A stretch of 35,699 bases of DNA, from contig NZ_JAUYGD010000035.1 of NCBI RefSeq assembly GCF_030690725.1, forward strand, positions 1 through 35,699. The letters run 5' to 3'. The position numbers and the translations under genes are program-made. Of the stretch, positions 1-35,699 are shown one piece after another. Position 1 is the stretch's first letter. Every line of letters begins with the position of its first letter. The notes under the pieces were generated by a model. It worked only from the letters and a program-made list of their open reading frames with translations. It ran no database searches and was not told where the DNA came from. The DNA is from Pseudomonas sp. (GTDB lineage: Bacteria > Pseudomonadota > Gammaproteobacteria > Pseudomonadales > Pseudomonadaceae).

Positions 1-440
1 GGGTCGTCACGGTGGGCCATCCCTGGCCCATCGTTCCTCGTTTGGCATCCATGCCAAACGCCCCTCTCCACAGCACCTCCACTCGGCCTCCTGACGGGCC
101 CCGGATGCGCGCTTGCGAAAGCTCCACAAAGTAAAAGTCCACAGCGTCTGAGCTTTTGCTGTGAAACCGCATTCGCACAGACGCAGCCAAAATCCCCTTC
201 AGGAGGCCGAGTGGAATCGCCGCGTAAGGGGTTGAGCGACATGGATGTCGCGAGAGCCGCGATGGGCCAGGGATGGCCCTTCGCGGCGGGCCCCTGGAGT
301 GGTGATGGAACGAGGGAACCCCGGCGCAGCCGGAGCCGGATGTAGGGGTGGCCTTCTTTTTGGTTACTTTTTCTTGGCCACACAAGAAAAAGTGACTCGC
401 CCGTAAGGGGCGAAACCAAAACCCAAAGTCACCACGCTAA
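1..440. repeat. Long imperfect inverted-repeat region, probably a dispersed Pseudomonas repeat
   Basis: No convincing gene lies here. The segment is built from inverted arms: 14-32 is a perfect 19-bp reverse complement of 261-279, and 79-94 is a perfect 16-bp reverse complement of 199-214, so the second pair nests inside the first. A separate hairpin with 11-bp arms (366-376 and 383-393, loop GCCACA) follows. From memory, very similar text recurs in intergenic regions of Pseudomonas genomes; that part is recollection, the arms are seen directly. It could be a non-coding mobile element or a remnant. No transposase is present. Confidence 0.6.
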
Positions 441-484
441 TGACCTTTCCGCCGAAAGTCCTAACAACGCAAAAAACAGCAAAG

Positions 485-507
485 TTCGCGGCTAAAGCCC
501 CTCCTAC
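485..507 (-). repeat. REP element (single unit)
   Basis: Read on the minus strand this is a GTAGGAGGGGCTTTAGCCGC-type unit, the common Pseudomonas REP pattern with a short GC-rich inner dyad (GGGGCT/AGCCGC). It lies about 90 bp upstream of the small membrane protein gene. Confidence 0.65.
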
Positions 508-595
508 GAAGCCAGCGTTATGCCTTCAGAAGAAAAGTGTCGAACACTGAACGATGGCCGCCCTCTAAAACTATCTCTACTGGAGGAAATGTCTT

Positions 596-847
596 ATGTC
601 CCAGCTACCCGAACCCGTCTTGCAGGCCATACAGCGCGGCGATCACGACCAGGCCATTCGCATGCTCAGCCTGAACCAGGGCATCAGCCCGGAGGCTGCC
701 CAAGAGCAGATGAACCTCTACCTCGAAGAAAACCCGCCGATTCGCCTGCGCGGTGCCGGCATCGTCGGCCTGAGCAGGACCAACGCCCTGGTTTGGTTGG
801 GCCTGATTGTGCTGATGGTGGTGGTTTATCTGGTGCTGGCGAGCTAA
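596..847 (+). CDS. Small single-pass membrane protein, unknown function
   Basis: 83 residues. A strong ribosome binding site (TGGAGG, 581-586) precedes ATG 596; an ATG at 589 is too close to it and out of frame. Residues about 8-46 are soluble and helical-looking, with a pattern resembling the helical fold of the L7/L12 C-terminal domain (inference). Residues about 62-82 form one clear hydrophobic segment (LVWLGLIVLMVVVYLVL) reaching almost to the C-terminus, so it is probably tail-anchored or N-in. It is convergent with phoQ, with nine bases between the two stops. I do not recognise a characterised family; it looks like a real conserved hypothetical because codon use and the RBS are good. 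Confidence 0.75.
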   Translation: MSQLPEPVLQAIQRGDHDQAIRMLSLNQGISPEAAQEQMNLYLEENPPIRLRGAGIVGLSRTNALVWLGLIVLMVVVYLVLAS

Positions 848-856
848 GCGCGTGCC

Positions 857-2239
857 TCACTCATGCAGGCGCACGCGAAAACTCGCCCCACCCAACGCCG
901 AATCCTCCAGCAGCAATTCACCGTCGTAACTTTCAATGATGTCCTTGACCACCGCCGTACCAATACCCTGCCCCGGATGCTGGGCATCCAGCCGCTCGCC
1001 ACGGCGCAGAATGCGTTCGCGCTGATCGGCCGGCACCCCGGGGCCGTCGTCTTCCACGCAAAGCTCAAGCACACCGCCCTGCTGACGCACGCTCACGCGT
1101 ACCTGGCCGAGGCACAGGCGGTAGGCGTTCTCCAGCAGGTTGCCGAGCAACTCCAGCAGCGCGCCGCGTTCCATCGGCAGGTGCTGTTCAGCGGCAAAGT
1201 CGCGCAGCACTTGCACCTGTTTGTCGCGGTAGACCTTGTCCAGCGCGCCGCAGAGGGTGTCGAGCAAGGGGGCCAGGCGCGCGCTGTGGCGGATCAGCCC
1301 GCTTTTGCGCAGGCTGGCGCGCTGCAGCTGGTAGCCGATCTGCTGGCTCATGCGCTCGATCTGCTGTTGCAGCACCTGCGACTGTTCGCGGTTCTGCGGC
1401 TGCTTGTCGATCACTTCCGCCACGCTTTGCAGCACGGCCAAGGGGGTTTTCAGGCTGTGCGCCAGATCGTCCAGCGAATGCCGGTAGCGCTCGCGCTGCT
1501 GGCGTTCACTTTCCAGCAGGCGGTTGAGCGAGCCGGTCAGGCGCAGCAGCTCGCGCGGGTGTTCTTCACTCAGGCCGGCGCGGGTGCCCGCCTCGACCTG
1601 GTCCAGCTCGGCGCTAAGCCCGCGCAGGCTGCGAAAGCCCCAGGTCAGGCCGAACCACAGCAGCCCGAGCAGCACCAACAGCGCGCCACCGAGCCAGAGG
1701 TAGAGCTGGCCCATAAAGCCGTCGTACATGGCCTGGTAATCACTGGCCGGCTGCATGGTAACCACGCTGAAGGCGGCGCTCTGCCCACGCAGCAGGTCGA
1801 TTTCCACGTCGTAGACAAAGAACTCGCGGCCCTGAGCATCGGTGATGCGCACAAACTCGTGGCCACGGCCGTCGTAGCGCGGGCGGTAGCTGACGCTTTC
1901 ATCCAGCGAGGAGCGCGACTGCCAGACCAGTGTGCCCTGGCGGTCGTAGATAAAGCCCAGCAGCTTGGCTTCCAGCGTGTCGAATTCTTCATCCGGCAAT
2001 TTGTCAGGCATGGTCAGCCGACCGTCTACGGTGCGCGCCGCCGAGACCAAGGCAGTGGCATCCGAAGCCAGGCGTTTTTCGATGGATTGCTCCAGGGCAA
2101 TCACAAAAGCGCCGCGCAAAGCCGGCAGCAGCGCCAGCATAAACAGCACGGCCAGCACCGCAGTGCCGAGCATCAGCCGTAGGCGCAGGGACTCGCCACG
2201 ACGGCGGGCGGCCGGTGTGCTCAGCTCGGCATCGCTCAT
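857..2239 (-). CDS. phoQ: Sensor histidine kinase PhoQ
   Basis: 460 residues, an inner-membrane kinase of the PhoP-PhoQ system that senses low divalent cations and envelope stress in pseudomonads. Visible parts in order: TM1 at about 22-45, a periplasmic sensor of roughly 130 residues, TM2 at about 180-202, and a HAMP-like linker. The dimerisation box has the phosphoacceptor His261 (DLAHSLKTPL). The ATPase domain has an N box (GNLLENA, about 366-372), a G1 box (VEDDGPGVP, about 395-403) and a G2 box (GQGIGTAVV, about 423-431). The start ATG overlaps the phoP stop in an ATGA arrangement, so translation is probably coupled. The symbol is chosen from context: the gene follows an OprH-like porin and PhoP in the order known from P. 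aeruginosa. Length is close to the family's usual size. Confidence 0.92.
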   Translation of the reverse strand: MSDAELSTPAARRRGESLRLRLMLGTAVLAVLFMLALLPALRGAFVIALEQSIEKRLASDATALVSAARTVDGRLTMPDKLPDEEFDTLEAKLLGFIYDRQGTLVWQSRSSLDESVSYRPRYDGRGHEFVRITDAQGREFFVYDVEIDLLRGQSAAFSVVTMQPASDYQAMYDGFMGQLYLWLGGALLVLLGLLWFGLTWGFRSLRGLSAELDQVEAGTRAGLSEEHPRELLRLTGSLNRLLESERQQRERYRHSLDDLAHSLKTPLAVLQSVAEVIDKQPQNREQSQVLQQQIERMSQQIGYQLQRASLRKSGLIRHSARLAPLLDTLCGALDKVYRDKQVQVLRDFAAEQHLPMERGALLELLGNLLENAYRLCLGQVRVSVRQQGGVLELCVEDDGPGVPADQRERILRRGERLDAQHPGQGIGTAVVKDIIESYDGELLLEDSALGGASFRVRLHE

Positions 2240-2913
2240 CGGCAGCGCTCGGTAAACAGGTAGCCCTGGCCGCGTACGGTTTCGATGGGTTTGAAATCCT
2301 GCTGGCCTTCAAGCTTGCGGCGCAGCCGGCCGACCAGCACCTCGATCACGTTGGGGTCGCGCTCTTCGTCGTCCGGGTAGAGCTGCTCGATCAGCCGCTC
2401 CTTGGCCACCACCTGCTGCTGGTGGCGCATCAGGTATTCGAGAATGCGGTACTCGTAGGCGGTCAGTTGCAGGGCTTCGCCATCGAGCAGCGCCTGTTTG
2501 CGGTTGAGGTCGAGCACGAGCGGGCCGGCGGCAATACTCGCCTGGGTAAAGCCCGAGGCGCGGCGCAGCAAGGCGTTCAGGCGCGCTTCCAGCTCTTCGA
2601 ACTGAAAGGGTTTGACCACGTAATCATCGGCACCGGCGGCCAGGCCTTCGACCTTGTCCTGCCAGTTGCCACGGGCGGTGAGGATCAGAATGGGGAAGCT
2701 CTTGTCCTGACTGCGCAACTGGCGAATCAGGTCCAGCCCGCTCATGCCTGGCAGACCGAGGTCGATCACCGCCAGGTCATGGTTGTATTCGGCAGCGCGA
2801 TACAGGGCTTCTTCGGCATTGGCCACGGCATCGACCACATGGCCCTGCTCGCCCAACCGGCTATAGAGGTGGTGACGCAGCAGCGCTTCATCTTCCACGA
2901 CCAACAGTTTCAT
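2236..2913 (-). CDS. phoP: Response regulator PhoP (OmpR family)
   Basis: 225 residues. The receiver domain (1-115) has the acidic pocket EDE (7-9), the phosphorylated Asp51 (VIDLGLPG), Thr78 and Lys100 (VVKPF). The C-terminal winged-helix domain has the typical RYLMRHQQQ/YPDDEERDPNVIEVLVGRLRRKLE pattern. The frame is open 33 codons further upstream, but ATG 2913 is preferred: TTGGAGGAAT sits just upstream and the protein then begins MKLLVVEDE as in the family. It partners PhoQ and probably binds the phased GTTCAG hexamers upstream of oprH, giving autoregulation of the operon. The hairpin at 2937-2957 lies directly in front of its RBS. Confidence 0.93.
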   Translation of the reverse strand: MKLLVVEDEALLRHHLYSRLGEQGHVVDAVANAEEALYRAAEYNHDLAVIDLGLPGMSGLDLIRQLRSQDKSFPILILTARGNWQDKVEGLAAGADDYVVKPFQFEELEARLNALLRRASGFTQASIAAGPLVLDLNRKQALLDGEALQLTAYEYRILEYLMRHQQQVVAKERLIEQLYPDDEERDPNVIEVLVGRLRRKLEGQQDFKPIETVRGQGYLFTERCR

Positions 2914-2936
2914 CCTGCAAATTCCTCCAATAAAGC

Positions 2937-2957
2937 GGCCGGGCATTGTGCCCGGCC
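2937..2957 (-). terminator. Perfect 9-bp hairpin between oprH and phoP
   Basis: Arms 2937-2945 and 2949-2957 (GGCCGGGCA/TGCCCGGCC) with a 3-base loop. On the minus strand it is followed by GCTTTATT and then the phoP RBS. It could be a partial terminator, or an mRNA stabiliser that lets oprH be made in excess over phoP-phoQ. The U-tract is weak, so full termination is unlikely. Confidence 0.5.
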
Positions 2958-3007
2958 CTTTTGGCCTACCTGCTGCGTAGAACCTGAATCGGATCTCGCG
3001 AGCTAGA

Positions 3008-3092
3008 GCCAAACAAGGCGAGAACGGCCGAGGAAGCGCAGTTTACGAGGTGTAAATGAGCATTCCGAGGCCGTTTTCAACGCAGTTTGGCC
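3008..3092. repeat. Imperfect palindromic intergenic repeat
   Basis: Two arms of about 39 bases (starting GCCAAAC at each outer end, each containing an ACGGCC core and ending TTTAC near the centre) form an imperfect palindrome between oprH and phoP. I recall similar text between genes in other Pseudomonas genomes, but that needs a search. It lengthens the oprH-phoP spacer to 206 bp, unusual inside an operon. Confidence 0.5.
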
Positions 3093-3119
3093 GACGCGCA
3101 GCAGGTCCGAGGCAAGTTC

Positions 3120-3725
3120 TTAGAACTTGTAGTTGGCACCCAGGTAAAGCTGGCCGCTGCTGTGCAGGTCAAGCGAGCCGGCTTTGCCTGCGCCGTGTGG
3201 CGCCATTTCGGTGCTGGCATTGGTGCGTAGGTAGCGGTAGCCCGCCTCAATCGAGGCATTCTGGTTGATGTCTTGCAGAATGCCAGCCTGCAGGCCGAGG
3301 GCATAGCCGATATCGCTGTCACGCTTGAAGCCTTTGCTCTCCTGCTCCAGCTTGACCAGGCCGGCGGTAGCGCCGCCGAACAGCTTGGTGTTGTAGTCGC
3401 CAATCGGCAGGAACACATCGTAGCTACCCAGCAGGTTCTGCTGACGCATCTTGTTGCCGCTATCGCTGTCCGAGACATTCTCGTAGGTCATGTAGTAACG
3501 GTTTGTCTCACTGACCTGACCGGCACGCACGCCCCAGGTGCCAGTGTCGTTGATCACCTTGTCGAGCTTGGGGTTGTTCAGGTTGCTGTTGAGCGCGCTG
3601 GACTTCTGAATGTTGTTATCGGTCTGCCCCCAGGTCAGACCAACAAAGTTGTCGCCGGCATTGGCCGCAGCCGCAGCGAAGGTCAGGGAAGTAGCCAGGG
3701 CCAGTTTGCTAAGAGTGCGGTTCAT
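3120..3725 (-). CDS. oprH: Outer membrane protein OprH
   Basis: 201 residues. The signal peptide MNRTLSKLALATSLTFAAAA ends in ANA before GDNFVGLTWG. The mature part is an eight-stranded beta-barrel-like protein ending in LYLGANYKF, with the C-terminal aromatic typical of outer membrane proteins. The blocks DNFVGLTWG, TGTWG(V/I)RAGQ, MRQQNLLGSYD, LPIGDYNTKLFGGAT and YRYLRTNASTEM match the P. aeruginosa OprH I remember. OprH is a small slit-type protein that binds and stabilises LPS under low magnesium. It is first in the operon ahead of phoP and phoQ. GAGGA precedes ATG 3725. Confidence 0.93.
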   Translation of the reverse strand: MNRTLSKLALATSLTFAAAAANAGDNFVGLTWGQTDNNIQKSSALNSNLNNPKLDKVINDTGTWGVRAGQVSETNRYYMTYENVSDSDSGNKMRQQNLLGSYDVFLPIGDYNTKLFGGATAGLVKLEQESKGFKRDSDIGYALGLQAGILQDINQNASIEAGYRYLRTNASTEMAPHGAGKAGSLDLHSSGQLYLGANYKF

Positions 3726-3786
3726 GGTGTGTCCTCAGTGGTTAGTCGGTGTTGCTTAACTCGAGGTCCATGTTGCCTACCCCAAG

Positions 3787-3825
3787 CTGAACGCCCACTG
3801 AACCCTTGCTGAACAAACGCTGAAC
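3787..3825 (-). promoter_or_regulatory. Four phased PhoP-box hexamers upstream of oprH
   Basis: On the minus strand GTTCAG occurs four times without a mismatch, at 3825-3820, 3814-3809, 3803-3798 and 3792-3787, each separated by 5 bases (11-bp period, one helical turn). A PhoP box is two direct hexamers with a 5-base spacer, so this is two to three overlapping boxes. They end about 60 bp before the oprH start, the right place for activation of oprH-phoP-phoQ. That PhoP binds here is inference from family behaviour. Confidence 0.8.
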
Positions 3826-3848
3826 GGCCTGCTGCCTGCCGCGCGAAT

Positions 3849-3871
3849 GTAGGAGCGGGCCATGCCCGCGA
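3849..3871 (+). repeat. REP element (single unit)
   Basis: GTAGGAGCGGGCCATGCCCG followed by CGA is the classic Pseudomonas REP unit with a GCGGGC/GCCCGC dyad. It lies between the end of the MFS gene and the oprH promoter. Confidence 0.75.
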
Positions 3872-3893
3872 GCTTTGTGTCCAACCACAGGCT

Positions 3894-5078
3894 CTACAGC
3901 TTGCGCGCGCAGCCCCCAGCAGCGACAAACAAAGCCGCCAACACCGCCAGCATCGGCAGCCAGCCCGCATGCTCCCAGATATACCCGGCAGCGTAGCCAA
4001 TCACGCTGGAACCCAGGTAGTAGGCGCACAGGTACAACGCCGAAGCCTGCGCCTTGGCGCCATGCGCGCGCTGCCCCACCTGGCCGCTGGCCACCGCATG
4101 AGCGGCAAAGAAGCCCAGAGTGAACAAGGCCAGCCCCGCCACCGCCGCGCTCAGCCAGGGCGTGGCACACAGCGCAACGCCGAGCAGCATGATGCCAATG
4201 CCGCCCTGCATCACCTGGCGTGCGCCCAGGCGTGGCACCAATCGCCCCGCCCAACCGGCGCTGACGATGCCCAGCAGGTACACCGTAAACAGCAGGCCGA
4301 TCAGGCTGGACGACAGATTGAACGGCGCCGCCGCCAGGCGAAAGCCGACGTAGTTGAACAGCGCGACAAAGCCGCCCATCAACAGAAATGCCAGGAGAAA
4401 CAGGCGGCGCAACTCGCCATTACCCAGGTGCAAGGCAAAGTTGCGTAGCAGGCCGCGTAGCGACAGCGACTGCGCGGTGAAATGCCGCGACGGCGGCAGC
4501 AGCCAGACAAACAAGCCCAGCGCCAGCAAACCCATGCCGGCAATCCCAGCCAAGGCCAGCGGCCAGCCGCCGAGGTCACTGAGCAGGCCGGCCAGCAAAC
4601 GCCCAAGCAAACCACCTAAAGCGGTGCCGCCGATATACAGGCCCATCGCCGCTGGCAGCGCCTCGGGGTCGAACTCCTCGCCAACATAAGCCATGGCCAG
4701 CGCCGGCAATCCACTCAAGGCCAGGCCAAGCAAGGCACGCAGCCAGAGCAGATGATCCCAGCTATCCACCAGCGCGCAGGCAATCCCCAACAGCGACGCA
4801 AGCCCCAGGGCCGCCACCATCACCGGCTTGCGCCCCCAGCTCTCAGCCAGCGCACCGGATACCAGCAGGCAGACGGCCAGGCTCAGGGTAGTCAACGATA
4901 ACGCCAGGCTGCTGCCCGCCGCCGATACGGAAAAATGCGCGGCCAGCAGCGGCAACAGCGGCTGCACACAATAGAGCAAGGCAAAGGTGGCAAACCCGGC
5001 GCAGAACAGCGCCAGAGTCGCGCGCCGGTAGGCGGCAGTGCCGCGCATCAGGTGCACAGAGGAATCGACAGCAGGCAT
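3894..5078 (-). CDS. MFS transporter, 12 transmembrane segments
   Basis: 394 residues, strongly hydrophobic, with about twelve membrane spans in two halves. The loop motif between TM2 and TM3 (GALAESWGRKPVM) is the MFS signature. The N-terminal segment ALFCAGFATFALLYCVQPLLPLLAAHF resembles the YnfM-like branch of predicted drug or metabolite exporters; the substrate cannot be told. The chosen ATG 5078 has only a weak upstream RBS; ATG 5048 (MRGTAAYRR) is a possible alternative. It reads toward oprH but is separated from it by a REP and the PhoP boxes, so it is probably its own unit. Confidence 0.85.
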   Translation of the reverse strand: MPAVDSSVHLMRGTAAYRRATLALFCAGFATFALLYCVQPLLPLLAAHFSVSAAGSSLALSLTTLSLAVCLLVSGALAESWGRKPVMVAALGLASLLGIACALVDSWDHLLWLRALLGLALSGLPALAMAYVGEEFDPEALPAAMGLYIGGTALGGLLGRLLAGLLSDLGGWPLALAGIAGMGLLALGLFVWLLPPSRHFTAQSLSLRGLLRNFALHLGNGELRRLFLLAFLLMGGFVALFNYVGFRLAAAPFNLSSSLIGLLFTVYLLGIVSAGWAGRLVPRLGARQVMQGGIGIMLLGVALCATPWLSAAVAGLALFTLGFFAAHAVASGQVGQRAHGAKAQASALYLCAYYLGSSVIGYAAGYIWEHAGWLPMLAVLAALFVAAGGCARKL

Positions 5079-5442
5079 CGGCAGGCTCGCAAAAAGGCTC
5101 TAAATCGGCCGTTCTGGCAGATTAGCACGCAGCCAGCGGCACTGGTTTTGCGCACCGTGCATAGCCGTTGTGCGTGTTCGAGCAGCTATTCGCTGGGCAA
5201 AGCCGTTCATCACCCCGTGCCGCAGTTTTTTGTTGCACCTGAGCAGTGGAACTAGCCTGACTAGCAGGCGAAAAAATACGCAACCGGGAGCGGCGCTGTA
5301 GCGACCACGGCTTGGCGTTGCTTGCCGCCCACCCAGTGATTTCGGCACGCAAGCCGACTGGGCCTTATCGGCTCAGATACGCCAGCCAGGTCGTAGACGC
5401 AGCGCATGGAGCCACTTATGAAACAGCCAAGGAGTACTCGCG
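5079..5442. other. Divergent intergenic region, no gene seen
   Basis: 364 bases between the MFS gene (minus) and the hydrolase gene (plus). It must hold both promoters. I see the hydrolase RBS (AAGGAG, 5429-5434) and no clear operator, repeat or RNA. Short frames here have no RBS and poor composition. Confidence 0.5.
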
Positions 5443-6441
5443 ATGAACGACTTTGTAGTCAGCGCCCGCCGTGTCAAACAAGCCGCGTTCGAGGCCGAAC
5501 CCGGCCCCTCACATATGTTGCTGGTGCCTGCGGATGCCGACGAGCCCATCCCCAAACACGGGCGCATGGGTGAAATCTGGGTCAAGGCCTGGGTGCAACA
5601 GTTGCTGGCCGAGGCCATTTGGGGCACGGATGAGCGCACCGGCGCCGAGCGCGGCGACATCCTGGTTTACGTGCATGGCTACAACAATCCTGGCGATGAG
5701 GTGCTCAAGCGCCATCGCCAATTGCAGAGCGACCTCAAGGCCCTGGGCTGGAAAGGCGTTGTGGTGTCGTTCGACTGGCCCAGCGACAACAAGACCGTCG
5801 GTTATCTGGAAGACCGCCACGACGCCAAGCTCAGCGCCATGCAGCTGGTTACCGACCTGATTGCTCTACTGGCAGCCAAGCAGACCCCGGATTGCGCGGT
5901 GAACACGCATATTCTTGCCCACTCCATGGGTGCCTACGTGGTGCGCGAGGCTTTCGACGACGCCGACGACGCACGGCTGGAAAACAACAGTTGGATGATC
6001 AGTCAGCTGTGCTTTATCGGCGCCGATGTCTCGGCCTCATCGTTGAGCCAGGGCCATGCCAGCAGTGATTCGTTGTACCGCCACTGCACGCGCTTGACCA
6101 ACTATTTCAGCTTGGGCGACAGCGTGCTGAAACTGTCCAACGTCAAACGCGCCGGCGTCGCGCCACGCGCCGGCCGTGTGGGCTTGCCGGATAACGCGCC
6201 GGACTCGACAGCCGATGTCGACTGCACCGCTTACCACCAGCTGCTGCTAAGCGACAAAGCCCTGCAAGCCCGCGACCAACCGCAAAGCTTTCTCGGCAGC
6301 AAGGATCACTCCTGGTACATCGGTAATCGCGTGTTTACCCGCGACCTGTTCGAAACCCTCAAGGGCGATTTGGACCGCAGCATCATTGCCGCCCGCGACT
6401 CGATACCTGGCAGTAGACGTATAAGCCTGGTGGGCAAATAG
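5443..6441 (+). CDS. Alpha/beta hydrolase, DUF900-like
   Basis: 332 residues, no signal peptide, so probably cytoplasmic. Beta-strand and oxyanion region ILVYVHGYNN (about 73-82); nucleophile elbow AHSMG with Ser161; a candidate acid in FSLGDS (Asp226); and a late His in KDHSWYI (His289). This order of Ser, Asp, His and the HGYNN motif fits the DUF900 group of esterase/lipase-like proteins. The substrate is unknown. Start: AAGGAG lies 8 bases before ATG 5443. The stop codon is immediately followed by a tandem repeat (6441-6567). No operon partner. Confidence 0.85.
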   Translation: MNDFVVSARRVKQAAFEAEPGPSHMLLVPADADEPIPKHGRMGEIWVKAWVQQLLAEAIWGTDERTGAERGDILVYVHGYNNPGDEVLKRHRQLQSDLKALGWKGVVVSFDWPSDNKTVGYLEDRHDAKLSAMQLVTDLIALLAAKQTPDCAVNTHILAHSMGAYVVREAFDDADDARLENNSWMISQLCFIGADVSASSLSQGHASSDSLYRHCTRLTNYFSLGDSVLKLSNVKRAGVAPRAGRVGLPDNAPDSTADVDCTAYHQLLLSDKALQARDQPQSFLGSKDHSWYIGNRVFTRDLFETLKGDLDRSIIAARDSIPGSRRISLVGK

Positions 6442-6567
6442 CGCAGCAACGGCCGGTAGGGTGGCCAGCATCGAAGGCGGGCCATAAAAAATTACCTGGA
6501 GCAATTTTTAACGTCGCGCAGCGACGGCCCGAAGGGTGGCCGCCACGGATGGCAGGCCATAAAAAAA
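6441..6567. repeat. Tandem 75-bp-period repeat, one and a half units
   Basis: A block starting GCGCAGC...ACGGCC...AGGGTGGCC...GGCCATAAAAAA occurs at 6441-6493 and again at 6516-6568, a period of 75 bases. The stretch 6483-6567 is also closely similar to 23987-24069 between ahpC and ahpF. Its left part has a hairpin-capable AAAAATT/CAATTTTT-type segment and a GTCGCG/GCGAC dyad. The element begins at the last base of the hydrolase stop codon. Probably a dispersed intergenic repeat. Confidence 0.65.
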
Positions 6568-6590
6568 CGGGAGCCCAAACGGGCTCCCGT
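6567..6590 (-). terminator. Intrinsic terminator-like hairpin pointing left
   Basis: A 10-bp stem, ACGGGAGCCC (6567-6576) with GGGCTCCCGT (6581-6590), loop AAAC. The run of seven T that makes a terminator follows on the minus strand only, yet both flanking genes are on the plus strand. It may travel with the adjacent repeat, since the copy at 23987 has the same arrangement. From 6591 to 6787 I see no further feature. Confidence 0.6.
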
Positions 6591-6787
6591 ACTCATTCTC
6601 AGAGAAATGCCGGAACAAGCCTCACGCCTGCGCCAGCTACAACCTCACCTGCGTCCCCGAAGAAACGCATGCCGCAGTGTGGCAAAAAAGCCTGGGCAAC
6701 TCCGTTTAGCTTTGTTGCCGCTTTGCAAAGAAATGTAAACGCCCGCAGCGGCTGGCCGTACAAACCGCCGCGCGGCAGAATAGGCCG

Positions 6788-7513
6788 ATGAATACAGCCT
6801 ACCTACCACCCTGCTGCAGCCCGCTGAATGACCACTGGCCACTGCCGCATACGCTGCCATCGGTGCAGCTGATCAGCACCCGCTTTACTCCCGAGCTGCT
6901 GGATGCAGCAGACTTCAGCCGCTGCGCGGTCGAGCCGGTGCGCGGCGTGGCCAAACGCCAGGCCGAATACCTGGCCGGGCGCCTGTGTGCGCGTGAAGCC
7001 TTGCTGCGCGTGACTGGCACAGCTGCCACGCCGGCCTGCGGTGAGGACCGTGCGCCGCAGTGGCCAGTCGGCATGGTCGGCTCGATCACCCACGGCAGCG
7101 GCTGGGCCGGCGCCGTGGTGGGTAATAACGCAGATTGGCGCGGCCTGGGTCTGGATATCGAGCAGATCATGCCAGCCAGCCGCGCCGAACGCCTGGCCGC
7201 TGAGATCCTCACGCCAGCCGAACTGTTCCGCCTAGAAGCCTTGCCGACCGAACAGCGCGCGCAACGCATCAGCCTGACCTTCTCGCTTAAGGAAAGCCTG
7301 TTCAAGGCGCTTTACCCGCAGGTATTGCAGCACTTCTACTTTCAGGATGCCGAACTGCTCAGCGTCGACGCCGACAATAAAGTGCGTATGCGTCTGCTGA
7401 TTGACCTGCATGCCGACTGGCCCGCCGGCAGCGAGCTGGAAGGCCAGTTCGCCGAATTCGACGGTTATCTGCTGAGCCTGGTCAGCATCGCGACCGCGAC
7501 AGCTCGCCGCTAA
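6788..7513 (+). CDS. pcpS: 4'-phosphopantetheinyl transferase PcpS (EntD/Sfp type)
   Basis: 241 residues. It transfers the phosphopantetheine arm of coenzyme A to a serine of acyl- or peptidyl-carrier proteins. Motifs in order: YLAGRLCAREAL (about 61-72), GSITHGSGWAGAVV (about 98-111), the magnesium-binding GLGLDIE (119-125, Asp123 and Glu125) and FSLKESLFKALYP (165-177, with catalytic KES). Length matches Pseudomonas PcpS, the single carrier-protein transferase that serves both fatty acid synthesis and siderophore synthesis in P. aeruginosa. No strong RBS is seen before ATG 6788. The last codons and the stop lie inside a REP unit. Confidence 0.88.
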   Translation: MNTAYLPPCCSPLNDHWPLPHTLPSVQLISTRFTPELLDAADFSRCAVEPVRGVAKRQAEYLAGRLCAREALLRVTGTAATPACGEDRAPQWPVGMVGSITHGSGWAGAVVGNNADWRGLGLDIEQIMPASRAERLAAEILTPAELFRLEALPTEQRAQRISLTFSLKESLFKALYPQVLQHFYFQDAELLSVDADNKVRMRLLIDLHADWPAGSELEGQFAEFDGYLLSLVSIATATARR

Positions 7514-7590
7514 AGCGCCTCCCACAATATGAAGCTGCCGCCTGCTCTGACCGCCTAAGGCAAAACCGTGGGCGAGGCTTCAGCCGCGAC
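7502..7590. repeat. REP pair in inverted orientation (REPIN-like)
   Basis: The unit at 7502-7525 (minus orientation, GTGGGAGGCGCTTTAGCGGC read on the minus strand) and the unit at 7568-7590 (plus orientation, GTGGGCGAGGCTTCAGCCGC) face each other with their GTGGG ends inward. The first unit overlaps the 3' end of pcpS and provides its stop codon TAA. Confidence 0.6.
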
Positions 7591-7693
7591 AAACACCTCG
7601 CGCCCATGCGATTGGCCTGACAAGCAGCGTTGCGGCACAACAGCGCCTTTAGCAAATCCGCTAAACTCGGCCGATTGCCGTCTGGAGTGCCCT

Positions 7694-8983
7694 ATGCGCG
7701 AAGATTTGAATCAAGGCCTGATCGAGTTCCTCAAGGCCTCGCCAACCCCTTTTCATGCCACCGCCAGCCTGGCACTGCGCCTTGAAGCGGCCGGTTTTCA
7801 ACACCTGGACGAGCGCGCCAGCTGGCACACCGAGTCCGGCGGCCGCTATTACGTGACGCGCAACGACTCCTCGATCATCGCCTTCAAGCTGGGCAAGCGC
7901 GCGCCACTGGAAGGCGGCATTCGCCTGGTTGGCGCGCACACTGACAGCCCGTGCCTGCGGGTCAAACCGCAACCGGAGCTGCAGCAACAGGGCTTTTTCC
8001 AGCTCGGTGTTGAGGTGTACGGCGGCGCATTGCTGGCGCCCTGGTTCGACCGCGACCTGTCGCTGGCCGGCCGGGTGACCTACCGCCGTGACGGCAAGGT
8101 GGAAAGCCAGCTGATCGACTTCCAGAAACCGATTGCGATCATTCCCAACCTGGCCATTCACCTTAACCGTGAAGCCAACCAGGGCTGGGCGATCAACCAG
8201 CAGATCGAGCTGCCGCCAATCCTCGCGCAGCTATCCGGCGATGAGCCGGCCGATTTCCGCGCGCTGATTACCGATCAACTGGCCCGCGAGCACGACTTCA
8301 GCGCCGATGCAGTGCTCGATTACGAACTGAGCTTCTACGACACGCAAAGTGCTGCGGTGATTGGCCTGAATGGCGACTTTATTGCCGGCTCGCGACTGGA
8401 CAACCTGCTGTCCTGCTACGCCGGGCTGCAGGCGCTGCTGGCCGCGCCAGATGAAGAAAGCTGCGTGCTGGTGTGCACCGACCACGAGGAAGTCGGCTCC
8501 TGCTCGGCCTGCGGCGCCGATGGCCCGATGCTCGAACAGGTGCTGCGTCGCGTGCTGCCAGACGGCGACGCCTTCGTCCGTACCATCCAACGCTCTCTGC
8601 TGGTCTCGGCGGACAACGCCCACGGCGTACACCCCAACTATGCCGACAAGCATGACCAGAACCATGGCCCCAAGCTCAACGCCGGCCCGGTGATCAAGAT
8701 CAACAGCAACCAACGCTACGCCACCAACAGCGAAACCGCTGGGTTCTTCCGTCATCTGTGCTTGGAAAATGAAGTACCGGTGCAGAGTTTCGTCACCCGC
8801 AGCGACATGGGTTGTGGCTCGACCATCGGCCCGATCACCGCCAGCCAGCTGGGCGTGCGCACCGTGGACATCGGCCTGCCGACCTTCGCCATGCACTCAA
8901 TCCGCGAACTGGCCGGTAGCCATGACCTGGCGCATCTGGTGAAAGTGCTGACGGCGTTTTACGCCAGCGCCGAGCTGCCGTGA
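7694..8983 (+). CDS. apeB: Aspartyl aminopeptidase ApeB (M18 metallopeptidase)
   Basis: 429 residues, cytoplasmic dizinc peptidase that removes N-terminal acidic residues from peptides. Metal and active-site blocks: [12 protein letters not shown] with His82, [16 protein letters not shown] (about 261-269), [34 protein letters not shown] and the C-terminal FAMHSIRE. The frame is open 42 codons upstream, but ATG 7694 is preferred because GGAG sits 6 bases ahead and the protein then starts [13 protein letters not shown] like the family. It stands alone; the repeat at 8997-9063 follows and may end its transcript. Confidence 0.93.
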
Positions 8984-8996
8984 TCCCGATAAACAG

Positions 8997-9063
8997 GTAG
9001 CCCGGATGCAATCCGGGTGCTGCTTGAGTGGCTCTCGGAATTCCCGGATTTCATCCGGGCTAC
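8997..9063. repeat. Palindromic intergenic repeat
   Basis: Terminal arms GTAGCCCGGATG (8997-9008) and CATCCGGGCTAC (9052-9063) are perfect inverted repeats, with internal CCGGG repeats between. Sits between convergent apeB and gntR and could fold into a strong hairpin. Confidence 0.6.
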
Positions 9064-9073
9064 AGTTTTGCCA

Positions 9074-9138
9074 ACCCATCATCGCGGTGTATCCACTAAT
9101 GCCTTGATGGGTATCGCTTCGCTCGACGCCATCCTACG
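9074..9138. repeat. Second small repeat, ACCCATCA/TGATGGGT
   Basis: Arms 9074-9081 and 9105-9112, followed by a GTATCGCTTCGCTCGACGCC-type string ending ATCCTACG. I recall such strings as recurring intergenic pieces in pseudomonads. Only the small dyad is directly visible. Confidence 0.4.
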
Positions 9139-9156
9139 AGCAGCGGTTGAAGCCCC

Positions 9157-9873
9157 CTACTCCGGTACCTCGACGCTTACATGCAGAGCGTCGTGGCGCC
9201 AGAACTCCAGATCGCAGTCAATCAGTCGGCCATGCTGGTCGCGGTTGATCCGCACGATACGCAGCGCCGGGCTGCCCACCGCAACTTTCAATGCCGACGC
9301 GGCTTCGCTGTGTAACGCCGTGGGCACCATGTCGAAGCGCACTCGGCCGTAATGAATGCCGTATTCGCTGGCATATAGCTCAGTCAGCGAGCGGGTCAGG
9401 TCGAAATCCAGAATGCCGGCAAAGTAATTCGGATTGAGGTAGTGCTCGACGTACAGCACCAGACGGCCGTCGATGCGCCGTGCACGACGGATCTGATAGA
9501 CGCTGGACAGCGCCGGCAAGGCCAGTAGCTGACAGATCTCGGCGCTGGCCGGGATCAGCTTGGCGCTAAGCACTTCGGTGGCCGGCACCCGGCCCTGCTC
9601 GCCGACCATGGCGTGGAAGTGGCTGCGCACCAGCGGGTTGTAGGCCACGCGCGGCGGCGAAACAAACCAGCCGCGACGCTCCTCGCGGTAGATCAGCCCC
9701 TGGGCCTCAAGCTGGCCCAGCGCCTCACGCAGGGTGATGCGCGTGGTATCGAATACCTCGCTGAGCTTACGCTCGGCCGGCAACTGACTTCCTGACGGCA
9801 ACAGGCCGTGTTCGATCTGCTCTTCCAATGCCCGGCATATAGCTGTGACTGCCCGCGGCGCTTCATCGCGCAT
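9157..9873 (-). CDS. GntR family regulator, HutC/UTRA type
   Basis: 238 residues. The N-terminal winged helix (about 8-72) has the GntR pattern LPSGSQLPAERKLSEVFDTTRITLREALGQLEAQGLIYR. The C-terminal UTRA domain (about 95-235) ends RINRDQHGRLIDCDLEFWRHD, the usual effector-binding end. The frame is open 36 codons further, but ATG 9873 has GGAGG eight bases before it and gives a normal GntR N-terminus. It is divergent from the binding-protein operon (10216 onward), and a perfect 12-bp palindrome overlaps its leader. Inference: it represses itself and the operon until it binds the imported compound or a breakdown product, as PhnR-like and similar HutC-type regulators do. Confidence 0.88.
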   Translation of the reverse strand: MRDEAPRAVTAICRALEEQIEHGLLPSGSQLPAERKLSEVFDTTRITLREALGQLEAQGLIYREERRGWFVSPPRVAYNPLVRSHFHAMVGEQGRVPATEVLSAKLIPASAEICQLLALPALSSVYQIRRARRIDGRLVLYVEHYLNPNYFAGILDFDLTRSLTELYASEYGIHYGRVRFDMVPTALHSEAASALKVAVGSPALRIVRINRDQHGRLIDCDLEFWRHDALHVSVEVPE

Positions 9874-9888
9874 CAAGACCTCCAAAAT

Positions 9889-9900
9889 TGGACTAGTCCA
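9889..9900. promoter_or_regulatory. Candidate GntR operator O1 (perfect palindrome)
   Basis: TGGACTAGTCCA is a perfect 12-bp palindrome 16 bases upstream of the gntR start. HutC-type regulators commonly bind TGG/CCA palindromes around a CTAG or TATA core. It shares TG..CTAG.CCA with O2 at 10162-10173. Confidence 0.65.
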
Positions 9901-10113
9901 GCCCCATTTCGGGGCATCAACATGTGAATGCAGCAGTAAAAACCATGTTTCAAGTTTAAGCAGTCTTGATGACCACGCCATGACAACTTTCTTTCAGCGC
10001 CAGTAAAAGCTGATAAAACTTGGGCTGCAGGCCATACATGACTGAATTTATTCATGGTCTACGCTAGTGGTGCGCCAGTTTGTGCAACCCGGCTCGAGCC
10101 GGTAAATGACCAA

Positions 10114-10147
10114 CGTACATAAAACTGTCATTTAACAAGCCTAAATT
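10114..10147 (+). promoter_or_regulatory. Candidate Pho box and -10 for the ABC/phosphatase operon
   Basis: 10114-10131 matches the 18-base PhoB consensus CTGTCATAWAWCTGTCAY at 15 of 18 positions. The second heptamer CTGTCAT (10125-10131) and the AAAA spacer are exact; the three mismatches are all in the first heptamer. Ten bases further is TAAATT (10142-10147), a 4/6 -10 at the spacing expected when PhoB replaces the -35. It is 85 bases before the first gene. Confidence 0.65.
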
Positions 10148-10161
10148 GGCCTGGGTCTTGC

Positions 10162-10173
10162 TGATCTAGACCA
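10162..10173. promoter_or_regulatory. Candidate GntR operator O2
   Basis: TGATCTAGACCA, a 12-bp palindrome with one mismatched pair, lies just downstream of the predicted -10, where a bound repressor would block transcription of the operon. Related to O1 by TG..CTAG.CCA. Confidence 0.6.
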
Positions 10174-10215
10174 GAACTTTTCACTGCACGCACTTCAATC
10201 GCAAAGGAGTTTCCA

Positions 10216-11274
10216 ATGAAACAACTGCTGCTGGCTTCACTGATGGGCTCAGCCATCGCCCTGGCCACCTCGGCCATGGCTGCTGAAACGGACTTGCAAG
10301 CACTGGAAAAGGCCGCGCGCGCTGAAGGCGCGGTGAACAGTGTGGGTATGCCGGACAGCTGGGCCAACTGGAAAGACACCTGGGTTGACCTGAACAAACT
10401 GTATGGCTTGAAGCATATGGATACCGACATGAGCTCGGCCCAGGAAATTGCCAAGTTCGCCGCTGAAAAAGACAACGCCACCGCCGATATCGGCGACGTA
10501 GGCGCAGCCTTTGGCCCCATCGCCGTGCAGCAGGGTGTAACCCAGCCCTATAAGCCGAGCACCTGGGAGCAGATTCCAGCCTGGGCCAAGGACACCGACG
10601 GCCACTGGATGCTCGCCTACACCGGCTCCATCGCCTTTATCGTCAACAAGCAACTGGTCAAGGACATCCCGCGTTCCTGGGCTGACCTGAAAAAGGGCAC
10701 CTACAAAGTCTCTGCCGGCGATGTCAGCACCGCCGCACAAGCTGTAAACGGCGTACTGGCTGCCGCCATCGCCATGGGCGGTAATGAAAGCAACGTGCAA
10801 CCGGCGCTGGATTTCTACGGTGAACTGGCCAAGCAAGGCCGCCTGTCGCTGGCCAACCCAACCATCCAGACCCTGGAAAAAGGCGAAGTGGAAGTGGGCG
10901 TGGTATGGGACTTCAACGGCCTGAGCTACCGCGACCAGATCGACCCAAGCCGCTTCGAAGTGCTGATCCCTTCCGATGGTTCGGTGATCTCCGGCTACAG
11001 CACCATCATCAACAAGTGGGCGAAAAACCCCAACGCGGCCAAACTGGCGCGTGAGTACATCTTGAGCGACGCCGGCCAGATCAACCTGGCCAAAGGCAAC
11101 GCCCGGCCTATCCGCGCCGAGCACCTGACCCTGCCAGCCGAAGTACAAGCCAAGCTGCTGCCGCAGGAGCAATACGCCAAGGTTCAGCCGATCAAGGATG
11201 CTGCTGCCTGGGAAGCCACTTCCAAAGCACTGCCGCGCCTGTGGCAGGAACACGTCATCATCAATATGAACTAA
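10216..11274 (+). CDS. ABC transporter periplasmic substrate-binding protein
   Basis: 352 residues. Signal peptide MKQLLLASLMGSAIALATSA with cleavage after AMA (about residue 22). The mature protein is a two-lobe binding protein of the iron/spermidine/2-aminoethylphosphonate (AfuA/PotD/PhnS-like) class: LEKAARAEGAV near the N-terminus, ADIGDVGAAFGPIAVQQG, WMLAYTGSIAFIVNKQLVKD, and EVEVGVVWDFNGLSYRDQID. AAAGGAG precedes ATG 10216. It is first in a six-gene operon; a hairpin at 11283-11305 separates it from the next gene. The ligand cannot be read from sequence; context (two phosphatase-type enzymes, a Pho box) argues for an organophosphorus compound rather than iron. Confidence 0.9.
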   Translation: MKQLLLASLMGSAIALATSAMAAETDLQALEKAARAEGAVNSVGMPDSWANWKDTWVDLNKLYGLKHMDTDMSSAQEIAKFAAEKDNATADIGDVGAAFGPIAVQQGVTQPYKPSTWEQIPAWAKDTDGHWMLAYTGSIAFIVNKQLVKDIPRSWADLKKGTYKVSAGDVSTAAQAVNGVLAAAIAMGGNESNVQPALDFYGELAKQGRLSLANPTIQTLEKGEVEVGVVWDFNGLSYRDQIDPSRFEVLIPSDGSVISGYSTIINKWAKNPNAAKLAREYILSDAGQINLAKGNARPIRAEHLTLPAEVQAKLLPQEQYAKVQPIKDAAAWEATSKALPRLWQEHVIINMN

Positions 11275-11282
11275 TGCAATCT

Positions 11283-11305
11283 GGCCCCGGATACACTCCG
11301 GGGCC
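11283..11305 (+). terminator. Strong hairpin after the binding-protein gene
   Basis: Perfect 8-bp stem GGCCCCGG (11283-11290) with CCGGGGCC (11298-11305), 7-base loop, no U-tract. Typical of ABC operons where a 3' hairpin protects the binding-protein message so it is made in excess over membrane parts. Confidence 0.6.
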
Positions 11306-11330
11306 GATTCGGTTGCTAAGGCTTTCAATC

Positions 11331-12137
11331 ATGTCGCACAACGTCATCCTCGTGGTTCTGGATGGCTTGAGCTATCAGGTGGCTCAGCATGCGCTGGGGC
11401 ATCTGCAGGCTTACTGCCAGGCTGGACGCGCCGCGCTGTATAAGCTCGACTGTGAACTCCCGGCCCTGTCACGCCCGCTCTATGAAGCGATTCTGACCGG
11501 TGTTGCGCCCATCGACAGCGGCATCGTCAATAACGATGTAGCGCGCCTGTCGACCCAGCGCAGCATGTTCCACTACGCCCGCGACGCTGGGCTGATTACC
11601 GCTGCGGCGGCCTATCACTGGGTCAGCGAGCTGTATAACCGCTCGCCATTTCAGGCGGCGCGCGACCGTCATACGGCAGACGCCAACCTGCCGATTCAGT
11701 ACGGCCATTTCTACTACGCCGACCATTACCCGGATTCGCACCTGTTCGCCGACGCGGAAAGCCTGCGCCTGCGCCATGCGCCCAATCTGCTGCTGGTGCA
11801 CCCGATGAATATCGACGACGCCGGCCACAAGCACGGCCTCGACAGCGCACAGTACCGCAACAGCGCGCGCATGGCCGATGTGCTGCTGGCCGAATATATC
11901 CAGCCCTGGCTCGACGCCGGCTACCAGATTCTGGTGACCGCCGACCACGGCATGAACAACGACCGCAGCCACAACGGCCTGCTGCCGGAAGAACGCGAAG
12001 TACCGCTGCTGGTACTTGGCAGCGCCTTCAGCCTCGACCCCAACGCCCAGCCGAAACAGCTGGAGTTGTGCGGCACGGTCTGTGAACTGCTCGGCGTGGC
12101 CCACGACAAACCTGTCTGCCGGGAGCTTTTATCGTGA
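11331..12137 (+). CDS. Alkaline-phosphatase-superfamily hydrolase, cytoplasmic
   Basis: 268 residues. The frame is open 30 codons earlier, but ATG 11331 is preferred: the protein then begins MSHNVILVVLDG, so the first metal ligand lies in the first strand as usual, with AAGG upstream. Full metal set visible: Asp11 (VVLDG), candidate nucleophile Ser47 (PALSRP), Asp162 and His166 (IDDAGHKHG), Asp205-His206 (TADHGM) and His214 (RSHNG). This is the nucleotide pyrophosphatase/phosphodiesterase and phosphonoacetate hydrolase (PhnA) layout, but with Ser rather than Thr as nucleophile. No signal peptide, so it acts after import. Its stop overlaps the permease start (GTGA). Reaction proposed: hydrolysis of an imported phosphodiester, phosphomonoester or phosphonate. 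The exact substrate is unknown. Confidence 0.85.
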   Translation: MSHNVILVVLDGLSYQVAQHALGHLQAYCQAGRAALYKLDCELPALSRPLYEAILTGVAPIDSGIVNNDVARLSTQRSMFHYARDAGLITAAAAYHWVSELYNRSPFQAARDRHTADANLPIQYGHFYYADHYPDSHLFADAESLRLRHAPNLLLVHPMNIDDAGHKHGLDSAQYRNSARMADVLLAEYIQPWLDAGYQILVTADHGMNNDRSHNGLLPEEREVPLLVLGSAFSLDPNAQPKQLELCGTVCELLGVAHDKPVCRELLS

Positions 12138-12976
12138 TACCTGCCCTGCGCGGCAAATGGCTGGCACTGCTGTGCCTGCTGCCCTTTGCCCTGTTCTTTA
12201 TCGCTTTTCAGATCGCCCCGCTGCTCTGGGTGGCCAGCAACAGCCTACACACCACCGAGGGCTGGGGCCTGGGCAATTTCCAGCAGGCCTTCGCCTCGCC
12301 GTTCTACCGTCAGGCCATGCGTCACAGCCTGGAAGTGGCGTTCTGGTCGAGCCTGATCGGCATCAGCATCGCCATTCTCGGCAGCTACTCGCTGCGTCAG
12401 GTTGATAGCCGGCTGCGCGACTTCGTCATGGCGTTTTCCAACATGACCAGCAACTTCTCCGGGGTGCCGCTGGCCTTCGCCTTTATCATCCTGTTGGGGT
12501 TTAACGGCGCACTGACCATCCTGCTCAAGCAGGCCGGGATCATCGAGGATTTCAACCTCTATTCGAAAACCGGCCTGATCGTGCTCTACACCTACTTCCA
12601 GATTCCCCTGGGTGTGCTGCTGATCTACCCGGCCTTCGACGCCCTGCGTGAAGACTGGCGCGAATCGGCCGAGTTACTCGGCGCAAGCAACTGGCAGTTC
12701 TGGCGGCATATCGGCTTACCGGTACTGACCCCCGCGCTGCTCGGCACCTTCGTGATTCTGCTGGCCAACGCCCTTGGTGCCTACGCCACGGTGTATGCGC
12801 TGACCACGGGCAACTTCAATATCCTGCCGATTCGGATTGCCGCCATGGTTTCCGGCGACATCTTCCTCGACCCGAATATGGCCAGTGCCCTGGCGATGAT
12901 TCTGGTTGGCCTGATGACCCTGATCACCATCGTTCACCAATGGCTGCTGCGCCGGAGCTACCATGTCCCACGCTGA
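12134..12976 (+). CDS. ABC transporter permease 1
   Basis: 280 residues, start codon GTG at 12134 inside the preceding stop. About six membrane spans; the first is at about 11-31 (LCLLPFALFFIAFQIAPLLWV). The cytoplasmic EAA loop that docks on the ATPase is visible as DALREDWRESAELLGASNWQFWRHIGLPVLTPAL (about 168-201). It pairs with permease 2, whose start overlaps its end by 14 bases. It resembles the spermidine/2-aminoethylphosphonate-type permease I group. Confidence 0.9.
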   Translation: MIPALRGKWLALLCLLPFALFFIAFQIAPLLWVASNSLHTTEGWGLGNFQQAFASPFYRQAMRHSLEVAFWSSLIGISIAILGSYSLRQVDSRLRDFVMAFSNMTSNFSGVPLAFAFIILLGFNGALTILLKQAGIIEDFNLYSKTGLIVLYTYFQIPLGVLLIYPAFDALREDWRESAELLGASNWQFWRHIGLPVLTPALLGTFVILLANALGAYATVYALTTGNFNILPIRIAAMVSGDIFLDPNMASALAMILVGLMTLITIVHQWLLRRSYHVPR

Positions 12977-13757
12977 AAAACGCTCGCCGCTGTTCCACCA
13001 GTTGGTGGTCTACAGCCTGCTGCTGATCCTGTTGCTACCGCTGCTCGGCACCCTGCTCTACTCGTTCTCCACCAGCTGGTCGGCCAGCGTGCTACCCAGC
13101 GGGCTGACCTTCAAGTGGTACCTGGCGCTGTGGAGCGATGCGCGCTTTCTCGCCGCGTTTGGCCGCTCACTGCTGGTCTGCTTGGCGGCGCTAGCGCTGT
13201 CATTGGTGCTGATTCTGCCGCTGCTGTTTGTGGTCAGTTATCACTTCCCCAAGCTCGATGCGGTGATGAACGTGCTGATCCTGCTGCCGTTCGCCATCCC
13301 GCCGGTGGTGTCCTCGGTCGGCTTGATGCAGCTGTTCGCCGGCGGCCCGCTGCCGATCCTCGGTACGCCGTGGATTCTGATTGGCTGCTTCTTCACCATC
13401 GCCCTGCCGTTTATGTACCGGGCCATCAGTAACAACCTGCAGGCGATCAACCTGCGCGACCTGATGGACGCCGCCCACCTGCTCGGCGCCAGCACCTGGC
13501 GCGCGGCCTTTATGGTGGTGCTGCCCAACCTGCGCAAGGGCTTGATGGTCTCGGTGTTTCTCTCCTTCAGCTTCCTGTTCGGTGAGTTCGTGTTCGCCAA
13601 CCTGCTGGTCGGCAGCCGCTATGAAACCCTGCAGGTGTACCTCTACAACATGCGCAACGACAGCGGCCACTTCACCAGCGCCCTGGTGATTTCCTACTTC
13701 CTGTTCGTGCTGCTGATGACCTGGGCGGCCAACCGCCTGAATAAGGACAAGTCATGA
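12963..13757 (+). CDS. ABC transporter permease 2
   Basis: 264 residues. About six membrane spans. EAA loop LMDAAHLLGASTWRAAFMVVLPNLRKGL (about 167-194). It starts inside the 3' end of permease 1 and ends in an ATGA overlap with the ATPase gene, so the transporter parts are translationally coupled. Belongs to the PotC-like permease II group. It forms the membrane channel together with permease 1. Confidence 0.9.
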   Translation: MSHAEKRSPLFHQLVVYSLLLILLLPLLGTLLYSFSTSWSASVLPSGLTFKWYLALWSDARFLAAFGRSLLVCLAALALSLVLILPLLFVVSYHFPKLDAVMNVLILLPFAIPPVVSSVGLMQLFAGGPLPILGTPWILIGCFFTIALPFMYRAISNNLQAINLRDLMDAAHLLGASTWRAAFMVVLPNLRKGLMVSVFLSFSFLFGEFVFANLLVGSRYETLQVYLYNMRNDSGHFTSALVISYFLFVLLMTWAANRLNKDKS

Positions 13758-14743
13758 GTTATTTGAGTATTCAAGGCCTGCACAAGAGCTACGGCGATAC
13801 CGCGATCTTCAGCGATATCAACTGCGAGATCGCCAAGGGCGAATTCATCACCCTGCTCGGCCCCTCTGGCTGCGGCAAATCCACCCTGCTGCGCTGCATC
13901 GCCGGTCTAACTGGAGTGAATGGCGGGCAGATTCTGCTCGACGGTGAGGACCTGGTGCCCGTAGCCCCGCAAAAACGCGGCATCGGCATGGTGTTCCAGA
14001 GCTACGCGCTGTTCCCCAATATGACCGTGCAACAGAACGTCGCCTTTGGCCTGCGCATGCAGAAGGTCAAGGGCAGCGAAGCCGAACAGCGGGTCAAGGA
14101 AGTGCTGGAGCTGGTTGAGCTGAATGACTTCGCCGGCCGTTACCCGCAGCAACTGTCCGGTGGCCAGTGCCAACGCGTGGCTCTGGCCCGCTCGCTGGTC
14201 ACCCGCCCGCGCCTGCTGCTGCTCGATGAGCCACTGTCGGCGCTGGATGCGCGGATTCGCAAGCACCTGCGCGAGCAGATCCGCAGCATCCAGCAGGAGC
14301 TGGGCCTGACCACCATCTTCGTTACCCATGATCAGGAAGAAGCGCTGGTCATGAGCGACCGTATCTTCCTGATGAACGCCGGCAAGATTGTGCAGAGCGG
14401 CGACGCGGAAACCCTCTACACCGCCCCGGCCGATGCCTTTGCCGCCGGTTTTATCGGCAACTACAACCTGCTCGACGCCGATGCCGCCAGCCGCCTGCTG
14501 CTGCGTCCGGTCAACAGCCGCGTGGCGATCCGTCCGGAGGCCATCCAGATTGGCGCCCAGGGCAGCATCGAAGGGCAGATCCGCAGCCATCGTCTGCTCG
14601 GCAACGTAATCCGTTACCGCATCGAGGCGCGCGGCGTCGAACTGCTGGTGGACGTGCTCAACCGCTCCCCGGCGGATCTGCACGCCAGCGGGCAGCGCAT
14701 CAACCTGAACATTGAAGACAACGCAATCTGTGAGGTGGCCTGA
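13754..14743 (+). CDS. ABC transporter ATP-binding protein
   Basis: 329 residues. Walker A GPSGCGKST (36-44), Q-loop Gln82 (MVFQSYALFPNM), signature LSGGQ (134-138), Walker B LLLLDEP (154-160), D-loop SALD and switch His192 (FVTHDQEEAL). The C-terminal part after about 240 is a TOBE-like regulatory domain, here rather short. Family: PotA/FbpC/PhnT-type importers. The start overlaps permease 2 (ATGA) and the end overlaps the HAD gene (TGATG). Confidence 0.93.
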   Translation: MSYLSIQGLHKSYGDTAIFSDINCEIAKGEFITLLGPSGCGKSTLLRCIAGLTGVNGGQILLDGEDLVPVAPQKRGIGMVFQSYALFPNMTVQQNVAFGLRMQKVKGSEAEQRVKEVLELVELNDFAGRYPQQLSGGQCQRVALARSLVTRPRLLLLDEPLSALDARIRKHLREQIRSIQQELGLTTIFVTHDQEEALVMSDRIFLMNAGKIVQSGDAETLYTAPADAFAAGFIGNYNLLDADAASRLLLRPVNSRVAIRPEAIQIGAQGSIEGQIRSHRLLGNVIRYRIEARGVELLVDVLNRSPADLHASGQRINLNIEDNAICEVA

Positions 14744-15396
14744 TGGCCCTGGCAATTTTCGACCTGGACGAAACCCTAATCGGCGGTGACTGCGCCAGCC
14801 TGTGGACCCAGGAAATGGTCAAACTCGGCTGGGCCGACGCCGACAGTTTTATCGCCCATGAGCAGGAGCTGATGCGCCAATACGCCGCCGGCAGCCTGGC
14901 CATGGAAGACTATATGGCCTTTACCCTGTCGCCCCTGGTGGGCCGCACGCCGGAGGAAGTCGCCCACGTGGTCGAGCCCTTTGTTGAAGACGTGATCGAG
15001 CCGATTTTCTACAGCGACGCCACCCGCTGCCTGGCCAACCACCGCGCGGCCGGTGACCGGGTGCTGGTGATTTCCGCCTCGGCGCATTTTCTGGTCAGCG
15101 CTGTCGCCGCACGCTTGAAGATCGAGGAAGTGCTGGCCATCGACCTGGAAGTTCAACACGGCCACTACAGCGGCCGTACCCAGGGCGTGATGACCTACCG
15201 CGAAGGTAAGGTCACGCGCCTGCGTGATTGGCTGCAAGAGCACGGCGAAGTTCTCGACGGCGCCTACTTCTACTCCGACTCACGCAACGACCTGCCGCTG
15301 CTGCAGGTGGTCGACAAGCCCTATGTGGTCAACCCCGACCCCACTCTGCTTGCACACGCGCAACAGGCCGGCTGGCCGATTCTAAGCTGGCGCTGA
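14743..15396 (+). CDS. HAD-IB family phosphatase
   Basis: 217 residues. Motif I FDLDETL with nucleophile Asp7 and acid Asp9; motif II VLVISAS; a Lys in REGKVTRL; motif III YSDSRNDLPLL. The inserted helical cap between motifs I and II is of the C1 type seen in SerB-like and histidinol-phosphatase-like HAD-IB proteins. It starts at the last base of the ATPase stop and is the final gene before a strong terminator. Inference: it removes phosphate from a phosphomonoester made by the upstream hydrolase or taken up by the transporter. A phosphocholine-, phosphoethanolamine- or glycerol-phosphate-like substrate is possible but not shown. Confidence 0.88.
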   Translation: MALAIFDLDETLIGGDCASLWTQEMVKLGWADADSFIAHEQELMRQYAAGSLAMEDYMAFTLSPLVGRTPEEVAHVVEPFVEDVIEPIFYSDATRCLANHRAAGDRVLVISASAHFLVSAVAARLKIEEVLAIDLEVQHGHYSGRTQGVMTYREGKVTRLRDWLQEHGEVLDGAYFYSDSRNDLPLLQVVDKPYVVNPDPTLLAHAQQAGWPILSWR

Positions 15397-15411
15397 TGCC
15401 GCTTAGCTGAA

Positions 15412-15443
15412 TGCAAAAGACCCACTGCTGTGGGTCTTTTGCA
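15412..15443. terminator. Intrinsic terminator of the ABC/phosphatase operon
   Basis: A 14-bp perfect stem (15412-15425 with 15430-15443), loop TGCT; the right arm contains the TCTTTTGC run. It looks usable in both directions and isolates the operon from the acetyltransferase gene. Confidence 0.85.
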
Positions 15444-15504
15444 CTGCGCTCGGGTAAAGTGCCAGCGCGACGCTGACCCGATTACCTCGCCCAGATGGAC
15501 GCCC

Positions 15505-15939
15505 ATGAACCTTTACCGTCACCCGCCGGCTGCGGCCGCCAAGGCGTTGCTGGCCGCTGCCGGACTGCCAACAGCCGACCTTGCAGCCGAACACTTCGCG
15601 CACTTTATCGCCACCGGCCCGACGCACGCTCCCGAAGCGCTGATTGGCCTGCAGCCTTATGGCGAGGTGGCGCTGCTGCGCTCACTGGTGGTCAGCCCCG
15701 AAGCGCGCGGCAAGGGTTATGGCAGCGCGCTGGTTGCCGAGATAGAAGCCTATGCACAGCAACTCGGCGTACGCGAGCTGTACCTGCTGACCAACACTGC
15801 CGAAGCCTTCTTCGGCCGCCGTGGTTACAGCAGCGTCGAGCGAGCCGACGTGCCTGAAGTGATTCGCCAGACAGCCGAATTCTCCAGCCTCTGCCCTGCC
15901 ACTGCGGTGTGTATGCACAAGCGGATCGAGGCGCGCTGA
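15505..15939 (+). CDS. arsN2: GNAT acetyltransferase, ArsN2-like
   Basis: 144 residues. Blocks LLAAAGLPTADL, ALIGLQPYGEVALLRSLVVSPEARGKGYGSALV (acetyl-CoA binding RGKGYG), LYLLTNTAEAFFGRRGY and AEFSSLCPATAVCMHK match the ArsN2 family linked to arsenic resistance. In that family the enzyme is thought to acetylate an arsenic-containing amino acid such as arsinothricin, but many relatives lie outside ars operons. No other ars gene is near. ATG 15505 is the family start; the frame is open upstream. The end overlaps the ATPase gene by one base. Symbol is by similarity only. Confidence 0.75.
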   Translation: MNLYRHPPAAAAKALLAAAGLPTADLAAEHFAHFIATGPTHAPEALIGLQPYGEVALLRSLVVSPEARGKGYGSALVAEIEAYAQQLGVRELYLLTNTAEAFFGRRGYSSVERADVPEVIRQTAEFSSLCPATAVCMHKRIEAR

Positions 15940-17060
15940 TGGACTGCAGCTCCCCGCTCGCCGCCTACCAACAGGCCATCGACCGCGACGGTTTTAAATC
16001 CGACCCGGCGCAGTGGCAGGCCGCCCAGGCCCTGCACGACTGTCACCAGGCCTTGCACCAGGCCACACCAACGCATCCAATCAACGGGGTGTATCTGTGG
16101 GGGCCGGTTGGCCGTGGCAAGACCTGGCTGATGGACAGCTTTTACAAAGGCCTGAAAGTCCCGGCGCGGCGTCAGCACTTTCACCACTTTATGCGCTGGG
16201 TGCATATGCGCCTGTTTCAGCTCACCGGCACGCCGGACCCGCTGCAGGCCCTGGCCGTGGAGCTGAGCCTTGAGGTGCGCGTGCTGTGCTTCGATGAGCT
16301 GTTTGTCAGCGATATCGGCGATGCGATTATTCTCGGCCGGCTGTTTCAGGTGATGTTCGAACAGGGCGTGGTGCTGGTGGCCACCTCCAACCAGCCGCCT
16401 GAACTGCTGTATGCCGAAGGCTTTAACCGCGAGCGCTTTCTACCTGCGGTGGCCGCCCTGCAGCGGCATATGCAGGTGGTGAGCATCAACGGCGAGCAAG
16501 ACCATCGCCTGCACCCAGGCGCCGCGCATACCCGTTACTGGGTTGCCACGCCTGGACTGCCCAGTGTGCTGAGCCGGACCTTTAGCCAGCTGGCCGCAGG
16601 CCGGCCCAGCAGTGATCAGCCCCTCTACCTGGGTAACCGCAGCGTGCAGGCCTTGCGCCACTGCGACGGCGTGCTCTGGTGCCGCTTTGCCGATCTGTGC
16701 GAGCAGCCCTTGGCCGCGCCAGACTTTATCACCCTGTGCGACCGCTTCCAGGCCATTCTGCTTAGCGAGGTGCCCAACCTGAGCAGCCCGCAACGCGCGG
16801 CGAAGATTGCCCGCGGCACCGAAGATGGCGTTGAGCGGGTGCAGGCCGGTGACCGCCAGTTACCCGCCCTGTCGGTCAAGGATGACAGCGTGCGACGCTT
16901 TATCGCCCTGGTGGATGAGTGCTACGACCGCAAGGTGCCGCTGTACCTCGAAGCCCAGGTGCCGCTCGCCGAACTCTATACCGAGGGCTACCTGAGCTTC
17001 GCCTTTCGCCGCACCCTAAGCCGCTTGCAGGAGATGCAGCTGCAGCGCTTCGGGGCTTAA
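15939..17060 (+). CDS. zapE: AFG1/ZapE-like AAA ATPase
   Basis: 373 residues. Walker A GPVGRGKT (55-62), Walker B VLCFDELFVSD (Asp119, Glu120), sensor region VATSNQPPELLYAEGFNRERFLPAV, and the C-terminal SFAFRRTLSRLQEM. These are diagnostic of the AFG1/ZapE family; E. coli ZapE acts at the division ring under stress. The start at 15939 overlaps the arsN2-like stop (TGATG), indicating co-translation. The middle (about 215-260) carries AGRPSSDQPLYLGNRSVQALRHCDGVLWCRFADLCEQPLAAPDF-type text typical of the family. It may be a second paralogue in this genome rather than the main zapE, because the N-terminus differs from the usual Pseudomonas ZapE as I remember it. Confidence 0.8.
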   Translation: MDCSSPLAAYQQAIDRDGFKSDPAQWQAAQALHDCHQALHQATPTHPINGVYLWGPVGRGKTWLMDSFYKGLKVPARRQHFHHFMRWVHMRLFQLTGTPDPLQALAVELSLEVRVLCFDELFVSDIGDAIILGRLFQVMFEQGVVLVATSNQPPELLYAEGFNRERFLPAVAALQRHMQVVSINGEQDHRLHPGAAHTRYWVATPGLPSVLSRTFSQLAAGRPSSDQPLYLGNRSVQALRHCDGVLWCRFADLCEQPLAAPDFITLCDRFQAILLSEVPNLSSPQRAAKIARGTEDGVERVQAGDRQLPALSVKDDSVRRFIALVDECYDRKVPLYLEAQVPLAELYTEGYLSFAFRRTLSRLQEMQLQRFGA

Positions 17061-17132
17061 TCGAGGGCCATGCACCAGTTAAGTGTTGAAGTCTGTGGGC
17101 CCACCAGATGATGCCTGGAGGCGCAGTAATCC

Positions 17133-17296
17133 GTAGGGTGGGTTAGGCGCATGACCACAGGCGATCCGGTGATGCGCAATCCGTTGCGCCGTAACCCACC
17201 AGAGCTGGCAGACCGACTAACGCTTGGTGGGTTACGTGGCGCACCAATACCGCAGTGACCTTGCTAACTTGTCTCTGCGCCACTAACCCACCCTAC
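17133..17296. repeat. GTAGGGTGGGTTAG-type inverted repeat
   Basis: Outer arms begin GTAGGGTGGGTTAG (17133) and end CTAACCCACCCTAC (17296), with inner GTAACCCACCA/TGGTGGGTTAC arms. A recurrent intergenic palindrome type in gammaproteobacteria. The remaining bases of the 17061-17344 gap show no gene. Confidence 0.65.
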
Positions 17297-17344
17297 GAAA
17301 ACTGCGTGCAACACGTAACTGGGCATGCCTTAAAGCACGGCTTA

Positions 17345-18745
17345 TCAAGCCTGCATGGCCCAACCATGCACACTCATCGCCGCCTGGCGCAGGGCTTCCG
17401 AGCGGGTTGGGTGTGGATGGCAAATCAGCGCAATATCTTCGGCCGAAGCGCTGAACTCCAGTGCCACGCAGTACTCGCCGATCAGCTCGCCGGCGCTGGG
17501 GCCGATGATATGCACGCCGAGAATCTGGTCGGTGCGCTCATCGGCCAGCACTTTGACGAAGCCTTCGGCCTCGTGATTGATCTTCGCCCGGCTGTTGGCG
17601 GTAAAGGGAAATTTGCCGACCTTGTAGGCGCGCCCTTCGGCCTTCAACTGCTCCTCGGTCTTACCCACAGTGGCGACTTCCGGCTTGGTGTAGATCACTC
17701 CGGGAATCGCCTCGTAATTGACCTCGGCAGCATGCCCGGCGATGCGCTCGATACAGGCGATGGCTTCATCTTCGGCCTTGTGCGCGAGCATTGGTCCTGA
17801 GGTCACGTCGCCGATAATCCAGATGCCCGGCACGCCGCTTTTGTGCTGCTGGTTTTCCAGCATGCCGCGCTTGTCGGTGGCGAGACCCACGGTTTCCAAA
17901 CCCAGGCCGGCGGTATAGGGGCGGCGACCGATGGCCACCAGCACATAGTCGGCCTGTAGTTGCTCGACAGCGCCGCCGGCAGCCGGCTGTAGCTCAAGGG
18001 TCACGCCTTTGGCCGTGGCCTTGGCGGCGCTGACCTTGGTGGCCAGTTTGAAATTCATGCCCTGCTTGCTCAGGGTGCGCTGTAGGGTTTTCGCGGTTTC
18101 GTTATCCAGGCCTGGGCAAATGCGGTCGAGGTATTCCACCACCGTCACTTCGCTGCCCAAGCGCCGCCACACCGAACCCAGTTCCAGGCCGATCACCCCA
18201 GCCCCGATCACCACCAGATGCTTGGGCACATCGGGCAGAGCCAGCGCGCCGGTGGAGTCGAGGATGCGCTGATTATCAATGGTCACCCCAGGCAACGGCG
18301 TCGGCTCCGAGCCAGTGGCAATCACGATGTCCTTGGCCTGCAGCTCATGCACGCTGCCATCGGCGAGGGTCACCGTGACCTTGCCCGGCCCATTCAAACG
18401 GCCCCAGCCCTTGATCCACTCGACCTTGTTCTTGCGAAACAGAAACTCGATGCCCTTGGTCAGCGCCGTTACGCTCTCATCCTTCTGCTTCATCATCTGC
18501 GCCAGATTGAGCGTCGGCGTAACCTCGATGCCGAGGTTATTCAGCTCGCCGCTGGTCGCCGCCTCATACAACTCCGAGGCATGCAGCAACGCCTTCGACG
18601 GCATGCAGCCGACATTCAGGCAGGTGCCGCCCAGGGTTTCGCGGCCCTCGATACAGGCGACTTTCAGGCCCAGTTGCCCGGCACGGATGGCCGCGTTGTA
18701 GCCGCCGGGGCCGCCACCGATGATCAGCACGTCATAGTTGCTCAT
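17345..18745 (-). CDS. lpd3: Dihydrolipoyl dehydrogenase (Lpd3 type)
   Basis: 466 residues. FAD-binding GGGPGG (10-15), redox disulfide Cys42 and Cys47 in GGTCLNVGCMPSK, NAD-binding GAGVIGLELGSVW, second FAD motif GIWIIGDVTSGPMLAHKAEDE, and the active-site His-Glu pair in the C-terminal HPHPTRSEAL. The reading frame is open 40 codons upstream, but ATG 18745 has AGGAG at the right spacing and gives the usual MSNYDV start. Sequence looks like the stand-alone Lpd3 of P. aeruginosa. Pyruvate or 2-oxoglutarate dehydrogenase subunits are not adjacent, so which complex it serves is open. Confidence 0.9.
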   Translation of the reverse strand: MSNYDVLIIGGGPGGYNAAIRAGQLGLKVACIEGRETLGGTCLNVGCMPSKALLHASELYEAATSGELNNLGIEVTPTLNLAQMMKQKDESVTALTKGIEFLFRKNKVEWIKGWGRLNGPGKVTVTLADGSVHELQAKDIVIATGSEPTPLPGVTIDNQRILDSTGALALPDVPKHLVVIGAGVIGLELGSVWRRLGSEVTVVEYLDRICPGLDNETAKTLQRTLSKQGMNFKLATKVSAAKATAKGVTLELQPAAGGAVEQLQADYVLVAIGRRPYTAGLGLETVGLATDKRGMLENQQHKSGVPGIWIIGDVTSGPMLAHKAEDEAIACIERIAGHAAEVNYEAIPGVIYTKPEVATVGKTEEQLKAEGRAYKVGKFPFTANSRAKINHEAEGFVKVLADERTDQILGVHIIGPSAGELIGEYCVALEFSASAEDIALICHPHPTRSEALRQAAMSVHGWAMQA

Positions 18746-18762
18746 GGAATTGCTCCTAGGGT

Positions 18763-19971
18763 TTAGCCAACCAGCGCCGCGTTCGCTGCCGGCCGTGGGC
18801 GCAGCAGGTGGAAGGCGCAGAACGCCGCAACGGCGAATAAACTGTTCAGCAACACCATAGGCCAAGCCGAGCCATCCGCCAGCAGGCTGAGCAGGACGCC
18901 GCTGCAGGTGGCACCGGCCATTTGCGCAAAGCCCATAAAGCCTGCAGCCAGACCGGCGCGGTGGGCATTGGGGATCACCGCGCCAGCCACCGATGCCGGC
19001 AGCAACATGCCGCCGCCCAGGGTGACCAACACCTGGGGCAACGACAGGCCGAGCAATGACAAACCAAACAGCAGATAAATCGCCAAAGTGGCCAGGGCGC
19101 CGCTTACCACCAGCGCCGCGCCTATGCCGACTATCTTCTCCGGGCCCAACTGCAGAATGCGCCGCTGAGTAAACAGCGCGCCGGCGATCAGCGCCGAAAC
19201 AATCGCCGCGAAGGTAATGCCGTATTGCGCCGGGCTCAGCCCGAGCAGGCCGACATACACAGCCGAAGACCCGGCAACTACCGCAAACATCGCGCCATAG
19301 GTGCAGGCCAGCGTCAGGGCCAGCGCGCGGAACGAAGCGGCGCGCAGCAGATCGGCATAGTTACCGGCCAGGCTGCCCAGTTGCCCGGCCTGCGGGTCGA
19401 GTTGCCGATTGCTTTCGCGGTACAAGCCCAACACCGCAGCCACGATGGCAACGCCGACCAGCAGTGCCAGGGCAATCGGCGCACGCCAGCCGCCATACAG
19501 CGTCAGCACGCCGCCCAGCATCGGCGACAGGACGATGGCGCAGAGCATGCCGATCACCGTCAGCGCCAATGCCGGCCCAGCCTGCGCCTGCCACACATCG
19601 CGAACGATGGCCCGCGCCAGCACCAATGCCGCGCAGGCACCAAGCCCCTGCAACACGCGGGCGGCAATAAATTCACCCATGCTGCTGGCCAGCAGCATCC
19701 ACAGGGTCGCGAGCAGATAAACCAGCAACCCGGCGATCAGCACCGGACGCCGGCCGATGCGATCCGACAGCGGACCGAGCAATAACTGGCCCAGGCCAAA
19801 GGCGGCAACGAAAGCCGATAAGGCCAGCAGGCTGCTGCCGGGGCGCGCGCTCATGATCAGTTCGATAGCGCCCAGGCTGGGGATGATCAGCTGAGTGGAA
19901 ATCTCTCCAAGGGCGGTCAGGGCCACCAAAATCAGCAGCAGGCTGCGCGACGGCAAGGGATAACGAGGCAT
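18763..19971 (-). CDS. Bcr/CflA-type MFS drug efflux transporter
   Basis: 402 residues from ATG 19971, with about twelve membrane spans. The TM2-TM3 loop LLGPLSDRIGRRPVLIAGLLVY is the MFS signature, and the N-terminal ALGEISTQLIIPSLGAIE resembles Bcr/CflA pumps (with ...ARAIVRDVW in TM4-5). The frame extends to ATG 20031, but that has no RBS and lies in AT-rich DNA that looks like the promoter; AGGA precedes 19971. It is divergent from the thioesterase gene, with a candidate operator between. Substrate unknown. Confidence 0.82.
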   Translation of the reverse strand: MPRYPLPSRSLLLILVALTALGEISTQLIIPSLGAIELIMSARPGSSLLALSAFVAAFGLGQLLLGPLSDRIGRRPVLIAGLLVYLLATLWMLLASSMGEFIAARVLQGLGACAALVLARAIVRDVWQAQAGPALALTVIGMLCAIVLSPMLGGVLTLYGGWRAPIALALLVGVAIVAAVLGLYRESNRQLDPQAGQLGSLAGNYADLLRAASFRALALTLACTYGAMFAVVAGSSAVYVGLLGLSPAQYGITFAAIVSALIAGALFTQRRILQLGPEKIVGIGAALVVSGALATLAIYLLFGLSLLGLSLPQVLVTLGGGMLLPASVAGAVIPNAHRAGLAAGFMGFAQMAGATCSGVLLSLLADGSAWPMVLLNSLFAVAAFCAFHLLRPRPAANAALVG

Positions 19972-20046
19972 GGGCGTGGGTCCTGTGATCACGGGCTGGC
20001 GTGGTTCGCCAAACTTTAATATTTCAACCATAATACAAACAATTAA

Positions 20047-20060
20047 ATTACGCTTGTAAT
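20047..20060. promoter_or_regulatory. Candidate operator between MFS pump and thioesterase
   Basis: ATTAC-GCTT-GTAAT, an inverted repeat in the AT-rich 120-bp divergent promoter region. It could be bound by the TetR regulator encoded at 20713. Short and AT-rich, so only suggestive. Confidence 0.35.
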
Positions 20061-20091
20061 TTTAAAACCAGAACAAACAGAGGCCCGCCCC

Positions 20092-20673
20092 ATGAGCACT
20101 CCATCACGCGAAGAAAAACTGGCCGAATGGCTCGCCGCCGAACAGGCCATGCGCGCCAGCCTCGGTGCACCCGGCAGCATGAGCCTGGCGCAGGTCAGCG
20201 AACTGTTGCCGCAGGAATTCTTTGACGGCATCGGCCGCGGTGAACTGCCCTCGCCGCCCATCGGCCATCTGCTGGATTTTGTCCCGCTGGAGTGGTCATC
20301 CGGGCGCTTCGTCTTTCAGGGCACACCCGATGCGCGCCACTACAACCCGCTGGGCAGCGTGCACGGCGGCTATGCCGCCACCCTGCTCGACTCCTGCATG
20401 GGCTGCGCCATCCACACCCAATTGCAGCGTGGCCAGGGTTACACCACCACTGACCTACGCATCAGCTACATCCGTGCCCTCAGCACCAAGGTCGGCCCGA
20501 TCCGCGCCGAAGGCCGCATCGTGCACATCGGCCGCACCACCGCGCTGGCCGAAGGGCGCATCTACGATGTCGACGACCGCCTGTACGCCGTCGGCTCAAC
20601 CACCTGCCTGATTCTCAGCATGCCTGGGGCAGCGCCTACACCCGGCACTGAAACACCGGGTCGAAGCGAGTAA
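20092..20673 (+). CDS. PaaI-family hotdog thioesterase
   Basis: 193 residues. The hotdog domain is at about 60-175: ARHYNPLGSVHGGYAATLLDSCMGCAI contains the HGG motif and the helix with the acidic residue used by PaaI-type acyl-CoA thioesterases, followed by YTTTDLRISYIRALSTKVGPIRAEGRIVHIGRTTALAEGRIYD. The N-terminal about 55 residues are an extension outside the domain. Start at ATG 20092, weak RBS. The TetR gene begins 39 bases after its stop and may share the transcript. Substrate acyl group unknown. Confidence 0.85.
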   Translation: MSTPSREEKLAEWLAAEQAMRASLGAPGSMSLAQVSELLPQEFFDGIGRGELPSPPIGHLLDFVPLEWSSGRFVFQGTPDARHYNPLGSVHGGYAATLLDSCMGCAIHTQLQRGQGYTTTDLRISYIRALSTKVGPIRAEGRIVHIGRTTALAEGRIYDVDDRLYAVGSTTCLILSMPGAAPTPGTETPGRSE

Positions 20674-20712
20674 GATGGCAGGCAACATCTGAAACCAGCG
20701 GCCAGGTACTCC

Positions 20713-21291
20713 ATGCGATATTCCGAAGACCACAAAGCCCAGACCCATCAGCGCATCATCGAAGAGGCCGCACGCCTGTTCCGCCGCGACGGCGTTGGCG
20801 CCACCGGCCTGCAGCCGCTGATGAAAACCCTGGGCCTGACCCATGGCGGCTTCTACGCCCACTTCAAATCAAAAGATGAGCTGGTGGAAACCGCTCTGCG
20901 TCACAGTGCTGACAAGCTGACGGCGGTCACCAACGAGATGGCCAACAGCGATAAACCGCTGACCCGCCTAATCAGCGGCTACCTGTCGTCCGCCCACCGC
21001 GCCGATCCGGGCGATGGCTGCCCACTGCCGACCATGTCCGCCGAGCTAGGCCAGCGCGGCGCACCCAGCCCGGTGACCGATGAGCTGATCCGCGACCGCC
21101 TGCACACCATCGAAGCCGGCCTTAGCGTTGAGCACGCCGATGAACAGAGCGTGCTGATTCTTAGCGCCATGGTTGGCGCCCTGCTGCTGTCACGCAGCGT
21201 AAGCGACCCGGAACTGTCTGACCGATTGCTGAAAACCACCCGCCGCCTGCTGATCGAGCAGAACACTGACGACGCAGCGCAACGCGCCTGA
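20713..21291 (+). CDS. TetR family transcriptional regulator
   Basis: 192 residues. N-terminal HTH: RIIEEAARLFRRDGVGATGLQPLMKTLGLTHGGFYAHFKSKDELVETAL (about 14-62), with the recognition helix LTHGGFYAHF. The C-terminal ligand domain contains GDGCPLPTMSAELGQRGAP, a string common in regulators of SDR and efflux genes. It lies between a thioesterase (same strand) and an SDR gene (convergent). It probably controls one or both of its neighbours. Confidence 0.88.
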   Translation: MRYSEDHKAQTHQRIIEEAARLFRRDGVGATGLQPLMKTLGLTHGGFYAHFKSKDELVETALRHSADKLTAVTNEMANSDKPLTRLISGYLSSAHRADPGDGCPLPTMSAELGQRGAPSPVTDELIRDRLHTIEAGLSVEHADEQSVLILSAMVGALLLSRSVSDPELSDRLLKTTRRLLIEQNTDDAAQRA

Positions 21292-21317
21292 TTGCAGAAA
21301 TTAGTGCCACAAAAACA

Positions 21318-21347
21318 AAAGCCCTGACTGTCTCCAGCCAGGGCTTT
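21318..21347. terminator. Bidirectional terminator between tetR and SDR
   Basis: Stem AAAGCCCTG (21318-21326) with CAGGGCTTT (21339-21347). On the minus strand it is followed by a T-rich tract (TTTGTTTTTG), fitting the end of the SDR transcript; on the plus strand it ends the tetR transcript more weakly. Confidence 0.8.
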
Positions 21348-21365
21348 CCTTGTTCAGCTAGCAGT

Positions 21366-22160
21366 TTACTTATAACGAGCCGCCGCACTGCTGTGCGACA
21401 GGTTCGGCGCCAGCTTGCCGCGAGCATCGGTAAAGGCCTGCCAGTCAGCGGCATCCGGCAGCGATGGAATGGTGATCAGCTCGCCCTGATCGAAACCGGC
21501 CAGCGCTGCATCGACCATTTCGCCGACCTCCATGATCATGCTCGCCGGCAGTGCCGAATCATCCATGCCGCTGCGCTCCCAGATCTCGGTGCGGGTAATC
21601 CCGGGCAATACAGCCTGCACCTGCAGGCCCTGGGCCTTCACTTCACCGTTAAGGGTCTGGGTCAGGCTCAGTACATAGGCCTTAGTGGCGCTGTACACGG
21701 CATTGAACATTTCCGGAGCCAAGGCCACCACCGAGGCGATATTGATAATTGCCCCACGCCCGGCGGCCGTGAAATTGGCAGCGGCTGCAGTGGACAGGTG
21801 GGTCAGCGAAACCACATTGAGCAGAATCATCCGATCGACGGTATCGAGATCGGCCTCAGCCAGTTGGCCGCTCATGGCCATACCGGCGTTATTGACCAGC
21901 GTGCTGATCGTCTTGTCGGTACGCAGGCGCTGGGTAACGGCATGCAGATCAGCCTTGTCAGTGAGGTCGGCCTTCAGCGCTTCAACCTTTACCCCGTACT
22001 GCTCGGTCAAACGCGCAGACAGGGCCTGCAGGCGCGGCAGATCGCGGGCCACCAGCAGCAGGTCGTAACCGCGCTGCGCCAGGCGCTCGGCGTAGGTAGC
22101 ACCAATGCCTGATGAAGCGCCGGTGATCAATGCAGTGCCTTTCTCGTTATGCGTGCTCAT
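21366..22160 (-). CDS. Short-chain dehydrogenase/reductase
   Basis: 264 residues. Cofactor motif TGASSGIG (14-21), NNAG (about 90-93), catalytic Ser in NIASVVALAPE and YSATK (Tyr-x-x-x-Lys, about 156-160). A classical SDR of the NADP-preferring kind (an Arg follows the second strand: LLLVARDLPRL). AGGAG precedes ATG 22160. A perfect AT palindrome lies about 70 bases upstream in the promoter. Substrate unknown; the TetR neighbour suggests induction by a hydrophobic ligand. Confidence 0.9.
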   Translation of the reverse strand: MSTHNEKGTALITGASSGIGATYAERLAQRGYDLLLVARDLPRLQALSARLTEQYGVKVEALKADLTDKADLHAVTQRLRTDKTISTLVNNAGMAMSGQLAEADLDTVDRMILLNVVSLTHLSTAAAANFTAAGRGAIINIASVVALAPEMFNAVYSATKAYVLSLTQTLNGEVKAQGLQVQAVLPGITRTEIWERSGMDDSALPASMIMEVGEMVDAALAGFDQGELITIPSLPDAADWQAFTDARGKLAPNLSHSSAAARYK

Positions 22161-22230
22161 GCTGCGTCTCCTGAGTGTACGGGGTAGGTAGGGTGTCTGG
22201 AGGTATAGTGCGCCAATTCATATTACATAC

Positions 22231-22246
22231 ATAATATAAATATTAT
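22231..22246. promoter_or_regulatory. AT-rich palindrome in the SDR promoter
   Basis: ATAATAT-AA-ATATTAT, a perfect 7-bp inverted repeat with a 2-base centre, inside a strongly AT-rich stretch (22220-22265) that must hold the SDR promoter. A good candidate TetR operator. Confidence 0.45.
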
Positions 22247-22344
22247 ATGTCGATCATAATAAAAACTATCGGCAGCTATTGCGCTGATATTCCGGGCGTC
22301 AAGCCCCAGGAAGTCAGGGTTAAGCGCCTGAACGCAGCACAAAA

Positions 22345-22378
22345 AAAAGCGGACAACCGGTGAAGGTTGTCCGCTTTT
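22345..22378 (-). terminator. Intrinsic terminator after ahpF
   Basis: A 14-bp stem (22345-22358 with 22365-22378, core GCGGACAACC) and a 6-base loop. On the minus strand it is followed by the remaining T residues of an eight-T run. Confidence 0.9.
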
Positions 22379-22400
22379 ATGCGACGTAGCGCGTCTAGCT

Positions 22401-23954
22401 TTAGCTGCGGATCAGATGATCGAAGGCGCTCAGGGAGGCCTTGGCGCCCTCGCCCATGGCAATCACGATCTGCTTGTACGGCACGGTAGTCACGTCACCT
22501 GCGGCAAACACCCCTGGGATATTGGTGGCGCCCTTGGCGTCGACAATGATCTCGCCGAAACGCGACAGCTCTACGCTGCCCTTGAGCCAGTCCGTGTTAG
22601 GCAGCAGGCCGATCTGCACGAAGATGCCTTCCAACTCGACGCTGTGCAGCTCTTCGCTAGTGCGATCCTTGTAGACGAGGGCATTAACCTTCTGGCCATC
22701 GCCTTTGACTTCGGTGGTCTGCGCGCTCTTGATCACGGTAACGTTCGCCAGGCTGTAGAGCTTCTTCTGCAGCACGGCATCGGCACGCAGGGTGTCGGCG
22801 AACTCCAGCAGGGTCACATGGGCGACGATACCGGCGAGATCAATCGCTGCTTCGACGCCGGAGTTACCGCCGCCGATCACCGCTACACGCTTGCCCTTGA
22901 ACAGCGGACCGTCGCAGTGCGGGCAGAAGCACACACCCTTGGCCTTGTATTCCTGCTCGCCCGGCACACCCATCTCGCGCCAGCGCGCGCCGGTGGAGAG
23001 GATCACGGTCTTGGCCTTGAGGCTGGAACCGTTCTCGAACTTCACCTCATGCAGACCGCCTGCGCTGCTCGCCGGAACGAGTGCGCTGGCACGCTGCAGG
23101 TTCATGATGTCGACTTCGTACTCACGCACGTGCTCTTCGAGGGCGCGTACCAGCTTCGGTCCTTCAGTTTCTTTCACCGAGATAAAGTTCTCGATGGCCA
23201 TGGTGTCCAGCACCTGACCGCCGAAACGCTCGGCAGCAATCGCGGTACGAATACCCTTGCGCGCAGCGTAGATGGCCGCCGCAGCGCCGGCTGGGCCACC
23301 GCCCACCACCAGCACGTCGAAGGCTTCTTTGGCGCTCATCTTCTCAGCGTCGCGGTTGGCTGCGCCGGTGTCGATCTTGGCGAGAATTTCCTTCACTTCC
23401 ATACGGCCGGAGGCAAACACCTCGCCGTTCAGATAGATGCTCGGCACGGCCATCACCTGGCGACGCTCGACTTCTTCCTGGAACAACGCACCGTCGATCG
23501 ACACGTTGCGGATATTCGGGTTGAGCACCGCCATCAGGTTCAGTGCCTGAACCACATCCGGGCAGTTCTGACAGGACAGCGAGTAGTAGGTCTCGAACTC
23601 GAACGAACCTTCGATGCTCTTGATCTGCTCGATGGTCTCAGCATCCAGCTTGGACGGGTGACCGCCCACCTGCAGCAGCGCCAGTACCAGCGAGGTGAAC
23701 TCGTGGCCCATGGGAATGCCGGCGAAGGTCAGACCGATGTTTGCGCCTGGGCGGTTCAGCGAGAACGACGGACGACGGGCGTCGCTACCATCGGTCTTCA
23801 GGGTGATCTTGTCGGTCAGGCCGACGATGGTTTGCAGCAGCTCAAGCAGCTCCTGGGATTTGGCACTGTCATCGAGGGACGCGACGATCTCGAACGGCAG
23901 GGTGACCTTTTCCAGGTAGGCCTTCAACTGGGTTTGCAGGTTAGCGTCCAACAT
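22401..23954 (-). CDS. ahpF: Alkyl hydroperoxide reductase subunit F
   Basis: 517 residues, the flavoprotein that passes electrons from NADH to AhpC. The N-terminal double-thioredoxin domain carries CQNC (Cys128, Cys131). The thioredoxin-reductase-like part has FAD motif [10 protein letters not shown] (about 218-227), redox CPHC (Cys344, Cys347) and NAD motif GGGNSG. Length is normal for AhpF. GAGGA precedes ATG 23954. ahpC lies upstream on the same strand, but 227 bases with a terminator and a repeat lie between, so ahpF may depend on read-through or its own promoter. Confidence 0.96.
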
Positions 23955-23986
23955 GGCGGATAGTCCTCAATGACAAAAATTCTGGG

Positions 23987-24069
23987 CAATAAAAAATTGT
24001 CAGGAACAATTTTTAACGTCGCGTCGCGACGGCCTACAGGGTGCTGCCATGAAATGGCAGGCAATAAAA
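23987..24069. repeat. Second copy of the intergenic repeat seen at 6483-6567
   Basis: Shares ATAAAAAATT...CAATTTTTAACGTCGCG...CGACGGCC...AGGGTG...ATGGCAGGC.ATAAAA with the copy after the hydrolase gene. Contains a hairpin AAAAATTG/CAATTTTT that is followed by TATTG on the minus strand, terminator-like, just before ahpF. As at 6567, it abuts a GC-rich hairpin whose T-run lies on the minus strand. Confidence 0.65.
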
Positions 24070-24095
24070 TGCCCGGGCGGATCGCGCCCGGGCAT
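24069..24095 (-). terminator. Terminator after ahpC
   Basis: An 11-bp stem, ATGCCCGGGCG (24069-24079) with CGCCCGGGCAT (24085-24095). On the minus strand TTTTATTG follows. A smaller hairpin at 24107-24125 (AGGGTCG/CGACCCT) precedes it. Probably ends most ahpC transcripts. Confidence 0.8.
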
Positions 24096-24181
24096 CGGGC
24101 ACCACTAGGGTCGGGTTGCGACCCTGACAGCGCTAAGTACTCACCACCCAGGGCCTAAGCCCAGGGAGGGTGTTGGCAGAT

Positions 24182-24745
24182 TTAGATCTTGCCAACCAGG
24201 TCCAGGGAAGGAGCCAGAGTCTTCTCGCCTTCTTTCCACTTGGCTGGGCACACTTCGCCTGGGTGAGCAGCGGTGTACTGAGCAGCTTTCAGCTTGCGCA
24301 GGGTTTCCGATACGTCACGAGCGATTTCGTTGGAGTGGATTTCAACGGTCTTGATCACGCCTTCCGGGTTGATCAGGAAGGTGCCACGCAGGGCCAAGCC
24401 TTCTTCTTCGATGTGCACGCCGAAAGCGCGGGTCAGGGCGTGGGTCGGATCACCAACCAGCGGGAACTGAGCCTTGCCTACAGCTGGCGAAGTTTCGTGC
24501 CAGACTTTGTGGGAGAAATGGGTGTCGGTGGTGACGATGTAAACTTCAGTGCCGGCATCGCGGAACGCAGCGTAGTTGTTGGCAGCGTCTTCGATCTCAG
24601 TCGGGCAGTTGAAGGTGAAGGCAGCTGGCATGAAGATCAGTACCGACCACTGGCCTTTCAGGGACTGCTCGGTCACTTCGATGAACTTGCCGTTGTGGAA
24701 AGCGTTAGCCTTGAACGGTTGAACTTGGGTGTTGATGAGATTCAT
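24182..24745 (-). CDS. ahpC: Alkyl hydroperoxide reductase subunit C (2-Cys peroxiredoxin)
   Basis: 187 residues, typical length. Peroxidatic Cys47 in FMPAAFTFNCPTE, with Thr and Pro in the PxxxTxxC frame, and resolving Cys166 in GEVCPAKW. Reduces hydrogen peroxide and organic peroxides in the cytoplasm, recycled by AhpF. AAGGAAC lies before ATG 24745. The 5' region carries an OxyR-type site (24813-24849). The motif FMPAAFTFN matches Pseudomonas AhpC as I remember it. Confidence 0.97.
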   Translation of the reverse strand: MNLINTQVQPFKANAFHNGKFIEVTEQSLKGQWSVLIFMPAAFTFNCPTEIEDAANNYAAFRDAGTEVYIVTTDTHFSHKVWHETSPAVGKAQFPLVGDPTHALTRAFGVHIEEEGLALRGTFLINPEGVIKTVEIHSNEIARDVSETLRKLKAAQYTAAHPGEVCPAKWKEGEKTLAPSLDLVGKI

Positions 24746-24812
24746 CTCGGGTTCCTTGTTGAGGGTTAGAAATTTACAGGGCGCATCTTAGCGCCTTATG
24801 CAAAAAAAGCTT

Positions 24813-24849
24813 ATTGATTGCCGCCATGATTCCGATTGATTAAGCCAAT
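24813..24849 (-). promoter_or_regulatory. OxyR-type binding site upstream of ahpC
   Basis: On the minus strand four tetranucleotides, ATTG, CAAT, ATGG, CAAT, are separated by exactly 7 bases each, the 37-bp geometry of OxyR sites (ATAG-7-CTAT-7-ATAG-7-CTAT). The conserved inner A occurs in both halves. A 4/6 -10 (TAAGAT, plus positions 24785-24790) places the -35 at the proximal edge of the site, as at OxyR-activated promoters. OxyR itself is not in the window. Confidence 0.65.
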
Positions 24850-24861
24850 CGACCCCGGGCT

Positions 24862-25827
24862 TTATTCCAAGGCTGGGTCTATTAGCAGAACCAGCTTGCC
24901 GTTGACCTGATTGCTCGCCAACGCCGCAAAGGCGGCTTCGGCATCTTTGAGCGCATAAGCCTGCTGAAGTTGCGGTTTAAGCCGCCCCTCGGCAAACAGC
25001 GGCCAGACAAATTGCTGCAGATCGCGCAACAGATCGGCCTTGAACTGCTCATCACGATTGCGCAGGGTCGAGCCGATCAACGCAATGCGCTTGCCCAATA
25101 CCACAGCCAGATCCAGCTCGGCCTTGCGCCCGCCGAGCAAACCAATGTTTACCCAACGGCCATCCACAGCCAGCAGATCCAGATTCAGCGCGGCGTAACT
25201 GCCGCCCACCGGGTCGAGAATCACATCGAACGGAGCGAAATCACGCAGCGCCTGCAGCTGTTCCTCACCGCGCAGCACACCGCCCTGAGCACCGAGGCTT
25301 TCGCAGTAGGTCAAACGCTCAGCTGAACCGACACTGACCCAGCACGGGCTGCCAAAGGCTTTACACAATTGAATGGCCGCCGAACCCACGCCGCTCGCGC
25401 CAGCATGCAGCAACACCTTCTGCCCAGGCTTCAACGCAGCCAGCTGGAACAGATTGAGCCAGGCCGTGGCGTACACCTCGGGCAACGCCGCCGCTTCGGC
25501 CAGCGTCATGCTTTCGGGCACGGGCAAGGCATGCCGCGCATCAACCACCACCTCCTCGGCCATGCCGCCACCGCTCAACAATGCGCAAACTCGGTCGCCA
25601 ACTTTCCAGTCACAACCGGCGCCCACTTCACTGACGATGCCGGCGCACTCCAGCCCAAGCACCTCACTGGCGCCTGGCGGCGGCGGATAGAGCCCGGCAC
25701 GCTGCAACAAGTCGGCGCGATTCAACCCGGCGGCCGCCACACGGATGCGAATTTCCCCTACATCACAGGCCGGCGCTGGGTGTTGCGCCCATTCCACACG
25801 GCCTTCAACGCCTTGCAATGCCTTCAC
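24862..25827 (-). CDS. NADPH:quinone oxidoreductase, PIG3-like (MDR superfamily)
   Basis: 321 residues from GTG 25827. GGAGG lies 4 bases upstream, and the protein then starts MKALQGVEG as family members do; the longer frame to ATG 25845 has no RBS. GroES-like domain AAAGLNRADLLQRAGLYPPPPGASEVLGLECAG, then the Rossmann domain with HAGASGVGSAAIQL. No zinc ligands are visible, as in quinone oxidoreductases. Family: PIG3-type NAD(P)H quinone reductase. It is divergent from prc. Confidence 0.88.
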   Translation of the reverse strand: MKALQGVEGRVEWAQHPAPACDVGEIRIRVAAAGLNRADLLQRAGLYPPPPGASEVLGLECAGIVSEVGAGCDWKVGDRVCALLSGGGMAEEVVVDARHALPVPESMTLAEAAALPEVYATAWLNLFQLAALKPGQKVLLHAGASGVGSAAIQLCKAFGSPCWVSVGSAERLTYCESLGAQGGVLRGEEQLQALRDFAPFDVILDPVGGSYAALNLDLLAVDGRWVNIGLLGGRKAELDLAVVLGKRIALIGSTLRNRDEQFKADLLRDLQQFVWPLFAEGRLKPQLQQAYALKDAEAAFAALASNQVNGKLVLLIDPALE

Positions 25828-25853
25828 GCTGCCTCCATAGTGCATTTGAACCG

Positions 25854-25876
25854 AGCCCGGCGCTGACCGCCGGGCT
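25854..25876 (+). terminator. Terminator-like hairpin in the qor-prc divergent region
   Basis: Stem AGCCCGGCG (25854-25862) with CGCCGGGCT (25868-25876), loop CTGAC, then TTTG on the plus strand. Neither flanking gene ends here, so it may stop antisense transcripts or act in the leader of one of the genes. Confidence 0.5.
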
Positions 25877-25955
25877 TTTGCATTGCGCCGATGGAACCTG
25901 GCGCCCTTAAAGACGGCCTAATATGCGTTATCAACTGCCCACACGTCGAATTAGC

Positions 25956-28037
25956 ATGAAGCGATCCCTACTCAGCGTCACCCTCGCCTTTTCGTTTGCC
26001 CTGAGCGCCTTGCCGCTCGCGGCGAAAACCACCAGTGACGACTCCTGGGAATACCTGCAGCCTGACCGCGAGCAGGTCATCGCCAGCCTCAACGTCGTGG
26101 AATTGTTGAAGCGCCATCACTACAACAAGCCACCGCTGAATGACGAGCGCTCGGAAAAAATCTATCAGGGCTACCTGAAGATGCTCGACCCCTCGCGCAG
26201 CTACTTTATTGCCTCCGATATCGCCGAGTTCGATCAATGGCGCACGCGCTTTGACGACCTGCTGAAAAACGGCGACCTGCAACCCGGCTTTGCCATCTAC
26301 AAACGCCACCTGGAGCGTTTGCAGAGCCGCCTGCAGTTCACCCTGAATATGCTGGAAAAAGGCGTCGACAAAATTGACCTCGACAGCGATGAAAGCCTGC
26401 TGGTCGACCGCGAGAACGCGCCCTGGGTCAAGGATCTCGCCGAACTCGACGACCTCTGGCGCAAGCGCGTCAAAGACGAAGTGCTGCGCCTGAAAATCGC
26501 CGGTAAAGAGCCCAAGGCGATTCAAGAGCTGCTGACCAAGCGCTACAACAACCAGCTTGCGCGGCTCAAGCAGACCCGCGGTGAAGACGTGTTCCAGGCT
26601 TACATCAACGCCTTTGCCATGTCCTACGACCCGCACACCACCTACCTGTCGCCGGACAATGCAGAAAACTTCGACATCAATATGAGCCTGTCGCTCGAAG
26701 GTATTGGTGCCGTGCTGCAAAGCGACAACGAACACGTCAAGGTCGTGCGCCTGGTGCCGGCTGGCCCGGCGGAAAAGAGCAAGCAGATCTCCCCCGCCGA
26801 CAAGATCATCGGCGTGGCTCAGGGCAGCAAGGAAATGGTCGACGTGATCGGCTGGCGCCTGGATGAAGTGGTCAAACTGATTCGCGGCCCGAAGGGCTCC
26901 ACTGTGCGCCTGGAAGTAATTCCAGCGAGCAACGCGCCGAACGATCAAACCAGCAAAGTGGTCGCCATCACCCGTGAGGCGGTCAAGCTGGAAGAGCAAG
27001 CCGCGAAGAAATCCATCCTCAACCTCAAGCACGACAACCGCGACTACAAGCTCGGGGTCATCGAGATTCCGGCCTTCTATCTGGACTTCAAGGCCTTCCG
27101 TGCTGGCGATCCGAACTACAAAAGCACCACCCGTGACGTCAAACGCCTGCTCACCGAGCTGGAGAAGGAAAAAGTCGACGGTGTGGTCATCGACCTGCGC
27201 AACAACGGCGGCGGCTCGCTACAGGAAGCCACCGAACTGACCGGCCTGTTTATCGACCAAGGTCCGACCGTACTGGTGCGCAACAGCGATGGCCGCGTTG
27301 ATGTACTGGCCGACGAGAACACCGGCATTTACTACAAAGGCCCACTGGCCGTGTTGGTCAATCGCCTGTCGGCCTCGGCCTCGGAGATTTTCGCCGGCGC
27401 CATGCAGGACTACCACCGCGCGCTGATCCTCGGCGGCCAGACCTTCGGCAAAGGCACCGTGCAGACCATCCAGCCGCTCAACCATGGCGAGCTGAAGCTG
27501 ACCCTGGCCAAGTTCTACCGCGTCTCCGGGCAGAGCACCCAGCACCAGGGCGTGATTCCCGACATCCAGTACCCAGACATCATGGACACCAAGGAAATCG
27601 GCGAGAGCGCCCTGCCCGAGGCCCTGCCGTGGGACAGCATCAAGCCGGCGATCAAGCCAGAGCTGGACCCGATCAAACCGTTCCTCGCCGAACTGCAGAG
27701 CCGTTTTGAACAGCGCACCGCGCAAAACCCGGATTTCACCTTCGCCCGTGAACGCCTGCAGCTGGCGCAGAAGCTGATGGAAGAAACCACCGTCAGCCTC
27801 AATGAAAGCAAACGTCGCGCCCAGCACACGGATATCGAAGGCCAGCAGTTGGCCATCGAGAACAGCCGCCGCAAAGCCAAAGGCGAAACCCTGCTGAACA
27901 AACTCAAGGAAGAAGACGAAGACGCACTGCCAGTGGAAGACAAGAAAACCAAGCCGGAAGAGGATGCCTACCTCGCCGAAAGCGGGCGCATCCTGCTCGA
28001 CTATCTGGGTTTGAACACTCGCCTGGCCAAGCAGTAA
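25956..28037 (+). CDS. prc: Tail-specific carboxy-terminal processing protease Prc (S41)
   Basis: 693 residues from ATG 25956; an upstream in-frame ATG at 25923 would place 11 extra residues before the signal peptide MKRSLLSVTLAFSFALSALP. Periplasmic protease. N-terminal helical Prc domain; PDZ domain at about 225-310 (LSLEGIGAVLQSDNEHVKVVRLVPAGPAEK); catalytic S41 domain with VIDLRNNGGGSL, nucleophile region RLSASASEIFAGAMQDY and Lys in FGKGT. A C-terminal charged tail follows. In P. aeruginosa this protease (AlgO) affects alginate control by cleaving MucA-related targets. A terminator follows. Confidence 0.93.
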   Translation: MKRSLLSVTLAFSFALSALPLAAKTTSDDSWEYLQPDREQVIASLNVVELLKRHHYNKPPLNDERSEKIYQGYLKMLDPSRSYFIASDIAEFDQWRTRFDDLLKNGDLQPGFAIYKRHLERLQSRLQFTLNMLEKGVDKIDLDSDESLLVDRENAPWVKDLAELDDLWRKRVKDEVLRLKIAGKEPKAIQELLTKRYNNQLARLKQTRGEDVFQAYINAFAMSYDPHTTYLSPDNAENFDINMSLSLEGIGAVLQSDNEHVKVVRLVPAGPAEKSKQISPADKIIGVAQGSKEMVDVIGWRLDEVVKLIRGPKGSTVRLEVIPASNAPNDQTSKVVAITREAVKLEEQAAKKSILNLKHDNRDYKLGVIEIPAFYLDFKAFRAGDPNYKSTTRDVKRLLTELEKEKVDGVVIDLRNNGGGSLQEATELTGLFIDQGPTVLVRNSDGRVDVLADENTGIYYKGPLAVLVNRLSASASEIFAGAMQDYHRALILGGQTFGKGTVQTIQPLNHGELKLTLAKFYRVSGQSTQHQGVIPDIQYPDIMDTKEIGESALPEALPWDSIKPAIKPELDPIKPFLAELQSRFEQRTAQNPDFTFARERLQLAQKLMEETTVSLNESKRRAQHTDIEGQQLAIENSRRKAKGETLLNKLKEEDEDALPVEDKKTKPEEDAYLAESGRILLDYLGLNTRLAKQ

Positions 28038-28080
28038 AACAGCGAGCGTCATCAAAGGGTCATCAAACTGTCGTGAAATG

Positions 28081-28116
28081 CGGGGACTGGTAGCAATGCC
28101 AGTCCCCGTTTTTTTT
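28081..28116 (+). terminator. Intrinsic terminator after prc
   Basis: A 10-bp stem, CGGGGACTGG (28081-28090) with CCAGTCCCCG (28099-28108), then eight T. Strong. Confidence 0.93.
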
Positions 28117-28133
28117 ATGCACAGAGAGCCGCC

Positions 28134-29894
28134 ATGATCGTCACCGAGCAGTTCAGCGCGTTGGACAGCATCCTCGCCAATGGCGACCTGCACAGCCTGT
28201 TTCAACCTATCTTCTCGCTCTCCGAACGGCGCATCCTCGGTTATGAAGCCCTCAGTCGCGGCCCATCCAACAGTGCCCTGCACTCGCCGATCAACCTGTT
28301 CGCCGTCGCCCGCAGTGCTGGCCGCCTGAGTGAACTGGAACTGCTCTGCCGTAAAAATGCCTGCCAGCGCTTCAGCCAGCTCAAACTTGAAGGCAAGCTG
28401 TTCCTCAACGTCTCACCGGACTCGCTGATGGAGCCCAAGCACCAGCCGGGACGTACCCTACAGCTGCTGCAAACCCTGGGTATTCCACCGAGCCAGGTGG
28501 TTATCGAGCTGACCGAGCAATCGCCCACCGACGACTTCGCCCTGCTCGACACCGCGCTGCACCACTACCGCGCCATGGGCTTTTCCATCGCCCTGGATGA
28601 CCTCGGCGCCGGTTATTCAAGCCTGCGCCTGTGGTCAGAGCTGCGCCCGGACTACGTAAAGATCGATCGCCACTTTATCGACGGCATTCATCAGGATGCG
28701 GTGAAACGCGAGTTCGTCGGCTCCATTCTGAAAATGGCCAAAGCCTCGCGCGCCCAGGTCATCGCCGAAGGTATCGAGCTGCCCGAGGAACTGGCCGTGC
28801 TCGCCGAAATGGGCGTCGACCTGTTGCAAGGCTATCTGCTCTGCCGCCCGCAGGAGCAGCCGCCGCGTGACGCCATCAATCTGCTGCCCAGTGCCACAAC
28901 CAGCAGCCCGCTCAGCGAAGAGTCCAGCGACCTGCGCGGTCTGCTCAACACACAACAAGCCGTGGCCCTGAGCACGCCCACCAGCGAGGTGCTGGAAATG
29001 TTCCGCGCCCAGGCCAACCTCAACTCGCTGGCGGTGCTCAACCAGGCGCAACAACCCGTTGGCATCGTGCACCGTCATTCACTGGCCGAAGCCTTGCTCA
29101 AACCCTTCGCCAACGAGTTGTTCGCCCGCAAACCGATCAGCCGCCTGATGAGCGATGACTACCTGGCGGTGGAATGCAGTCAGTCGCTGCAGCAGGTCAG
29201 CCGCCTGCTCACCAGCCGCGCCCGCCAGCGTATCGAAGAAGACTTCATCATCATTGAGGACGGCTGCTATATCGGGCTCGGCCGGGTGATCGACGTGCTC
29301 AAGCTAATCACCGAACTGAAGATCCAACAGGCCCGCTACGCCAACCCGTTGACCCTGCTGCCAGGCAACGTGCCGATCCAGCAGTGCCTGACCCGCTTGC
29401 TGCAGCAGGGCCGCGAAGCGGTGGTGTGTTATGTGGATATCGACAACTTTAAGCCGTTCAACGACATCTACGGCTACGCCAAAGGCGATGAAGTGCTGCT
29501 TAGCCTGGCGCAGTGCCTGAATGATCGGGTCGATCCGACGCGGGACTTTGTCGGCCATATCGGCGGTGACGACTTTCTCTTGGTGCTCGGCTCACAGGAC
29601 TGGCGCGCGCGGCTCAATCGCCTGCTGGAGGATTTCCAGAGCCAGTGCCGACGGTTTTATCGGGAAGAAGACCTGCATGCCGGCTGCTTTGTCGCCCATG
29701 ACCGCAGCGGCAAACGCCAGGAATATGCCCTGCTGTCCTTGTCTCTGGGCGTGGTACATGTACACCCCGAGCAATGCGCACAACTGGATGCCAGCCAGCT
29801 GGCGGCGATGGCCTCAGAAGCCAAGCGTCATGCCAAGGCAGTGCCGGGCTATAGCCTGCATATCATCGACACCCAGGCGGACTCGGCGGCCTGA
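28134..29894 (+). CDS. Cyclic-di-GMP protein, EAL-CBS-GGDEF
   Basis: 586 residues, no membrane segment. EAL phosphodiesterase domain (about 8-245) with YEALSRG (Glu38), NVSPDSL, ELTEQS, DDLGAGYSS, DYVKIDRHFIDG and VIAEGIE, so the metal and catalytic residues look complete. A CBS pair at about 270-395. The GGDEF domain (about 403-570) has GGDDF at 477-481, a functional-looking variant. The RxxD inhibitory site appears absent: the residue three before Asp471 is Pro. The C-terminal GGDEF and N-terminal EAL are the reverse of the common GGDEF-EAL order. Its own transcript probably starts after the prc terminator; the gap to prc is 96 bases. Confidence 0.92.
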   Translation: MIVTEQFSALDSILANGDLHSLFQPIFSLSERRILGYEALSRGPSNSALHSPINLFAVARSAGRLSELELLCRKNACQRFSQLKLEGKLFLNVSPDSLMEPKHQPGRTLQLLQTLGIPPSQVVIELTEQSPTDDFALLDTALHHYRAMGFSIALDDLGAGYSSLRLWSELRPDYVKIDRHFIDGIHQDAVKREFVGSILKMAKASRAQVIAEGIELPEELAVLAEMGVDLLQGYLLCRPQEQPPRDAINLLPSATTSSPLSEESSDLRGLLNTQQAVALSTPTSEVLEMFRAQANLNSLAVLNQAQQPVGIVHRHSLAEALLKPFANELFARKPISRLMSDDYLAVECSQSLQQVSRLLTSRARQRIEEDFIIIEDGCYIGLGRVIDVLKLITELKIQQARYANPLTLLPGNVPIQQCLTRLLQQGREAVVCYVDIDNFKPFNDIYGYAKGDEVLLSLAQCLNDRVDPTRDFVGHIGGDDFLLVLGSQDWRARLNRLLEDFQSQCRRFYREEDLHAGCFVAHDRSGKRQEYALLSLSLGVVHVHPEQCAQLDASQLAAMASEAKRHAKAVPGYSLHIIDTQADSAA

Positions 29895-29916
29895 TGGCGA
29901 AAGCTGGACGCTTGGA

Positions 29917-30387
29917 TCAGAGGCCGCTGAGGCGATTGGACAGCGCGGCGAAATGCTCGGCCTGCGCTGCATCGGCGGCAACACCCGCAGCGCCGCTGCG
30001 GTACAACTCAGCCAAGCGATAGGCTGCAGCCGGGTGGCCTGCCTGCGCAGCCAACGTCCACCACTCGATGGCCTTCGGCGCATCCGCTGCGTGCTGAGTA
30101 TCACCGGACAGACTCAAGACACCAAGCTGGTAAGCCGCCTTGGCATCGCCGGCCTTTGCTGCCAAACCGAGTAAACGCCGCCCTTCATTGCGCGCGCCCA
30201 GACCCTGACCGCGAAACAGCAGGATATGCCCGTAGAAGCTTTGCGCCTGGGTATCACCCAGCGCGGCCATGCGCGCAAACTGCCCTTCCAGCCAACGCCA
30301 GGCCGGGGGCTGTTTAACCAGCCAGGCCCAGTGGAACAGACGGCGCGCCAGCAGGTAGCCGATACGCGCACGCAGCGCGCCGAACAT
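29917..30387 (-). CDS. Sel1-repeat protein
   Basis: 156 residues from ATG 30387, which overlaps the upstream stop by one base (TGATG). Longer frames into the upstream gene are shadows. After a hydrophobic N-terminal part (RIGYLLARRLFHWAWLV, about 8-24), Sel1-like repeats follow: RMAALGDTQAQSFYGHILLFRGQG, LAAKAGDAKAAYQLGVLSLSGD, WWTLAAQAGHPAAAYRLAELYRSG. Such repeats are protein-interaction helices. Third gene of the HTH operon and convergent with the EAL-GGDEF gene (22-base gap). Function unknown. Confidence 0.85.
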   Translation of the reverse strand: MFGALRARIGYLLARRLFHWAWLVKQPPAWRWLEGQFARMAALGDTQAQSFYGHILLFRGQGLGARNEGRRLLGLAAKAGDAKAAYQLGVLSLSGDTQHAADAPKAIEWWTLAAQAGHPAAAYRLAELYRSGAAGVAADAAQAEHFAALSNRLSGL

Positions 30388-30752
30388 CAGGCGTCTTCCG
30401 GGTAACTGAACTCGAACACGCGGGCCACTTCGGCGGCATGCCAGGAGGCCGCGGCGATGCCATCGGACGCACCACTGAAGCGGCCCAGGCGGCTGACGCA
30501 CTCGAAGAAGCCGGTACGCGGCAAGCGGCTGGCGCCCTGGCTGATTACCAGCGCACTGCGCAGCGGGCGCTCGGCACGCGCATCCAGTGCCGCCAGATGC
30601 TCCAGCGCGGCGGCTAACGTCTGCATGGCAGGGCTAGGCAAGGCCAGGCGTTCGATCAAGGCCCGATAGGTGAGCAGATGACGCTGACGCTGGGCATCTT
30701 CAAGCTCACCGAGCAACGCCTGCCAATGTTGCCGACTGATGCTTACGCTCAA
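30387..30752 (-). CDS. Conserved hypothetical protein, unknown function
   Basis: 121 residues with the start codon TTG at 30752. This start is preferred because GGGAGG lies seven bases upstream, the codon overlaps the preceding stop (TTGA), and the protein starts MSVSISRQHW. A GTG at 30767 has no RBS. Visible: helical first half (LTYRALIERLALPSPAMQTLAAALEHLAALDARAERPLRSALVIS), then a conserved-looking block GFFECVSRLGRFSGASDGIAAASWHAAEVARVFEFSYPED. I do not recognise a characterised family. It is coupled to both neighbours. Confidence 0.75.
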   Translation of the reverse strand: MSVSISRQHWQALLGELEDAQRQRHLLTYRALIERLALPSPAMQTLAAALEHLAALDARAERPLRSALVISQGASRLPRTGFFECVSRLGRFSGASDGIAAASWHAAEVARVFEFSYPEDA

Positions 30753-31069
30753 GGCTGCGCCTCCCACCCATCGACCCCAAGGTGCCAGGCCAGCGCGCGC
30801 TGGATGGCGGCGTCCGGCTGGCGTTCGCCGCTCTCGATCATGCCCAGATAATGCGGGCTGATGCCGACATTGCGTGCCAGCTGTTCGGCACTCATGCCCT
30901 TGGCTTCGCGCAGGGTCGCCAGCTGGCTCAGAGCCGGCTTGCAGGCATCCACTGCCACAGCAACCACCTCAGGCGCGCGCCCGGCGGCCTGCAGCAAGGC
31001 TTGATACTGCGCCCAGGGCAGCACCGCATACTCCGGCTGGCCATCGCGCTCGATCACTTGCACATTCAT
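30749..31069 (-). CDS. XRE-type helix-turn-helix protein
   Basis: 106 residues from ATG 31069, with GGAG 10 bases upstream. The N-terminal segment MNVQVIERDGQPEYAVLPWAQYQALLQAAG looks like the start of a Phd/YefM-type antitoxin. The C-terminal HTH is XRE type: LATLREAKGMSAEQLARNVGISPHYLGMIESGERQPDAAIQRALAWHLGV (about 51-100). It may regulate its own operon. It heads a three-gene operon with overlapping starts (TTGA, TGATG). Confidence 0.82.
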   Translation of the reverse strand: MNVQVIERDGQPEYAVLPWAQYQALLQAAGRAPEVVAVAVDACKPALSQLATLREAKGMSAEQLARNVGISPHYLGMIESGERQPDAAIQRALAWHLGVDGWEAQP

Positions 31070-31203
31070 CTGTAAATCTCCATGCAGAGCACTTCCATCA
31101 CTCTCAGCAACTCCAGAACAGGCGGCCATCTTAACAGCCCGGCACGATAAAGAGCGTGATCTATACTGCCCACAGGTTATCAAGCGGCAGCTGGGGGCAG
31201 GTT

Positions 31204-31926
31204 TTGCGCACACTGATAACAATGCTGTTGATTGGCTGCAGTAGCTGGGCCTGCGCAGATGAGTTGCGCTGGGGCTTTGCCACGGCTGACGGCATGCCCT
31301 ATGTCGACGTGCATGACCAGCAATTGCGTGGCGGCGTTATCTACAAGCTGGGCCAGCTAGCCAGCCAGCAACTGGGCTTCGACGCCGCATTTGTCGAAAC
31401 GCCGAACAAGCGCATCGATGAATTTATGCAGCGCGGCCGCATCCATGTGATCTGCAACAGCAACCCGCAATGGATAGACAACCCGCAGCGCTATCACTGG
31501 TCCGCCCCGCTCTACAGCGAAGAGGACGTGCTGCTACTGCACCGCCAGCATGCGCCGATCAACAGCCTGCACGAACTCCATGGCAAAACCATTGGCACTC
31601 AACTGGGTTACGTCTACAGCAGTGAGCTGATGGCGGCATTCGCCAGTAAACAGATCATCCGCCAGGATCTGCGCGACCACAGCGCCGGGCTTAACCTGCT
31701 GCGCAAACAACGCCTGGACGCCATCATCGACATGCGCCGGCCGCTGCGCTTCCAGCTGAGCAAACGTGCGGATGCACCACTGCAGATAAACCCCTGGGTA
31801 ATCGAACGCTACGACATGCACTGCACCTACAGCCCGCAATTGCCAGTCAACGCCGAGCTAATGGACAAAACACTGCAGCAATTACGCGACCAGGGCCTGA
31901 TCGAGCAGATGCTCAACGACACCTGA
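31204..31926 (+). CDS. Family-3-type periplasmic substrate-binding protein
   Basis: 240 residues from TTG 31204. A longer frame from GTG 31156 exists, but TATACT (31162-31167) looks like a -10 box inside it, and GGGGGCAGG precedes TTG 31204, giving the signal peptide (M)RTLITMLLIGCSSWACA-DE. The mature part has LRWGFATADGMPYVD, a domain swap region ICNSNPQWIDNPQRYHWSAPLYSEEDVLLL and the QLGYVYSSELMAAF second-lobe motif, as in amino-acid-type binding proteins. There are no transporter genes beside it, so it may act as a sensor partner or a lone enzyme-like protein. Divergent from the HTH operon. Confidence 0.78.
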   Translation: MRTLITMLLIGCSSWACADELRWGFATADGMPYVDVHDQQLRGGVIYKLGQLASQQLGFDAAFVETPNKRIDEFMQRGRIHVICNSNPQWIDNPQRYHWSAPLYSEEDVLLLHRQHAPINSLHELHGKTIGTQLGYVYSSELMAAFASKQIIRQDLRDHSAGLNLLRKQRLDAIIDMRRPLRFQLSKRADAPLQINPWVIERYDMHCTYSPQLPVNAELMDKTLQQLRDQGLIEQMLNDT

Positions 31927-31937
31927 ATCGCCACCCA

Positions 31938-32393
31938 CTACTCTACCTGCCCCTGCAACGGCGCTAGCGATTCATCCAACTCTGGCAGCCGCTCAACGAC
32001 CCGCAGCACCTCTGGAGCCTGAGCCGCGCGCCATTGCTGAAACGCCGCCAACTCTTCCTGCCAGGTACGCAGTACCCAGGCCAGCACAGCCAGATCATCA
32101 ACCAGACCGATGCCAAACAACCAGTCCGGTATGGCGTCCAGCGGCGTAACGAAGTACAGCAAGGCCGCCACCACGGCCAGTAATGCACGGGAGTCGATTG
32201 CCCGATACTCACCGCGCCACCAGGCCAGGCAAAGCGCCTGCAGCAGCTTCAACTGGCCGGTCAATTCGGCAAAGCCATTACCGAGCTTTTCACGCTTTCG
32301 AGCGACGGATAACAGCAACATCGGTAACCGTCCGGCCTTAAGGAAACGCTTGGCCAAAAACTGGTAACGCGCGAAATTTTTCGGTGCTTTCAT
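31938..32393 (-). CDS. YkvA/DUF1232 membrane protein
   Basis: 151 residues. The DUF1232 signature is at about 84-108: LLYFVTPLDAIPDWLFGIGLVDDLAVLAWVL, which forms a short hydrophobic segment. The N-terminus is basic (MKAPKNFARYQFLAKRFLKAG). GAGAAGG precedes ATG 32393. Convergent with the binding-protein gene (11-base gap). Function unknown. Confidence 0.85.
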   Translation of the reverse strand: MKAPKNFARYQFLAKRFLKAGRLPMLLLSVARKREKLGNGFAELTGQLKLLQALCLAWWRGEYRAIDSRALLAVVAALLYFVTPLDAIPDWLFGIGLVDDLAVLAWVLRTWQEELAAFQQWRAAQAPEVLRVVERLPELDESLAPLQGQVE

Positions 32394-32435
32394 CGCCTTC
32401 TCCCGGCAACCCCGCGCGCCCGCTGGGCTGGCTAT

Positions 32436-32640
32436 GGTTATCCACTAAAGCTGTGGATAACCTTGTGAACAGTTTCTCGATAACCCTGGCAAACGCCCAG
32501 CCCATGCGGCCTCGCCACAGATCGAACATTTTTTGCCCACACAGTAAAAAATCATATAAATCAATAAGTTAAAAATGGCAAAGGGTTTCTGCAAGAGAGT
32601 TACCCTAACCCGTCACGGCCAATCTGGGAAATGTGCATAA
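32436..32640. promoter_or_regulatory. DnaA-box cluster in intergenic DNA
   Basis: The gap 32394-32763 holds no gene. 32438-32446 is TTATCCACT (8/9 to TTATNCACA) and 32452-32460 on the minus strand is TTATCCACA (9/9); together they form a 10-bp perfect palindrome (32436-32445 and 32453-32462). 32632-32640 on the minus strand is TTATGCACA (9/9). An AT-rich stretch (about 32540-32575) lies between. See findings. Confidence 0.55.
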
Positions 32641-32724
32641 CCGTAACACCACAACCACCACACACGCCCTTTAAGACTCTCCAGTCAAGCGAAAAGTGCC
32701 GATTGTGACCCGCAGAAACGACAA

Positions 32725-32744
32725 CGCCCCGTCGAGACGGGGCG
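32725..32744 (-). terminator. Hairpin after the FKBP gene
   Basis: Stem CGCCCCGT (32725-32732) with ACGGGGCG (32737-32744), loop CGAG. On the minus strand TTGTCGTTTC follows, a weak U-tract, so terminator status is probable rather than certain. Confidence 0.6.
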
Positions 32745-32763
32745 CTGCGGCAAACGCTAAAAA

Positions 32764-33471
32764 TTACTCTTGGGTGGCTGCGTCTTTGATCGCAATCAGC
32801 TCCAGATCAAACACCAGCACCGAGTTGGCTGGAATGGCCGGAGTCGGGCTCTGCTCGCCGTACGCCAGCTCGCTTGGGATGTAGAGCTTGTACTTCTCAC
32901 CAACGTGCATCAGCTGCAGGCCTTCAACCCAACCTGGGATCACACCATTGACCGGCAGGTCAATCGGGCTGCCACGCTCAACCGAGCTGTCGAACACGCT
33001 GCCATCGGTCAGCTTGCCTTCGTAGTGAACAGTCACCACGTCGGTGGCTTTCGGCTGAGCGCCATCAGCCTTCTTCACAACTTCGTACTGCAGGCCGGAC
33101 GCGGTGGTGGTCACGCCATCACGCTTGGCATTGTCTTCAAGGAACTTCTTGCCGGCTTTGGCCGACTCTTCGTTCAGCGCAACCATGCGCTCTTCAGCAC
33201 GCTTCTGCAGGAAGGCAAAGGCTTCGATCAGCTCTTCGTCTTTCAGACGCTGTTCTTTCTTGCCAATGGCGTCTTCGATGCCTTGGGCAACGGCGTTGGA
33301 ATCCAGGTCATCCATGCCTTCCTGAGCCAGGCTTTTGCCCATGTTCAGGCCGATGCCGTAGGAGGCTTTCTGCGCTGGAGTTTCCAGGGAGACTTTGCTG
33401 GTTTGCGAATCGCAACCTGCGAGAACCAAACCTACCAGGGCGACCGCCGCTGCTAAACGATGCTGTTTCAT
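32764..33471 (-). CDS. fklB: FKBP-type peptidyl-prolyl isomerase, lipoprotein
   Basis: 235 residues. The signal MKQHRLAAAVALVGLVLAGC has lipobox LAGC with Cys20, so the mature protein is probably lipid-anchored in the periplasm. An N-terminal dimerisation domain (KASYGIGLNMGKSLAQEGMDDLDSNAVAQGIEDA...) precedes the C-terminal FKBP domain (about 125-228) with VTVHYEGKLTDGSVFDSS and VIPGWVEGLQLMHVGEKYKLYIPSELAYGEQ. AAGGAAC before ATG 33471. The tRNA genes lie upstream on the same strand. The symbol follows the FklB/FkpA layout and is approximate. Confidence 0.9.
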   Translation of the reverse strand: MKQHRLAAAVALVGLVLAGCDSQTSKVSLETPAQKASYGIGLNMGKSLAQEGMDDLDSNAVAQGIEDAIGKKEQRLKDEELIEAFAFLQKRAEERMVALNEESAKAGKKFLEDNAKRDGVTTTASGLQYEVVKKADGAQPKATDVVTVHYEGKLTDGSVFDSSVERGSPIDLPVNGVIPGWVEGLQLMHVGEKYKLYIPSELAYGEQSPTPAIPANSVLVFDLELIAIKDAATQE

Positions 33472-33660
33472 GCTTGTTCCTTGTCCGGTGCGCCCTAGGG
33501 CTAATGGTGTGAAAGCGCGAGCTTAGCAGGGTGCCGCGATCACTGGCTACCGTGTTAGGAGACAGAAAATGCGTATAAGTTCAGATGTTTAGCGGATTAT
33601 TCAGGAAGGATTTTGCGAGGCGTTGCGATATGTCACAGAGGGGATGAAGCGAGGAAAAAA

Positions 33661-33737
33661 TGGCGCAGCGGACGGGACTCGAACCCGCGACCCCCGGCGT
33701 GACAGGCCGGTATTCTAACCGACTGAACTACCGCTGC
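33661..33737 (-). tRNA. tRNA-Asp (GTC)
   Basis: 77 bases with encoded CCA. Acceptor GCAGCGG pairs with CCGCTGC, anticodon loop CCTGTCACG gives GTC, T arm GCGGGTTCGAGTCCCGT. Lies 21 bases after tRNA-Val. Confidence 0.97.
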
Positions 33738-33758
33738 GCGTAACTTCAAAAAGCGAGT

Positions 33759-33834
33759 TGGTGGGTGATGACGGGATCGAACCGCCGACCCTCTGCTTGT
33801 AAGGCAGATGCTCTCCCAGCTGAGCTAATCACCC
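33759..33834 (-). tRNA. tRNA-Val (TAC)
   Basis: 76 bases with encoded CCA. Acceptor GGGTGAT with ATCACCC, D arm TTAGCTCAGCTGGGAGAGC, anticodon loop CTTACAA (TAC), T-loop GGTTCGATCC. First gene of the Val-Asp pair. Confidence 0.97.
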
Positions 33835-33855
33835 TTCACTCTCGAAGTGGGGCGC

Positions 33856-33884
33856 ATTCTAGACAGCGATCCGCACCTTGGCAA
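33856..33884 (-). promoter_or_regulatory. Promoter of the tRNA-Val-tRNA-Asp unit
   Basis: On the minus strand TTGCCA (33884-33879), a 17-base spacer, then TAGAAT (33861-33856). The next bases are GCGCCCC, a GC-rich discriminator typical of stringently controlled stable RNA promoters. Confidence 0.8.
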
Positions 33885-34101
33885 GCACTGTTTTGAAAAT
33901 TTTTTATTGATGCAGCAAAGGCTTAGCGCAGACTTGGCCTCAAGCACCACTCGGGGGAATAATGCGCCCCCAATGCAACGCACAGGTTACCCAACGGGTC
34001 ATAGCGCTGCGGCCAACCTGATACAGCACCCGCATACGGGTACTGACGACTTGTGATACCTGCCGCTGCCGGCAGGTCTGTTAATGGAGATACACCCTCT
34101 T

Positions 34102-35022
34102 ATGTGGTTTCGTAACCTGCTGGTCTATCGCCTCACCCAGGACATCCCGTTTGATGCCGAGGCGCTCGAAACGGCGCTGTTGGCTAAACCGGCCCGCTCG
34201 TGCGCCAGCCAGGAACTCAGCACCTATGGCTTTATCGCGCCCTTCGGCAAAGGCGGCGATGCGCCGCTGGTGCACGTCAGCGGTGATTTCCTGCTGATCG
34301 CCGCGCGCAAGGAAGAACGCATCCTGCCCGGCAGCGTGGTGCGCGATGCACTGAAGGACAAGGTCGACGAGATCGAAGCCGAGCAGATGCGCAAGGTCTA
34401 CAAGAAGGAGCGCGACCAGCTCAAGGACGACATCGTGCAGACCCTCCTGCCGCGCGCCTTTATCCGCAAATCCGCCACCTTCGCTGCCATCGCACCGAAA
34501 CAGGGGCTGATCCTGGTCGACTCGGCCAGCGCCAAGCGTGCCGAAGACCTGCTATCGACCCTGCGTGAAGCCATCGGCTCGCTGCCGGTACGCCCACTGA
34601 CCGTGAAGATCGCGCCAAGCGCCACCCTCACCGACTGGGTCAAGGTTCAGCAAGCAGCGCCAGATTTCCATGTGCTGGATGAATGCGAACTGCGTGACAC
34701 CCATGAAGATGGCGGCGTGGTGCGCTGTAAGCGCCAGGACCTGACCAGCGACGAGATCCAGCTGCACATGAGTTCGGGCAAGCAGGTCACCCAGCTGTCC
34801 CTGGCCTGGCAGGACAAGCTGTCCTTCGTGCTCGACGACAAGCTGGTGGTCAAGCGCCTGCGCTTTGAAGACCTGCTGCAAGATCAGGCCGAACAGGACG
34901 GCGGCGACGACGACCTCGGCCAGCAGGACGCCAGCTTCACCCTGATGATGCTGACCCTGGTGGACTTCCTCCCGGCGCTGTTCGAAGCCCTAGGCGGCGA
35001 AGAGATTCCGCAGGGGATCTAA
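34102..35022 (+). CDS. rdgC: Recombination-associated protein RdgC
   Basis: 306 residues from ATG 34102; ATG 34084 would add six residues, but GGAG lies 12 bases before 34102 and the family begins [14 protein letters not shown]. RdgC is a ring-shaped DNA-binding protein that tempers RecA filament formation. Visible family blocks: [46 protein letters not shown], and the C-terminal [23 protein letters not shown]. The FKBP-tRNA-rdgC neighbourhood resembles P. aeruginosa from memory. Confidence 0.95.
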
Positions 35023-35034
35023 GCCGCTGCACAG

Positions 35035-35075
35035 CCGTAGAGGAACCAGAGAAACAGACCACTGGTCCTCTGCGG
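35035..35075 (+). terminator. Hairpin after rdgC
   Basis: CCGTAGAGGAACCAG (35035-35049) with CTGGTCCTCTGCGG (35062-35075), imperfect. It may end the rdgC transcript, although there is no U-tract. It lies 40 bases before the riboswitch. Confidence 0.4.
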
Positions 35076-35114
35076 CTTGCCCTATCCCTGCCAATGTGCA
35101 AAATACTGCACGGC

Positions 35115-35161
35115 GTGAGGACGACCTCACCACTCTGCGAGTGATCACTACGGGACGGCCC
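35115..35161 (+). promoter_or_regulatory. Guanidine-II riboswitch (mini-ykkC)
   Basis: Two tandem hairpins, each closing an ACGR tetraloop: GTGAGG-ACGA-CCTCAC (35115-35130) and GGG-ACGG-CCC (35152-35161). This is the defining layout of the mini-ykkC motif, which binds guanidinium and controls translation. The second hairpin ends 13 bases before the sugE Shine-Dalgarno (GGAGG, 35175-35179), to which the CCCTC at 35160-35164 region could pair. The gene it precedes is the expected target. Confidence 0.85.
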
Positions 35162-35184
35162 CTCTATCTGTTTTGGAGGTTTGT

Positions 35185-35499
35185 ATGTCCTGGTTCATTC
35201 TGCTGCTGGCTGGCCTGTTCGAAGTAGGCTGGGCTGTTGGCCTGAAATACACCGACGGTTTTACCCGCCCTCTCCCCACTCTACTGACTGTTGCGGCGAT
35301 CATCGTCAGCCTGGCATTGCTCGGCCTGGCCATGAAGGAATTGCCCCTGGGCACCGCCTATGCAATCTGGACCGGTGTCGGCGCCGTAGGTACGGTGATT
35401 GCCGGCATCATGCTGTTTGGCGAGGCCGTGACGCTGCTGCGCATTGCCAGCGTGGCGCTGATCGTCTGCGGCCTGATCGGGCTAAAACTCAGCCACTAA
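35185..35499 (+). CDS. sugE: SMR family guanidinium exporter (SugE/Gdx)
   Basis: 104 residues, four membrane spans. Conserved Glu13 in [16 protein letters not shown], then [24 protein letters not shown] and the C-terminal GLIGLKLSH, all SugE/Gdx-type signatures rather than EmrE-type. ATG 35185 has TTTTGGAGG just upstream. Exports guanidinium in exchange for protons; the guanidine-II riboswitch in the leader fits this. A four-residue longer start (ATG 35173) lies before the RBS and is rejected. Confidence 0.93.
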
Positions 35500-35514
35500 C
35501 AACTCAAGCGGCAC

Positions 35515-35590
35515 AAAAAAGCCCGCCGAGTTGGCGTAATGCTGTTCAGTTAAGCGGAGCCGCTTTACGCCCTATAGAGCGGCGGGCTTT
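35515..35590 (+). terminator. Terminator after sugE with a nested palindrome in its loop
   Basis: Outer stem AAAGCCCGCCG (35518-35528) with CGGCGGGCTTT (35580-35590), preceded by an A-run. The loop holds its own nested stems: GGCGTAA (35533-35539) with TTACGCC (35565-35571), and AAGCGG (35552-35557) with CCGCTT (35560-35565). See findings. Confidence 0.65.
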
Positions 35591-35630
35591 GAAATCTTCC
35601 TCGCTCTAAGTCTTTGGCAGTGGTTCAGGC

Positions 35631-35684
35631 CGTAGGATGGGTGCTAACCCATCAGCCAATTGATGGGTTAGCACCCATCCTACG
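35631..35684. repeat. 24-bp perfect palindrome
   Basis: Arms 35631-35654 and 35661-35684 are exact reverse complements, with a 6-base loop GCCAAT. Resembles the GTAGGATGGGTTAGCACCCATCC-type intergenic repeat of this genus. Only 15 bases of the window follow it. Confidence 0.8.
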
Positions 35685-35699
35685 GTGGTGAGCACAAAG

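Follow-up and report, generated by a model that had tools for sequence, protein, structure and literature searches.

Positions 9157-15396 of the window, by which we mean the whole 35,699-nucleotide stretch of Pseudomonas sp. DNA that was analysed, hold a conserved seven-gene locus that combines an ABC importer with two predicted phosphate-cutting enzymes and a regulator. The original prediction that the locus serves organophosphorus import followed by cytoplasmic hydrolysis is an interpretation that found partial support, as it fits the gene content, an NPP-type active site, a PhnR-like regulator and the presence of Na/Pi transporter or PHP genes as neighbours. We would put at about even the chances that the importer takes up a small organic phosphodiester, that the NPP-fold enzyme cleaves it and that the HAD-IB phosphatase frees the phosphate.

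Gene order and the importer

All seven genes were found where they had been predicted, and profile and domain matches returned the families originally named. The order of the genes is identical in 67 of 67 long loci and is conserved beyond chance, although these loci are close relatives of one another. The overlaps expected at the last four junctions are present in the window (4, 14, 4 and 1 nt). Among the long named loci the hydrolase gene overlaps that of permease 1 in 63 of 65 cases (the remaining two of the 67 have no placeable start), the two permease genes overlap in 67 of 67, permease 2 and the ATPase in 57 of 67, and the ATPase and the HAD phosphatase in just 23 of 67; overlap with the HAD gene is therefore not a general property. 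In some relatives a Na/Pi transporter or a PHP gene replaces or adjoins the HAD gene, and on one Enterococcus plasmid a PHP gene lies next to the core genes.

The periplasmic binding protein (10216..11274, plus strand) belongs to the SBP_bac_6 family (PF13343, 98.7 bits), carries a signal-like sequence at its N-terminus and has a solved match in 5t1p (E 8.7e-150); its own predicted structure reached a pLDDT of 34 from only 7 close sequence rows. The family also occurs in Campylobacter jejuni, where we take cj0730 to be the related gene, and in Pasteurella, Dickeya and Pantoea. A class-wide search with a Pantoea binding protein at the strict limit of 1e-70 matched 1 of 369 genomes, namely the source genome. 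We infer that the protein recognises a phosphorus compound. The remainder of the importer, also on the plus strand, consists of ABC permease 1 (12134..12976, PF00528), ABC permease 2 (12963..13757, PF00528) and an ABC ATPase with a TOBE domain (13754..14743, PF00005 and PF08402).

Two putative hydrolases

With its start corrected to 11331, the gene between the binding protein and permease 1 (11331..12137, plus strand) encodes a member of the alkaline-phosphatase superfamily, a hydrolase with a predicted NPP fold and a predicted cytoplasmic location; the fold spans 248 of the 268 residues. The two-metal ligands D11, D162, H166, D205, H206 and H214 are invariant in 31 sequences together with N68, and we take these residues to play the roles assigned to them in the NPP active site. 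At the position of the Thr nucleophile of NPPs the hydrolase has Ser47, also invariant, which a profile alignment pairs with the Thr of the NPP motif. In the profile search NPPs ranked first, at 1.9e-10, ahead of the monoesterases PhoK (7.7e-5) and PafA (3.2e-4). The enzyme would prefer diesters. The lack of a signal peptide, which the original prediction had pointed out, is supported by the position of the invariant Asp11, which directly follows the fold's first strand, and judged from the sequences neither this enzyme nor the HAD phosphatase has room for one.

The HAD-IB phosphatase (14743..15396, plus strand) scores 177.7 bits with TIGR01490, above the cut-off of 98.3, and is a paralogue of the Pseudomonas HAD-type histidinol-phosphatase with approximately 42% identity to the genome's own copy. 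The histidinol-phosphatase profile NF052360 gives it 234.3, under the cut-off of 280, and exceeds that cut-off elsewhere in the genome, at C1:123174-123821 (355.4 bits). Residues D7, D9, K156, D179 and D183 are invariant in 16 sequences, including the histidinol-phosphatase of the genome. The NPP-fold enzyme and the HAD phosphatase would presumably act in series.

Regulator, operators and Pho boxes

The divergent regulator (9157..9873, minus strand) contains UTRA and GntR domains and is of the PhnR/PhnF type. Its reading frame was originally extended to 9981, but the start is probably 9873, because the ATG at this position is preceded by GGAGG, because the resulting 238 residues are also the length of the regulators in four of the relatives listed (L060, L061, L168 and, from P. 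protegens, L116), and because the operator palindrome at 9889-9900 would otherwise fall within the gene. This first operator copy, TGGACTAGTCCA (9889..9900), is a perfect palindrome and lies a short way upstream of the ribosome site of the regulator gene. Its motif is perfect in 18 of 25 divergent loci and has at most one mismatch in 24 of them, against 0.00 and 0.15, respectively, for shuffles and 0 of 25 at both thresholds for a scrambled motif. The second copy, TGATCTAGACCA (10162..10173), ends 42 nt ahead of the binding-protein start, and its place and sequence (TGAYCTAGACCA) were found again in most relatives scanned. The promoter scan returned no sigma-70-like site. A further operator match precedes a PcrP-type gene in the same genome, at a frequency near the chance expectation.

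Weak Pho-box-like sites with 3 mismatches of 14 face the regulator (9969..9986, minus strand) and the operon (CGTACATAAAACTGTCAT, 10114..10131, plus strand). At the place of the former many relatives have a site with 1-2 mismatches, and most Pseudomonas relatives have an operon-facing site, usually with 2-4 mismatches, ahead of the gene for the binding protein; a Pho box with at most 2 mismatches is found in 15 of 25 loci (0.03 in shuffles). The predicted control by phosphate starvation finds support in so far as Pho boxes recur in relatives and PA3250 is present in the exoproteome under Pi starvation, while the boxes of the window are themselves weak and the exoproteome, in the part of the source available (PMC4899797), documents presence and not induction relative to rich medium. 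At low phosphate PhoB would open the divergent promoter, and the PhnR-like repressor would quit both operators once the imported compound or a breakdown product bound to its UTRA domain.

Proposed function and relation to known systems

In the mechanism that we propose, the ABC importer would bring a small organic phosphodiester into the cell intact, the NPP-fold enzyme would cut it in the cytoplasm and the HAD-IB phosphatase would turn the resulting phosphomonoester into free phosphate. A scavenger of the AfuABC type, importing sugar phosphates or other monoesters for two phosphatases of differing specificity that work in parallel, is unlikely, as relatives of the AfuABC kind are distant (E 6e-8 and 3.5e-6) and the hydrolase profile places NPPs above both monoesterases. 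A phosphonate system would instead import an aminophosphonate or phosphonate ester, with the NPP-fold enzyme resembling a phosphonoacetate hydrolase or phosphonate monoesterase and the HAD phosphatase finishing the product. The nearest profiles, PhnR/PhnF for the regulator, PhnT2 for the ATPase and PhnV for permease 2, speak for it, as do the weakly PhnS-like binding protein, which has the putative 2-AEP-binding protein 4r6y among its solved relatives, and the match of the hydrolase profile to the phosphonoacetate hydrolase 1ei6 (4.5e-8). We nevertheless regard it as unlikely, because all Phn-type scores fall below the curated cut-offs: 49.8 against 395.3 and 41.4 against 392.75 bits for the binding protein (PhnS and PhnS2 equivalogs), 81.3 against 358.7 for permease 2 (PhnV), 378.3 against 457.7 for the ATPase (PhnT2), 285.3 against 296.75 for the regulator (TIGR03337 PhnR; the P. 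aeruginosa regulator reaches 282.5) and 18.8 against 407.55 for the hydrolase (TIGR02335 PhnA). Profile and domain matches moreover revealed no phnW, phnX or phnY among the operon's own genes, and phnX exceeded its cut-off solely on another contig (C69), beside phnW and a transporter. The genes phnG-phnM of C-P lyase were likewise absent among the operon's genes, and the ATPase scored 298.5 bits with the UgpC-subfamily profile NF008653 (cut-off 432). With binding protein, permeases, ATPase and regulator all under curated cut-offs, the operon fits neither PhnSTUV/PhnWX nor Ugp, as had been predicted.

It is very improbable that iron, sulphate or polyamine is the importer's cargo and that the hydrolases are passengers. 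The weak relatives of the binding protein do include iron and sulphate binders, public annotations read for instance 'putative spermidine/putrescine transport', and PMC7176700 groups cj0730 with iron-acquisition genes; the hydrolase gene, however, lies within the operon and overlaps the permease in nearly all loci, and the Pho boxes, the PhnR-like regulator and the Na/Pi neighbours likewise argue against this explanation.

For the phosphodiester reading, our leading guess at the substrate is a glycerophospho head group, for example glycerophosphoethanolamine, because histidinol-phosphatases, whose substrate is an amino-alcohol phosphate, occur in the lineages of both the HAD phosphatase here and the PHP protein of the one Enterococcus plasmid. 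The Enterococcus hydrolase has 1632 relatives, and Neobacillus, Paenibacillus, Brevibacillus and Vagococcus are among the 120 listed; of the 201 records from the plasmid search 179 were Enterococcus, and the viral scan yielded no relative. Around L159, L160, L161 and L164 no neighbour among those annotated was informative about the substrate. At L163 and L165 a 30%-identical hydrolase adjoins a peptide-type binding protein and an ABC ATPase and represents a different sub-family.

Tentatively, the locus may belong to a widespread route that moves horizontally between bacteria and handles glycerophospho head groups on a "swallow first, digest inside" principle, existing beside the classic periplasmic or extracellular cleavage. 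The importer would feed the intact phosphodiester to a minimal cytoplasmic NPP of the Ser type. An exchangeable phosphatase, of the HAD kind in Pseudomonas and the PHP kind in Enterococcus, would then process the amino-alcohol phosphate left over, or a Na/Pi transporter dedicated to this task would move the phosphate set free. Such a route would extend over Pseudomonas, Enterococcus and probably Campylobacter. In soil, water and hosts, lipid head groups count among the common forms of organic phosphorus, and if they are imported whole, the operon would offer a genetic handle on the phosphorus competition of Pseudomonas and gut bacteria. It would also account for an operon that has long gone without a name in P. 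aeruginosa, and probably in C. jejuni, and would supply an alkaline phosphatase superfamily member that is small, has a single domain and carries Ser in its diesterase-like site, and that is useful for studying the divergence of monoesterases and diesterases.

The claim of an undescribed system holds for the function, within the literature searched, but not for the operon, which occurs in many public genomes under piecemeal annotation. Searches by P. aeruginosa and C. jejuni locus tags and by subject found no characterisation of the operon in titles and the beginnings of abstracts. Wosten 2006 reportedly lists Cj0727-Cj0733 in the PhosR regulon. The available parts of PMC3197622, PMC6250842, PMC3749233 and PMC9449129 do not confirm this listing.

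Compared with Xac NPP, ENPP6 and ENPP7, the hydrolase shares the fold, the two-metal ligands and an Asn near the nucleophile, but it is minimal (268 residues), predicted to be cytoplasmic, has Ser instead of Thr and is about 20% identical. The HAD phosphatase belongs to the family of the Pseudomonas HAD-type histidinol-phosphatase (NF052360), yet stays below its cut-off. The regulator has the domains and the palindromic operator of the PhnF/PhnR GntR-UTRA repressors, and its PhnR score falls slightly short of the cut-off. A title cited in PMC4918961 names PhnF of M. smegmatis a regulator of phosphate transport. AfuABC, a sugar-phosphate importer, is a solved relative, though distant in sequence (E 6e-8), and according to PMC4546632 it was once predicted to bind iron and actually binds a phosphorylated metabolite. 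Like the 2-aminoethylphosphonate importers PhnSTUV/AepXVW, the operon has an SBP_bac_6 binding protein, permeases and a PhnT-like ATPase, and AepX, which also carries PF13343, is PhoBR-dependent in P. putida BIRD-1 (PMC8316502); unlike them, its subunits score under the PhnS/T/U/V cut-offs, and it has no phnWX but two hydrolases of its own.

A conserved seven-gene locus

Family profile searches of the window (host genome 4.67 Mb, 92 contigs) place a minus-strand GntR/UTRA regulator gene and then six plus-strand genes at 9157-15396, coding in order for a binding protein (SBP_bac_6), an NPP-fold hydrolase, two permeases, an ATPase and a HAD-IB phosphatase. The most likely start of the regulator is 9873, since GGAGG precedes the ATG there and 238-residue regulators are found in four related loci (L060, L061, L116 and L168). 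The operon is flanked by an M18 aminopeptidase gene on one side and an ArsN2-like acetyltransferase gene on the other; the latter, of GNAT type, lies directly 3' of the operon at 15508-15939 and scores 151.7 bits (cut-off 125) for ArsN2, an arsenic-resistance acetyltransferase.

At E at most 1e-20 the hydrolase turns up in 177 of the 298 genomes sampled from the same family, and at E at most 1e-15 in 41 of the 398 sampled from the phylum. From 584 relatives we retained the 80 closest, among which the nearest matches from named species are Pseudomonas peli (98%) and P. guineae (97%). The comparison of gene neighbourhoods, suggested along with the original prediction, gave seven genes in the same order in 73 of these 80 loci; the remaining seven are all shorter than 15 kb, and among loci of at least 15 kb the full order was seen in 67/67. 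The overlaps predicted at the last four junctions are present in the window, and across the long loci they occur, in gene order, in 63/65, 67/67, 57/67 and 23/67.

Among 24 further loci, chosen for divergence or taken from plasmid records, ten have all seven genes, two (L149 and L155) lack only HAD, L173 has the five core genes, L176 gave no hydrolase, ATPase or regulator match, and ten have the hydrolase in other surroundings. L176, plasmid 1 of P. aeruginosa RW109, is a rearranged form of the locus where the binding protein and two permease genes adjoin an aralkylamine dehydrogenase cluster and HAD has moved next to the M18 gene.

Some partner genes change. The operon is followed in L149 and L150 by a Na/Pi transporter gene with a PhoU domain, and in L151 such a gene adjoins the hydrolase; in two genomes (G659 and G469) it is the sole PF02690 gene found. 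Because 9/10 genomes searched carry a PF02690 gene somewhere, and the genomes of L149, L150 and L151 are all from one family, it is the adjacency and not the presence of this gene that counts as evidence. In L155, which has no HAD, one neighbour is an ion-channel gene, and in L157 the hydrolase-HAD pair adjoins a peptide-type ABC importer instead. We read the common theme of these partners as an imported compound and released phosphate. A 30%-identical hydrolase sub-family in other Pseudomonadota (L163 and L165) also adjoins peptide-type ABC importer genes, possibly as a parallel import-then-hydrolyse system.

The control region

In most loci scanned TGGACTAGWCCA lies 5' of the regulator and TGAYCTAGACCA 5' of the binding-protein gene; the copies of the 12-nt palindromic operator in the window are at 9889-9900 and 10162-10173. 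Among 25 loci picked for divergence, the window included, a perfect TGGNCTAGNCCA was found in 18/25 and one with at most one mismatch in 24/25, compared with 0.00 and 0.15 for dinucleotide shuffles, which leave relatedness in place, and 0 and 0 for a scrambled motif.

The Pho box consensus is CTGTCATnnnnCTGTCAT. With at most two mismatches it occurs in 15/25 loci (shuffles 0.03, reversed motif 0/25), and with at most three in 21/25 (shuffles 0.75, reversed motif 4/25); Aeromonas (L175) matches it exactly. The predicted phosphate-starvation control thus gains from recurrent Pho boxes in the relatives, but the window's own best box has three mismatches.

Across the whole genome TGGWCTAGWCCA is confined to two places, this locus and 5' of a PcrP-type gene, where a perfect operator-like site (contig C2, 15696-15707; L193:9697-9708) ends 16 nt before the ATG. 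The gene codes for an 'inactivated HAD' of PcrP/PA2803 type (NF053741, 286 bits over 240). The regulator may have another target here, or the match may be due to chance; as about one chance match is expected in the genome (an estimate) and the reversed pattern gives three, we treat it as a lead only.

Copies in other species

A P. aeruginosa plasmid record with chromosome-like genes carries minCDE, rluA, M18, GNAT and the UTRA regulator, followed by binding protein, hydrolase, permeases, ATPase and HAD. In P. aeruginosa L172 the GNAT acetyltransferase gene (6191-6742) comes after the regulator on the same strand; the window has no GNAT gene at the equivalent position beside its regulator. We take minC to be PA3243, whereby the stretch is PA3243 to PA3255 and the binding protein PA3250. 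PA3250 is among the 36 named proteins of the PAO1 phosphate-starvation exoproteome, which shows expression but not induction, since rich-medium profiles are not analysed further there (PMC4899797). For PA3249, the regulator, published work gives a DNA motif and reports an EMSA with the amrZ promoter (PMC8041468).

The window binding protein matches the solved chain 5t1p (E 8.7e-150); among named sources, the one nearest to that chain is Campylobacter jejuni (97%). Presumably cj0727-cj0732 of C. jejuni is this operon. It is termed an operon without assigned function in a passage that also lists cj0730 with iron-acquisition genes (PMC7176700), and Cj0732 increased together with PhoX in one study (PMC11202532).

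In Enterococcus faecium the picture comes from one plasmid record among 179, with the five core genes, a divergent PHP-domain gene and no HAD match in the fetched stretch. The PHP gene passes NF005597, a 'hypothetical protein' family (304.8 vs 303). It is also similar to histidinol-phosphatases of HisJ type, with scores under the cut-offs for these. A linear plasmid of Streptomyces avidinii (L174, 8965-9981) codes for a binding protein 70% identical to that of the window, with no importer genes around it in the listed annotation, a possible case of transfer.

Proposed function and known pathways

The expectation that no named pathway fits was borne out: among curated NCBIfam profiles HAD passes general HAD-IB models only, and each of the other products (regulator, binding protein, hydrolase, permeases and ATPase) scores too low for the named families nearest to it. 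Elsewhere in this genome, contig C69 carries phnX and phnW together with an MFS transporter, and contig C1 a HAD-type histidinol-phosphatase that exceeds the cut-off, so 2-aminoethylphosphonate use and histidine synthesis should not need the operon. On C69 (L194) phnX, the PgtP/GlpT-related transporter gene and phnW form a separate 2-aminoethylphosphonate operon; a divergent gene there codes, judging by its start, for a putative LysR regulator.

Gene set, order, active-site completeness, operators and recurrent Pho boxes in relatives are established. We propose that the binding protein would bind a phosphodiester, which the ABC importer would take in and the NPP-like enzyme cleave, HAD then releasing phosphate; the imported compound or its product would lift repression, and PhoB would activate the operon. 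Of two members of the same regulator family, NagR binds sugar phosphates and PhnF has a sulphate ion in its effector pocket (PMC4918961), which fits the proposed effector control. The two histidinol-phosphatase-like partners and similarity to ENPP6 prompt a weak guess at glycerophosphoethanolamine as substrate.

The idea of an undescribed system holds in part: the literature searched, mainly titles and abstract starts, gave no functional characterisation, but the kind of system is already known. The operon is real, conserved and directly testable; it does not open a new category but joins an ABC importer to cytoplasmic hydrolases of its own.
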